In this document: piece after piece, positions 1 to 47,975 of the stretch
Position numbering within the stretch: position 1 is the stretch's first letter
Layout: each line of letters begins with the position of its first letter
Virus record (IMG/VR): IMGVR_UViG_3300033148_000846
Location: 1 to 47,975 of that record
Length of the DNA: 47,975 bases
Strand: one strand, 5' to 3'
Source: a virus
The notes under the pieces: model-generated
The model's input: the letters and a program-made list of their open reading frames with translations, nothing else
Database searches by the model: none
Told to the model about the DNA's origin: nothing
Position numbers and translations under genes: made by a program

Positions 1-456
1 ATAGAACGATTCAAGACGGACAGGTCTCAGGAGTACTTCAAGAAGATTGCCCTTCTACATTCCCAATGGGAGTTTAAGAAGCTCCGTGCGGAGGTCTCTG
101 TGGCTCAACAGATTATCGTGAATGACATCAAGGACTACATCAAGAAAGAAGGCATGAGGCTTTCTGTAGACCCTTACCGTCCTAACAAGTCTGAGGGTTC
201 TAAGGAAGAACGTATAGCAGCTACCCTAGAGCATCGTTATGAGAACCAAGCTATCTGGCATTACAAGGGTGGCTACACACAAGTCTTGGAGGAAGAGCTT
301 ATCCTAGCAAGACCTCCCCATGATGACTTGAAAGATGCTCTAGCTTCTGCAGTATCCATTTCAATTAAACCCAAGCAGTCTCGACATACGAGAGACTTCG
401 GAAACAGTAATGTTATCAAAACACATAAAAGATTCGGCGGCGTTTCTTTCCAATAG
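1..456 (+). CDS. terL: Terminase large subunit, C-terminal fragment
   Basis: This is the last 151 residues of the DNA packaging motor ATPase/nuclease; the reading frame is open from base 1 and stops with TAG at 454. It carries the T7-type nuclease C-terminus: a KLRAEVSVAQ segment (about residues 27-36), GSKEERIAATLEHRYENQ (about 63-80), IWHYKGG, and a PPHDDLKDALASAV segment whose acidic pair is a likely metal ligand. The N-terminal part of the same gene is at the other end of the window (46969-47975). The two pieces are not directly joinable: 335 codons plus 2 bases at the far end, and the start of the RuvC-like nuclease domain absent from both. The next gene, portal, follows after 10 bases. 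Confidence 0.9.
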   Translation: MERFKTDRSQEYFKKIALLHSQWEFKKLRAEVSVAQQIIVNDIKDYIKKEGMRLSVDPYRPNKSEGSKEERIAATLEHRYENQAIWHYKGGYTQVLEEELILARPPHDDLKDALASAVSISIKPKQSRHTRDFGNSNVIKTHKRFGGVSFQ

Positions 457-466
457 GAGATAATAA

Positions 467-2215
467 GTGGCAGATCAAGTAGCAGAAATAAGTTCTTATA
501 TTGGACGAGAAGATCCTGCAGCATGGATTACAAATCAATGGGACACTTTCAATAACCAGAGATCTGGAAAGATGGCGGAGTGGGCAGAGTTAAGAGAATT
601 TCTCTTTGCGACAGATACCTCCACAACTTCCGTAAACGATCTGGGTTGGAAGAATACGGTAACCATTCCGAAGCTAACACAGATAAGAGACAACTTACAT
701 TCTAACTATCTCTCTTCTCTGTTCCCAAATGACAAATGGTTGACTTGGGAAGCTTACAGCAAGGAGGGTGCTATTGCGGAGAAGCAGGAAGCTATCCAAG
801 GTTACATGCGTAACAAGGTGAGAGAAGGTAATTTCAGGACAGTTGCATCCCAGCTCCTGACAGACTTCATCGACTATGGTAACTGTTTTTCCACTATAGA
901 CTTCGAGAGGAAGTACAAGACTGGTAAGGATGGGGAGAAGATCCCTAGTTATATCGGCCCTGTAGCGAGACGCATTAGCCCTCTTGATATTGTATTCAAC
1001 CCATTGGCTGCTTCCTTCAAAGACACCTTCAAGATCGTAAGATCTATCCACACCCTTGGTGCAGTGAAGAAGATGTCTATGGATCAACCAGAGAATGCAG
1101 AACTTGCAGCTTCTCTCTTAAAGAGATCTGATATTACCCAGAAAATGGGTGGATACAAGATGGAGGATTTCGATAAGGCCGCAGGATTCTCAGTAGATGG
1201 TTTCGGGAATCTTCACGAGTATTACCAATCGAACTATGTTGAATTCCTCACCTTCTACGGAGACTACTACGACAGTGTTACAGATACCCTTTACACCCAG
1301 AAAAAGATTACTATCGCAGACAGATCTTATGTGGTCTTCAATGACGATATTCCTTCGTGGCTTGGACATGCTCCTATTTACCACAGTGGTTGGCGGGCTC
1401 GGCCTGATAACCTTTGGGCAATGGGGCCACTGGATAACCTTGTAGGTCTCCAGTATCGCTTAGATCACCTAGAGAATCTTAAAGATGATGCGATGGATCT
1501 GCTGGTACACCCCCCTCTCAAGATCATTGGTGAGGTAGAAGAGTTCACGTATGGGCCAGGTGCTGAGATTCATATTGATGAGAACGGTGACGTTCAAGAG
1601 CTGGGCAAAGGAGCTCAGGGTGTTGCTGTAGCTGAGAACTCTCAGCAGGTTATTGAGCAGCGCATGGAACTCTATGCAGGGGCTCCAAGAGAGGCTATGG
1701 GTATCAGATCTCCAGGAGAGAAGACTCTCGGTGAGGTACAGCTCCTTGACAATGCTTCTAGTCGAATCTTCCAAGAGAAGATCACCTCTTTCGAGATTAA
1801 CTGTGTAGAGCCAACCCTTAATGGAATGCTAGAGAGTGCTCGACGTAACATGGATGGTTCAGACACTATCCGAGTTATGGATGACGATCTTGGTGTTGAG
1901 AAGTTCCTAGAGGTCTCTAAAGAAGACATTACAGCTACTGGAAAGCTCAGACCTATTGGTGCAAGACACTTCGCTAAGAAGGCTCAAGACCTCCAGAACG
2001 TCCTTGGCATCTTTAATAGCGGTGCAGCCCCGACACTAGCCCCTCACATCTCTGGTGTGAATCTGGCTAAGTTCATCGAGGATGTCATTGGTATTGATAA
2101 GTATGAGATCTTCAAGCCGAATGTTGCTGTCTTTGAGCAGCAAGAGACTGCAAGACTTTCTAACCAAGCCCAAGAAGATTTAGAGATGGAGCAGAGTGAG
2201 GAGCCACCTTTATGA
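467..2215 (+). CDS. Portal (head-tail connector) protein
   Basis: 582 residues, the size expected for a T7-like head-tail connector, which forms the dodecameric ring through which DNA is packaged and ejected. It lies directly after the terminase and before scaffold and capsid, the standard portal position. GTG start at 467 with GGAGA six bases upstream (456-460). The middle holds a long acidic/helical region (LRFxDH-like stretch LVGLQYRLDHLENLKDDAMD) and a PREAMGIRSPGEKT segment typical of the clip/crown part of podovirus portals. The C-terminus is acidic (EDLEMEQSEEPPL). Assigned by gene order, size and overall resemblance, not by a catalytic motif. Confidence 0.85.
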   Translation: MADQVAEISSYIGREDPAAWITNQWDTFNNQRSGKMAEWAELREFLFATDTSTTSVNDLGWKNTVTIPKLTQIRDNLHSNYLSSLFPNDKWLTWEAYSKEGAIAEKQEAIQGYMRNKVREGNFRTVASQLLTDFIDYGNCFSTIDFERKYKTGKDGEKIPSYIGPVARRISPLDIVFNPLAASFKDTFKIVRSIHTLGAVKKMSMDQPENAELAASLLKRSDITQKMGGYKMEDFDKAAGFSVDGFGNLHEYYQSNYVEFLTFYGDYYDSVTDTLYTQKKITIADRSYVVFNDDIPSWLGHAPIYHSGWRARPDNLWAMGPLDNLVGLQYRLDHLENLKDDAMDLLVHPPLKIIGEVEEFTYGPGAEIHIDENGDVQELGKGAQGVAVAENSQQVIEQRMELYAGAPREAMGIRSPGEKTLGEVQLLDNASSRIFQEKITSFEINCVEPTLNGMLESARRNMDGSDTIRVMDDDLGVEKFLEVSKEDITATGKLRPIGARHFAKKAQDLQNVLGIFNSGAAPTLAPHISGVNLAKFIEDVIGIDKYEIFKPNVAVFEQQETARLSNQAQEDLEMEQSEEPPL

Positions 2216-2460
2216 AGACAGTATGGACACAAGGCCTAGAAGGAGACGCTAAACAAGATATCGTCTCCGCTTTCAAAGCTGGAACGCTGATAAGAGAGCG
2301 GCTCTCTAAGATGCTAGAGGCCAAGAGGTCTACCGCCATGAAGGCGAGGACTAATATAGACGATTATGAATCCCCCAGTTGGGCTTTTAAACAAGCAGAC
2401 GTAGTGGGATATTCAAGAGCTATTCAAGAGATTATCAATCTTCTTGAAGATAAATCCTAG
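2212..2460 (+). CDS. Small hypothetical protein between portal and scaffold
   Basis: 82 residues, unrecognised. The ATG overlaps the portal stop codon (ATGA at 2212-2215), so translation is probably coupled to portal. The sequence is helical and charged, rich in Lys, Arg and Glu, with no membrane segment or signal peptide. Position between portal and scaffold suggests a virion or assembly function (inference). The gene is followed within a few bases by a promoter-like element, so it is probably the last cistron of the packaging transcript. Confidence 0.7.
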   Translation: MKTVWTQGLEGDAKQDIVSAFKAGTLIRERLSKMLEAKRSTAMKARTNIDDYESPSWAFKQADVVGYSRAIQEIINLLEDKS

Positions 2461-2462
2461 AG

Positions 2463-2497
2463 TTACTGGCACTTTTCCGATAACTCTGGTATATATA
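2463..2497 (+). promoter_or_regulatory. Promoter-like element, copy A, before scaffold/capsid genes
   Basis: TTACTGGCAC at 2463-2472, a 15-base spacer, then GGTATATATA at 2488-2497. The same pair with exactly the same spacer occurs at 35912, 40992 and (minus strand) 26315-26281. TGG-TATATA fits an extended -10 hexamer, and TGGCAC lies 17 bases before it, so host RNA polymerase or the phage sigma factor could both be the reader. It would drive the most highly needed genes, scaffold and major capsid protein. Confidence 0.65.
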
Positions 2498-2517
2498 CAT
2501 ATATAATATAAATACTT

Positions 2518-2580
2518 AGTATACTAGAAATACTAGAAATAATATATTTTCTTCTATTACTAATATACTAGAACTACTAA
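2518..2580 (+). repeat. TACTAG-rich leader with AGTATACT palindrome
   Basis: An AT-rich untranslated leader containing AGTATACTAGAAAT (2518-2531), a second TACTAGAAAT immediately after it, and further TACTAG units at about 2567 and 2575. The AGTATACTAGAAA block also follows promoter-like copies at 35912 and 40992, about 20 bases downstream of their -10 element. It may be an operator or an mRNA leader element; no gene fits between 2461 and 2597. Confidence 0.5.
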
Positions 2581-2597
2581 TAATACAGGATAAATAC

Positions 2598-3374
2598 ATG
2601 ACCGACCCGTCTAATGTGTTTCAAGATCCAGATAAAAAAGATATTACTCCAGGTACCCCAGACCCAGTGGTACCACCAAGCGTTCCCTCTGATAGTGTGT
2701 TCAAAGACCAATTAGCAGCTATCACCAATGAACGCGGTGAGCAGAAATACGACGATATCCCGAAAGCCCTAGAAGGCCTCCGCAACGCACAACAGCATAT
2801 CCCGCAACTCCAGACTGAATTGGATGCGGCGAAAGTTGAGCTCTCAGCTCTACGCGAAGCGGCGGCAAGGCATGAGTCGGTTGAAGATGTCGTAGCTCGT
2901 CTTGCTGCATCGCAAGCTAACACCGATACCTCGGCTACAGGCTTGGATGAACAGAAAGCGTCTGCTTTGTTCGACCAGCTCCTGACTCAACGCGAGAGTG
3001 CTCAAGCATCTCAAACCAATCAGGAAACGGTTCAGAACGAGCTGGTTACTAAGTTCGGTAGCACCGAAGCAGCCAACAAAGCTGTTGTCGAGAAGGCTAA
3101 AGAACTAGGAACCTCAGCAGAAGAGCTTGGTAAATTGTCCGCACAAAATCCGAGGATGATACTAGAGCTCTTCAAATCTGTTTCGGGAACTCCTTCAGGA
3201 GCCCCTCCAACACCAAGCGTAAACACTGACGGTTTTCTGAGTAAGAAAGAAGAAGAGCATGGTTTAGTAAAACCCGAGAAGTCTCTCCTATCAGGTGCTA
3301 CTTTTAAAGAGCAACTGGCTTATCTCCAGAAAGTCCGTGAAGATGTCTATAAAAAACATGGCGTTACTACCTAA
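2598..3374 (+). CDS. Capsid assembly scaffolding protein
   Basis: 258 residues directly upstream of the major capsid gene. The composition is typical for scaffolds: a Pro/Asp-rich disordered N-terminus (residues 1-35), a long Ala/Glu/Gln/Leu-rich helical or coiled-coil centre (about 55-175), and a Lys-rich C-terminus ending near KVREDVYKKHGVTT, where scaffolds usually contact the coat protein. It has no cysteine. ATG start with AGGA about 8 bases upstream. Role inferred from composition and gene order. Confidence 0.8.
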   Translation: MTDPSNVFQDPDKKDITPGTPDPVVPPSVPSDSVFKDQLAAITNERGEQKYDDIPKALEGLRNAQQHIPQLQTELDAAKVELSALREAAARHESVEDVVARLAASQANTDTSATGLDEQKASALFDQLLTQRESAQASQTNQETVQNELVTKFGSTEAANKAVVEKAKELGTSAEELGKLSAQNPRMILELFKSVSGTPSGAPPTPSVNTDGFLSKKEEEHGLVKPEKSLLSGATFKEQLAYLQKVREDVYKKHGVTT

Positions 3375-3384
3375 GGTATCATAA

Positions 3385-4335
3385 ATGCAACTAACTACTA
3401 ATTCCCAAGCGTTCATCGAGGCGGAGCAGTATTCCTCTTTCATCCTCATGAACCTACACGATGGTCTCTTGCCAGAGTCCTTCGCTCGTGATGTATCTGA
3501 CTTCGGTTCAGGTACTACTCTTAATATCAAAACCGTAGGTTCGGTTACTCTTCAGGAAGCGTCGGAAGACACCCCCCTGATTTATAACCCTATCGAATCC
3601 GGTAATATTACCATGCAGATCAACAACTATGTTGGCGATGCTTGGTATGTATCTGATGACCTCCGAGAGGATGGTTCTCAAGTAGATCAACTCATGGTTC
3701 AGCGTTCTGTTGAGTCTACCCGCGCAATGCAGGAAGTGTTTGAATCTCGTTTCCTCACAGTCTGTAATGATGCTCAGACCAATGCTAATGCTAACCTGAT
3801 CAATGGCTTCGCCCATCGGGTATCCTCTGCAGTAACTACTACAGGTCATGAGAATACCTTTGAGCTGAGTGCTCTTATCGGTATGCGTCTTGCCTTCGAT
3901 AAGGCTAACGTACCTGCAGAAGGTCGTGTCTTCATCTGTGACCCAGTTGTAGAAGCCACTATGAATGGTCTCGTTAACATCACCACCGATGTTACCCCAT
4001 TCGCCGAGCGCATCCTTGAGCAAGGTATGGCACGAGGCCAGAAGTTCCTGATGAACCTGTATGGTTGGGACATCATGACTTCTAACCGTCTGGACACGGG
4101 TACCTTCAGTGATGGTACTACCGAAGTAACCGGCGCAGTAGCCAACATCTTCATGTGTATTCTGGATGACCAGACCAAGCCTATCATGAAAGCTTGGAGA
4201 CGACTACCTAAGGTAGAGGGTGAGCGCAATAAAGATCGTGCTCGTGACGAGTTTGTTGTCCGTAGTAAGTGGGGCTTTGGCCCGCAGCGCGTGGATACTC
4301 TCGGTATCTACATCACTTCTGCAACCAACTACTAA
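3385..4335 (+). CDS. Major capsid protein
   Basis: 316 residues, expected to form the icosahedral shell with an HK97-type fold. It follows the scaffold by 10 bases. N-terminal helix (residues 5-30), then beta-rich segments (SGTTLNIKTVG, GNITMQINNYVGDAWYVSDDLRED) typical of the E-loop and P-domain region, and a central stretch with FDKANVPAEGRVFICDPVVEATM that resembles the coat proteins of T7-like marine podoviruses. The C-terminus is beta-rich (KWGFGPQRVDTLGIYI). Proteolytic maturation is not indicated, as no protease gene is seen. Confidence 0.87.
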   Translation: MQLTTNSQAFIEAEQYSSFILMNLHDGLLPESFARDVSDFGSGTTLNIKTVGSVTLQEASEDTPLIYNPIESGNITMQINNYVGDAWYVSDDLREDGSQVDQLMVQRSVESTRAMQEVFESRFLTVCNDAQTNANANLINGFAHRVSSAVTTTGHENTFELSALIGMRLAFDKANVPAEGRVFICDPVVEATMNGLVNITTDVTPFAERILEQGMARGQKFLMNLYGWDIMTSNRLDTGTFSDGTTEVTGAVANIFMCILDDQTKPIMKAWRRLPKVEGERNKDRARDEFVVRSKWGFGPQRVDTLGIYITSATNY

Positions 4336-4346
4336 GGAGAATACAA

Positions 4347-4829
4347 ATGTCAGGTTTTGAAGATAGTGCTGGTCTTAATGTAAAGAACCAGTACGGCCCC
4401 CGAGACACTGGTCGCGCCACTGGCGTGATTGGTACCCAAGGTGTTAAGACTCAGCTCGCAATCGAGTTGACTGGCGCTCAAATTGATGACGGTATTTACA
4501 TCGAGGATTTTGTTATCCCGCAGTATGCCATCATCACTGCTTGTTTCCTAGAGGTTACTGAAGCATTCGTCCTAGACGGTAATGCTGATAACACTCTTGA
4601 AGTGGGTACTAGCGGTTCGGAAGCTACTAACGGTTTCTCAATCACCTCCGCTCAATGTGAAGCACTTGGTGCTACCTCACTAACTGGTGCCCTCTCAGGT
4701 ACTTGGGATGCTGAAGCAGATCTTGCAGCAGCTACCACTGTTAGTGTTGTAGTCGCAGGTACTACTCCTTCTGTCGATACCACTGTTGGTAAAGGTCGGA
4801 TTGTAATTGAGTATGTTAAGGCCGCTTAG
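4347..4829 (+). CDS. Virion protein after the capsid gene, possible head decoration protein
   Basis: 160 residues starting at ATG 4347, preceded by AAGGAGA at 4334-4340; an in-frame start further upstream at 4269 would lie inside the capsid gene and has no such site. Beta-rich, acidic and low in cysteine, with many Thr, Gly and Ala residues (DNTLEVGTSGSEATN, AATTVSVVVAGTTP). A small beta-rich protein right after the capsid gene and before a terminator suggests a head decoration or capsid-associated protein (inference). It is the last gene before an intrinsic terminator and would share the strong expression of the capsid gene. Confidence 0.7.
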   Translation: MSGFEDSAGLNVKNQYGPRDTGRATGVIGTQGVKTQLAIELTGAQIDDGIYIEDFVIPQYAIITACFLEVTEAFVLDGNADNTLEVGTSGSEATNGFSITSAQCEALGATSLTGALSGTWDAEADLAAATTVSVVVAGTTPSVDTTVGKGRIVIEYVKAA

Positions 4830-4851
4830 TAGGTTCTAACAGCTAACTGAA

Positions 4852-4886
4852 GGCGGGACAGGAGAAATCCTCTCCTGCCTTTTTTA
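4852..4886 (+). terminator. Intrinsic terminator after the capsid module
   Basis: CAGGAGA (4859-4865), a 5-base loop and TCTCCTG (4871-4877) form a 7-base-pair stem, extended weakly by flanking GGC/GCC, and are followed by CC and a run of six T. It closes the scaffold-capsid unit and would attenuate transcription into the tail genes. Confidence 0.85.
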
Positions 4887-4904
4887 TTACCTAAAGGAAA
4901 GTAA

Positions 4905-5483
4905 ATGGCTATCGAACATGAAGATATTGATGACTCCAAGCTCCATGAGCCCAAAGGAGTCAAGAACGCTTTAGCAGGAACTATATACAGGGCAGACGGG
5001 GCGGGTGGTGGTGAATGGCAACATTCCAGTCTGAGTTGCCATGGACAGATGGAAATAGTTAACAATGCCACTGTTACTGCTGTTACTGCGGCAGTTGACG
5101 CTACCCTTAATACCGACACAGACTACTCGAAGATAGTTGCTGGATGGGGTAGTCCCCATGTCCACAATATAACCTTTGACACGGATAAGTTAACTGTCCT
5201 TATAGCGGGTCACTATGAACTCGCCTTTTGGTCAAGTTTTGAGGTACCCACCAATAACAACTTCGTTGGTATCAAGTTTAGTGTTAATGACTCTACCCCC
5301 TTTTCTCTACAGAAAATTGTAACTCAATCTGTAACCGCGAATGATTATAAGAATGTTTCTGGTCGCTCAGGTCTTGATTTGGGTGCTGGAGATACCCTCT
5401 CTGTTTATATGGCTGCAACCAAAACAGATAATATGGTTATAGAAGAAGCTGGTCTCTCTCTTATCCTACTGCATGAGGCTTAA
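4905..5483 (+). CDS. Probable virion protein with a C1q-like beta domain
   Basis: 192 residues, ATG with AAAGGAAA just upstream. The N-terminal 50 residues are polar; residues 90-190 form a run of beta strands (ITFDTDKLTVLIAGHYELAFWSSF, FVGIKFSVNDS, LGAGDTLSVYMAAT, LSLILLHEA) whose order and final L-x-L-x-L-L-H motif resemble jelly-roll domains of the C1q/TNF type often found in phage surface proteins. The fold is an inference from strand pattern only. It sits between capsid and tail tubular genes, so a head or connector surface role is likely. Confidence 0.65.
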   Translation: MAIEHEDIDDSKLHEPKGVKNALAGTIYRADGAGGGEWQHSSLSCHGQMEIVNNATVTAVTAAVDATLNTDTDYSKIVAGWGSPHVHNITFDTDKLTVLIAGHYELAFWSSFEVPTNNNFVGIKFSVNDSTPFSLQKIVTQSVTANDYKNVSGRSGLDLGAGDTLSVYMAATKTDNMVIEEAGLSLILLHEA

Positions 5484-5485
5484 TT

Positions 5486-6244
5486 ATGGCTAAGATGACT
5501 TTACTAGGAATCGTTCAAGACATTATGAACGACATGTCCTCTGACTTCGTTAATAGTATTGATGATACAGAAGAATCACAGATGATTGCCCAGATAGTGA
5601 AGAGCACATACTTTGCTATGATGAGTAATCGGAACTGGCCCCACCTAAGCAGGGCTGTAGCTCTCACTGCCTATTCTGATAACGAACTTCCAACCCACAT
5701 GAAGGTGGTGGAAGATATTAAAGAACTGCTGTTCCTTAACTACAATAAGGCTAAGGCCGGAGAGACAAGACTGAAGTATGGGAAGGTAGAGTGGAAAGAT
5801 CCCGATGTGTTCCTCTACCGCATAAACCAAGAGAACAACGATGCTGATAATGTAGACGTTATCCAAGATACCTCCGGTGTTCAGTTGTTAATCCGAAATG
5901 ATACAGCCCCATCCTACTACACATCTTTCGACGACACAACCTTAATCTTTGACTCTTATGATTCGGAGATAGATTCCTCACTTCAAGCAGGGAAGTTCCA
6001 AGCACAGGCCTATGTATTCCCTTCGTGGGCGCATGAGGACGAGGCAATTCCTGACCTCCCAGCAGAAGCTTTTATAGCGCTGCTTGAGGAAGCTAAGAGT
6101 AGGTCTTCTTTGAAGTTGAATAAAGAAGCAGACCAGAAGGCTGAACAAGAAGCTGGGAGACAGAACAGATGGCTCTCTCGAAAGGCTTGGCAAATAAAGG
6201 GTGGTATTAAATACCAAAACTACGGAAGAACACCTAGGAAATAA
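5486..6244 (+). CDS. Tail tubular protein A (gp11-like adaptor)
   Basis: 252 residues. In T7-like phages this protein forms the ring between portal and tail nozzle. The protein starts with a helical segment (MTLLGIVQDIMNDMSSDFVNSI), has the family's early Trp-Pro motif (NRNWPHLSR, about residues 50-58), and ends in a long charged helix (LNKEADQKAEQEAGRQNRWLSRK) typical of gp11. It lies immediately before the large tail tubular B gene, as in T7. Start ATG follows the previous stop directly (TAATT-ATG). Confidence 0.75.
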   Translation: MAKMTLLGIVQDIMNDMSSDFVNSIDDTEESQMIAQIVKSTYFAMMSNRNWPHLSRAVALTAYSDNELPTHMKVVEDIKELLFLNYNKAKAGETRLKYGKVEWKDPDVFLYRINQENNDADNVDVIQDTSGVQLLIRNDTAPSYYTSFDDTTLIFDSYDSEIDSSLQAGKFQAQAYVFPSWAHEDEAIPDLPAEAFIALLEEAKSRSSLKLNKEADQKAEQEAGRQNRWLSRKAWQIKGGIKYQNYGRTPRK

Positions 6245-6246
6245 AT

Positions 6247-6444
6247 GTGACTTACGAATATAAAGGTTATAAGATTACACCCTCTGACAGATACGCTTTG
6301 AAAGTAGTGAAGCCTATCGGTAAGGGTTCTGTACCAGCACCTCTAACAGGTCTCTACACTTCTTCTGGGGAGGCGGAAAGATCCATAGACATCTACCTTA
6401 CAGAGAAGGAGAAACCTCGTGCCAAAACAAAACGTACCAGTTGA
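6247..6444 (+). CDS. Small hypothetical protein between tail tubular genes
   Basis: 65 residues with a GTG start two bases after the tail tubular A stop. It overlaps the next gene by 26 bases. The protein is basic, with YKGYKITPS near the N-terminus and a Lys/Arg-rich tail (KEKPRAKTKRTS). Function unrecognised; tight packing between two tail genes supports that it is translated. Confidence 0.6.
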   Translation: MTYEYKGYKITPSDRYALKVVKPIGKGSVPAPLTGLYTSSGEAERSIDIYLTEKEKPRAKTKRTS

Positions 6445-8698
6445 GCAAGTAACCTTCGCAGGGGGTCTCATCACAGAGGCTAACCCTCTTAACTTCCCCC
6501 CTAACGCTTCGTTAGACGAGGTTAACTTTGTAGCGGAGAAGGACGGAACCCGAAGAAGAAGACTCGGGATGACTTATGAAACAGACCACACAGTAATCAA
6601 CTCGACAGTAGTCCCCACAGCAGATAATAAAGTGGTGTTCTCCTCTTTTGTCTGGGAGAATGCTGGTGGGGATCCTGAGAGACAAGTCTCTGTTGTCCAG
6701 TCGGGTTCTGTGATCAAATTCTTTGACACCCTTACTACACCCCTCTCAGGAGCAGAACTCTACTCCTATGATACGGGAACGACTCACAGCACATTCTTTT
6801 CTTTCGCTGTTGTAGATGGAACTCTTGTGGTAGCTGTCGGTCAAAAGGATATCTTACTTTTCCATTATGACTCTGGTGTTATCTCTGAGACTACAGATAT
6901 TCTCCGTACTAGGGATATGTTTGGTGTAGATGACAGCCTAGCTATCTCCCAGAGAGATGGAAGTCTTACTGTGGAACACACCTACAATTTAAGAAACCAG
7001 TCCTTCAGTGTACCTCGTCTTCCTTTGACTGGGGATACCGTAGTAGATACTATAGGGGAGTTTGAAGGAGAGGCCTCTGTTTTTCCGAGTAATGCTGATG
7101 CTGTACACTATAATTTATATCCGAATGTTTCAGAATCTAATAGAACAGCGGACAGGTTTAATGTAAAAGACCTCACTGCTAATCCTCCAGGAACAACCCC
7201 AGCAGCTAGTGGACACTTCATCATAGATGCTTTAGAGAGAGGTGCTAGTCGGTTAGTGGAGTATGCCGACCTTTTAAGTCAACACCCTGAGCTTAGTTAC
7301 CCTATACTCACCCTCCCAGAAGACAGGACTCCTGAGGGTGCCTCTGTCCTCTCTGAGTTCGCTGGGAGAGTGTGGTTCGGAGGTTTCAGTGGAACTGTTA
7401 TAGATGGGGATTCCCGTTCCCCCCTTCTTTCTTCCTACATCTTCTTCAGTCAACTTGTAGAAGAGCCTTCCGATATTACAAAGTGTTACCAAGATGGTGA
7501 CCCTACTTCTAAAGAATTCCCTGACATCCTCGCTACTGATGGGGGCTACCTCAGAATCTCAGGTGCTTACGGTATTGTTGGAATGAAGACCCTTAGTGAT
7601 AGCCTTATCATTCTTGCAACAAACGGTATATGGCGGGTCACAGGTGGCGATGCTGGATTTGACGCAACAGATTACATGGTATCTAAGATCTCTGATACAG
7701 GTTGCTCTTCCCCTAACTCCATTACGGAAACAGATCAAGGGGTTGTGTACTGGGGGGAGGACGGAATCTACTACATCCTTAAAAACGAGCTAGGTGATTT
7801 CATTGCCCAGAACTTAACTCAACAGTCTATCCAGACTAGGTATAACGACATCTCCTCTCTGGATAAGAAGTATGCTTCAGGATACTATGATGCGTATGAC
7901 AGAAAGATTAGGTGGTTGTATGGGAACAGACTGGAGTCGACAACTTCCGTAGAGGAACTTGTCTTTGACTTAAATCTAGGAGCTTTCCTTCCAAACTCCA
8001 TTCCTAATATCTCGGGGAACAGACCTAAACCTATGTGCCTCTTAAAAGTTCCTCCTTTCAGTATTGGGGGGGTTTCTGATAAAGTACTAGCCAACGGTGT
8101 CGAGGTGGAAGCAAACGGAGTGCCTGTAGTTGTTTCTTCAGACACACTTCAAGATGGGGTTAGAGAGGTGGTGTATATCACCCTTTTAGAAGATAGTGTT
8201 TCCGATGAGCTGCAATACACAATGGCATTATATGGAGACACTTCTTTCCTTGATTGGGTAGATTTCGATACCGTAGGTGTTGACGCTGCTGGGTATATGG
8301 TTACAGGAGCCTTGACGGGTGGAGACACACAACGAGAGAAGACGCTGAACTACCTAACTTTCCACATGGAGAGAACGGAGGATGGCTTCGAGGCTGATGT
8401 TAATGGAGACCTAACTCCTACTAACCAATCCTCTTGTCTTGTACAGTCTCAGTGGGAATGGACAAACTCTGCCAACTCAAACAGATGGAGCAGGGAGTTC
8501 CAAGCTTATCGTTACAGACGCTTGTATATGCCAACAGATGTAAATGACCCTTACGATACTGGTCACTCTATCATCACCACTAAGAATAAGATACGTGGTC
8601 GTGGAAGAGCCCTCTCTTTCTTAATGAAGACAGAGCCAGGAAAAGATTGTAGAATTCTTGGTTGGTCTATGATTATAGGTGTGGAAGGAAATGTCTAA
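6419..8698 (+). CDS. Tail tubular protein B (gp12-like nozzle protein)
   Basis: 759 residues, close to the 794 of T7 gp12, which forms the hexameric tail nozzle. The N-terminus PVEQVTFAGGLITEANPLNFPPNASLDEVNFVAEKDGTRRRRLGM is characteristic of podovirus nozzle proteins: a GG-hinge followed by a D-E-x-N-F and a RRR-LG motif. The remainder is beta-rich. GTG start at 6419 with AAGGAGA at 6406-6412. The gene overlaps both the 65-residue gene upstream and the acetyltransferase downstream. Confidence 0.85.
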   Translation: MPKQNVPVEQVTFAGGLITEANPLNFPPNASLDEVNFVAEKDGTRRRRLGMTYETDHTVINSTVVPTADNKVVFSSFVWENAGGDPERQVSVVQSGSVIKFFDTLTTPLSGAELYSYDTGTTHSTFFSFAVVDGTLVVAVGQKDILLFHYDSGVISETTDILRTRDMFGVDDSLAISQRDGSLTVEHTYNLRNQSFSVPRLPLTGDTVVDTIGEFEGEASVFPSNADAVHYNLYPNVSESNRTADRFNVKDLTANPPGTTPAASGHFIIDALERGASRLVEYADLLSQHPELSYPILTLPEDRTPEGASVLSEFAGRVWFGGFSGTVIDGDSRSPLLSSYIFFSQLVEEPSDITKCYQDGDPTSKEFPDILATDGGYLRISGAYGIVGMKTLSDSLIILATNGIWRVTGGDAGFDATDYMVSKISDTGCSSPNSITETDQGVVYWGEDGIYYILKNELGDFIAQNLTQQSIQTRYNDISSLDKKYASGYYDAYDRKIRWLYGNRLESTTSVEELVFDLNLGAFLPNSIPNISGNRPKPMCLLKVPPFSIGGVSDKVLANGVEVEANGVPVVVSSDTLQDGVREVVYITLLEDSVSDELQYTMALYGDTSFLDWVDFDTVGVDAAGYMVTGALTGGDTQREKTLNYLTFHMERTEDGFEADVNGDLTPTNQSSCLVQSQWEWTNSANSNRWSREFQAYRYRRLYMPTDVNDPYDTGHSIITTKNKIRGRGRALSFLMKTEPGKDCRILGWSMIIGVEGNV

Positions 8699-9155
8699 GA
8701 TAACCTATCAGAAAGAAACTATAGTTTCCCTCCAAGAAGAGTTGGAGGATCTGATTGTAATACATCATGAAGAACTTGGGATATATAACGATAAGATATC
8801 CCTGAATGTGATGTGGGAGAATTATTTTGCTCTCGAAGAGATGGGGAATCTCCACGTACTAACAGCAAGAGAAGAAGATAAATTGGTAGGATACTACATC
8901 TGTGGTGTTCAACCTAATCTCCATTATGCTGATGTTCTCTTTAGTGTCAATGATATTCTATTCATACACCCTGATTATCGGAAAGGTTTTACCGGAATAC
9001 GTCTTATCAAAGAGGCGGAGAAGGAGATGAGAAAACTAGGTGTGAAAGTGATGACCATCGGTTTTAAAACCTACGCCCCTTTCGGGAGACTCCTAGAAAG
9101 GTTGGGTTGGGATTTTACAGAGAAAGTTTATACGAAATATATAGGAGAAGATTAA
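8691..9155 (+). CDS. GNAT-family N-acetyltransferase
   Basis: 154 residues. GNAT enzymes transfer an acetyl group from acetyl-CoA to an amine. The acceptor-CoA segment is visible as DILFIHPDYRKGFTGIRLIKEAEKEM (about residues 85-110), where R-K-G-x-T-G corresponds to the pyrophosphate-binding Q/R-x-x-G-x-G/A motif, followed by the GWDFTEKVYTKYIG beta strand near the end. ATG 8691 has GGAAGG right upstream; a GTG at 8679 in the same frame is an alternative. It overlaps the nozzle gene stop by 8 bases and the next gene by one base, so it is expressed with virion genes. The substrate is unknown; modification of a virion or host protein is possible. Confidence 0.8.
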   Translation: MSKITYQKETIVSLQEELEDLIVIHHEELGIYNDKISLNVMWENYFALEEMGNLHVLTAREEDKLVGYYICGVQPNLHYADVLFSVNDILFIHPDYRKGFTGIRLIKEAEKEMRKLGVKVMTIGFKTYAPFGRLLERLGWDFTEKVYTKYIGED

Positions 9156-9610
9156 TGAGTATTTTCTATGGGGCTGCCTCTCTGATTTTTAGTATAGGTT
9201 CTGCAGATCAATCGGCAAGAGCTGCTTCTAAGGCTTCTGAAGAACAGAAGATTGCTAATAAAAAGAGAGAGGCCACAGAGCAGACCCGCTCTAATGAAGC
9301 TAGAAGAAGCTCCCTCAGAAAAGAGAGGGTAAGACGGGCTCAGATATTGCAAAGAGCAGATACGATGGGTGTTGGTTCTAGTTCTGGGGTTGCTGGGGCT
9401 ACTGGTGCCCTCAGTACAAGCACAGGTGCTGGTCTTGGTTTCCAAACAGGACAGACTACTGCTGCTTCTAGTATAAGTTCCACACTACAGAGTGCAGCAG
9501 ATGCTCAAACATCTGCAGCTAACTTCGCTAATGTATCTTCAATCTTCATGAGTGAGTTCAAGACTGCTGGTGGTATGGAGAGTATCTTCGGTGACAAAAA
9601 GAAGGATTAA
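9155..9610 (+). CDS. Internal virion protein (gp14-like)
   Basis: 151 residues starting at ATG 9155, which overlaps the preceding stop (TAATG). The protein has a hydrophobic N-terminus (SIFYGAASLIFSIGSADQSARAA), a charged Lys/Arg/Glu helix (residues 30-65) and a long low-complexity Gly/Ala/Ser/Thr stretch (70-130). This architecture and its position before two large core proteins match T7 gp14, an ejected core protein that enters the outer membrane. Assignment rests on order and composition. Confidence 0.65.
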   Translation: MSIFYGAASLIFSIGSADQSARAASKASEEQKIANKKREATEQTRSNEARRSSLRKERVRRAQILQRADTMGVGSSSGVAGATGALSTSTGAGLGFQTGQTTAASSISSTLQSAADAQTSAANFANVSSIFMSEFKTAGGMESIFGDKKKD

Positions 9611-9614
9611 ATAA

Positions 9615-12600
9615 ATGGCTGATGTAGATACAACTATAGAACTCACGGATGAGGAGATGTCAATCCCTGCTGGGTGGGAAGAAGAGGAAGATGATTCTTA
9701 TGGTCAACCCACTGCTAATAAAAAGAGCTTGGCTGTTAGAAACTCTGTCACCCCTCACATTAATAACCCAGAAGTTCTCTTAGGGAAGCTTGAAGCAAGC
9801 GAGGAGAAGCATGCAGATGACATTATCACAGAGGATGCGGCTAGTCTTATAAGCAAAGTGCGCTCTCTCGATGCAGAAATTCTAGGAGATGTTGCTTCTC
9901 ATCCAGAACTAATCTCTCAAGACGCTATCTTAGCTACTGCAGAGGCTGTTCAAGGGAGTCAACAGGAGATGTTGACCAAGAGCCCTATCTATCTCTCCAT
10001 TAAAAATAGTATTATGGAGACAGAAGGGAGTGAGAACCTCTCTCCAGCTCAGGTAGCGGATATTGCTGACGATATGTTTGCACTCTACGGTGTAGCAGAC
10101 AGCATGGATAAGAAATCTTGGTTCAGTATCGGTTATGATATTGTAGGGATGATGGTTATTACGGACTTGGCTTGGAATAATAGTGAAGTAGCTAAGAAAG
10201 TTAAAGAAGAATACCCAGATGCAGAGGTATCGGGTGCATACTTCGACTCATATCAGGATATGATCTACTTAGCAAAGTATCGTAACAGTTTGAACTCGGA
10301 AGATAAACTACGGTTTACAGAAACCTTGAAGAAGTTTTATCTGGAAGTGGACGACAACGAACTTCAAGCAGTAGACTTCATAAACAATATCCTAGGTCAG
10401 AATGAATATCTGAAACTAGAAGATGCTTTGGATAAGGGTGGAGTTATTGCCACCGCCCTCCAGTTTGGATTCGCTGCTGTAGGGAGGCTTGTAAGAGCCG
10501 GACAGCTTGTGAGAAGACTAGGGGCTATAGGGGATAAGCAAGGGGCTATGAAAGCCGCTGACGCAGCAGCAGAGAGCGCTGAGAATGCTAAGTTGCTTGG
10601 TACATCTCAGGTAGAATCCGCCACTGCTGGTAATCCTCTCTCTATCAGAGAAATATTCGCAGGGGCTCCTCCAGGTGCTTCTACTGAATATCGTAGGTTC
10701 GCCCAAGTTATTGATGAAAACCTAGACCAACTGAATAACGTAAGCACTATCAATATCTCTAGGATGAGTAAAGAAGAACAGGTTAGAATCGTTGCAGCCA
10801 TGAAGAAGCATCTCCCTAAGGACTTGCAGGTAGATGATCTGAAGATTACTATGGTAGATGACCAGCCTGTATTCCATTACAACATTCTAGACAAGAATGG
10901 TAGGTTGATGGAGAAGGTGGAGAAGCCTTATACCTTAGACAACGTAGGTTCTTATATAGATCCTGATGTTGGTCTTGGTTCTAATATATTAAGAGGGCTC
11001 ACCTCTCCTAAGTATGTACAAGGGTTGGATGCTAAGGGTCTTGTCGATCAGGCTATGGTAGGTACCTTCGCTCAGGCTAAGATGGGTGCTAATTATACCT
11101 CTGCTGCTGAAGCTGCCTTTAAACCTATCAAGAGAAATAAGAAGTCTATCCAAAAGGTAGACGACATGTTGCAACTACTTGATGGTAGAAAGATAGATCC
11201 TACTTACCAACAGCTTGTTGTAGAGGGTGTTGGAGGTAAGAGACTTACACCTAAAGAGTTCCAAGCTTTCACAGGTGTTCGTAAAGTTCTAGATGACATG
11301 CACTACCGCAACAACAAAGTAATGCGTCAGGAAATGGATTTAAGAGGGACACGCTTAATTAAAGAGGGTGATGAAAAGATCTTTGCCAAGCCTTATGATG
11401 ATGCTGACTCTGCTAACGCTGCGTATCATGGCGATGAGGCAATGGGTACTATCTATAAAGATGGGCAAGCCTTCGATGATGTGTCTCACGCTACACTACA
11501 ACAAGCCTACAAAGATGGGTATGTTCTCGTAAGAAGTCATGCTGATTCTTTTGATGATTGGTTTAAGCTTGGAGAGAAAGGGGATAGTAACTACTTTAGA
11601 TTCGCTCTTGTTAAGAAGGATGCGGTGAGAGATCTTCCACCTGATGTTCTGAACAAGACCCCTAACTATCTACCTAAGTTCAACAAGGATGCAAACTTCT
11701 TTATCAAAGAGGTTCGTAATGTAATAGTTAATGGTAAATCAGTACCTAAACCTATTACCCTCGCGTATGCTGCTACAAAAGCTGAAGCTCTTAAATGGAA
11801 GAAACAACAAGAAGCTTTGGATGTAGAGCTGGGTACGAAGAGAACTCTTGTACAGACAGAGCAGAATATGGATAAGACCTTAGACACAGGTGATGTTATA
11901 CGAGCCAGTGGTGGTCTCATTCGAGGGAAGCGTTCTAAAGACGGCATTGAATATGCTGGTAACTTTGGAGGAGGTCGAGCTGACGCTTTTGAAGCTCTTC
12001 AGAGAGCCATCGCTATGACTGCAGACAGGGTTACTATGTCTCGGTGGCGTATGTCTGCTATGCAGGAGTGGAGAAACTCTGCTGCTCTTCACCTGAAGAA
12101 GCTCCCTGAGGAATGGAAACCTGCTAGAGAAGCTATTGCAGATATGGAAGTAGGGCCAGTCAGAACAAAACTTCTGTCTGCTCATGACCAAATCTCTGGT
12201 ATGTCTCACATGCCTACGAAAGGAGAGCAAGCTTTCAAAGGGCACATCCTTACGGCAGCGAGAAAGCTAGATGGGATTAACCTCCCCTTCTTAGGGAAGA
12301 CTATTGAGAAGGGTTCTAAAGCCCTCACTCAAAGAACTGCAGCCTACCTTTATAGAGTACGAGATAACAGTCCTGTAAATCTGTTGAAGAGTGTAACCTT
12401 TAACATGACGCTAGGGGCTTTCAGTATGGTACAGATTCCTGTACAGACTGCTGGTGCTCTTGTAGCTATCGCTGCAAATCCTATCCACGCAGGTAAGGCG
12501 ATGGATACTTGGTTGATTGCATCTGCACTAGACCTTGGTACGGATATGAAGGTTGTAGGAAAGACTGGTAATATCTTAGGTAAGAGGATGGGGCTAGATA

Positions 12601-14003
12601 AGAATAAACTCAACGCATTACAGAATGATTACGAGTTCTGGAGAGCCTCTGGTATGAGAGAAGCTGTTGTTCGGGGGAACGCTGATGCGTCCTCTGTAAT
12701 GAACGGCCTCCCTTTAGATGCTAACCTCATGCGTAGAGGGTTCGGTCATCTCTTACAAGCTGGTCAGACTCCTTACCGTATGGGTGAGTTGGCTAACATG
12801 CGTATCAGTTTCTTCACTGCCTTAGAGCGTGAGAAGGCTTTGGTAGGGAAAGGTTTTAAGTATGATGATGCAACTCTTCAGAGAGTATTGTCTCGTACTG
12901 AGAGCACCCGCTTGAACATGAACGCTGCTAACAAAGCTATGTTCCAGAAGGGATTCTTATCTCTGCCTACCCAGTTCAAGCAAATTTATACCAAGTACCT
13001 AGAAGCTGTAGCAGGAAGAGAGTTTACAAGAACAGAAAAGTTCCGCATCTTCTCTTCTCAGACAATGGCTTTCGGTGCTGCAGGTGTACCTATCTTGAAT
13101 CACTACGCTGACTCTATTATGGAGATGGCAGGGGTAACCAAAAACTCTGACTCAACAGAGCAACAAATGTGGTTAAGAGGAACTGTTGGTGTCATGCTTA
13201 ACGACTACTACGGTATTGATGCTGTGTTCTCTGGAAGAATGACTGTATCCGCGGATATCATCGAAGATATTAAGAAGATGTTTACAGACGGAAGAACACC
13301 TGTATTTGAAACATTCGCAGGGGCTTCTTCTTCTCCTTTGAAACATGGACTAGGTTTTATGGAGAATATCTTCATGGCAGGTAACATGGTCTATCAGATT
13401 GAAGACTACAACCCTGCACAGTTAGGGTATATCGCTGAGATTGTTCTTGAGGGTTTGGCACGGATGTCTTCCTCAGGGAGAAGCGCTATAGCTGCTAGAG
13501 ATCTCCTTTACGATGGCGTGGTTAGAAACTCAGATGGTGTCGAGATCTATAAGACAGATCCTGACCTAGCTGACATTCTCTTTAGAGCTATAGGTTTTGG
13601 TAGCCAAGAGACACACGACCTCTACGCACAATCCAAATCTAATATGAGTATAGAAGAGGAGCGGAGAGGAAGAGTCGACCAGTATGTATCTGCCTTCCAC
13701 ACTTTGATTAATAACATGAAACAAGAGAACAAGGAGATGGTACACTTATCACATGTGGCTCTCTCCATGATTAAAATCCAGATTGAGAGATACCCTGATG
13801 ATGAAAGGGATAGGATCTGGGCTTCTTTTCTTGACAAGGTTAATAGTCCAAGAGACATGAAGGGGGACGTTATTAATAAAGCCCTCAAGACATGGTACGA
13901 AGATTCAGCAAATGCCTTTAACACTCTCAACCCAACTGTAACAAAAGCACGGGAAGAGAAAGAAGCTAGAGGCCAAGCAATTTTAGATATGGAGAATGAA
14001 TAA
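9615..14003 (+). CDS. Large internal virion (ejection) protein
   Basis: 1462 residues, the largest gene of the window and close to T7 gp16 (1318). Such proteins form the inner core and are ejected to build the DNA channel through the cell envelope. The N-terminus is acidic (residues 1-30, DDEEMSIPAGWEEEEDDSYG pattern). A hydrophobic stretch at about 280-300 and another at about 935-965 (VNLLKSVTFNMTLGAFSMVQIPVQTAGALVAIAAN split by Gln/Pro) could insert in membranes. No lytic transglycosylase motif was recognised, so unlike T7 gp16 the murein-cleaving domain may be missing or diverged. Followed by the 700-residue core gene with a one-base overlap. Confidence 0.75.
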   Translation: MADVDTTIELTDEEMSIPAGWEEEEDDSYGQPTANKKSLAVRNSVTPHINNPEVLLGKLEASEEKHADDIITEDAASLISKVRSLDAEILGDVASHPELISQDAILATAEAVQGSQQEMLTKSPIYLSIKNSIMETEGSENLSPAQVADIADDMFALYGVADSMDKKSWFSIGYDIVGMMVITDLAWNNSEVAKKVKEEYPDAEVSGAYFDSYQDMIYLAKYRNSLNSEDKLRFTETLKKFYLEVDDNELQAVDFINNILGQNEYLKLEDALDKGGVIATALQFGFAAVGRLVRAGQLVRRLGAIGDKQGAMKAADAAAESAENAKLLGTSQVESATAGNPLSIREIFAGAPPGASTEYRRFAQVIDENLDQLNNVSTINISRMSKEEQVRIVAAMKKHLPKDLQVDDLKITMVDDQPVFHYNILDKNGRLMEKVEKPYTLDNVGSYIDPDVGLGSNILRGLTSPKYVQGLDAKGLVDQAMVGTFAQAKMGANYTSAAEAAFKPIKRNKKSIQKVDDMLQLLDGRKIDPTYQQLVVEGVGGKRLTPKEFQAFTGVRKVLDDMHYRNNKVMRQEMDLRGTRLIKEGDEKIFAKPYDDADSANAAYHGDEAMGTIYKDGQAFDDVSHATLQQAYKDGYVLVRSHADSFDDWFKLGEKGDSNYFRFALVKKDAVRDLPPDVLNKTPNYLPKFNKDANFFIKEVRNVIVNGKSVPKPITLAYAATKAEALKWKKQQEALDVELGTKRTLVQTEQNMDKTLDTGDVIRASGGLIRGKRSKDGIEYAGNFGGGRADAFEALQRAIAMTADRVTMSRWRMSAMQEWRNSAALHLKKLPEEWKPAREAIADMEVGPVRTKLLSAHDQISGMSHMPTKGEQAFKGHILTAARKLDGINLPFLGKTIEKGSKALTQRTAAYLYRVRDNSPVNLLKSVTFNMTLGAFSMVQIPVQTAGALVAIAANPIHAGKAMDTWLIASALDLGTDMKVVGKTGNILGKRMGLDKNKLNALQNDYEFWRASGMREAVVRGNADASSVMNGLPLDANLMRRGFGHLLQAGQTPYRMGELANMRISFFTALEREKALVGKGFKYDDATLQRVLSRTESTRLNMNAANKAMFQKGFLSLPTQFKQIYTKYLEAVAGREFTRTEKFRIFSSQTMAFGAAGVPILNHYADSIMEMAGVTKNSDSTEQQMWLRGTVGVMLNDYYGIDAVFSGRMTVSADIIEDIKKMFTDGRTPVFETFAGASSSPLKHGLGFMENIFMAGNMVYQIEDYNPAQLGYIAEIVLEGLARMSSSGRSAIAARDLLYDGVVRNSDGVEIYKTDPDLADILFRAIGFGSQETHDLYAQSKSNMSIEEERRGRVDQYVSAFHTLINNMKQENKEMVHLSHVALSMIKIQIERYPDDERDRIWASFLDKVNSPRDMKGDVINKALKTWYEDSANAFNTLNPTVTKAREEKEARGQAILDMENE

Positions 14004-16105
14004 TGGCAGGTATATTCGATACCTCAAACGTGTCTCAGACAACGGAATCTTCCGCCACTGTCAAGGCACCAGTAGCTGAGGCTGAAAACACAATGGGGAC
14101 TATGGCTCTCCAGCTAGGACTAGATGCTGGTAAGGAGGTTGTTACTCAACATGCTTTAGGAGAGCAAGAGGAAGCCCTTGCAGGTATCCAAGAGGACAGG
14201 AACGCTGCTCTTGGAGAGATGCGGCTTAAAGCTCTGAACAGTAAGTTCGAGACATTAGCAGCGGGTATTGAGCAGGGACTGCCTACTTCCCAAGCTAATG
14301 CTAGAGCAAGAGCTGTCTTAGCTGAGACTAAAGCATCTGTCCCTTGGATTGGTAATAGAGCGGATGCAGCCTTCAAAGGTTTCTTTGGAGGGTCTTCTGG
14401 AGCTGGTGGCTTCGAGCCTAATCCTTTGGAGATAGCTGCAAGAGAGCATCAAGAGCTTGTCGCTAAGACTGCTGCTATGGCAGGTTCCTCTCTTATAGCG
14501 GCTGAGAGAGCTGTTAAAGTAGATGCTATGAATAAGCAGGGTACTGCAAACCTACTTGCCGCTAGTAATGATAAGGCAAACTTCAAGGATTCTGCGAGAG
14601 CTTACACTAACATGCGGATGGATAATGCAAGTGTTCAGGCTCAGTACATTATGAATAGCTATCTCCCAGAAGGGACTACCACCCTTGGGGTTAATGAAAT
14701 GGCTTCTGTAAAGTCCGCGGTAAAGCTTGTTTACTCACAGGCTAGGGAGGATCTCCGAAAGGTTTCCTTTAGAGCTGCAGATGGGATGCCCCTTCTTAGT
14801 AAGGATGATTTGCAAGAACAGTATGATGCTATTACTGCTGCGGAGGAAAATCAACTTTCTCTCATCGGTGACCGTGACTATCAGACGATTATAAAAAATC
14901 TAGCTGATGTTAAACAGGATGAGATATCATATGTTGCCAACACAATGTTCTCTGAGTGGGCTCTCGCTAACGCAGCGGGTGGACAGGTTGCTGTAGAGAG
15001 CCTTAACAAAGGTATTATGAGTCCTAAGTATGTAGCTTCTCTTGTAGCGGATCAACCTCTCCTTGCTAAGTTCTTCAATCCAGATGGTACCTCTAAAAGA
15101 GTATTAGCTTCTAGCATCGCAAGAATGTATGGGAACGGTTTGACAGATCCTACTACCAATGCAAAGCTTTCTGCTATGGTATTGACACCAGAAGGTATTG
15201 AGCTTATGCAGAAGATGGTACAAGATCATGAGCAAGTAGGTACCGCTAGGACTGGGTATGACCAACTTTCTAAAGGAACTCCAGAGCAGCAGCAGGTAGC
15301 TAAAGTCTATCACGGAGAAAGTTCAAAGCTCAATCCTAAAGCTGTTTCCAAGACTCTTTCTACGAAGAACTTCACAGAGTATCTCCAAGAGAATGTACCG
15401 GAGGGCTCGAAGGTTCTCTCGGTGTCTCTTGGTGGTATGAGTCAAGCATTTAAAACTGCTTACTATTCAGCGGGGGTTGGCGTTCCTGGTTATATTGAGA
15501 TAGGTTCCGAAAGTGATTTAGATGGTAACATAAAAGCCTCCTCTTTCACAGCCACAGAGGAGAACGGTGAACCTATTCCTGACCATGCAAAAGGAGCTAT
15601 CGCTGCTCAGTACAGAGCCATCCTCAGTAATCCAGCTTATGTGCAGCATGTGGAAGAGGTCATGGGTATTCCCCTGACAGCATCAGAGGTGTTAGAACTA
15701 ACTTTGAATGATACCCTTCACCCTAAGTTCTTTGAGAGAGCACAAGAGCAGAAGGAGAAAGGTTCTTTCTTAGGAGCTCCAGGAAGGAAGGACTTAGCTG
15801 CATATAATAAAAGCCTTGCATCATTACATCTCCAACAGAAAGGTACTTGGACACCCTTCGAGAGGGAGACTCCCGAAGAGATAATGGGGAAGAAGCCTGA
15901 AGGAAAGATGGTAGACCCTGCTCAAAGCCAGATAGACGAGCTCTTTAAAGAGAAGCCCAAAGAGAAGCCCAAGGAAGAGTTCCAGCTTACGCAAGAGCAA
16001 CATGATGCTATAGCAGCAGAGCCTGACCTTCAGAAGAAGAAGAAACTTGCAATAGGTTTCGGAGCAGATCCTGAAATGATTAACAAAGCAACAAGGGGTA
16101 GATAA
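14003..16105 (+). CDS. Internal virion protein, second core component
   Basis: 700 residues, similar in size to T7 gp15 (747). ATG overlaps the preceding stop (TAATG). The sequence is Ala/Glu/Lys/Gln-rich and mostly helical; the C-terminal 60 residues are very charged and contain a KEKPKEKPKEE repeat. No enzymatic motif is recognised. Position between the giant core protein and the lysis genes supports a core/ejection role. In T7 the order is gp14-gp15-gp16; here the larger protein comes first. Confidence 0.65.
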   Translation: MAGIFDTSNVSQTTESSATVKAPVAEAENTMGTMALQLGLDAGKEVVTQHALGEQEEALAGIQEDRNAALGEMRLKALNSKFETLAAGIEQGLPTSQANARARAVLAETKASVPWIGNRADAAFKGFFGGSSGAGGFEPNPLEIAAREHQELVAKTAAMAGSSLIAAERAVKVDAMNKQGTANLLAASNDKANFKDSARAYTNMRMDNASVQAQYIMNSYLPEGTTTLGVNEMASVKSAVKLVYSQAREDLRKVSFRAADGMPLLSKDDLQEQYDAITAAEENQLSLIGDRDYQTIIKNLADVKQDEISYVANTMFSEWALANAAGGQVAVESLNKGIMSPKYVASLVADQPLLAKFFNPDGTSKRVLASSIARMYGNGLTDPTTNAKLSAMVLTPEGIELMQKMVQDHEQVGTARTGYDQLSKGTPEQQQVAKVYHGESSKLNPKAVSKTLSTKNFTEYLQENVPEGSKVLSVSLGGMSQAFKTAYYSAGVGVPGYIEIGSESDLDGNIKASSFTATEENGEPIPDHAKGAIAAQYRAILSNPAYVQHVEEVMGIPLTASEVLELTLNDTLHPKFFERAQEQKEKGSFLGAPGRKDLAAYNKSLASLHLQQKGTWTPFERETPEEIMGKKPEGKMVDPAQSQIDELFKEKPKEKPKEEFQLTQEQHDAIAAEPDLQKKKKLAIGFGADPEMINKATRGR

Positions 16106-16491
16106 TGTTTTCCTTTAGTGAGAAGAGTTTAGGGAGGATGTCTGGGGTAGACCCACGACTTCAGGAGGTGATGAAAAGAGCCCTTGAAATCTCTAAGTTA
16201 GATTTTGGTATTCCAGAATACGGAGGGTTAAGGACGACAGAGGAACAGTATGGGCTGTTCGAGACAGGGAAGTCTAAGGCAGATGGTACTCGTAAAAAGA
16301 GCTATCATCAGACAGGTAAGGCTGTAGACGTATATGCGTATGTCTATGGACTAGCCAGTTGGGAGAAGTTACACCTAGCTATGATTGCTGCTGCTGTATT
16401 ACAAGCGGCTAGTGAACTTGGTTACTCAGTTAAATGGGGAGGTCTTTGGAGTAACTTCACAGACATGCCTCATTTCCAAATAGAGGATTGA
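16105..16491 (+). CDS. Endolysin, M15 family L-alanyl-D-glutamate/D-Ala-D-Ala peptidase
   Basis: 128 residues. The zinc peptidase cleaves the peptide stem of peptidoglycan and frees progeny. The motif S66-Y-H68-Q-T-G71-K-A-V-D75 is the canonical SxHxxGxAxD zinc signature and the third ligand is H123 in DMPHFQIED; W115 and nearby aromatics shape the pocket. Length matches the compact T5-type endolysins. No signal peptide, so it needs the holin encoded just downstream. ATG overlaps the previous stop (TAATG). Confidence 0.9.
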   Translation: MFSFSEKSLGRMSGVDPRLQEVMKRALEISKLDFGIPEYGGLRTTEEQYGLFETGKSKADGTRKKSYHQTGKAVDVYAYVYGLASWEKLHLAMIAAAVLQAASELGYSVKWGGLWSNFTDMPHFQIED

Positions 16492-16494
16492 GGG

Positions 16495-16800
16495 ATGGAG
16501 GAGGAGGAACTAGACCGACGAGCTATCGACAAAGAGTTTGAGGAGCATCTTCGTAAATCTAATGAATGTATGGAAAAGAATCGAGAGGATATAAAGAAGA
16601 TTTCTTCTGCTCTATTCGGTGATGATGGTATTGTCGAGTGGGCTAAAGATCATATCTCAGCGGAGAGGGAGAGGAGAGAACTCTTCAAGGAGTTGAAGAA
16701 GAGACTCATTGTGAGGGGTACCCTAGGTGCAGTAGCTATCCTAATCTCCCTCTTATGGTACGGTATTACAAGTTATCTAAAGACAGGAGGGACAGGTTAA
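16495..16800 (+). CDS. Single-TM protein in the lysis cassette (spanin- or holin-like)
   Basis: 101 residues: a highly charged cytoplasmic-type helix (residues 1-70, Glu/Lys/Arg-rich), one transmembrane segment near the C-terminus (about 73-93, GTLGAVAILISLLWYGITSYL) and a short tail. ATG three bases after the endolysin stop. The topology would place the helix inside the cell; an inner-membrane spanin or an accessory holin are the main options. No family could be recognised with confidence. Confidence 0.65.
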   Translation: MEEEELDRRAIDKEFEEHLRKSNECMEKNREDIKKISSALFGDDGIVEWAKDHISAERERRELFKELKKRLIVRGTLGAVAILISLLWYGITSYLKTGGTG

Positions 16801-17225
16801 TGGGTATGATTAGTGAATTTTTCTCTAGCAGTGTTGGAAGTATTGTAGACAGCATCGGTAAGGCTATCGACGATACCACTACGAGTGATGAGGAGAGGCT
16901 GACGCTTCGTAATGAACTTAGTAAGATTCAAGGAGAAGCTGTAGCTAAAGCAGGAGAGCTTGAGGCGAGGTTTGAAACAGAACTTACGGCAAGACATGCT
17001 GCCGACATGGCTAGTGATAGTTGGCTCTCTAAGAATATCAGACCCCTTTCCCTTGTGTTTCTCTTAGGGACAGTCAGTGTCTTAGCACTCTTTGATGGGA
17101 ACGTAGGAGAGTTTGTTGTAGGAAATAGTTATGTAGAGTTGTTTAGACAGCTCCTTCTTCTAGCATTCGGATTTTACTTCGGAAGTCGTGGTGTAGAGAA
17201 GGTTGTAAAAGTCTGGAAGAAGTAG
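16800..17225 (+). CDS. Holin of the GTA-type 3TM family
   Basis: 141 residues starting at ATG 16800, overlapping the previous stop (TAATG). An amphipathic N-terminal part, a charged helix (residues 30-70), then the DSWLSKNIRPLSLVFLL signature of the GTA_holin_3TM family, TM segments at about 82-98 and 113-129, and a basic end (EKVVKVWKK). Holins permeabilise the inner membrane at the programmed time so the M15 endolysin can reach murein. Confidence 0.8.
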   Translation: MGMISEFFSSSVGSIVDSIGKAIDDTTTSDEERLTLRNELSKIQGEAVAKAGELEARFETELTARHAADMASDSWLSKNIRPLSLVFLLGTVSVLALFDGNVGEFVVGNSYVELFRQLLLLAFGFYFGSRGVEKVVKVWKK

Positions 17226-17259
17226 AAAACACTAACTAATGATTAGAGGAATAATAGTA

Positions 17260-17679
17260 ATGGGTATTTTGTCAGGTATATTAAAGATAGGTAAGAAGGG
17301 TAAGAAAATTCTTCCTCAGAAGAAGAAGAAAGCTAACACGAATGTAGGAAAGGAACAGCGTAAATCGAGTACTAAGGGTGTATCCAAAGTCACGAAGGCT
17401 GTTAAGAAGGAAGGGGGTGGGGATAGCAAGAAGCAGAGAGCTGCTACTGTTAAGCAAACGAAAGCAAAACTAGGTGCTGAACAATCTGCTAGACGTAAGG
17501 CTGGTGAGGGTAGTGCTGCAAGGACGAAGATCCAACAGAAGAAGGATGAGGCTGCCAAGAAGGCTGGCAAGAAGGAGAGTATTAATCGAGGGGTTCCTAA
17601 AAGGAAGGGGAAATCTCAAGCGACGAAGAAGAATGCTACACAGATTAAAAAGGCTCAGAAAGCCCGTAAGAAAAAGTAG
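17260..17679 (+). CDS. Highly basic Lys/Ala-rich protein
   Basis: 139 residues from ATG 17260, which has GAGGA about 11 bases upstream; an ATG at 17239 in the same frame has no clear site. After a short MGILSGILKIG start, nearly the whole chain is Lys, Ala, Arg, Gly, Gln and Ser, resembling histone-like or nucleic-acid-binding tails. It is the last gene before the central terminator and would be expressed late. A DNA condensing, ejection or virion role is possible; no family recognised. Confidence 0.65.
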   Translation: MGILSGILKIGKKGKKILPQKKKKANTNVGKEQRKSSTKGVSKVTKAVKKEGGGDSKKQRAATVKQTKAKLGAEQSARRKAGEGSAARTKIQQKKDEAAKKAGKKESINRGVPKRKGKSQATKKNATQIKKAQKARKKK

Positions 17680-17689
17680 AAGACGTAAG

Positions 17690-17728
17690 AAAGCCCCCAA
17701 GGACTCGCATCCAAGGGGGCTTTTTTAT
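17690..17728 (+). terminator. Bidirectional terminator between convergent late and RNR units
   Basis: AAAGCCCCC and GGGGGCTTT form a 9-base-pair stem, extended after an AA/AA bulge by GGA/TCC, with a 6-base loop. Followed by six T on the plus strand and preceded by A-rich sequence, so it can stop transcripts from both sides: the late genes from the left and RNR transcripts from the right. Confidence 0.9.
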
Positions 17729-17738
17729 TGCTTACAGT

Positions 17739-19694
17739 TTAAGTTACTTCACAAGTGTTACCAGTACAAGCATACTCCTTCATACTGACAGTAGTATCCT
17801 CCTCTTCAAAGTCCTTTAAGAGAGAGAAGTCAGCATCTGGCATAGCAGCTAGACCAGCCTCATACTCCTCTTTATTAATCTCTTGATAAGGAGCTTGTTG
17901 GTAAGTGTGATTGCTATGGGGTAGAAAGCTGACACCAGACATGATATCAAAGTTCTCATACACCCAAGCTCCCACCTTCATCCATTCGTCATCTCTGACA
18001 TAGACCGTGATAGAAGGTTTATGCTCACACCAATGGAGTTGGTATATCTTCCACAACTCTAACTGGTCTATAGCAGAAACTTCATCCCTAAAGATAGAAC
18101 ACTCAGGAGCTTTCTGAGGGAAACTAAAGACAAGACCTGTCTCAGGCTTCATCACATCATCTTCTACAGGGAATCCCTGTGCTACCATCAACTGTGCTAA
18201 TGGGTCTTTCTTGTCAGCACGAACAGTCCGAGTATAGTACTCAGAATAGCGAGGATGAATTCCACTCGCACTGTCAACCAACTGGCTAACAGTCCCGCTA
18301 GGCTTGACACAAGTAATAGCAGCAGCAGGATTAACCCCAAGCTTTGCAGCCCATTCCTTATTGACTTCAATCGCATAGTCACGTAATGCCTCCAGTACTT
18401 CACCAAGAGAGCTGACAGTATAAGGATGGTCGAACCACGTACCTCCCATATCCTTACCACTCATTACAGGATGATCCATTATACCTGTGAAACTCAACCC
18501 TAGAAGTGCTTCCTCTTTGGTATTTTTCTCCCAAACAGAGCTGAGGTATCTAAACTTGGTTCTAGTTGCCTGAAGTGTACCAAGTATGGCAGCAGATTCA
18601 ACCTTTCTTTTAAGGTCGTCAAATGTATCATTGGGTCGTATGACCACCTCAGTAAGATTACAGAATTGTTTGGAGCGCAATACAATCTCGGAACAAGGAT
18701 TACATCCATAGTCTTTATATCCACTTTCCTTTCTCCTCTCTGGGATTAGCTTTTCTGCTGCTCCTCTATAGAAAATTCCACGCTCACCACTCCCCGATTC
18801 AGCCAGTGCCAACCATTCTCGCATAAACGCTTGCATGTCTGGCTTTTCTGTGTAACATACAGAGTTGTTGGCGAGTGCTCGTTGAGGATTCGCATCCCAC
18901 CACTGACCAGACTTAGCATGGCGCATCCTATCGTCCGTAAGATTAGATAGACTGATAAGGGCAGAACGACGAACACCGCCAACAACAACAATATCAGCCA
19001 CTTTACACATGACATCATGACACTCGATAGATGTAAGTTTTCTTCCTGCTGCATTTCTAAATACCTCTACTGAAAAGTGGAAGAGTTGAATGAGAGGCTC
19101 TGGGCCACTGGCTCTCCCACCAAACGTCTTGAGAGGAGCACCAGAAGGTCTTACCCTAGAGGTGTCCCACTTGGGTACCTGTCCATTATAAAGCATGGAG
19201 ACGAGCTCTCTGTAAGCCTTAGCCCACCCTATCTTACTGTCCGCCACCACAATGGTAGTGTCAGTGTTATGAAACTCCTCTGCAATCTCTGGTAGCTGGT
19301 TAATGTATTGACGTTCTACACTATAACCAACACCAGTGCCACACATGAGAATATACATCGTCTCATCAAAGACTCTCGGAGAGTCTACTGCAACATAAGC
19401 ACAGTTGTAACCTGCTACATGGTCTCTCTCTAAAGGAATACCAGCAGCCATCAGTGCTCTCATTGAAGGCATTACCTCGAGAGAATTGATATCGCCTCGA
19501 AGCCTATCCAGCAGAGGAGCCCCCAAAATATCAGAGAAAAGATTAATTCCATCATTATCTCTGTGAAGTTTAGAAAAATAATCAAGATATCGTTCAACCG
19601 TCTCATTCCAAGTCTCTCTCCTCTTCTCCAGTGGAAGCCATCTGGCATATCGGGAGAGAGCTATGTAGTTTTGATATTGTGTCATCTCAGGCAT
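17739..19694 (-). CDS. nrdJ: Adenosylcobalamin-dependent (class II) ribonucleoside-triphosphate reductase
   Basis: 651 residues, the monomeric Lactobacillus RTPR type, making dNTPs from NTPs with vitamin B12. Visible: C98 (GYNCAY) and C345 (QFCNL), which correspond to the redox pair; N332-P-C334-S-E336, the radical Cys with its Asn and Glu partners; a phosphate-binding VKPSGTVSQLVD region; and the reducing tail C643-x4-C648 (ACTGNTCEV). No inserted intein and no ATP-cone. It is the last gene of the minus-strand unit, one base after the DUF3310 gene, and it stops 10 bases from the shared terminator. Class II use means oxygen-independent dNTP supply but a need for host or environmental cobalamin. 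Confidence 0.93.
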   Translation of the reverse strand: MPEMTQYQNYIALSRYARWLPLEKRRETWNETVERYLDYFSKLHRDNDGINLFSDILGAPLLDRLRGDINSLEVMPSMRALMAAGIPLERDHVAGYNCAYVAVDSPRVFDETMYILMCGTGVGYSVERQYINQLPEIAEEFHNTDTTIVVADSKIGWAKAYRELVSMLYNGQVPKWDTSRVRPSGAPLKTFGGRASGPEPLIQLFHFSVEVFRNAAGRKLTSIECHDVMCKVADIVVVGGVRRSALISLSNLTDDRMRHAKSGQWWDANPQRALANNSVCYTEKPDMQAFMREWLALAESGSGERGIFYRGAAEKLIPERRKESGYKDYGCNPCSEIVLRSKQFCNLTEVVIRPNDTFDDLKRKVESAAILGTLQATRTKFRYLSSVWEKNTKEEALLGLSFTGIMDHPVMSGKDMGGTWFDHPYTVSSLGEVLEALRDYAIEVNKEWAAKLGVNPAAAITCVKPSGTVSQLVDSASGIHPRYSEYYTRTVRADKKDPLAQLMVAQGFPVEDDVMKPETGLVFSFPQKAPECSIFRDEVSAIDQLELWKIYQLHWCEHKPSITVYVRDDEWMKVGAWVYENFDIMSGVSFLPHSNHTYQQAPYQEINKEEYEAGLAAMPDADFSLLKDFEEEDTTVSMKEYACTGNTCEVT

Positions 19695-19936
19695 TAACTA
19701 AGCCCCTCTATCATCATATCGAGATACTGACGACACTTGCGTAAATCCTCTACACCATTTTTAACAGGCCATCGCATCAGGTACTTGATAGCGTTGCCGT
19801 ATTGATAGGCACCAGATGGGTTGTGGTAGACAGCTTGCATCAAAACACATCTATCGGCTATCAGATCAATAACCTCCTTCTCCTCATTGAAGAGCATGTA
19901 GTGTTTAGGTTTTGTTACATTATCGAACTCAGACAT
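19694..19936 (-). CDS. DUF3310 small protein (T7 gp1.7-like)
   Basis: 80 residues. It has the DUF3310 pattern: KPKHYMLFN near the N-terminus, an Asp/Cys helix, and YQYGNAIKYLMRWPVKNGVEDLRKCRQYLDMMI (about residues 43-75), where YGN-x-IKYL-x-R and NG-x-EDL-x-K are family hallmarks. T7 gp1.7 belongs to this family and has a nucleotide kinase role in thymidylate metabolism; neighbouring RNR agrees with nucleotide metabolism. Overlaps the RNR start by one base. Confidence 0.8.
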   Translation of the reverse strand: MSEFDNVTKPKHYMLFNEEKEVIDLIADRCVLMQAVYHNPSGAYQYGNAIKYLMRWPVKNGVEDLRKCRQYLDMMIEGLS

Positions 19937-20114
19937 TTTGAAAGGCCTTATTTAATTGAGCGGACACGGGACTATTCTCAGCAGAAGTATATCTATCTTC
20001 ATACTTCTCTCCCACACTCCTGAAACAGATGGTACAGGGCCATACACCATGACTCTGCCCTTCATCTGAACACCCCTTACACTCTTCATCTTTATCACTC
20101 ATTACATCACTCAT
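19929..20114 (-). CDS. Small CxxC zinc-ribbon-like protein
   Basis: 61 residues from ATG 20114, which has GGAG 7 bases upstream. Two Cys pairs, CKGC (about residues 9-12) and CTIC (about 25-28), suggest a small zinc ribbon. The downstream end overlaps the DUF3310 start by 8 bases. Function unknown; the tight overlaps on both sides support translation. Start codons at 20135 and 20102 are alternatives in the same frame. Confidence 0.6.
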   Translation of the reverse strand: MSDVMSDKDEECKGCSDEGQSHGVWPCTICFRSVGEKYEDRYTSAENSPVSAQLNKAFQNV

Positions 20115-20115
20115 T

Positions 20116-20214
20116 CTACGCTCCAAATATTCCAATATAAAAGAGAATACAAATACAGAAGATAGCTACAGTAGCTTTCGTTCTCTTGGATTCCTCATCT
20201 TCTTGACTAGCCAT
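20116..20214 (-). CDS. 32-residue membrane miniprotein
   Basis: Below usual ORF size limits but well supported: ATG 20214 has a strong GGAGGA 5 bases upstream, and TAG at 20118-20116 ends one base before the ATG of the zinc-ribbon gene. The first 13 residues are charged (MASQEDEESKRTK) and the rest form one hydrophobic helix (ATVAIFCICILFYIGIFGA), a classic single-pass membrane peptide. Its start overlaps the end of the 55-residue gene upstream. Function unknown. Confidence 0.6.
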   Translation of the reverse strand: MASQEDEESKRTKATVAIFCICILFYIGIFGA

Positions 20215-20374
20215 CTAGTTCCTCCACAATTTCAAGAGCTATCTCTAGGTAATGCGTATAGCTGACATTCTTATCAGGATTGTGGAGAGTCCTCGCAAGG
20301 ATCCGAGCTACCTTCTCCACTCTGTAATGCAACCCGTCATTCCCATTCTGCCCTATATTGTCTATCCTACTCAC
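20207..20374 (-). CDS. Small hypothetical protein, 55 residues, GTG start
   Basis: GTG 20374 overlaps the TGA of the metallophosphoesterase gene (GTGA), and the stop at 20209-20207 overlaps the membrane miniprotein by 8 bases. The product is a charged helical protein with HYRVEKVARILARTLH (about residues 16-31) and HYLEIALEIVEELDG at the end. No clear Shine-Dalgarno, so it probably relies on translational coupling. Unrecognised family. Confidence 0.5.
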   Translation of the reverse strand: MSRIDNIGQNGNDGLHYRVEKVARILARTLHNPDKNVSYTHYLEIALEIVEELDG

Positions 20375-21141
20375 AACCATTCACGCTTCAAGTAATCGAG
20401 AGACAGCTCCATCAAGCAGTAGTTACCATCCTTCACCTCATGAAGCATCAAGCAACCTTGCCAGTGGTCGTTAGCTTGTTCTCCTTTATAACCCTCAAGG
20501 TGCTGATAGAAGGAACCCGCTACAGCTCCTCGTATTGTCTTGCCATTCGCCAGATGTTTCATGGCAATGTCTAAGCCTTGTTGATGTCCCATAACAAAAG
20601 AGAAGCCGATGTTATTGATCTTCGTGGTACACTTACCACCCCAAGGATGCCCTGACATAGGATTGTAGAAGTAGTGAGCATAGGTGATGCCATCAATCTC
20701 GACAGGTTGCAGGTAACGAGGTACTTCCCAACCAAACTGTTCAAGCTTCAAGTCGTGGAAGCCAAGCTTACCTTCCAGCTCTGGATTAGCATTGACATGT
20801 CGAAGGATACGTTCCTCATGATTTCCTAGATGGAATACCATGCGAGGCTTGTATTGCTTCTCTTTGTTCTTACGCTTACGCTTGTTATACTTCTTAATGG
20901 GGTCTAGGAGAGCCTCCATGCCTCGGAGACCTGCGTTAATGTCCTCTTGATAGCGAGCCCCCTCTCCTTTCCTTGTGCCTCTGTCATAGTGACTGAGGGA
21001 GTGCATATCCCAATGGTCTCCCATGTGAATAATCACATCAGGCTGCTTGGCTACGATATAATTACCTGCAGCAGTCAAATGATCCAGAGCTACTTCAGGT
21101 TTCACCTGTGTATCTGGTATAATGAAATGTTTACGCGACAC
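20371..21141 (-). CDS. Calcineurin-like metallophosphoesterase
   Basis: 256 residues from GTG 21141, which has GAGG 8 bases upstream and yields the common phage N-terminus SRKHFIIPDTQ; an ATG at 21159 is an alternative that adds six residues. Metal-binding motifs in order: D-x-Q (IIPDTQ), G-D-x-x-D (MGDHWD), G-N-H-E (LGNHEE), and G-H-x-x-G (MGHQQG). These enzymes hydrolyse phosphodiesters or monoesters; in T7-like marine phages homologues lie beside replication genes, so a nucleic-acid or nucleotide role is plausible but unproven. It overlaps the gene upstream by 11 bases. Confidence 0.85.
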   Translation of the reverse strand: MSRKHFIIPDTQVKPEVALDHLTAAGNYIVAKQPDVIIHMGDHWDMHSLSHYDRGTRKGEGARYQEDINAGLRGMEALLDPIKKYNKRKRKNKEKQYKPRMVFHLGNHEERILRHVNANPELEGKLGFHDLKLEQFGWEVPRYLQPVEIDGITYAHYFYNPMSGHPWGGKCTTKINNIGFSFVMGHQQGLDIAMKHLANGKTIRGAVAGSFYQHLEGYKGEQANDHWQGCLMLHEVKDGNYCLMELSLDYLKREWL

Positions 21142-21382
21142 TTTGATAACCTCTCTCATTCATCTGCTCGTAGAAAGCTTCTAGTAAATCGTTACGCTCA
21201 CCATCTGGAACCTTATCCATATAACCAAAGATAAGGAGAGCTCCTTTCTTACTTGTAGTAGTCTTGTCCCGAAGGTCAGGGTTGTCCTCATACATGTTAG
21301 CCATTACAACAGCTCGGTTACGGGTACGAAGTCCTACTTCGAGTATGTCATTAAACAGGGAATAGCCCTTAAAATTATCCAA
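21131..21382 (-). CDS. Hypothetical protein next to metallophosphoesterase
   Basis: 83 residues, unrecognised. Charged, with an RTRNRAVVMANMYED segment (residues 19-33) and an acidic helix near the C-terminus (GERNDLLEAFYEQMNERG). It overlaps genes on both sides (11 bases with the metallophosphoesterase, 8 with the HNH gene), so it belongs to the replication operon. Confidence 0.65.
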   Translation of the reverse strand: MDNFKGYSLFNDILEVGLRTRNRAVVMANMYEDNPDLRDKTTTSKKGALLIFGYMDKVPDGERNDLLEAFYEQMNERGYQSVA

Positions 21383-21800
21383 TTTCTTTCTCCTTAGCTC
21401 GTCTATCTTTCGCTATTTGTTTTTCTTCGTCAGTCACTACCTTATGACAGGCAGTACATAGTACTCTTAGATTATCTTCTTCACAGAAGAGCCTCTCGAT
21501 AAGAACATCCCAACCTTCCCAGCCCTTTGCAGGGTCTACTACAGGAATGATGTGGTCGACATGGACATTCTTGATACGCTTATGCTTTCCAGGCTTCTTA
21601 GGGTCTGGCCCTTTCAGGGTAGCTGGTACCTCCTCCTTACATTCATCACATAGGTAGAATCCCCTACGGACATTAGCTCTCTTCTTCACAATGTTAATAG
21701 GAGCCCACTTCATTGTAGCTTGTCTTAGGTTCCCTTTGATGAAGGAGCGGTACCGAGCTTCAGTCCACAGCCCACTACATCTAGTCTTTTCTCCTGCCAT
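21375..21800 (-). CDS. HNH endonuclease
   Basis: 141 residues. Zinc-type HNH nuclease: C51-x2-C54, H80-V-D-H83 (beta-beta-alpha core), N110 and C115-x2-C118-H119. Basic ends and a KGPDPKKPGKHKRIKN loop fit DNA contact. It starts at ATG 21800 directly overlapping the preceding 68-residue gene. It lies inside the replication operon in the same orientation with tight overlaps, so it may be a phage recombination or DNA-processing nuclease rather than a free homing enzyme; a T7 endonuclease I gene was not seen. Confidence 0.85.
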   Translation of the reverse strand: MAGEKTRCSGLWTEARYRSFIKGNLRQATMKWAPINIVKKRANVRRGFYLCDECKEEVPATLKGPDPKKPGKHKRIKNVHVDHIIPVVDPAKGWEGWDVLIERLFCEEDNLRVLCTACHKVVTDEEKQIAKDRRAKEKEIG

Positions 21801-22006
21801 TAGATAACCTCATCTGAGTGTGTAGAACCGTCAAAGTAACATAACTGACTTTTAGCGTACTCAATGTTCAGGAAGGTATCGTGAACGAACATATTATTTT
21901 GACTGGCATCCACCCACTTCCAAAAGAATATGAAATGTTTTTGCTGGATAACATACCTAACTTCTCCGTCCACGAGAGTCCTTACTACAATCCTTACTTG
22001 TTTCAT
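21800..22006 (-). CDS. Small hypothetical protein after primase-helicase
   Basis: 68 residues, unrecognised. ATG 22006 overlaps the primase-helicase stop (ATGA) and its own stop overlaps the HNH gene start. Beta-rich, aromatic centre (KHFIFFWKWVDASQNNMF). Probably co-translated with the helicase gene; similar small proteins of unknown role are common in phage replication operons. Confidence 0.65.
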   Translation of the reverse strand: MKQVRIVVRTLVDGEVRYVIQQKHFIFFWKWVDASQNNMFVHDTFLNIEYAKSQLCYFDGSTHSDEVI

Positions 22007-23685
22007 GCCTTCTCCATTTCATTAAAGAGCCCAGTCTTGTAATCCCAGTAAAGAGGAACACGAGCAGTCGCTCCAAATTCTCGGTCTTCGAGGAGACATA
22101 TCGTTCTGATGTTCCTCTCCTCCAACGGTAACTCATCGTCTTTATTGCCTTCGATACCTATCATGTAGTTACAAGAACGCATCATAGCTCTACTACCAGC
22201 GAACTGTGTAGAGAATACCTTACCACCTCTCTCATGTGGCTCACCATTAGCGGGAGCTTTCAAGTGACAGAAGATGAAGATGATGATACCTAAGTCCATA
22301 GCCATAGCTGATAGGTCAGCAGCGATAGAGACAAGAGCTTCGTTAGCCTCTGCACTACCCATCTGGTTCGTTAGGTTAGTGATAGGGTCAATGATAACGA
22401 CCTTACACCCTTCAGCAGCAGCCTCGTAGATATCACCCTTCAAGGTTTCCCAACCAAGATGCTGGTAGAGGTTAACCATGATAGCCTTATCCCCGATGAG
22501 AGGTTCATACTTGTCGTAAGCCTCAAAGTCGAATGGGATGTTAGGGTCATGGAATATCTTACCAGCAGCCTTACCTACCAACATCTGATAGGTCTTGCGG
22601 TTAGCTTCCTCAGGTTTAGCCATGAATACTTTGAGGTCATGCTCTACCATGAAGTGTTCTGCAAGAGCGTTAACCACCTCACTCTTACCCATCTTGACAC
22701 CAGCACCAATATAGACTGTTTCTCCGAACCTAGCCCCTCTGGTAGCGTCTGTGAGTCCTTGCCAAGGATAGGACAACCCCCACTCAGCTTCCGTACGAGC
22801 TGCATCTTTAAGGGAGGAGCCATATACTAGCCGAGTGTTCTTTGGTTTAGTGGCATTGAATACGGTAGCATTGAAGCAAGCCTTACTCTTCCCCTCCATG
22901 AGACATGCGTTAGCATCTTTAGAGGGTAGCTCTGCAACCTTGAGAGAAGCATCAGTGTCCTTAATCTTATGGACAGAGTTCATCACTTCTTCAGCAGCAC
23001 GCTTACCTGGGTCATCCATATCAAAGACCAGTACTATCTCCTTAAACGTCTTAGAGATTTTAGGATATAGTCTAGCGATATCCTTAGCAGCACTAGCGGC
23101 ACCATGAGCAAGACTAACAACAGCCGGAGTATTCTTAGCATATTGAGTGTTGGCATTGTGGTCATTTAGGATTTGGAATAACGCTGCCGCATCCCATTCC
23201 CCCTCTGTTATGAATAAAGTTTTGTTACCTGTCTTAACAGCTTGACCCCAACCAAAGAGGTCTACGTCAGACATGTCACCAATACTCCACATCCTCTTAT
23301 TCTCTAAGAGCTTCACCTTACAACCAGACAGAGTACCTGCCTTACCATAAGGGAAGTAGGCAATGGAAGGGGTGATACCATCCTCACCCTTCACACCGAT
23401 ACGAACACCAAAGCGTTCCAGTGTTTCCTTCCGTAGTCTTCTCTCAGGCAACTCCATTACCTGACATTCTTTAGCTTCTTGTAGCTCTTGTTCAATCTCT
23501 TCAGGAGTTTTTTGAACTGGAGCAGGGGGCTTATACCCTTTAGGTTTATTCTTATATGGGTCAGGTTCATACTTCTTACAGCTATAGCAATAGCCATCGT
23601 ATGTCCCGTCTTCTTTCTCAAAGACTTGTAGCCCATCCCTTGTCCCACAGGAATGTGGGAGCTTCTCTATACATTTACCTGCCAT
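22003..23685 (-). CDS. DNA primase-helicase (T7 gp4-like)
   Basis: 560 residues, close to T7 gp4 (566). It primes lagging strands and unwinds DNA at the fork. Domains in order: an N-terminal zinc motif (C13 and C33-x2-C36 in GYCYSCKKY); a TOPRIM primase core with E161 (FITEGEWDAAAL) and D222-x-D224 (VFDMDDPGKRAAEEV); a RecA-like helicase with Walker A GAGVKMGKS (about 327-335) and Walker B KVVIID (about 428-433); and an H-motif region FCHLKAP. Start ATG 23685 lies inside the end of the exonuclease gene. Confidence 0.93.
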   Translation of the reverse strand: MAGKCIEKLPHSCGTRDGLQVFEKEDGTYDGYCYSCKKYEPDPYKNKPKGYKPPAPVQKTPEEIEQELQEAKECQVMELPERRLRKETLERFGVRIGVKGEDGITPSIAYFPYGKAGTLSGCKVKLLENKRMWSIGDMSDVDLFGWGQAVKTGNKTLFITEGEWDAAALFQILNDHNANTQYAKNTPAVVSLAHGAASAAKDIARLYPKISKTFKEIVLVFDMDDPGKRAAEEVMNSVHKIKDTDASLKVAELPSKDANACLMEGKSKACFNATVFNATKPKNTRLVYGSSLKDAARTEAEWGLSYPWQGLTDATRGARFGETVYIGAGVKMGKSEVVNALAEHFMVEHDLKVFMAKPEEANRKTYQMLVGKAAGKIFHDPNIPFDFEAYDKYEPLIGDKAIMVNLYQHLGWETLKGDIYEAAAEGCKVVIIDPITNLTNQMGSAEANEALVSIAADLSAMAMDLGIIIFIFCHLKAPANGEPHERGGKVFSTQFAGSRAMMRSCNYMIGIEGNKDDELPLEERNIRTICLLEDREFGATARVPLYWDYKTGLFNEMEKA

Positions 23686-24145
23686 CAGGTATCCTCCACA
23701 TTATAGGCTTCCCTTCCCCATCTACTTCTCTACACATCCATAAGAGCTGTCCCATCTCTAGGAGATAGGTTTCCCAATCATCTCCCATTACTTCTTTATA
23801 TAATTCAACACATGATTCAAACGCTTCTCTTTCTGTTGTAGCTTCTTGGAGAGCCACCCAAGCAGCCTTTGGGCCTTTCTTGGGGAGACCCGGAATATTA
23901 TCCACAGTATCTCCAGTGATAAGCTGACTATAGAAAAATAACATACCGGTACCAGTAATCTTATTCTTGTCACTGTTATACTCCAAGGTTCCGAATTCAT
24001 CTACCCATTGCTTAAAGAACTCAGGTTGTAGTCCATGTTCCCATCCGTAGTGCCATCCAGGAATCATTCGTAAGTCTTTATCACGAGTGCAGATTACTGT
24101 AGTGGCATTAACAGTACCCCACTCTTTCATCTGCTCAATACTCAT
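23675..24145 (-). pseudogene. 5'-3' exonuclease, C-terminal part (frame-disrupted gene)
   Basis: 156 residues from ATG 24145, but the same frame is open upstream and reads LHHEFAEADDAMSIEQ across 24178-24130, so the conserved EADD metal-binding motif of FEN/T7 gp6-type exonucleases sits before this ATG. The rest holds ICTRDKDLRMIPGWHYGW and the helix-hairpin region FYSQLITGDTVDNIPGLPKKGPKAA. The N-terminal part is in the other frame (24142-24456). Together they make one exonuclease that removes primers and degrades host DNA. As read, the gene is split by a frame change of -1 at about 24166-24178; an intact enzyme would need frameshifting or the break is recent or artefactual. Confidence 0.8.
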
Positions 24146-24456
24146 AGCATCATCAGCTTCCGCAAACTCATGATGTAGGCTCTCGCATTCTTATAGTGGA
24201 AGGGTTTAGGTTTGGTTCGGTTCCCTTTGTAAGGTTTAGTTACAGCAACCTCGTCTCGAAAGTTACCACCACCTGTCAAGTATAGGATAGGGGTTTCCGT
24301 ACCCCCTACCGCTAGACAGATGTCAGCGACAAGTTTATCAATCAGAGCTGCTACATAGTCAAAACTAAGGACAGTAACAGTACCGTCCTCCTCCTTTATC
24401 TCCCCACCAAAAGAACACTGGTAGGTAGCGATATCCATATCAATTAATGGTCGCAT
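24142..24456 (-). pseudogene. 5'-3' exonuclease, N-terminal part (frame-disrupted gene)
   Basis: 104 residues beginning MRPLIDMDIATYQCSFGG, with the first metal-binding Asp, followed by the family motif LYLTGGGNFRDEVAVTKPYKGNR (about residues 57-80) and KPFHYKNARAYIMS. Then the frame runs into a short out-of-frame tail (LRKLMML) and stops at 24144. A 13-base word at 24166-24178 encodes AYIMS in this frame and LHHE in the next, which is what a collapsed tandem duplication would leave. Overlaps the preceding gene's end by 17 bases. Confidence 0.8.
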
Positions 24457-24844
24457 TAGCAGCTTCCTTCACAACACTTTGTGTAACAGCGACGCTAAGA
24501 ACCTCCTCCAAGTTGTCTAACTGAGATTCGGGTAGGGTGATAGTAATATCCAGGAAGTTATCATCATCCTTATGTGCCTCTTCATCCCATGTATCGTCAA
24601 TCAAGAGATATGTCATGGTATCATGAAGGATACGGTAGTGTAATGTATGTGCCTTCTCAAATCTATCAGCATCTACTACTACTATCTGACCTGCAGCTTC
24701 TACAAACACACCAACATAATCCCCTTGACCTGGGATTACCATTACGTTGTTAGCTTGATACTTGACACCAGTTTGTAGACCAGTATCCTCAACACCCTCT
24801 ATGTTCATACAGAGGACATCTTCTCCCATTTTAATTTTAGTCAT
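24440..24844 (-). CDS. Hypothetical protein between RNA ligase and exonuclease
   Basis: 134 residues from ATG 24844, preceded by GGAGAG and overlapping the RNA ligase stop by 8 bases; a longer in-frame start at 24913 would lie inside the ligase gene. Beta-rich with two VxV strands (YVGVFVEAAGQIVVVDADRFEK) and an acidic C-terminal half (DDTWDEEAHKDDDNFLD). Unrecognised. Sharing overlaps with the ligase and exonuclease suggests a nucleic acid context. Confidence 0.65.
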   Translation of the reverse strand: MTKIKMGEDVLCMNIEGVEDTGLQTGVKYQANNVMVIPGQGDYVGVFVEAAGQIVVVDADRFEKAHTLHYRILHDTMTYLLIDDTWDEEAHKDDDNFLDITITLPESQLDNLEEVLSVAVTQSVVKEAANATIN

Positions 24845-25412
24845 CTCTCCACTTACCTTTTTGATTTGCGAATGTATGTTTCTCGTAACGTCTCGTTTTA
24901 TGGAAGAAGGCAATCACACCTTCTGGCCTCTCCCCCGTACCTTCTGAAGCTTTCTCTAAATCTAAAAGAGCATCTCTTATGCAGAACTCTGTGTACTTAC
25001 CGACATAAAGGGTAGGAACCACCTGACAACATTCAGGTGTGTTTGGATTATGGCTCCCCCATCTGTAGGAATTAAAGAGATAGAATTCCATCTCCTCCAA
25101 GCAACGAGGGTTTTTCTGAACAGAAGGCCCAGCCCACTCACCATAATGATAACCATCACCAAGAGAGAGGAGGTCTTCTGTATTTTCCATAACCCACAGA
25201 GCAAAGCCCGCGTTATCACTTCCCTTCTCTCCACTTAGTATTGAAGGAGAAATCTTTCTCTTACGAGACTGAACACTGACAATTTCACCATCTGCAATTA
25301 CAATACAGGCATTGCTACCATCAATCTTTTCCGTAATCGTTATTGTTTCGTGTTGACCTCTTGGTATTTTAGGCCACTCCTCAAAAGCAACGTCGTCTCT
25401 CAGCTTAAACAT
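24837..25412 (-). CDS. RNA ligase (Rnl2-like nucleotidyltransferase)
   Basis: 191 residues, just the nucleotidyltransferase domain. Motif I with the AMP-accepting lysine is K29-I-D-G-S-N; motif III Y90-G-E-W; motif IIIa EFYLFNSY (109-116); motif IV E164-G-V-I; motif V lysines K172/K178 near the end. Shorter than T4 Rnl2 (334), because a separate C-terminal domain is missing. Likely repairs or seals RNA nicks, for example tRNAs cut by host defence (known for T4 Rnl1 system; inference here). ATG has AGGAGG 6 bases upstream. Confidence 0.85.
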   Translation of the reverse strand: MFKLRDDVAFEEWPKIPRGQHETITITEKIDGSNACIVIADGEIVSVQSRKRKISPSILSGEKGSDNAGFALWVMENTEDLLSLGDGYHYGEWAGPSVQKNPRCLEEMEFYLFNSYRWGSHNPNTPECCQVVPTLYVGKYTEFCIRDALLDLEKASEGTGERPEGVIAFFHKTRRYEKHTFANQKGKWRDD

Positions 25413-25427
25413 TTGTATCCTCCTAAA

Positions 25428-25493
25428 TTAGTCCCGCTTACCAGCATACGGGGCGGCTATTACGTTGCCGCGGTACTGGGCGTTCACTTTCAT
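25428..25493 (-). CDS. Possible 21-residue leader peptide before RNA ligase
   Basis: ATG 25493 with GAAGGG 6 bases upstream, TAA at 25430, ending 16 bases before the RNA ligase start. The peptide is basic (MKVNAQYRGNVIAAPYAGKRD). It lies in the only sizeable gap of the replication operon (25413-25562). Could be a coupling or leader peptide, or chance; no homologue is known to me. Confidence 0.3.
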   Translation of the reverse strand: MKVNAQYRGNVIAAPYAGKRD

Positions 25494-25552
25494 GAGTTAC
25501 CCTTCATCCTCTTACGGCACGCCTCTCACATCCTTGAGGAGGGTTAGATAAA

Positions 25553-25565
25553 GATCACCTCCTTA
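25553..25565 (-). promoter_or_regulatory. Perfect 13-base match to the 16S rRNA 3' end, without a start codon
   Basis: The minus strand reads TAAGGAGGTGATC, the exact complement of the last 13 bases of bacterial 16S rRNA. Its first three bases are the stop codon of the SSB gene. No ATG lies at a proper distance (a GTG overlaps it and hits a stop after three codons). It could be a standby site for ribosomes re-initiating on the leader peptide or RNA ligase. Confidence 0.5.
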
Positions 25566-26249
25566 GACTTCCCAAGGATCCTCACCACCATCACCACCCT
25601 CTGCAGGGGCTTCGTCTTGCTGGGGTTCAGGTTCCTTTGCTTCTCCACCTTCTAGCATACGCTGTAGGATGGAACCATTATACTCCAGATTACCCTTGAT
25701 TTTCTTCTGGAGCCACTCTGGCAGGCTGCCAAAGACTTCTAGGTCAGGCTCATCCAAGTCAAATACCTTGGGAGGGTTGACCAATTCAGGTACATCGAAC
25801 CCTTTCATAGGAGGGGTTACGTTGCCTACGTTATTGTAGATAACAGTTGGGTCTCCTTTCTTAGGGTTCTGTGTTACAGTGATGGTACAAGGAAGACCTA
25901 CCATCTGAGCGAAGTCACCTTCCAGCTCCCCCTTCCCATCAAGAGCTGCTGCTCTCTTGGTCGACTTGGCAAGGTCTTGACTCAGGTGACGTAGAGGGAA
26001 GTCCTCGCTAATCCACCGAGGTTTATCCTTACGGTCATTACCCTCCTCATCCTGTAAGAACTCAGTAGCAAGCTCATATGTGATACTAAGCTCACGAGCT
26101 GGGGGTTTATCTTTTCCTTGGTAAGGACGTTGAGGCTGTAGCCCAAAGTCCAATACTTGTACAACTCTGCCGACGTAGTTACCTACTTCAATCGGGTCTG
26201 CCTTAGGGCCGCCACCCCCAGAAGGGGCTTTACTTGCGTTTAACGCCAT
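25563..26249 (-). CDS. Single-stranded DNA-binding protein
   Basis: 228 residues, about T7 gp2.5 size (232). Covers ssDNA at the replication fork and recruits polymerase and primase-helicase through an acidic tail: here the C-terminus is GGDGGEDPWEV preceded by Glu/Asp/Gln-rich sequence, ending in the aromatic-containing acidic tip typical of this class. The body has an OB-like region with RELSITYELATEF. ATG 26249 has GAGG about 8 bases upstream. It is directly downstream of promoter-like copy D. Confidence 0.85.
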   Translation of the reverse strand: MALNASKAPSGGGGPKADPIEVGNYVGRVVQVLDFGLQPQRPYQGKDKPPARELSITYELATEFLQDEEGNDRKDKPRWISEDFPLRHLSQDLAKSTKRAAALDGKGELEGDFAQMVGLPCTITVTQNPKKGDPTVIYNNVGNVTPPMKGFDVPELVNPPKVFDLDEPDLEVFGSLPEWLQKKIKGNLEYNGSILQRMLEGGEAKEPEPQQDEAPAEGGDGGEDPWEV

Positions 26250-26280
26250 AATATTCCTCTCTTTTCTTTAGTGGGTAGTT

Positions 26281-26315
26281 ATTACATACCCTTGTTGTTA
26301 AAAATGTGCCAGTAA
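26281..26315 (-). promoter_or_regulatory. Promoter-like element, copy D, before SSB
   Basis: On the minus strand: TTACTGGCAC (26315-26306), a 15-base spacer, GGTATGTAAT (26290-26281). It starts right after the DNA polymerase stop codon and 32 bases before the SSB start, an ideal position to drive SSB, RNA ligase and downstream replication genes separately from the polymerase. Less exact in the second half than the three other copies. Confidence 0.6.
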
Positions 26316-28277
26316 TTAGTGACATTCGTACCAGTTATTTCCAATATCGCTCTCCCCCTCATGGGGACATGCTATTTTGTAATGAAGACCAGCATCTCTG
26401 ATGCAATCCTCAGCTATCTTTGAAAACTCTTCTGCAATATCTTCCCGCACTTCACACTGATACTCATCGTGATACCATACAAGGAAGCCCCAATCTGTCC
26501 CGTGTTTCCAACCTTTCTCCTCAGCTCTGTGATACAACATCGTATAGGCCTTAGCCATCATGATCGCTTCATCAGATTGAAGGAGATAGACCAGAATAGT
26601 GTGTTCAGCTTGAATATTGATAGGTCTTCCATCCAATCCTACGACCCATCCATCGTAATACTCAACCTTACCCCACTTGTTAACGCGTCTCTTGGCGTTT
26701 CCCCTCCATTCCTGTAGGAGATTATCAACAAGGATTCCAAAGCCAGCAGAGACGCTTAGAAGGGCCTCTCGTACTCTTGCTCCATCATCCTTTTTACCAC
26801 CAACCATTGCTCCTAATTTATTATCAGAAGCTCCGAACATAAAGGCATAGTTCAAACCTTTTGCCAGACCATACGACACCTCGTACCCTGCAGCAGTCAC
26901 TACTGCCTGATTAACATGGTGTATGGAAGTCTTGTCTTCTTTCTTACCTTCGATAAGAGTTTTGGTAAACGCATCATCACCTACCCTAGCAGCCAACATA
27001 CGGTTCTGGCATCCAGCGGAGTCAGTTCCTACAATCTTAAAGCCTGTCTTGCAGATGAAACATTTTCTCATCCGCTTGCCAAAGAAAGCCTCTGCTCCGG
27101 GGACATTAACTATCCCTCCATGTGTTGCTCGTCCTGTTGCGGCTAGTCCAGTAACTCGTCCAGAGATTCTACCGTCTGGTCTGATGAGTTTAATCCAACC
27201 CTCTAAGACACTCTTCCTGTGCCTACACTGCACCCTCTTAGAGATGTATTTACCAGCATCTGAGGTGATACCATTGAAAGGGTCGTCATAGGAGAGCTTG
27301 GGACTTGTCTTTATCAAATTCCCTTCCGCATCTCTAACCAATTTCTTATCTACCTTCTTGTAATTGTAGACCTCTGGTATCCACCCCTCATCTAAGAGGT
27401 ATTTCTTTGCTTCATCATTACTATCTAGGTTAACCCTTCTATAGCTAATCCTACAGAATGGCCCACCTACCTCTCGACTATCCATCCTATCAATTTGGGT
27501 ATAGGATGTGTCGGAGGTCTCGAAGAACCATTTCTCTACGTTAGAGCTGTACTGCCCGTTCACCATGAAGGGTTTCTTAACCCAGCCATACTCACCAGCC
27601 TTCTTGGTCTCTCCTATCACCACTATATCTGGTAAGAGGGGATTAAGGATTCTGTCGAACCTGTCCATCCAATGTTGTAATAGGCTGATGTTCTGGTCGA
27701 TTTGTTCCCTCGACACTAACCATCCATAGTCTTCTTGCTTCTTCAATATACCAAACAAATCAAAGTTTAGAACATGAGCGTTCCTCCAGTTGAAGCCCTT
27801 CCCTTCTTCGAGGAGAGCCTTATAGATTAAGTGTTGTATCTCCACATCTTCGTCACATCTATGCAACATAGCAGGAGAGAAGGTAGACCAATCGTTGTGC
27901 TCAGGCTTACCCCTTCCTACTCGATACCCCCATGCTTCTACTGAGTGAGGCCCAGCCCTTGAGGAGGGCATGTTAAAGGGCTTCATACGTTTGGGGTTCT
28001 GTGTCCTTGACATGATTAATGTGTCAACCTTCTTGCCCTTGTACTCATAACCAAAGAGTTTCTCAAGGAGAGGCCAATCATAACCTGTGCCATTGTGCAT
28101 GATAAGGACATCTACTGTATCAAGGTAGGCAAGCATTTCCTCTATGTACTTATCGCCATTCAGAGGAGAGAACTTAACCTTCTCGTTAGTTTTAATGTCC
28201 TTGAAGACCCCACAATGAGCCTTCGTAACCGTATCTAGGAGACCATTTGCTTCGAGATCACCTACTACTACTCTCAT
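26316..28277 (-). CDS. Family A DNA polymerase (T7-like) with 3'-5' exonuclease
   Basis: 653 residues (T7: 704). N-terminal proofreading exonuclease: Exo I VVGDLEANG (D7, E9), Exo II MHNGTGYDWP, Exo III RCDEDVEIQHLIYKALL. Polymerase: motif A KIVGTDSAGCQNRMLA with catalytic Asp, motif B region IHHVNQAVVTAAGYEVSYGLAKGLNYAFMFGA, and motif C VWYHDE (H603-D604-E605). Processivity probably comes from host thioredoxin in T7, but no clear thioredoxin-binding insertion was identified here. Start overlaps the 56-residue gene upstream by one base (TAATG). Confidence 0.93.
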   Translation of the reverse strand: MRVVVGDLEANGLLDTVTKAHCGVFKDIKTNEKVKFSPLNGDKYIEEMLAYLDTVDVLIMHNGTGYDWPLLEKLFGYEYKGKKVDTLIMSRTQNPKRMKPFNMPSSRAGPHSVEAWGYRVGRGKPEHNDWSTFSPAMLHRCDEDVEIQHLIYKALLEEGKGFNWRNAHVLNFDLFGILKKQEDYGWLVSREQIDQNISLLQHWMDRFDRILNPLLPDIVVIGETKKAGEYGWVKKPFMVNGQYSSNVEKWFFETSDTSYTQIDRMDSREVGGPFCRISYRRVNLDSNDEAKKYLLDEGWIPEVYNYKKVDKKLVRDAEGNLIKTSPKLSYDDPFNGITSDAGKYISKRVQCRHRKSVLEGWIKLIRPDGRISGRVTGLAATGRATHGGIVNVPGAEAFFGKRMRKCFICKTGFKIVGTDSAGCQNRMLAARVGDDAFTKTLIEGKKEDKTSIHHVNQAVVTAAGYEVSYGLAKGLNYAFMFGASDNKLGAMVGGKKDDGARVREALLSVSAGFGILVDNLLQEWRGNAKRRVNKWGKVEYYDGWVVGLDGRPINIQAEHTILVYLLQSDEAIMMAKAYTMLYHRAEEKGWKHGTDWGFLVWYHDEYQCEVREDIAEEFSKIAEDCIRDAGLHYKIACPHEGESDIGNNWYECH

Positions 28278-28447
28278 TATGCTTCATCACCTCCTGCTGG
28301 GAAGAATGCGTTTAAGTTGTTAGTGGCTTGTTCTACATCTTTGTAGTACTGTTTACAGGTGTACCCATCCACATACAAAGGGTGGTCTCTCTCCTCCATT
28401 TGTGTTAGCTCCAGATACTTATCTAAGTAGTCTGTAAATGTGTGCAT
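28277..28447 (-). CDS. Small hypothetical protein between sigma factor and DNA polymerase
   Basis: 56 residues, too short for standard listing but strongly supported: its ATG overlaps the sigma factor stop (TGATG), a GAGGAGGGAG run lies upstream, and its TAA overlaps the polymerase ATG (TAATG). Acidic, with a DYLDKYLEL start and a VDGYTCKQYYKDVEQATNNLN centre. Unrecognised; probably couples sigma and polymerase translation. Confidence 0.65.
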   Translation of the reverse strand: MHTFTDYLDKYLELTQMEERDHPLYVDGYTCKQYYKDVEQATNNLNAFFPAGGDEA

Positions 28448-28935
28448 CACTCATCTCCCTCCTCTCCATACTTATCCTTCATACCAGCCCTGAACTCCTC
28501 AACAAAATATCTAGCGTTACGAATAGATGAATCCGTAATCAACTCAATATCCTGATAGGAATACCCAAGATTGAAGAAGAGGTGTATAACATTACGTCTC
28601 TCATCATTCTCAATAGCTTGGATATCCTCTTGGATATGATCCGTCAAGTCCTTGAGGTCATGAGTGTCCTCTACAGGAATCTCAGCATCTGGGTCAGCTT
28701 CAATATGCTTCATGAACTTCTCACGTTGATAAGTCCGTACCGAGTTATTAAGGATAGTATTGAACCATGCCCCTAGCTCACGCTTCTCTGGGTCAAAGCT
28801 CTTCCAGTATTCTACAGCCTTACGGAAGGCATCCATTACAATGTCCTCCGCATCATCAGGGTGTCGTACCCTAAAGTTAGCTCTCTTTACCAGTGTATCA
28901 TATTCCTCTGCAAAGAAATGTCTCAGTTCTTTCAT
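28447..28935 (-). CDS. ECF-like RNA polymerase sigma factor
   Basis: 162 residues with only regions 2 and 4. Region 2: HPDDAEDIVMDAFRKAVEYWKSFDPEKRELGAWFNTILNNSVRTYQRE (about residues 24-74), matching the core-binding and -10 recognition helices. Region 4: NDERRNVIHLFFNLGYSYQDIELITDSSIRNARYFVEEFRAGM (about 110-152), a helix-turn-helix for -35 recognition. The product would redirect host RNA polymerase to phage promoters, as phiEco32 gp36 does (established for that phage). Start ATG with GGAGGAGGAAG upstream; it overlaps the 51-residue gene before it (ATGA). Confidence 0.85.
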   Translation of the reverse strand: MKELRHFFAEEYDTLVKRANFRVRHPDDAEDIVMDAFRKAVEYWKSFDPEKRELGAWFNTILNNSVRTYQREKFMKHIEADPDAEIPVEDTHDLKDLTDHIQEDIQAIENDERRNVIHLFFNLGYSYQDIELITDSSIRNARYFVEEFRAGMKDKYGEEGDE

Positions 28936-29087
28936 TCTTCCTCCTCCTCTATCAAACGATAGAGAGCTGTTACTGTTGCTGTTAGTTCTGTCAGTATGTC
29001 TAACACTTCCTTATTCGCAGGTTGTGCTTGTAAGTCAGCTACCATACTGTAGAATCGGGATTCAAGTTCCTCTCTATCACCTTTCAA
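28932..29087 (-). CDS. 51-residue acidic protein, TTG start, coupled to sigma factor
   Basis: TTG 29087 has AGGAGG 6 bases upstream; the stop overlaps the sigma factor ATG (ATGA). The protein is helical and ends in a run of Glu (LIEEEEE). The rare TTG with a perfect ribosome binding site and the coupling to sigma suggest a real gene, perhaps setting sigma factor output or binding it; that role is a guess. Confidence 0.6.
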   Translation of the reverse strand: MKGDREELESRFYSMVADLQAQPANKEVLDILTELTATVTALYRLIEEEEE

Positions 29088-29092
29088 GGATA

Positions 29093-29144
29093 CCTCCTAA
29101 ATTTTTGTAGGGTAAATTACGAGTCTCAGTACTCCCTTTGGGAG
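29093..29144 (-). promoter_or_regulatory. Repeated 5'-leader module, copy 1
   Basis: On the minus strand: hairpin CTCCC-AAA-GGGAG (29144-29132), a 13-base link containing TACTGAG, the block AATTTACCCTACAAAAATTT, then AGGAGG. The same arrangement occurs at 33939-33888, 36495-36446 and 38030-37968. It serves the TTG-started gene before sigma. AATTT/AAATT can pair as a small hairpin next to the ribosome binding site, hinting at translational control. Confidence 0.55.
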
Positions 29145-29151
29145 ACAAGGC

Positions 29152-30222
29152 TCAGTCCTCTCCTTTTTCAGCCTTTCTTTCACCGTCCAGCACCCTTACC
29201 ATTGCTTCAAAATCAAGTTCGCGGAGTGGAGGTACGGGGGGTGGCGCTGGAGCTACGAATCCCATCTCTATTTCTGCTCGGCGAAGGTCGCGGGGTGCTG
29301 GCACCTTACCTTGGTGGTCACGGTGTTTCACATCTGCGGGGTGTCCCCATACTGCTTCATGGCCTTCGGGAAAAACGAGTGCAGGTTCCTCTTCCTTTTT
29401 AACAACCTTTTTCTTCCCATCCTTTGGATACATATCCCAATCCACCAAGTAAGCGATGTCTTGAACTCGTCTCGCACCATCCAGAATCTTTCGGCTACGT
29501 CCAAGACCTTTAAAGAAAGAGCGATGATGCTTCCCTAACATATCTTTGCTAAAGACCTTAGGTTCCTTTTCTGAGAGTGCTGCGATAATCTCCATAGGAT
29601 TCTTGAAAGTCTTAGCTGCCTCCCGAAGAGAGAGAAGGGTTGATGTCCACTTCATAATCCTCTCTTCATCGAGAGTTCCTTCGAGAGAGCGTAGCTCCAC
29701 CGTACCATACTTGTTTAGAGACGCTAAGTTAATAGCGGAGTATCTCACCTGATTCTCTAGATACCCTCTCTCTTTCTCTCTTGCGAATGCAAGGAAAGAT
29801 ACTAACAAACCTTCAGCATCTTTTGATTGAAGGCAGAAGAGGTTACCATCTCGGTCGTCACCACACCAGCCTACTAAAAGTTCCTCGAAGATAAAGAGGA
29901 GGGTTAGGAAATTGAATAGCTCAATCATTTCCAGTCCAGTACAATTTATATGGACATGTGTAGAAGTTCTCCGGCTCATGTCTACAACAGAACCATGTTC
30001 CTTCAAGCATCCATTCAACTCTTCAAGAGCTATCTTCAAACCCTTGATTTCTACAGGTCGGCGTAAGACATATTCTACATTGTCCTCCCCTCTGAGAGAC
30101 CCATCATGTTCCAGATGCCAGTAGTCTAAATGACCTTTGAAGAGATGCTTTCCCTCCACCTCAATCTCTACGCCTACATCTTCCTTTACAGGAACCGTAT
30201 TAAAAAATCGTTGTACCTTCAT
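29152..30222 (-). CDS. Amidoligase (amidoligase_2-type COOH-NH2 ligase)
   Basis: 356 residues. The glutamine-synthetase-like amidoligase fold joins a carboxylate to an amine using ATP. Visible: V-G-V-E19-I-E21-V-E (Mg-binding strand), HLEHDGSLRG (about 36-45), EYVLRRP (50-56), HVHINC (89-94) and Y-G-T-V-E175-L-R-S-L-E-G (about 172-182), the characteristic order of this family. The C-terminal part is Lys/Pro-rich (PAPPPVPPLRE). First-described in bacteria and phages by Iyer, Aravind and colleagues. Overlaps the next gene upstream by 4 bases (ATGA) in a dense amide-forming cassette. Confidence 0.85.
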   Translation of the reverse strand: MKVQRFFNTVPVKEDVGVEIEVEGKHLFKGHLDYWHLEHDGSLRGEDNVEYVLRRPVEIKGLKIALEELNGCLKEHGSVVDMSRRTSTHVHINCTGLEMIELFNFLTLLFIFEELLVGWCGDDRDGNLFCLQSKDAEGLLVSFLAFAREKERGYLENQVRYSAINLASLNKYGTVELRSLEGTLDEERIMKWTSTLLSLREAAKTFKNPMEIIAALSEKEPKVFSKDMLGKHHRSFFKGLGRSRKILDGARRVQDIAYLVDWDMYPKDGKKKVVKKEEEPALVFPEGHEAVWGHPADVKHRDHQGKVPAPRDLRRAEIEMGFVAPAPPPVPPLRELDFEAMVRVLDGERKAEKGED

Positions 30223-30776
30223 GCCATCACCTCTTCCACGTATTTATCCATATAAGAATACTTGTCATACAACTCAAGAGTATTCCCATCAAAAGAACCT
30301 ATGCGCTCACCCCTATACTCCAAAAATCTACCGCCATTTCTCATGGCTATCTGAAAGTTTCTGTGGAAGATACCACCCTCTTTAAAGGCTTGCTTGAAGG
30401 TCTTAAAGCGACCTTGGATGGTATTAGCTAAAGAGAGACGTTCTCCTCTGGAGCCAAAAGAGATTCTCCTTGCGGCACCACCTGAGACTCCTACACTCTC
30501 GGGGTGCAACCCTTGCTTCCATCTTCTACGGGGAATCCTGAAGTGGAAATGAATATCCCCACGAACATCCACACCATAACCTAGAGGTACTGGCTTGAAG
30601 TTGAGGAGGGGGTCGTTGATAGCTATGTTCTCTCTCTTCTCTGTTCTTAAATAAGAGACCTCAAGAGTAACACTCTTCCTATTAACATAACAACCGTGGA
30701 CTAGGATAGGCTTCTTCCCATAACGTATCACAGAACCATCTAGGTACCGTCTTGCGTCTTCAACATTGTCATACAT
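30219..30776 (-). CDS. Unknown partner protein inside the amidoligase cassette
   Basis: 185 residues, no recognised domain. Basic and beta-rich in the N-terminal half (ILVHGCYVNRKSVTLEVSYLRTEKREN), Gly/Arg-rich in the middle (SGGAARRISFGSRGERLSLAN). It is translationally locked between the two amidoligases (8-base overlap upstream, 4-base downstream), which argues for a shared role such as carrying, binding or presenting the substrate. Confidence 0.7.
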   Translation of the reverse strand: MYDNVEDARRYLDGSVIRYGKKPILVHGCYVNRKSVTLEVSYLRTEKRENIAINDPLLNFKPVPLGYGVDVRGDIHFHFRIPRRRWKQGLHPESVGVSGGAARRISFGSRGERLSLANTIQGRFKTFKQAFKEGGIFHRNFQIAMRNGGRFLEYRGERIGSFDGNTLELYDKYSYMDKYVEEVMA

Positions 30777-31560
30777 TTGGCACCTCCAATTTAGCTTTCT
30801 TGATGATACCGAGGGCTGCCTCTACGTTAGAGGTGTTAATAATCTCTTGTATGTCTCCAAATTCTTTCTGAAGAACAACCCCATCAAGGAGGTCAGTAGC
30901 AGCTCTCTTGGAAGCTCGGAAGGCCCATGCCATCAGCTCCTTAGATTGCAACCAACGGTTACTGAGGACACGATACTCCACCCCATAAGGCTTGATACGA
31001 TGAGCCCCAGCCTTCCCATATAGCTCTCGACGCTTGGTATCAGGGTCTAACAAAAGGGAGGGAAGTCCAAGGTAGAAGTCCATTTGACGTACCAAAGCCT
31101 TAGCTTTCATTGAATGACCAACATCAAGGATGTCTTGGTCTTCTGTCCAGCCTACATGGATATGCCCAGAACCTGTACGAAAGCTCACTTTAGCATCCGG
31201 TATATCGTTCTGCTTACCTGACCATGCGTTGAAGTCTGGGTCACACCCTAGCTCTGTCGCCTTAGCCGGTTGGTTCTCCATATATGCCTCAGAGAAAGTT
31301 GCAACAGGTTCTGCTACAAGGTCATACTCAGGCACCATAGCCTTCAGTTGTGTGAGTACAGCATCAAGATTGAAGACAAAACCTTCCTCATCCATAGCTG
31401 GGTCAATATTAAATTCAAGGGCCATGCCATCGACCTGTACAGCACCGTGTTCGACAGGGAAGGGGTTTTCTTTATCTCCCTCAATCAAACCATAGCCTGA
31501 CTTGAACTCTCCATCCTGAGCTACAAATAACTCAGGGTCTGCTCCAAATTTAAAATTCAT
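30769..31560 (-). CDS. phiEco32-type COOH-NH2 ligase (second amidoligase)
   Basis: 263 residues. The N-terminal FGADPELFV (residues 5-13), E-H-G-A-V-Q-V-D-G-M-A-L-E (about 36-48), GHIHVGW (131-137) and GVEYRVLSN (192-200) are hallmarks of the phage COOH-NH2 ligase family first seen in phiEco32-like phages. Being a different amidoligase subfamily from the neighbour at 29152, it points to two distinct amide bonds being formed. Start ATG overlaps the amidotransferase stop (ATGA). Confidence 0.87.
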   Translation of the reverse strand: MNFKFGADPELFVAQDGEFKSGYGLIEGDKENPFPVEHGAVQVDGMALEFNIDPAMDEEGFVFNLDAVLTQLKAMVPEYDLVAEPVATFSEAYMENQPAKATELGCDPDFNAWSGKQNDIPDAKVSFRTGSGHIHVGWTEDQDILDVGHSMKAKALVRQMDFYLGLPSLLLDPDTKRRELYGKAGAHRIKPYGVEYRVLSNRWLQSKELMAWAFRASKRAATDLLDGVVLQKEFGDIQEIINTSNVEAALGIIKKAKLEVPNV

Positions 31561-32846
31561 AGCCCACCTCCTGTACTAAGGTAATCCTCAACCATAGGGA
31601 TAGTTTTACAATCCTCACAAAGGAATTCGTCTTCGTTTATGAAGAGATTTTTCTCTGTTGCAACCACGGGACTTGCGCACCAACAGCATCCTTTAGCTGT
31701 TGCTTTTTTCCATTCAGCTTTGTTAAGATCTTTGCCATCATAGCCTTGAAAGGTGGCATCCTCGTCCTCCTCCCCCTCCTTAAAGTCAAGCTCTAACACC
31801 TCTTCCTCTGAAGGTTCGTCGAAGATACCGATACTATCAGAGATACCCACGATATACTTAGGTATCGTACTGCTGTCAGCGTAGTGAGAGAGCCTTACTG
31901 TTACAAATTTCTCTGCTCCTCTCGCAGTCTCTAGTGCAAGGAAGACTCGATTATCAAGCACTCGTACCTCAATGTCGAGATTACCAACTACGATATCCTC
32001 AAGAGGCAGTAGCTTGATATAATCCCTACCGTAGTGACCACCTTGTACTGTATCCCCTATCTGGCATTCAATCTCTTTCCCCAGATATTTATCAAGCTCA
32101 CCTAGCTTTCTTTTAGTTGAGATTCTGCTCACATTAGTCGCAGGAGCTGGTTTGTAATGCTTCAACGTACGGATAGAGGGAGCTGCTACTTGCTTACCAA
32201 CATCAGGTATCTTGAAAGTGAATAAGGAATGCTCACCTACAGGGTAGATTTTCTCTCGTGCTATATGGTTGCGGTCAAGAATCCAATCCAACATCTTCCA
32301 CTCACTCGCATAGTAGACATTCTTTTTATCCTTACTGAAGCAGTAATGGAGGGGTCGCTCAGAATTCCGAAGGAAACTGATAGTCTGCTCTTTGGCATTA
32401 TGCCACACCAGAGCATAGGCTCCGTTAAGTTTCTCAACAGTCTCCTCAACACCAATCTTATCGAAGGCATAGTAGATATTCTCACTATCCACCGTGAAGT
32501 CGGCATGGTCTGGGAGGAGATATTGACCCCTTAGTGTGCCGTTATGCACCCCTGAGAAGTCCCCATAGCTAAAGGGGTGGGCGTTGGTAGTATTAACCTT
32601 ACCCTTAGTCGCCCAACGATTGTGAGCAATAACAGCTTTAGCGTTGAGGTACTGTTGCGTCTTCTCAAACTCTAAGAAGTCAGGGCCAGTTACGGCCTTC
32701 TTAAAGATACGGGCTTGGTTCTGATAACCTACAGATACCATACCAGTACTATCGGATCCCCGAAAGGTATCTGCATAGATAAGCTGTTGCAGCACTTCCT
32801 TCTGAGGTTTATTTAAATCACCAATGACACCTACGATTCCACACAT
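31557..32846 (-). CDS. Class II glutamine amidotransferase with C-terminal zinc motif
   Basis: 429 residues. The Ntn-type glutaminase releases ammonia from glutamine: nucleophile C2 (MCGIVGVIG), FRGSDSTG (28-35), HNRWATKG (75-82), NAHPF (88-92) and HNG (101-103), matching the PurF/AsnB glutaminase. Residues 240-380 are not the PurF or AsnB synthetase domain, so its partner enzyme must be separate, probably the amidoligases or ATP-grasp beside it. The C-terminus has CCWC (about 389-392) and LCEDC (about 412-416), a likely zinc ribbon. Ends in TTGGGL. One-base overlap with the ATP-grasp gene. Confidence 0.88.
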   Translation of the reverse strand: MCGIVGVIGDLNKPQKEVLQQLIYADTFRGSDSTGMVSVGYQNQARIFKKAVTGPDFLEFEKTQQYLNAKAVIAHNRWATKGKVNTTNAHPFSYGDFSGVHNGTLRGQYLLPDHADFTVDSENIYYAFDKIGVEETVEKLNGAYALVWHNAKEQTISFLRNSERPLHYCFSKDKKNVYYASEWKMLDWILDRNHIAREKIYPVGEHSLFTFKIPDVGKQVAAPSIRTLKHYKPAPATNVSRISTKRKLGELDKYLGKEIECQIGDTVQGGHYGRDYIKLLPLEDIVVGNLDIEVRVLDNRVFLALETARGAEKFVTVRLSHYADSSTIPKYIVGISDSIGIFDEPSEEEVLELDFKEGEEDEDATFQGYDGKDLNKAEWKKATAKGCCWCASPVVATEKNLFINEDEFLCEDCKTIPMVEDYLSTGGGL

Positions 32847-33688
32847 TACGCTGCCTCCTTCATCTTAGCTTTCTCTGTGATAGCTGGATGAATAAATTTC
32901 AGATACCCACCACGCTCATCTACCAGAGGGATACGTTCCTTACCATTCTCTACGATATAATCGAGAGCCTTAGCCATACATTCCTGACGGTATGGGCTGG
33001 TGAGGGAGGGTGCAGAGTTAATCTCAAGGATAGTAGCATTGCCTTCAGCGTCCAACATAACGTCTACGCCGCCGAAGTCTAGCTCTGACAGATTGAAACC
33101 CTCAATAGCAACACGTACAGCCTTGAGAGGCCAAGCATCCCATCGTACATTATCAAAGCGACCACCCTTAGCCACGTTCCATGCAATAGCATCGGGATTG
33201 TCAGGAGTCTTCTGAGCTACACATACAGCTCGACCCTGCACTACGAACACACGATACTCAGCCACCTTCTTGATGTACTTGGAGATATAGTATCCCTCTC
33301 CACATTTAAGGGCAGCGGCGGCAATCTGTTGTGTTGTATTGCAGAGATAAACATGACGACCTTGTGCATGTTTAGCAGGTCGCACGATAACACCACCCTC
33401 AGGTATTACAAAACCGATAGCATCCTTATGGAACCATGTCTCAGGACATAGCTCATGCTTCTCTAATACCTTACGGAAACCTACCTTATCATTCACCCCA
33501 TGAATAGCCTTAGCGGTGTTCAAGACATTCTTGGCCGGTACATTTGAGGTACATCCCCAACGAATATACAGGTTATCATCTGGTAGGGGTTTATCATTAC
33601 GAACCCAACCAATACCAGTCTTACTGAACTGGGCAATGCCTTTACAGCTAGACATCCCTAGCTTACGTCGTCGAATAATTGTAGCCAT
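32846..33688 (-). CDS. ATP-grasp ligase (RimK-like)
   Basis: 280 residues. ATP-grasp enzymes form amide bonds via an acyl-phosphate. The lysine-bearing strand GGVIVRPAKHAQGR (about residues 98-111) binds ATP; EYRVFVV follows; the Mg-binding end is FGGVDVMLDAEGNATILEINSAPSLTSP (about 220-247) with its D-x-M and E-I-N triad. Similar proteins accompany amidoligases in phiEco32-like phages. A possible C-to-N peptide ligase in this cassette; the substrate is unknown. Short gap (1 base) to the next gene upstream. Confidence 0.88.
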   Translation of the reverse strand: MATIIRRRKLGMSSCKGIAQFSKTGIGWVRNDKPLPDDNLYIRWGCTSNVPAKNVLNTAKAIHGVNDKVGFRKVLEKHELCPETWFHKDAIGFVIPEGGVIVRPAKHAQGRHVYLCNTTQQIAAAALKCGEGYYISKYIKKVAEYRVFVVQGRAVCVAQKTPDNPDAIAWNVAKGGRFDNVRWDAWPLKAVRVAIEGFNLSELDFGGVDVMLDAEGNATILEINSAPSLTSPYRQECMAKALDYIVENGKERIPLVDERGGYLKFIHPAITEKAKMKEAA

Positions 33689-33689
33689 T

Positions 33690-33881
33690 TCACTTACCCC
33701 TTTCTGCGTTTAAGATAGCAACTAAGTTACGAATTGGTGGGTATTCCCACCCAGAGAGTCTGTAGATAACCTTGCCGTCTCTCTGAAGAGAGAATGTATT
33801 ACGAGAGGGGCTAACAGCAGAGGCAATTTTTTCCCTAAGAGTGCGTTTTTCAGCGACCTCATAAGTATAGCCTTTTTCCAT
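33690..33881 (-). CDS. Small hypothetical protein in the amidoligase cassette
   Basis: 63 residues, basic, with TFSLQRDGKVIYRLSGWEYPPIRNLVAILN in the second half. ATG 33881 has a strong AGGAGG 7 bases upstream from leader module copy 2. No family recognised. Could be a small peptide substrate or a regulator, both unproven. Confidence 0.6.
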   Translation of the reverse strand: MEKGYTYEVAEKRTLREKIASAVSPSRNTFSLQRDGKVIYRLSGWEYPPIRNLVAILNAERGK

Positions 33882-33887
33882 TTCACA

Positions 33888-33939
33888 CCTCCTAAATTTT
33901 TACAGGTAAATTGGTAGCACTAGCACCCTCTTTTAGAGG
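33888..33939 (-). promoter_or_regulatory. Repeated 5'-leader module, copy 2
   Basis: On the minus strand: hairpin CCTCT-AAA-AGAGG (33939-33927, containing the stop codon of the upstream gene), GTGCTAGTGCTACC, AATTTACCTGTAAAAATTT and AGGAGG (33893-33888). Same architecture as copies at 29144, 36495 and 38030. Confidence 0.55.
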
Positions 33940-34562
33940 ATAAGCTCCAGACACTCGAAGTAATAATCAGCACATTCCCGATAGTCCTCGGAATGAGCAA
34001 CAAACTCAGGGTGAGGTTGGAAGCATAGGCATTTAGTAAAGTCATACAACACAGCCTCTACGTCATTCTCCAGAGTACCATCCACCTTGCGGATAGTCTT
34101 CCCCAACATGTGTTCCTTGAAGGTAGAGCGATGAGCAATAGTCAACACCTCAGCCTCCTCATGAGGGCGCATCATCTGGTGGTGTGTGCTGCTTACCCGC
34201 ACTTCCTTACCAGAACGTACATCAGTAGCTGCATGTGTACCACCAATACCGTGTCGGTTTACATGTTGATACATCCTACCGCCATTAATAACATTAAGGA
34301 ATTGACCACCACGACAGATACCAGCCTGAGGAATACCCAGCTCATAAGCAATCATGTGTAGGTCAGCTTCCCTACGGTCTTGTTGAAGGTTACACCCAGT
34401 AGCAGGATGCTTCTCTTCTCCGTAATATTCGGGGGATACATCAGCACCCCCTGTAAATTGAATGAGGTCAGCCTCATGGATATCCTCCACAACTTGCCAG
34501 CCATACATTTGGAACATCTGACTGTATGCCCCACCACCACCAATAATCACTACCTTTTTCAT
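33933..34562 (-). CDS. Class I glutamine amidotransferase / peptidase C26-like enzyme
   Basis: 209 residues with the alpha/beta triad fold: FTGGADVSPEYYGE (about 36-49), nucleophile elbow AGIC83RGGQFLN, and H184-P-E186 (FQPHPEF). These match gamma-glutamyl-gamma-aminobutyrate hydrolase (C26)/PuuD-like and GATase1 proteins, which hydrolyse gamma-glutamyl amides or supply ammonia. In this cassette it may trim or deglutamylate the product, or feed ammonia to a ligase. ATG overlaps the upstream gene's stop (ATGA). Confidence 0.85.
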   Translation of the reverse strand: MKKVVIIGGGGAYSQMFQMYGWQVVEDIHEADLIQFTGGADVSPEYYGEEKHPATGCNLQQDRREADLHMIAYELGIPQAGICRGGQFLNVINGGRMYQHVNRHGIGGTHAATDVRSGKEVRVSSTHHQMMRPHEEAEVLTIAHRSTFKEHMLGKTIRKVDGTLENDVEAVLYDFTKCLCFQPHPEFVAHSEDYRECADYYFECLELIL

Positions 34563-35692
34563 TTGTATGCTCCTGCGTCTTGTAGTCTCTTATGCACCTT
34601 GCTCCAATACGACCCACCCCCTACCATATTCCTCCATTGAGGTGTCCTACTCCACAAGATACATCTCATAATGGTACATCTTTCGGGGGTTCTCCACCCT
34701 TCATACCCAGCGGCATAAACATCCACACCGCCTGCAATGATCTCTCGTAGCTGTTTACGGATAAGACGTACCTCAGCTAGGGTGAAGCCATTTGCTTGCG
34801 AGATGAGGCCAATGAGGGCGTGTTCCTTGTGATTAGGAGCCTTCTTAACAGGCTTCTTCCTTGGCTTCTTAATACCCATAAGGATAGGGTATTGCTTCTT
34901 CAACCACTCAGCAAACGGTTTGAGGGTGGTATCCCAACGCTCCGTATAGACCTCCCCCCATTCTCGTACCACCTTCTTGTGTTTAGGTGTATATTCCTTT
35001 AAGAAATCCTCTGTTTGAATATCCCTCCAGAGGCCATGTATTTTTCGGTACGTCATTATGTCGTGATAGTTATCAAGGGCACCTGGCATCTTTCTCTTTA
35101 AGAAATTCTGAAGCTCACTGGTGTAGAGAGTAGACCCATTAAAAGCCCGATGACCTCCGTGTTGCTGGTTGTAAGTAATCTTCTTAGCACCACCCATGGT
35201 ATGAGCCACGAGAAGGGCCATATCCTCATTTACCCCTAAATCTACCAATTTCTTCCAGAAACGAGGGACATCCGTATACTCCCAAAGGGTACGCATTATC
35301 GTAAGACCACTAACGAGGAAGTTGGCAGACACCTTTGTAGTGCAAAGAGCGCCATATTCAATGATATGATCTACGTCCTTGATAAGGAAGATGTCTTTAT
35401 ACGGGCTTCTCTCTACCAAATAACTAAGAAAAGCTTTACGAGTATCAGGTACCACCTTCTTCCATTTTGGATGATCTGTTTGTACAGAATTTATGATATA
35501 GAGAGGGGATCCGTCTATGCGCATCCTACTAAGAGGGGCGTAGCAGGCTGCCATCTCATGCGGATACTCTATTAACGCTCCCTCCCCACGTTTCGAGAGT
35601 ACCATAAAAGAATTCGTATAATGCTTTTCCCCTTTAATGGAATTAGAGAATTCTATTTGCTTATTAACAGCGTAGAGTAGGTCATCGCTCAT
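34559..35692 (-). CDS. Unknown 377-residue protein of the amidoligase cassette
   Basis: ATG 35692 has GGAGG 6 bases upstream; a longer in-frame start at 35758 would extend through the 70-residue gene before it and lacks a site. No recognised domain; contains an N-terminal alpha/beta stretch (SFMVLSKRGEGALIEYPHEMAACYAP), an HTMGGAKKITYNQQHGGHRAFNGST segment (about residues 191-215) rich in His and Asn, and a basic KKPRKKPVKKAPNHK linker (about 298-312). Overlaps the C26-like gene by 4 bases, so it is co-translated with the cassette. It could be the enzyme or scaffold defining the product. Confidence 0.7.
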   Translation of the reverse strand: MSDDLLYAVNKQIEFSNSIKGEKHYTNSFMVLSKRGEGALIEYPHEMAACYAPLSRMRIDGSPLYIINSVQTDHPKWKKVVPDTRKAFLSYLVERSPYKDIFLIKDVDHIIEYGALCTTKVSANFLVSGLTIMRTLWEYTDVPRFWKKLVDLGVNEDMALLVAHTMGGAKKITYNQQHGGHRAFNGSTLYTSELQNFLKRKMPGALDNYHDIMTYRKIHGLWRDIQTEDFLKEYTPKHKKVVREWGEVYTERWDTTLKPFAEWLKKQYPILMGIKKPRKKPVKKAPNHKEHALIGLISQANGFTLAEVRLIRKQLREIIAGGVDVYAAGYEGWRTPERCTIMRCILWSRTPQWRNMVGGGSYWSKVHKRLQDAGAYK

Positions 35693-35894
35693 TGGATTCC
35701 TCCAGTTTAGCCAGTAGTTTAAAGAGGTCGGAACGAGTGAAGTAAACACTATCAACACCCATCCCAGCCATCATGTGCCAATCAATATCCACGAAGACGC
35801 ACGATACGTCATTATCTTCTTCGTTCTCCGTGATTTGACCTACATTTCCCGTAGATAAGCCCTTGAGATACTCATCAGTTAACGCGTTTAACAT
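35682..35894 (-). CDS. Small acidic hypothetical protein
   Basis: 70 residues, ATG 35894 with AGGAGA about 6 bases upstream. Acidic N-terminal half (ITENEEDNDVS), then CVFVDIDWHMMAGMGVDSVYF and a helical end LFKLLAKLEESNER. The stop overlaps the 377-residue gene by 11 bases. Unrecognised. First gene downstream of the AT-rich interval that holds promoter-like copy B. Confidence 0.65.
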   Translation of the reverse strand: MLNALTDEYLKGLSTGNVGQITENEEDNDVSCVFVDIDWHMMAGMGVDSVYFTRSDLFKLLAKLEESNER

Positions 35895-35911
35895 ACCTTT
35901 CTCCTAATTAA

Positions 35912-35946
35912 TTACTGGCTATTTTCTTGTAACGCTGGTATATACA
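35912..35946 (+). promoter_or_regulatory. Promoter-like element, copy B, antisense to the minus-strand genes
   Basis: TTACTGGCTA at 35912-35921, 15-base spacer, GGTATATACA at 35937-35946 and the AGTATACTAGAAAT block 18 bases further on, all on the plus strand. It lies in a 125-base AT-rich gap (35895-36019) between minus-strand genes. Transcription from it would run rightward against genes 36020-36437 and beyond. The gap holds no convincing gene. Confidence 0.5.
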
Positions 35947-36019
35947 TATATCATATATATACTAAGTATACTAGAAATAATAATTGCGAAATGAATGGAA
36001 TGAATGAAGATTATACATA

Positions 36020-36274
36020 CTAGAGAGAGGCTATACAGTACTCGTCCGTTACTAATCTTACGTTGAGAGGTCTTAGAGTGCTTCCCCAAAGAGATTGAGG
36101 GTTCCACACAACCCCATCAGCTAACATAACTAACCTTTGTACCTTAGAGACCTCATCTTCATCCATCACAAGGTATAGGCCATCGTCCTGAGTACCCTTT
36201 ACTTCTATTAAATCCCCTCCTTTTACCTTCGGGAATCCTTTTTCTTTTGGATCATCCTCAGTGCATATCTTCAT
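36020..36274 (-). CDS. Small hypothetical protein, 84 residues
   Basis: ATG 36274 has GGAG 8 bases upstream (a TTG at 36280 is an in-frame alternative). Acidic N-terminus (KICTEDDPKEKGF), a beta-rich centre KGGDLIEVKGTQDDGLYLVMDED that resembles a small SH3-like or KOW-type fold (weak), and SLRPLNVRLVTDEY at the end. Overlaps the next gene by 17 bases. Function unknown. Confidence 0.6.
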   Translation of the reverse strand: MKICTEDDPKEKGFPKVKGGDLIEVKGTQDDGLYLVMDEDEVSKVQRLVMLADGVVWNPQSLWGSTLRPLNVRLVTDEYCIASL

Positions 36275-36437
36275 AATCAATCTCCTCTAAGTCCATTATG
36301 ATACCTATTGCTTTATTGAGTTCGGGGTACGTAGCAGCAAATTCCTCGCTTGCTTTTTCATTCAAGAAAGCCACACCATGTTCCAAGTCTCCCTGTAGTG
36401 CAAAAGACAGTAGATCTTGTATGTCGTCGAGGCTCAT
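36258..36437 (-). CDS. Small acidic hypothetical protein, 59 residues
   Basis: ATG 36437 with GAGGAG 8 bases upstream, supplied by leader module copy 3; a GTG at 36446 is a weaker alternative. Helical, acidic (SLDDIQDLLSFALQGDLEHG, ending in DLEEIDYEDMH). Unrecognised. It is the first gene after tRNA-Arg. Confidence 0.6.
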   Translation of the reverse strand: MSLDDIQDLLSFALQGDLEHGVAFLNEKASEEFAATYPELNKAIGIIMDLEEIDYEDMH

Positions 36438-36445
36438 ACTCAACA

Positions 36446-36495
36446 CTCCTCATAAATTTTGTAGGGAAACTAGCGACACTAGCACCTTCTTTCTT
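36446..36495 (-). promoter_or_regulatory. Repeated 5'-leader module, copy 3
   Basis: On the minus strand: TTC-AAGAAA-GAAGG (weak hairpin), TGCTAGTGTCGCTAG, TTTCCCTACAAAATTT, then GAGGAG. It follows the tRNA-Arg 3' end within a few bases and is the most diverged of the four copies in its hairpin. Confidence 0.45.
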
Positions 36496-36499
36496 GAAT

Positions 36500-36576
36500 T
36501 GGTGTCCTTGGAGGGACTCGAACCCCCAGCCGACGGAGTAGAAATCCGTTGCGCTATCCAGTTGCGCCACAAGGAC
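36500..36576 (-). tRNA. tRNA-Arg (anticodon UCU)
   Basis: 77 bases with encoded CCA. Acceptor stem GTCCTTG/CAAGGAC pairs fully; D-stem GCGC/GCGC; anticodon stem ACGGA/TCCGT with loop TTTCTAC, anticodon TCT; T-arm around GGGGGTTCGAGTCCCTC; discriminator A. It reads AGA and AGG, codons that are rare in many gammaproteobacteria but common in this phage's structural genes. Confidence 0.93.
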
Positions 36577-36583
36577 ATATTGT

Positions 36584-36733
36584 TTACACTTCAGGTAAAG
36601 GCTCATACCTCTCAAGCACACACTCATACTCCAGATAATACAAGGCTTCCACCGTATATATCTTGTAGAGGTAGAATGAACAGAAGAATAGGGATGCAGC
36701 CATAAGCCACACCCCCATAGCTAAGGCTTTCAC
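36584..36733 (-). CDS. 49-residue membrane miniprotein next to tRNA-Arg
   Basis: GTG 36733 overlaps the preceding stop (GTGA) and has AGGAGA 6 bases upstream. The N-terminal 25 residues form one hydrophobic segment (LAMGVWLMAASLFFCSFYLYK), followed by a Tyr/Glu-rich tail (VEALYYLEYECVLERYEPLPEV). A small single-pass membrane protein, missed by length cut-offs. The stop lies 7 bases before the tRNA 5' end. Function unknown, possibly early host membrane modification. Confidence 0.6.
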   Translation of the reverse strand: MKALAMGVWLMAASLFFCSFYLYKIYTVEALYYLEYECVLERYEPLPEV

Positions 36734-36987
36734 TGGATCTCTCCTATGCGTAGCCCTTCCTTCATGTCCTTGTAGAGCTTACGACCACAGGGGGCCAACT
36801 CCTTAGGCTCACCCTTCTGCACCTTAACCCGTACAGTGCCGAGAGCATCAAAGACAAGCTGCCCCTTATCATCCACCTTAGCCATAGCAAATACAGGTGT
36901 CTTGTGAGGGTTATATGCGGTTTCCTTAGGGTCAAAGCCCATGTGTCGCATATCCTGACGTAGCTTCTTAGCTAGTTTAGCGTTCAT
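36730..36987 (-). CDS. Small basic hypothetical protein, 85 residues
   Basis: ATG 36987 overlaps the stop of the next gene upstream (TGATG) and has GGGGG-rich sequence about 8 bases before it. Basic N-terminus (NAKLAKKLRQDMRHMGFDPKE), then beta strands and a GRKLYKDMKEGLRIG tail. Unrecognised; overlaps on both ends place it in a coupled small-gene operon. Confidence 0.65.
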   Translation of the reverse strand: MNAKLAKKLRQDMRHMGFDPKETAYNPHKTPVFAMAKVDDKGQLVFDALGTVRVKVQKGEPKELAPCGRKLYKDMKEGLRIGEIQ

Positions 36988-37250
36988 CACTTCACCCCCA
37001 GTTTACGATAGTGCTCACGGCTCTTGGACTTACCCTTGTACCACATCTGCAATACCTCTGAGGTATCTTCAAGGGGGGTTTGCATATAAACACGCCCTTC
37101 CTCATTTTTGAAGATGCACTGTTCACACCCTATCTCAGAACGAAGACCAGGTACACAGTCAAAAGATATAAAACAGCCTTTGTTTATGGCAGGAAAGTTG
37201 ACGGTCAATGGGAGAGGAACATACTTCCCTTTATACTTAGTAGCTTTCAT
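36987..37250 (-). CDS. Small Cys-containing hypothetical protein, 87 residues
   Basis: ATG 37250 has AGGAGG 7 bases upstream and overlaps the previous stop (TAATG). Three central Cys (GCFISFDCVPG and IGCEQCIF) could bind metal as a small ribbon. The ends are basic. Function unknown. Confidence 0.65.
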   Translation of the reverse strand: MKATKYKGKYVPLPLTVNFPAINKGCFISFDCVPGLRSEIGCEQCIFKNEEGRVYMQTPLEDTSEVLQMWYKGKSKSREHYRKLGVK

Positions 37251-37465
37251 TACATAGCCTCCTTTAGAGGAATTGTGTTAGTACCGTCGGTAAGCATCCA
37301 GACACCACCGCCTATATGCTCGACAGGGCGACGTTTACCATCCACCACTACCTTACCCTTAGTGATATCCTTAGAGTGCCAGATATTAAGAATGTCGCAG
37401 TCTTGAGGGTTAATGTAATCCCCACCAACTACCACTTGATTGATACGATTCTTCATGCGGATCAT
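37250..37465 (-). CDS. Small hypothetical protein, 71 residues
   Basis: ATG 37465 has GAGG 8 bases upstream and overlaps the stop of the 41-residue gene before it (TAATG); an upstream in-frame ATG at 37486 has a weaker site. Beta-rich, with NQVVVGGDYINPQDCDILNIWHSKDITKGKVVVDG. Looks like a compact soluble protein of unknown role. Confidence 0.6.
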   Translation of the reverse strand: MIRMKNRINQVVVGGDYINPQDCDILNIWHSKDITKGKVVVDGKRRPVEHIGGGVWMLTDGTNTIPLKEAM

Positions 37466-37590
37466 TAGCTCATCCTCTGGTAACATAACTCATTAATAAA
37501 TAACTGGGCTATACCAGCATCCTCACCACATGAGGCCTGCATAGCAAGAATACTTGTACGAATACATATACGCTTTGAGTAGATGTTCAT
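37465..37590 (-). CDS. Small hypothetical protein, 41 residues
   Basis: ATG 37590 overlaps the preceding stop (ATGA) with AAAGGA just upstream; its TAA overlaps the next ATG (TAATG). Basic N-terminus, then a mixed helix and Cys-containing end (QASCGEDAGIAQLF). The perfect coupling on both ends supports translation. Unrecognised. Confidence 0.5.
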   Translation of the reverse strand: MNIYSKRICIRTSILAMQASCGEDAGIAQLFINELCYQRMS

Positions 37591-37955
37591 AATCCTTTCA
37601 CCACACGACAAGCACATGGGGAGATATGCCAGTGGAGCTGGAAGCCTTTTCCGCTATCCTTTACGACATAATCCCCTCTAATAGATTTCCTAACGACCCC
37701 CACAGTAGCCCCTAGAAGATAATCCATGCCTCCATCTGAGTTAAACGTAGCAGCCCAATTACCTTTGGCTTTAGACTTCTCAATACGCTTCTTTGCTGTC
37801 TTGTAGATGTAGATTTTCATGGCACTTCTCCAGTGTTGTTTGTTGGTCATACTCCATAACCCACCACAATATGATGGGCTACAGGCTATAATCAGCTCTT
37901 GGTTTTCCAGTTCCAGGTTTGTTCTGAGGCCTCTTTTAAAGGCTAGATACGGCAT
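37587..37955 (-). CDS. Hypothetical protein with uncertain start
   Basis: 122 residues from ATG 37955 (AGGAGG 12 bases upstream from leader module copy 4) or 77 residues from ATG 37820 (GGAG 7 bases upstream, giving KIYIYKTAKKRIEKSKAKG at the N-terminus). The shorter form is a basic, beta-rich protein with C-terminal His/Cys (HWHISPCACRVV). The extra N-terminal 45 residues contain little structure. No family recognised. Confidence 0.6.
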   Translation of the reverse strand: MPYLAFKRGLRTNLELENQELIIACSPSYCGGLWSMTNKQHWRSAMKIYIYKTAKKRIEKSKAKGNWAATFNSDGGMDYLLGATVGVVRKSIRGDYVVKDSGKGFQLHWHISPCACRVVKGL

Positions 37956-37967
37956 AGCAAGGTCACA

Positions 37968-38030
37968 CCTCCTAACACCTAATGAAATTTTGCAGGTTAA
38001 TCCGGCCACCTAGCACTCCCTTTCGGGAGC
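37968..38030 (-). promoter_or_regulatory. Repeated 5'-leader module, copy 4
   Basis: On the minus strand: hairpin GCTCCC-GAAA-GGGAGT (about 38030-38014), TGCTAGGTGGCCGG, ATTAACCTGCAAAATTT, a short insert with TTAGGTG, then TTAGGAGG. It has the strongest hairpin of the four copies and follows the stop of the 190-residue gene by 8 bases. Confidence 0.55.
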
Positions 38031-38037
38031 GCCCTTA

Positions 38038-38610
38038 TTACGCAGCCTCAGCCAATACGTCAGCTTCTTCATCCCGCTGATAAAGGACAGCCATTGCCCC
38101 TTGCAGGTCTTCAACGGATATACCAGCATCCAATACGGCATCCATAACTTCAGCAATACCCATGCCCCCCTTCTCCTCATTCATGGCAGAGGTTACGGCA
38201 CTGGTCACACGTTTAGCCCAATCAACTTCCTTAGGCTCAATCTTGAGGTTATCGGCTGCCCATGACCAGATATCAGCATCCTCATTCACAAGGAATTTGG
38301 TACATTCCGTGGTACTCTCCAGCTTGGCCTTAGCCTTAGCCTTCTTAGCACTTGGCATACCACCGAACACGCCCTTTTCATCCACTACGAAAGGGGTGAA
38401 GGCGGTGAAGTAATGGGTAGCTGTCAACTTATTCATTGGAGTCAACACACCCAATAGGCGGTTAATAGCGTCACTATCCCACGATTCATCAATGACGATA
38501 TACTCCAGCATATCACGAGACAGCTCACTCAATACCTTCTTAGTGATCTTCTCAGCCTTAGCCAGTTCTACAATCTTTGTGTTAATTGATACAAGTTTTA
38601 CATTTTCCAT
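38038..38610 (-). CDS. Hypothetical early protein, 190 residues
   Basis: ATG 38610 with GGAGA about 7 bases upstream. Largely helical, with a Lys/Ala block (SAKKAKAKAKLES, about residues 86-98) in the middle and two acidic helical parts; the C-terminal third (GIAEVMDAVLDAGISVEDLQGAMAVLYQRDEEADV) looks like helical hairpins. No recognised domain. Position near the start of the minus-strand transcription suggests an early role. Confidence 0.65.
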   Translation of the reverse strand: MENVKLVSINTKIVELAKAEKITKKVLSELSRDMLEYIVIDESWDSDAINRLLGVLTPMNKLTATHYFTAFTPFVVDEKGVFGGMPSAKKAKAKAKLESTTECTKFLVNEDADIWSWAADNLKIEPKEVDWAKRVTSAVTSAMNEEKGGMGIAEVMDAVLDAGISVEDLQGAMAVLYQRDEEADVLAEAA

Positions 38611-39145
38611 GATGTTTCTCCACGTTAGTTAACATTGATAAGAACACAGGTAGCCCCCTCATACATGGTGCCCGTTGCTACCCCTACCATGCCAGTTGTG
38701 TCCTTATTCATGGTAACTTATTCAATCATGATAATCGCTTCAACACTGAGTGCTAGGATAATCCCAAAGCATCCACGTTAATCATTAGCGATTCAGGTAG
38801 TTACACCTGTTCCTACTATGTACCAGCCACTCGCTTCCCCATCATGAGACATTAGGTATCGGATACTAGAAGCAGAATCATACCAACTTAGTTGAATACT
38901 GAAGGGCAGGGATTAGCGCGATGGATGCCTAGCATACCATTCACGGGCTTCATCTACCCTCTATCAACTTTGCAACATCCACGCCCCATCCCATATTTCA
39001 GAGAGTTGCTTTCGATGTTTTGCCAGTTATCATCCACAACATTCTCCACCCTATCTTATCAGGTTGGTTTTGTTGCCGGATTGTTAAGAGGCTTGTTATC
39101 GCCTCCCTTATTACTATGTGGGCAATACCTAGTTGAGAATGTTTC
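38611..39145 (-). other. 535-base stretch without a convincing gene
   Basis: No ORF of normal size on either strand has a good start and ribosome binding site. On the minus strand a series of tiny frames of 10-31 codons follow each other, some overlapping as TAATG; one out-of-frame run reads DEAREWYARHPSR, which looks protein-like, so a decayed gene is possible. It could also be a long untranslated leader for the 190-residue gene downstream of repeat copy 1 at 39111. Confidence 0.4.
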
Positions 39146-39154
39146 TCATTTAGG
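39111..39154 (-). repeat. 44-base early-region repeat, copy 1
   Basis: Plus strand: CTATGTGGGCAATA, CTAG, then the palindrome TGAGAATGTTTCTCA. Two other copies are at 39535-39579 and 40561-40606, same order and spacing. It overlaps the end of the 42-residue gene and precedes the gene-poor stretch. On the minus strand the palindrome comes first. Confidence 0.65.
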
Positions 39155-39274
39155 ACGTTTTACCCATTTCAGTTTAATTTCACCACGCATTACCGCGACT
39201 TGAAATTGGTGTAATGACATTGTGGCGGCATGTTCTGTATCCATCCACGCCTTCATCCATTGTTCTTTACTCAT
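39146..39274 (-). CDS. Small basic protein, 42 residues
   Basis: ATG 39274 overlaps the preceding stop (ATGA). The protein is basic at the C-terminus (GEIKLKWVKRPK) and amphipathic in its centre (WMDTEHAATMSLHQFQVAVM). A longer TTG-started frame to 39355 exists but lies over the two genes upstream. Short but part of a coupled triad. Confidence 0.5.
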   Translation of the reverse strand: MSKEQWMKAWMDTEHAATMSLHQFQVAVMRGEIKLKWVKRPK

Positions 39275-39342
39275 AGCGGTAACACCTGTATTAGTAGCGC
39301 AACAATCGCGCCGGTATAAAGGACAATCCAGAGGGAAGTCAT
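39271..39342 (-). CDS. 23-residue transmembrane peptide
   Basis: Frame from ATG 39342 to TGA 39271: MTSLWIVLYTGAIVALLIQV and LPL. It is almost entirely one hydrophobic helix. ATG overlaps the stop of the 55-residue gene (ATGA) and its own stop overlaps the 42-residue gene ATG (ATGA). No separate ribosome binding site, so it depends on coupling. Possibly a tiny membrane effector; could be chance. Confidence 0.45.
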   Translation of the reverse strand: MTSLWIVLYTGAIVALLIQVLPL

Positions 39343-39506
39343 AACGCCGCGCCAATCATAACAGATACCCAATAAGATTCTAGAATATGAAAATCATCCC
39401 TCTTAGAAAGAATATCAAGATGTTCACTAGATACGGTAGCGGAAAAGAATTGACCCGTTTCGCGGCCATGAGTATCCAATGCCGCTGCAATAATGAAGTG
39501 GTACAT
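39339..39506 (-). CDS. Small hypothetical protein, 55 residues
   Basis: ATG 39506 with a weak GAGAAAA site, first gene of a coupled triad that follows repeat copy 2. The sequence is MYHFIIAAALDTHGRETGQFF then a normal alpha/beta mix with an acidic middle (HLDILSKRDDFHILESYW). The hydrophobic start could be a membrane or beta strand. Unrecognised. Confidence 0.55.
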   Translation of the reverse strand: MYHFIIAAALDTHGRETGQFFSATVSSEHLDILSKRDDFHILESYWVSVMIGAAL

Positions 39507-39534
39507 TGTTATTTTCTCACTGTTTGCTGTTGTC

Positions 39535-39579
39535 TTACTACTATGTGGGCAATAGGTAAATGAGAATGTTTCTTATCTA
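39535..39579 (-). repeat. 44-base early-region repeat, copy 2
   Basis: Plus strand: ACTATGTGGGCAATAG, then TGAGAATGTTTCTTAT. It lies between a terminator at 39596-39622 and the coupled triad starting at 39506, exactly where a promoter would be expected on the minus strand. Confidence 0.65.
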
Positions 39580-39595
39580 CTCGAATTTTAGGCGT

Positions 39596-39622
39596 AAAAA
39601 AAGAGCCGTATAGACTCTCTTT
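39596..39622 (-). terminator. Intrinsic terminator of the first early unit
   Basis: On the minus strand AAAGAG and CTCTTT form a 6-base-pair stem with an 11-base loop, followed by seven T. It closes the unit of the 198- and 68-residue genes. The immediate downstream position of repeat copy 2 implies a new promoter there. Confidence 0.7.
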
Positions 39623-39641
39623 CTGCCGTACCTGTTAGGGC

Positions 39642-40238
39642 TTATCCTTTGGCTGCCAGTTTCGCCAGCTTGCGGGCTTCACGCCTTGCGGCTTTGGCTT
39701 CAAGTGCTGCCAATGTGGCTTTGGCCTTCACGCGGCTGGTGGCCTTCTTCGCTATGTCGCACCACTCACCCCATACAACACCGTTGAACGCTTGCGCCTT
39801 ACTGGATGCCTTAGCATGCCGCTTGTATGCCTTGGGATTCCAGCCGTTACGCCATGCCCGTATTTCCCCAAGATAGAATCCGCAATGTTCCATGATCTGC
39901 GAGGTTCCCGTATCATCCGACACTAGCTGAGATAGTGGATCACTCTCAGCACTGTTATGGGTGCTGGATTCTATGGTGCTATGCTGCCCGCCGTCTAACC
40001 CTTCATGGGATACCTTAACGGGCTTGTCTATGTTCCTGAAGCCGTTATCCTCTCGGTCTATGGATTCGCCTAGCACTGCTAGTATCTCAGCCTCGTTAGC
40101 ATGGCCCGCAAGTGGCGCTGATATCATCCGGCCTTTGGTATCCGTTACTGCATCCGATAGGGCTAGTAAATCCTTGTCAAATATCAGATTGGTGGATGAC
40201 AGGCCAGCTATGGATTGGTGCTTGTATTGTGTATTCAT
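39642..40238 (-). CDS. Hypothetical early protein, 198 residues
   Basis: ATG 40238 has GAGGAG about 9 bases upstream. The first 125 residues are acidic and low in structure; the C-terminal 75 residues are very basic and helical (KAYKRHAKASSKAQ, then Ala/Lys/Arg repeats to AKLAAKG), similar to nucleic-acid-binding tails. Higher G+C than the structural genes. No family recognised. Likely among the first genes made after infection. Confidence 0.65.
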   Translation of the reverse strand: MNTQYKHQSIAGLSSTNLIFDKDLLALSDAVTDTKGRMISAPLAGHANEAEILAVLGESIDREDNGFRNIDKPVKVSHEGLDGGQHSTIESSTHNSAESDPLSQLVSDDTGTSQIMEHCGFYLGEIRAWRNGWNPKAYKRHAKASSKAQAFNGVVWGEWCDIAKKATSRVKAKATLAALEAKAARREARKLAKLAAKG

Positions 40239-40250
40239 GGGTGCAACTCC

Positions 40251-40457
40251 TCAGTTAATGTATGCAATGTTATCAGTGACGGTAACTTCCACATCTATAT
40301 CTAGCCCGCCTATCATACCATCGGTATAGATAACCATAGTCCTGAGAATGTCAGCCTTAACGAGTTTTATGTATTGCCCGTCGTGGTCTGTGAGTTTTAC
40401 ATATCCATAAACGGCTGAAGCCGTCTTAATAGCTTTTAATGCTTTGACTATATTCAT
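40251..40457 (-). CDS. Small early hypothetical protein, 68 residues
   Basis: ATG 40457 with AAGGAA about 9 bases upstream. Basic N-terminal helix (NIVKALKAIKTASAVYGY) followed by beta strands (GGLDIDVEVTVTDNIAYIN). First protein-coding gene of the minus-strand transcription. Unrecognised. Confidence 0.65.
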   Translation of the reverse strand: MNIVKALKAIKTASAVYGYVKLTDHDGQYIKLVKADILRTMVIYTDGMIGGLDIDVEVTVTDNIAYIN

Positions 40458-40560
40458 GTTAGTAGTTCCTTATATGGTTATCGAGGTCAGCCGCGAGGGC
40501 TTACCAGATAACGATGCAGGAATGGTGCCAAGTCTGCCAGAGTGCAGGATGCTAGGCTCT

Positions 40561-40606
40561 CAGTGCTACGTGGGCAAAGGCTAGATGAGAACGATAATCA
40601 TTCAGG
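40561..40606 (-). repeat. 44-base early-region repeat, copy 3
   Basis: Plus strand: GCTACGTGGGCAAAG, CTAG, then TGAGAACGATAATCATTCAG. It keeps the order and spacing of the other two copies but its palindrome is changed to a form close to the Fur-box pattern GATAATCATT. It lies about 105 bases before the ATG at 40457. Confidence 0.65.
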
Positions 40607-40614
40607 ATAGGAAG

Positions 40615-40688
40615 TGACAATCTGCGGCACTATGTGACAATGTAGGCGGTCACCTGACAGTGTATGACAGGGCTATAATAGTGTGTCA
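40615..40688 (+). repeat. Helically phased TGACA iterons
   Basis: TGACA occurs at 40615, 40635, 40655 and 40665 (intervals 20, 20 and 10 bases) with an inverted TGTCA at 40684. Phasing at whole helical turns suggests binding of one protein on one face of the DNA. It is adjacent to repeat copy 3. Confidence 0.5.
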
Positions 40689-40728
40689 TATATCGTCAGG
40701 TATAGGGGGAAATGTGAGAGCTATATAT

Positions 40729-40769
40729 AAAGGAATAGCGCAGAGCGTCAGATTAGCAATTATTCCTTT
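40729..40769. repeat. Inverted repeat AAAGGAATA / TATTCCTTT
   Basis: Nine-base arms at 40729-40737 and 40761-40769 with a 23-base loop and no T-run after either strand. ATTCCTTTGGAAT forms a second small palindrome at its right arm. Possible protein-binding or cruciform site in the divergent region. Confidence 0.45.
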
Positions 40770-40819
40770 GGAATCAATGAGTTAGTAGGCTTAGTTAATG
40801 TGGTACATGAGGCTGGGAG

Positions 40820-40961
40820 GCACTACCCCCTATAAGTATTTCAGCATGTTCCTATAGAATAATGTTATGGTATGAGAATATTATTATATGAGTATATTAG
40901 AATATTAGGGGTGGGCAGGGGGTCGGGGGGTACCACTCTCTATGCATAGCCCCTCAATATT
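40820..40961 (+). other. AT-rich segment, G-quadruplex motif and cruciform: candidate replication origin
   Basis: About 40850-40907 is almost pure A+T with two AGAATATTA units. Then GGGG-T-GGG-CA-GGGGG-TC-GGGGGG (40908-40930) meets the four-G-run rule for a quadruplex with 1-2 base loops. It is bracketed by AATATT-A-GGGG (40901-40911) and CCCC-TC-AATATT (40950-40961), which can pair; CTATGCATAG (40940-40949) is a perfect palindrome. No gene is seen between 40458 and 41147. Confidence 0.45.
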
Positions 40962-40991
40962 TTCTATCCAAAATTCTCCCCTACTAAGTAT

Positions 40992-41026
40992 TTACTGGCA
41001 CTTTCTCCAGAATACTGGTATAAGTA
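40992..41026 (+). promoter_or_regulatory. Promoter-like element, copy C, before tRNA-Thr and tail fibres
   Basis: TTACTGGCAC at 40992-41001, 15-base spacer, GGTATAAGTA at 41017-41026, the extended -10 form TGGTATAAG. It would drive tRNA-Thr and the fibre and terminase genes. The AGTATACTAGAAAT block follows 21 bases later. Confidence 0.65.
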
Positions 41027-41041
41027 TATATTTACTCAGTG

Positions 41042-41142
41042 TTGTTAAGTATACTAGAAATCTCTCCCAAAGGTCGGGAAGAGCAAGAGAACGAATAAAA
41101 GAATAAAGACGACATGTCTAGTATCGTTAGTATACTTAACAA
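41042..41142. repeat. 15-base inverted repeat in the leader upstream of tRNA-Thr
   Basis: TTGTTAAGTATACTA (41042-41056) and TAGTATACTTAACAA (41128-41142) are exact reverse complements, separated by 71 bases. The right arm ends 5 bases before the tRNA. In RNA this gives a long stem flanking the leader. It could be an RNase III processing or transcription control site. Confidence 0.6.
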
Positions 41143-41147
41143 TCAAT

Positions 41148-41223
41148 GCCAGTATAGCTCAGATGATAGAGCACCTCTTTTGTAGTGAGGATGTCAGGGG
41201 TTTGAATCCTCTTACTGGCTCCA
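41148..41223 (+). tRNA. tRNA-Thr (anticodon UGU)
   Basis: 76 bases with encoded CCA. Acceptor stem GCCAGTA/TACTGGC pairs fully; D-stem GCTC/GAGC; anticodon stem CCTCT/TGAGG with one T-T mismatch at its loop end; loop TTTGTAG with anticodon TGT; T-arm AGGGG/CCTCT with one wobble. It reads ACA. Other tRNAs were not found. Unpaired stem position makes it slightly less canonical. Confidence 0.85.
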
Positions 41224-41342
41224 ACTTGCAAGAGGCTAGTTCCTGTGCCTAGGTCAACTTAGAACAAACAGGACGACAATTTAAATATGCCCCTCTCCTC
41301 TTAGCCTAGCTTACGAGGGGGTTCTCACAATAAGAGGTACTG

Positions 41343-42143
41343 ATGGCTCAATACAATGATGACTTAATGGCAGCTCTCAGGGAGGCAGGGTATGATTTCC
41401 CTCTCAACCAAGCTCTCTACAATATGTACAGGGATGGGGGATATGTAGGGACATTGAACGAAATGGCTCTAGCAGTCAGGATAGAGACAGGTGGGTCGGA
41501 TATGTTCCCTATCCTCTCTGCAACCGAGTATCTGATTAGCTGTGGCCCAAGTGCTGATATAATTTACTTCCATGATGGTCTAACATCAGCTATCTCCTCA
41601 TCCTTTGCTTCACCTGCTGGCTCCCCAGTAGCCGTGGCATTTGATGGCACTAACTTAATCAGTATGTGTTCTGCTACTACGTCAATATACATCCATGATG
41701 GTATCACCTCAGCAACAACATCGTCTTTCGCAACGCCAAGTGTGAATCCCAACTCAATGGCTTTCGATGGGGCTAATTTAATTAGCAGTGATGCCAACAC
41801 GGATTTAATTTACATACACAGCGGGGTAACATCCACTATATCATCTTCTTTTGCTGCCCCTAGTACGAACCCTCGGGGTATGGGTATTAGCGGGAGTGAC
41901 TTAATTAGTAGTGATACAAGCACAGATTTAATTTATATACATAGTGGAATCACTTCAACAATCGCCTCTTCTTTCAGCGCACCAGCAACAAACCCAAGAG
42001 GGATGGCTGTTTCTAGTGGGGACTTAATAAGTTGTGACTACTCTTCATCACTAATATATCTACATAGCGGCATTACATCTACCGTGGCATCATCCTTCAG
42101 TGCGCCAACTGGAACACCAACTGGCTTAACAACAGCATCATAG
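41343..42143 (+). CDS. Tail fibre or surface protein with 41-residue repeats
   Basis: 266 residues. After a 60-residue N-terminus there are five tandem 41-residue units (about residues 61-265), each like DLISSDTSTDLIYIHSG followed by an S-S-F-x-x-P and NPRGM segment; I-Y-x-H is kept in all. This is a propeller- or beta-solenoid-like repeat protein. The repeats are similar also at DNA level (123 bases), so they can change by recombination. ATG with AAGAGGT upstream. A leader stem-loop CCCCTC/GAGGGG lies about 40-70 bases before. Role as receptor-binding or fibre part inferred from position. Confidence 0.7.
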   Translation: MAQYNDDLMAALREAGYDFPLNQALYNMYRDGGYVGTLNEMALAVRIETGGSDMFPILSATEYLISCGPSADIIYFHDGLTSAISSSFASPAGSPVAVAFDGTNLISMCSATTSIYIHDGITSATTSSFATPSVNPNSMAFDGANLISSDANTDLIYIHSGVTSTISSSFAAPSTNPRGMGISGSDLISSDTSTDLIYIHSGITSTIASSFSAPATNPRGMAVSSGDLISCDYSSSLIYLHSGITSTVASSFSAPTGTPTGLTTAS

Positions 42144-42157
42144 AGAGGCAGCAACCC

Positions 42158-42400
42158 ATGAAATATATGAAAATAACAATTACGAAAGAAGTCGCAAATG
42201 GCGGGTTTTTATATATCCATCCCCCAGAATACGATAAAAATAAAATAGTAGGTGTCTATGAGCATAAAGGCCATCTTACAGAATCCTGTTATGGGGTAAC
42301 TTCTGATGATTTTCCCGAGACTGACCTGATGGTGGTCATCACACAAGAAGATTATGATGCTGCCGTCGCAGCAATCAAAGCTGCTGCTGCTGCTGCTTAA
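42158..42400 (+). CDS. Small tail-fibre-associated protein, 80 residues
   Basis: ATG 42158 with GAGG 9 bases upstream. Beta-rich (ITITKEVANGGFLYIHPPEYDKN), then an acidic/helical end finishing in six Ala encoded by six GCT codons (42380-42397). Possibly a fibre chaperone or small fibre subunit. No family recognised. Confidence 0.6.
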   Translation: MKYMKITITKEVANGGFLYIHPPEYDKNKIVGVYEHKGHLTESCYGVTSDDFPETDLMVVITQEDYDAAVAAIKAAAAAA

Positions 42401-42420
42401 TCGCGAGGTAAAGAAATTTC

Positions 42421-43833
42421 ATGGCTAAGATAACAATAGACACTATTACCAGCGGATATAACCTATCCAAGATCAATGTAGCTCTCCAAGCTATTGTTGA
42501 TGAGCTTAACGACAAAGTTCTCTATAGGGACAACCCTGTAGGGGAACCTAATGAGATGTCTAATGATTTGGACATGAACAGTAATGACATACTTAACGTA
42601 GAAAGTCTTGAATGTCAAAGTCTTCTCATCAATGGGGCAAGTATCGGTGATGCCGCCGCCTCAGCAGAGTCGTGGGCTATAGAGCCAGAAGACACTCCTG
42701 TATCGGTAGCTAATGGTGGGGATGGCACATCCACCTACTCAGCATTACATTGGGCAGCTAAAGGCTTGGCCCTCTCCACATCCTCTGATATGGCTGTGTA
42801 TGAGTATACAGCTACCAGCGGTCAAACATTCTTCACAGGTGCAGACGATAATGCTAATGTCCTAGCATACACTGACGGGTCAACCATCATCACTCTTAAT
42901 GGTAGTGTACTGAGCAGTGGTGACTACACGGCTACTGATGGTGTCTCTGTTCAGGTGTTAGCCGCTACTACAGGTGACATCCTACAGGTTACAGCATTCA
43001 CGGAGTTCGCACTAACCAGCTCATACACTAAGCCAGAGATTAATGGTGGTGTGTCCATCACCCCTGATATTAATGGTGGGTCTATTGCTGATGTTACTGT
43101 TGATGGAGACTTCACTGCTAACAGTGAGACAGTAACCCCTACACAGGTAGGGTATTTGAATGATGTTACAGCAGACATCCAAGGGCAACTAGACGGTAAG
43201 GCTGCTGTAGCAGTACCTGCCGCTGCTAGTAATGTAGCTGCTCTAGATGTGAATGGTGACCTAGAGGACAGTGGTGTTACCTCCACAGAGTTAGCCATCC
43301 TTGATGGTGCTACAGTAAGTACTGCGGAACTTAACTATGTAGGAGGGGCAACCTCCTCACTACAAGACCAGATTGATGGTATTGTGGCGGGTATGCTTCA
43401 TGTTCGGGATGAGAAGACGAGTGGCACGCATGGGGGAACATTTACAAAAGATATCCAACAGACAAGGACGTTAAACACGGTATTGACAAATCAAATCTCT
43501 GGTGCAGCACTATCCTCTAATCAAATCACGCTACCTGCTGGCACCTACTTTATAGATGCGACCTCTCCAGGAGACCAAGTAGATAACCATAAAGCTAGGC
43601 TGTATGATATTACTAACTCTGCTACACTGATTGTAGGCACCAGTGAGGATACATCTAGCACGCAAGGTACTACTCGCTCTATGGTTAAGGGTTTTATTAC
43701 CTTAGTAGGTTCTACCGTAACGGAGCTTCAACACTTTTGTCAGACAACGCATAACACTGAGGGCTTCGGTGCTGCAACCTCCTCTGGAGATGTTGAAGTA
43801 TATGCAGAGATAATTATACGGAAGATGAGCTAA
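42421..43833 (+). CDS. Tail fibre protein (T7 gp17-like N-terminus)
   Basis: 470 residues. The N-terminus has the anchor motif found in T7-like fibres: DKVLYRDNPVGEPNEMSNDLDMNSNDILNVESL (about residues 32-64), attaching to the tail nozzle. A long beta-rich shaft with alternating Thr/Ser/Gly follows, and the C-terminal 150 residues (TLPAGTYFIDATSPGDQVDNHKARLYDIT, ending in EVYAEIIIRKMS) look like a C1q-type jelly roll knob, which would bind the host receptor. Confidence 0.8.
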   Translation: MAKITIDTITSGYNLSKINVALQAIVDELNDKVLYRDNPVGEPNEMSNDLDMNSNDILNVESLECQSLLINGASIGDAAASAESWAIEPEDTPVSVANGGDGTSTYSALHWAAKGLALSTSSDMAVYEYTATSGQTFFTGADDNANVLAYTDGSTIITLNGSVLSSGDYTATDGVSVQVLAATTGDILQVTAFTEFALTSSYTKPEINGGVSITPDINGGSIADVTVDGDFTANSETVTPTQVGYLNDVTADIQGQLDGKAAVAVPAAASNVAALDVNGDLEDSGVTSTELAILDGATVSTAELNYVGGATSSLQDQIDGIVAGMLHVRDEKTSGTHGGTFTKDIQQTRTLNTVLTNQISGAALSSNQITLPAGTYFIDATSPGDQVDNHKARLYDITNSATLIVGTSEDTSSTQGTTRSMVKGFITLVGSTVTELQHFCQTTHNTEGFGAATSSGDVEVYAEIIIRKMS

Positions 43834-43834
43834 T

Positions 43835-45916
43835 ATGACTAAATCAAGAGATAATGCTGAATACCCTAACGAGGGTGTCACACTAGATGACACACAAACA
43901 TTAACTAATAAAACACTCACTACTCCCGTCATCTCTGGTAATCTAACAACTGACGGTACTATTGACGGGCGTGACGTAGCCACCGATGGCTCGAAGCTCG
44001 ATGGTGTTGATAGTGGTGCTAAGGACGACCAGACAGGAGCAGAGATTAAAGCTGCTTATGAGGCTGAAGCAGATACTAATGCTTACGATGATAATGCTGT
44101 ATCTAAGTTAGCAGGTATTGATGCTGGTGCTAAAGATGACCAAACAGGTGCAGAGATTAAATCCGCCTATGAAGCTGAAGCTGATACTAATGTTTTTGAT
44201 GATGCTGCAGTAGCTAAATTAGCAGGGGTTGGAGCAAGCCCTGATGCGTATACACAAGACGCGCCAGTATCTGTTAACCCTATTGCTACCGGCCAACAGT
44301 CCTTAGCTATGGGTGATGGCGCAATAGCTTATGAAAGGAAAAATATAACTATAGGCGAATCTGCTATTGCTGGACAAACCTCTACTGGGACTGCGGAAGA
44401 GGATGCTATTGCTATTGGAACTGATGCTAAAGCATATGAGCAGCGGGGTATATCAATCGGCGTTAGTGCTATAACAGGTAAGTCCGGAACGTCTACGGAC
44501 TCACTCGCTATTGCAATCGGTGCTTCTGCAAGAGCTATAGAACTGCAGGCTATTGCAATGGGCTCGACTGCGTATGCCTTTGGCACTTACTCCATAGCCG
44601 TAGGAACTAACTCAGATGCAAGGGAACAAGACACGATTGCTATTGGCAGGTATGCCACTACCGGTCAAACAGACGGAGCGAGTACCGAAGCGTATGCTCT
44701 GGCACTGGGGTATGGTGCTACTGCTTACGAGTTAGGGGGTATCTCAATCGGTTATAGTGCTAAATCAGGACAATCGGGTACTTCTGGCGACCCCTACGCT
44801 ATTGCTATCGGATACCAAGCTGAAGCGCTAGAGGATAGCTCAATCGCTATCGGAGAAGTGACTACGGCGAAAGGTACTGACAGTATAGCGATTGGACATG
44901 GCTCCTCAGCTAAAGACCGTAATACCATTGCGATAGGTCGATACGCCGTAGCCGGTAGAACAATCGGCGGAGCCACCGACGAGCACACAATAGCAATCGG
45001 TTACGGGGCTCAAGCATACAATGAGTACTCCATAGCGTTCGGTTATTCAGCCGTTGCTGGAAAGTCTGGATCTTCAACCGATCCCGATAATATTGCTATT
45101 GGATACCAAGCCAGTGCAGCAGAGACGGGGTGCATCTCAATCGGAAAGTCTGCCCTTGGTCTGACCAATTCTGTTTCGGTAGGTTATAACGCAAATTCGG
45201 CTGCTGCTGCGGTTGCGGTGGGGCCTGGTGCTCAAGGACATGAACAAGATTGTGTTGCTCTTGGTAATGGTGCAAAAGCTGGGAAGTACTTAGGAACCAC
45301 TGGATATCGGGCTATCGCAATAGGCAAAGGCGCGTATGCTACTGAGCAGGGTTGTGTCGCGATAGGTGATGCAGTCTATTGTGGTAATAACGGCTCTTCG
45401 GCCTCCTTCGGAGTATCCGTCGGTACAAATTCGGATGCGCGTGCAGTGCAAACGGTCGCATTAGGTTATAACTCACAAGCTCTTGAACAATACTCTATAT
45501 CCATAGGCGGCGATTCCCAAGCAGGGCAGACCGCGGCTGGCGGTGTTGAGATAAATACTATCGCCCTGGGACGTGCGGCAAAAGCGTATGAACTTGGTGG
45601 TATCGCCATAGGCTATCAGGCTACGACAGGAGTTACCTCTGCGACTGCTGATCCTTATGGTATCGCCATAGGGTATCAAGCACAAGCTACTGGCGCGCAA
45701 TCTATGGCTTTAGGCTACAGCGTCTCTACTGCTGTAGATAATGAAACGGTTATAGGAGCAGGTGGTTCTGTTGCTATGAAGTTAGACTTAGATAGTACTG
45801 CTGGTAATACTCGTATGTTCTTGTATGATGTTGATAACGGAACGCTTGAAAGAGTAACTGTTGGTGCTGCTGATTCTGGTGGTGCCGGATATAAAGTATT
45901 AAGAATACCTAATTAA
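43835..45916 (+). CDS. Tail fibre with YadA-like trimeric adhesin head repeats
   Basis: 693 residues. Residues 1-150 include a phage-type beta stalk (TLTNKTLTTPVISGNLTTDG) and two GAKDDQTGAEIK repeats. Residues 160-640 hold many SIAIG-x2-A or AIAIG-x2-A units (for example AIAIGTDAKAYEQRGISIG and AIAIGYQAEALEDSSIAIG), the left-handed beta-roll repeat of YadA/Hia-type trimeric autotransporter heads. The end (TRMFLYDVDNGTLERVTVGAADSGG) is a different domain. No translocation anchor, so it is a phage fibre. A two-base gap separates it from the previous fibre gene. Confidence 0.75.
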   Translation: MTKSRDNAEYPNEGVTLDDTQTLTNKTLTTPVISGNLTTDGTIDGRDVATDGSKLDGVDSGAKDDQTGAEIKAAYEAEADTNAYDDNAVSKLAGIDAGAKDDQTGAEIKSAYEAEADTNVFDDAAVAKLAGVGASPDAYTQDAPVSVNPIATGQQSLAMGDGAIAYERKNITIGESAIAGQTSTGTAEEDAIAIGTDAKAYEQRGISIGVSAITGKSGTSTDSLAIAIGASARAIELQAIAMGSTAYAFGTYSIAVGTNSDAREQDTIAIGRYATTGQTDGASTEAYALALGYGATAYELGGISIGYSAKSGQSGTSGDPYAIAIGYQAEALEDSSIAIGEVTTAKGTDSIAIGHGSSAKDRNTIAIGRYAVAGRTIGGATDEHTIAIGYGAQAYNEYSIAFGYSAVAGKSGSSTDPDNIAIGYQASAAETGCISIGKSALGLTNSVSVGYNANSAAAAVAVGPGAQGHEQDCVALGNGAKAGKYLGTTGYRAIAIGKGAYATEQGCVAIGDAVYCGNNGSSASFGVSVGTNSDARAVQTVALGYNSQALEQYSISIGGDSQAGQTAAGGVEINTIALGRAAKAYELGGIAIGYQATTGVTSATADPYGIAIGYQAQATGAQSMALGYSVSTAVDNETVIGAGGSVAMKLDLDSTAGNTRMFLYDVDNGTLERVTVGAADSGGAGYKVLRIPN

Positions 45917-45933
45917 TTTAAAGGAAATTAATC

Positions 45934-46260
45934 ATGCCTATTACACCTGTATTACCGATAGAAGTTAAGCACGAAGTCGTCACTGCCGATACGGTAAAAA
46001 TAAATGGGGTCTATATTGACATCCCTGTAGAAGGGGGTTCTCCTGTTGTAGCTGTTGGAATTTCTTATGGAAGTAAACAGCCAGATGGTTCTATCTCTTA
46101 TGTTGAGCATAAGCGAATTACCATTGGAGACCCTGCAGACTTATCAAAAGTAATGTCTACAGTAACATCAGGGAAAACTTTGTACGAAGAAATTAAAGCT
46201 ACTGTTTACAACTATCTTATGGATGCTGGTATTGTACCAGCCGATTCCGTAGTTTCTTAA
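45934..46260 (+). CDS. Small fibre-adjacent protein, 108 residues
   Basis: ATG 45934 with AAAGGAAA about 6 bases upstream. Beta-rich with DTVKINGVYIDIPVEGGSPVVAVGISYGS, a helical C-terminus (LYEEIKATVYNYLMDAG). Lies between the adhesin fibre and the small terminase gene. Perhaps a fibre assembly or head-closure factor; unrecognised. Confidence 0.6.
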   Translation: MPITPVLPIEVKHEVVTADTVKINGVYIDIPVEGGSPVVAVGISYGSKQPDGSISYVEHKRITIGDPADLSKVMSTVTSGKTLYEEIKATVYNYLMDAGIVPADSVVS

Positions 46261-46291
46261 CTATCAACCGACAATTCGTTAAGGAGATGTT

Positions 46292-46798
46292 GTGGAATTT
46301 ATTCCTAATAAAAAAGATCTAGAAGATGTCATGGGTCGCCCCCTCACACAAGGTCTCTTCTTAGAAGTGAACTACGACCCTGAGGTTGCAATTTATTCGC
46401 TGAAGGATTATGACCATGTGTATGAGGGAAAGACCTTCCCTTCCTTAAAGAGACTCTTCCTCCAAATGGAAGACTTGATTGAGTATGACTTTGCGTCCAC
46501 CTACCTCCTAAGCTGGAACCATTGGCAGAGGATCTGTAACAACAAGATCTTTACAAAGAAGGTGGGGGAGTGGAGAGTCGAACTCGAACTCAAGATTCGT
46601 AGCCAAGCTGTTAGCGATATCATTAATATGACTGCTGAGGAAAAGAGTTTCCAAGCAGCTAAGTGGTTAGCAGATAAAGGTTGGGATAAGCGAGGTGCTG
46701 GTCGACCCAGTAAAGAACAAGTCGAAAGAGAGAGCGGTATGCAACGAGCTCTTCAAGATGAATACGGTGCTGATGTTCAGCGACTCTTTAAAAAATAG
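46292..46798 (+). CDS. terS: Terminase small subunit (probable)
   Basis: 168 residues, GTG start at 46292 with AAGGAGA about 6 bases upstream. Placed one small gene before the large subunit, its usual place. N-terminal part has acidic and aromatic helices with a WNHWQRIC segment; the second half is helical with KSFQAAKWLADKGWDKRGAGRPSKEQVERE (about residues 113-142), where RGAGRPSKE is a typical small-terminase tail motif. The protein recognises the packaging start site and recruits the large subunit. Confidence 0.75.
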   Translation: MEFIPNKKDLEDVMGRPLTQGLFLEVNYDPEVAIYSLKDYDHVYEGKTFPSLKRLFLQMEDLIEYDFASTYLLSWNHWQRICNNKIFTKKVGEWRVELELKIRSQAVSDIINMTAEEKSFQAAKWLADKGWDKRGAGRPSKEQVERESGMQRALQDEYGADVQRLFKK

Positions 46799-46809
46799 AG
46801 GTAGAGATA

Positions 46810-46959
46810 ATGGCTATTAAGAAGAAAGCGAAAAAGAAAGACCCTAAAAAAGGTAAAGGCATGGCTGAAAGAACAGCGATGACTATCGTAGAACGCCGTA
46901 AGAAGAATTGCCAAGCTTCTGGTATGAAGTGGAATGCAAAAACTATGAGATGTAGCTAA
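46810..46959 (+). CDS. Small very basic protein between terminase subunits
   Basis: 49 residues, below normal listing size. ATG 46810 with GAGGTAGA about 6 bases upstream, TAA at 46957, 9 bases before the large terminase start. More than a third of residues are Lys or Arg (MAIKKKAKKKDPKKGKG, ERRKKNC). Likely binds nucleic acid and may help packaging. Not recognised. Confidence 0.6.
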   Translation: MAIKKKAKKKDPKKGKGMAERTAMTIVERRKKNCQASGMKWNAKTMRCS

Positions 46960-46968
46960 GGAGTTCTT

Positions 46969-47975
46969 ATGAGTGATTGGTTGACAAAGGCACAAGCTCG
47001 AATTGAGGGGATGCCTGAAGAAGCTATTCAAATTAGAGAAGCTGCTAAGAAAGATTTATTCTTCTTCGCAGAACTTGTCAACCCACTCAGGGTCTACGGA
47101 GACATCCATAAAGAAGTTTTTAAATGGCTGCAGTCCGATGACCAGGGTAACCAACTTCTCCTCCTCCCACGAGCACACATGAAGTCTCATGAGATAGCTG
47201 TATGGTGTGCTTGGTATATTACGAAACACCCTGAGACTACTATCCTCTATATGTCTGCTACTGCGGAACTCGCAGAGAAGCAGCTTTATGATATAAAGAA
47301 CATGCTCACGAATGACAACTACACTCGCTACTTCCCAGACATGGTTAATGTCGAAGATGGGAAGAGGGAGAAGTGGGCTGTATCTAAGATTGCAGTAGAT
47401 CATCCAAGCCGTCGTGCTGAAGGTATTAGAGACTGGACGGTAGCAACCGCTGGCTTGACCACCAACACGACAGGATGGCACGCTGATGTAATCATAGCGG
47501 ATGACGTTGTTGTTCCAGACAACGCTTACACAGAGGACGGGAGGAAGAGGGTTGTTTCGGCAATGTCTCAGATGACCTCTATCAGAAATGCTGGTGGCTT
47601 CACGAAAGCCTGTGGTACAAGATACCACCCTGCAGATATCTACGAGACCTGGAAGGGTCAGACAATGATGGTCTACAACGAGGAGACTCAAGAGGTTATA
47701 GATCAAGTTCTTATCTGGGATATAAAGGAACACTCCGTTGAGGTTGATGGTGTCTTTCTCTGGCCGAGAGAGATGAGAAAGGATGGAAAGTCCTTTGGTT
47801 TCAATATGAATGTTCTCTCAAGAATCCGTGGAGAGTACGAGGACACTACTCAGTACTTCGCACAGTATTACAACAATCCTAACAGCCCAGGTTCTGAGAG
47901 GATAGAGAGAAATAAATTTCAATATTACGATAAGAGACACCTCCGACAAGAAGGCGGTAGCTGGTATTTCAAAGG
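46969..47975 (+). CDS. terL: Terminase large subunit, N-terminal ATPase part (runs off the window)
   Basis: 335 full codons plus 2 bases, from ATG 46969 (AAGGAG 5 bases upstream). ATP-binding: a variant Walker A LPRAHMKSH (about residues 63-71) and Walker B VIIADDVV (about 179-186), with coupling motif GTRYH after it. A QYYNNP motif and RHLRQEGGSWYFKG follow. The nuclease domain is not in this piece; its C-terminus opens the window at base 1. T7-like large terminases package headful or cohesive concatemers using this motor. Confidence 0.88.
   Translation, partial: MSDWLTKAQARIEGMPEEAIQIREAAKKDLFFFAELVNPLRVYGDIHKEVFKWLQSDDQGNQLLLLPRAHMKSHEIAVWCAWYITKHPETTILYMSATAELAEKQLYDIKNMLTNDNYTRYFPDMVNVEDGKREKWAVSKIAVDHPSRRAEGIRDWTVATAGLTTNTTGWHADVIIADDVVVPDNAYTEDGRKRVVSAMSQMTSIRNAGGFTKACGTRYHPADIYETWKGQTMMVYNEETQEVIDQVLIWDIKEHSVEVDGVFLWPREMRKDGKSFGFNMNVLSRIRGEYEDTTQYFAQYYNNPNSPGSERIERNKFQYYDKRHLRQEGGSWYFK

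Follow-up and report, generated by a model that had tools for sequence, protein, structure and literature searches.

A seven-gene 'peptidoglycan modification cassette' has been described in the Pseudoalteromonas phages HP1 and RIO-1 (Hardies 2013, cited in PMC5498523). PMC5498523 lists PA11, CW02, LUZ24, PaP3, tf, phiEco32 and 7-11 as carriers and puts forward the peptidoglycan role as a hypothesis. The gene order of the LUZ24-like phages is tabulated in PMC3890496, and the idea that the cassette modifies the cell wall or prevents superinfection is repeated in PMC10580990. In the published work on the cassette we found no experimental test of its function. Here we analysed a viral stretch of DNA of 47,975 bases (IMG/VR record IMGVR_UViG_3300033148_000846, hereafter the window), which carries an intact copy of this podovirus amidoligase cassette. 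Since the same cassette has already been published (PMC5498523), the window is a further example of it rather than a new system; it adds an intact copy in which a C26 enzyme takes the role of gamma-glutamyl cyclotransferase (GGCT) and the ATP-grasp gene lies upstream. The main additions of our analysis are that C26 and GGCT replace each other and that a protein of 185 residues, U185, is a core component. We propose, with a probability of roughly 0.6 that refers to the pathway in general, that the cassette specifies a ligation pathway in the cytosol, driven by ATP and glutamine, which would run in mid-infection through a gamma-glutamyl intermediate.

The seven genes named in a preliminary description of this DNA were all recovered on the minus strand, with the same coordinates, in the list of open reading frames. 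The first is U377 (34559..35692), a protein of 377 residues without assigned function whose start at 35692 is preceded by a good Shine-Dalgarno site. It is followed by a PuuD-type C26 gamma-glutamyl hydrolase of class I amidotransferase fold (33933..34562; Peptidase_C26, 2.2e-18) and a RimK/R2K-like ATP-grasp ligase (32846..33688; 4.2e-10), these two being separated by a minus-strand frame of 63 residues (33690..33881) with a strong ribosome-binding site and no family match, which is an uncertain member. Next come GATII, a class II (Ntn, Cys2) glutamine amidotransferase (31557..32846; GATase_6, 3.4e-16) and a glutamine-synthetase (GS)-like COOH-NH2 ligase of the phiEco32 type (30769..31560; PF14395, 6.4e-10; phrog_3815, 3.2e-87). 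U185 (30219..30776) and the GS-like Amidoligase_2, or AL2 (29152..30222; PF12224, 6.6e-10; phrog_7469, 2.4e-70) complete the set. Overlaps occur at five junctions: three of 4 nt and of the ATGA type, at U377/C26, GATII/COOH ligase and U185/AL2, one of 1 nt and one of 8 nt. Two different amidoligases (PF14395 and PF12224) thus flank U185 in one operon that also holds an ATP-grasp ligase and a glutamine amidotransferase. The two ligases of the preliminary description are both there but the count was too low, as the cassette encodes three ATP-dependent ligases, two GS-like and one ATP-grasp.

The five enzymes were assigned to families by Pfam matches above the curated cut-offs and by PHROG searches, whereas the same searches with U185 and U377 matched PHROGs of unknown function only, in agreement with what had been said of both proteins. 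A reading of the cassette as a defence system was dropped, none of its proteins having a match in PADLOC.

Loss of catalytic residues would have spoken against an enzymatic cassette, and we found the opposite. Intact residues were first visible in alignments of 11 sequences, and in alignments of 78-96 relatives the C26 triad, the GATII signature residues, the E/N pair of the ATP-grasp ligase and the ExE/H/E/R residues of the GS-like ligases are all invariant or nearly so. In AL2 the invariant residues are G17-x-E19-x-E21-x-E23, H89, H91, N165, E176 and R178, and in the ATP-grasp ligase D209, E222 and N224 are conserved. The extra zinc ribbon reported for GATII is real and present family-wide, in the form of a C-terminal CxxC...CxxC motif. 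The C26 triad (C83, H184 and E186) is invariant in 78/78 sequences together with an HHQ motif; the window protein reaches 67.3 bits in Pfam against a cut-off of 20.5, and its score for the generic GATase is much lower than that for the PuuD-type C26 family.

To see how far the gene set is conserved we scanned IMG/VR with an alignment of the COOH ligase, which gave at least 544 stretches encoding one; 80 loci were kept, and the window and ten cultured phages with annotation bring the set to 91. Similarity to a single ligase was the main criterion in collecting this sample, in which Zobellviridae-like contigs predominate. Profile searches detected the COOH ligase, U185 and GATII in 91 loci each, AL2 in 90, the ATP-grasp ligase in 88, C26 in 78, U377 in 68 and GGCT in 12, and the loci without AL2 or the ATP-grasp ligase are truncated by contig ends. 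As 80 of the loci had been gathered by the COOH ligase alone, the occurrence of this ligase with U185 and GATII in 91/91 is far beyond chance. All 52 loci flanked on each side by 6 kb or more contain the COOH ligase, U185, AL2, GATII and the ATP-grasp ligase on the same strand, so that the genes are indeed conserved together in relatives, and the COOH ligase, U185 and AL2 are consecutive in 89/90 loci. The cultured carriers include Zobellviridae, Bruynoghevirus, Grimontviridae, Lahexavirus, kuravirus-type and phiM6-type phages. The set is not entirely universal, no COOH ligase having been detected in StenR_269. A bacterial origin was considered and set aside: a scan of genome contigs gave 12 loci, all on MAG contigs, where the cassette was in most cases phage-like, whether full or partial.

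The most informative variation concerns the C26 gene. Either C26 or GGCT lies inside the locus in 51 of the 52 well-flanked loci. The exception, Salmonella phage 7-11, was predicted to carry one of them elsewhere and a GGCT was then found elsewhere in its genome, so that all 52 genomes encode one or the other when this gene is counted. Eight further cultured phages carry GGCT in 8/8 cases. A GGCT but no C26 match was found in the genomes of PaP3, a kuravirus, 7-11, 4_4572, L082, 1.208.B and HSd1. In the last two, GGCT takes the position between U377 and GATII at which most relatives have C26. The window and the published member PA11 have C26 and no GGCT; the records that lack both enzymes are those whose contig ends near the cassette. 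Both are carried by phiM6, RHph and CW02 and hence the two need not perform an identical step. The replacement of one gamma-glutamyl-cleaving fold by an unrelated one suggests that a gamma-glutamyl amide occurs in the pathway. C26-fold proteins can also act as ammonia-supplying glutaminases, and the preliminary description had counted both amidotransferases as ammonia or gamma-glutamyl enzymes. Both proteins are present, but as GGCT replaces C26 the latter is better read as a gamma-glutamyl hydrolase than as a second source of ammonia. With this exchange within a single operon slot, the chemistry in question becomes narrow enough to be assayed directly.

The same observations bear on a small-metabolite pathway, in which a GS-like ligase would gamma-glutamylate a host amine such as a polyamine or an amino acid and C26 or GGCT would free the processed product. 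A GS-like ligase with a C26 hydrolase mirrors PuuA and PuuD, the nearest solved relatives of the window protein are C26-type proteins, NCBIfam lists PuuD for it, albeit weakly, and a step that removes a gamma-glutamyl group would be consistent with the substitution by GGCT. We nevertheless regard this proposal as rather doubtful: we saw neither an oxidase nor a dehydrogenase of the Puu route among the cassette genes, and no NCBIfam match ties the GS-like ligases to PuuA. A route likened in this way to PuuA-PuuD would serve nutrient use or blunt a host signal.

Returning to the gamma-glutamyl ligation pathway, its steps may be sketched from family chemistry. The class II amidotransferase would release ammonia from glutamine, and the two GS-like ligases and the RimK-like ATP-grasp ligase would form one amide or peptide bond after another, including at least one gamma-glutamyl amide. 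C26 would then cleave the gamma-glutamyl bond in the manner of PuuD or the gamma-glutamyl hydrolases, a step that in other phages the unrelated GGCT, which replaces it, would presumably take over. The multi-step amide or peptide modification suggested earlier is thus upheld as a class of chemistry by the intact active sites and the obligate co-occurrence of the genes, while its list of targets can be narrowed. The acceptor would more probably be a small peptide or precursor, for example a peptidoglycan precursor, than bulk phage DNA, and the cell-wall, metabolite and protein proposals are mostly alternatives inside the gamma-glutamyl ligation pathway.

Peptidoglycan stem peptides contain gamma-D-Glu bonds, which gamma-glutamyl enzymes could address. 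The ligases might add unusual linkages to the peptide side chains of the cell wall and the hydrolase might trim them, changing the surface so as to hinder superinfection. The C26, GATII and COOH ligase families show no conspicuous signal-peptide or membrane-like segment; the cassette proteins look cytosolic, where the precursors are made, and the listed cultured carriers are phages of Gram-negative hosts. It is this role that the published name and the superinfection idea convey (PMC5498523; PMC10580990). However, no Mur-ligase-like, membrane or export component was recognised in the cassette, and closely related phages manage without it. A further difficulty is that the GGCT and PuuD enzymes described so far have L-gamma-glutamyl groups as their substrates. 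We hold modification of peptidoglycan precursors to be possible but tentative.

U185 lies almost always between the two GS-like ligases. Its predicted structure (mean pLDDT 95) has an N-terminal part that weakly resembles an SH3/Tudor/KOW/EF-P-like barrel (best Z 5.4). Only G66, which is invariant, and the near-invariant R80, R84 and G89 are strongly conserved, making a recognition role more likely than that of an acceptor, and in the alignment none of the Lys, Glu, Asp, Ser or Cys positions is invariant, nor is the C-terminus conserved. U185 is thus probably a recognition or scaffold subunit. We also considered a LysW-like carrier or acceptor, either U185 or the zinc ribbon of GATII, and rejected it given the variable C-termini and the lack of an invariant acceptor residue in U185. 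The barrel is of a kind found in RNA-polymerase- or ribosome-associated proteins, and the best NCBIfam score of the ATP-grasp ligase is to RimK-family alpha-L-glutamate ligases. Both would fit a pathway in which this enzyme and the amidoligases tag a host or phage protein with glutamate or amino acids under the guidance of U185, and R2K ATP-grasps were earlier proposed as modifiers of host proteins. Such protein modification seems unlikely to us, as U185 itself does not look like an acceptor and its structural matches are weak (Z about 5).

The U377 family is present in 68/91 loci, with C50, R134 and E138 invariant and H181 near-invariant. A single-sequence scan gave no match. The model is modest (pLDDT 75) and a fold search returned only weak deaminase/ADF-like matches (Z up to 3.7), none of them convincing, so this fold was set aside. 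In 7-11, vB_CsaP_009 and PJNS034 a relative of U377 is encoded upstream of the COOH ligase, and the phiM6 module has one at another position; the upstream genes of PaP3 (ORF49/50) and of the kuravirus (054/055) have no detectable relatedness to it. One may speculate, doubtful as this is, that the cassette makes a novel gamma-glutamyl-protected amide or peptide, in which case U185 would be a new targeting subunit of the Tudor/KOW-like type and U377 would represent a new enzyme family. If this were true, many unrelated podoviruses would be using the cassette to disable or remodel a conserved host component.

The virus itself is, by its proteins, a Zobellviridae-type podovirus with its own sigma factor. 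Its capsid, portal and replication proteins are related to members of that family, the major capsid protein (MCP) being 73% identical to those of the Zobellviridae Vibrio phages 1.264.O and PS32B.1, its nearest relatives; for 1.264.O the portal is 59%, the primase 53% and PolA 48% identical. Directly downstream of the cassette are a sigma-70 region-2 protein (28447..28935, minus strand; Pfam/PHROG), PolA and a primase-helicase, which places it among replication and transcription genes, and a ribonucleotide reductase is also encoded. PF00940, the T7 RNA polymerase family, has no match in the record, and control genomes were likewise silent for it; the phage sigma-70 region-2 protein argues against a T7-type RNA polymerase strategy. 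With this protein and with a capsid nearest to the Zobellviridae Vibrio phages, the label T7-like given earlier is not supported.

The eight cassette profiles have no match in either 1.264.O or PS32B.1, two phages that are related to the window in portal, capsid, primase and PolA. The cassette behaves as an accessory unit, since two close relatives lack it as a whole, and its presence or absence among close relatives offers ready-made natural comparisons. In PaP3 it occupies ORF42-48, which are middle genes expressed alongside the replication genes, and on the timing of these homologues the pathway would be active in mid-infection. The ATP-grasp, amidotransferase and GGCT-like proteins have been detected by mass spectrometry in SU10 preparations. 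Co-location and co-expression in PaP3 with replication genes would also fit a hypermodified phage DNA whose bases carry amino-acid or amide groups, DNA having been among the targets first considered. Yet five common restriction enzymes (RsaI, HpaI, EcoRV, SmaI and HaeIII) cut the DNA of the carrier phage tf, which disfavours bulk DNA modification; phage Delta DNA is cut by BamHI, and among the proteins scanned no base-modification enzyme was recognised. We consider DNA hypermodification very improbable. Taken together our results partly support the reading first given to the cassette. A COOH-NH2 ligase of this type is encoded in more than 300 cultured phage records, among them those of coliphages and of candidates for Pseudomonas therapy.

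Compared with the known systems, the window shares with the RIO-1/PSA-HP1-like cassette two amidoligases, an ATP-grasp ligase and a glutamine amidotransferase set among transcription and replication genes. It differs in having C26 instead of GGCT, in the presence of U377 and in its ATP-grasp ligase, which belongs to a minority clade sited upstream of GATII together with those of two other loci (L067 and L084). The Pa11virus group (Paundecimvirus; Pseudomonas phages PA11, TC6 and O4) has the same gene set (U377-C26-GATII-COOH ligase-U185-AL2-ATP-grasp), with about 50% identity to the window for C26 and about 55% for the COOH ligase, but in PA11 the ATP-grasp gene is downstream of AL2. The phiEco32/kuravirus and LUZ24-like (Bruynoghevirus) modules share the COOH ligase, U185, AL2, GATII and ATP-grasp ligase in a conserved order, whereas they have GGCT for C26, no recognisable U377 and GATII after AL2. 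The bacterial PuuA-PuuD gamma-glutamyl polyamine route is alike in pairing a GS-fold ligase with a C26 gamma-glutamyl hydrolase; the window has no PuuB/PuuC-type enzymes, uses other ligase families and adds an ATP-grasp ligase and GATII, and is thus not a member of that route.

ATP-grasp ligases are encoded twice in several of the relatives' cassettes, including those at loci L015, L018, L019, L025, L036, L045 and L084 among others: once upstream of the class II glutamine amidotransferase gene (GATII) and once downstream of the Amidoligase_2 gene. In a tree of the ATP-grasp copies these upstream and downstream genes separated largely by position. The cassette of Stenotrophomonas phage StenR_269 yielded no detectable COOH ligase; a nearby 335-residue ORF (4686-5693 of that locus) is annotated as an "L-glutamine synthetase" and gave no match in an NCBIfam search. 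On a Geobacteraceae MAG contig of 4774 bases (L115) a COOH-ligase relative adjoins matches to C26 and gamma-glutamyl cyclotransferase (GGCT), the remaining cassette genes being absent beside them, and this grouping possibly represents a reduced or bacterial arrangement.

Within the window, replication genes surround a minus-strand gene for an RNA_ligase-family protein (24837-25412; PF09414, 8.1e-13). Two neighbouring minus-strand ORFs at 23675-24456 both matched the exonuclease family phrog_107 in the PHROG search. They overlap by 4 nt and cover separate segments of the profile (positions 123-214 and 242-365), an arrangement that suggests a split gene or a frameshift. The window also has tRNA-Arg(TCT) at 36500-36576 on the minus strand and tRNA-Thr(TGT) at 41148-41223 on the plus strand; a plus-strand ORF overlapping the former (36298-36705) is probably spurious.

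Genes for coiled-coil and TM-helix proteins adjoin the primase gene in the cassette-less relatives L117 and L118, lying between it and the early genes, and may constitute an alternative accessory module.
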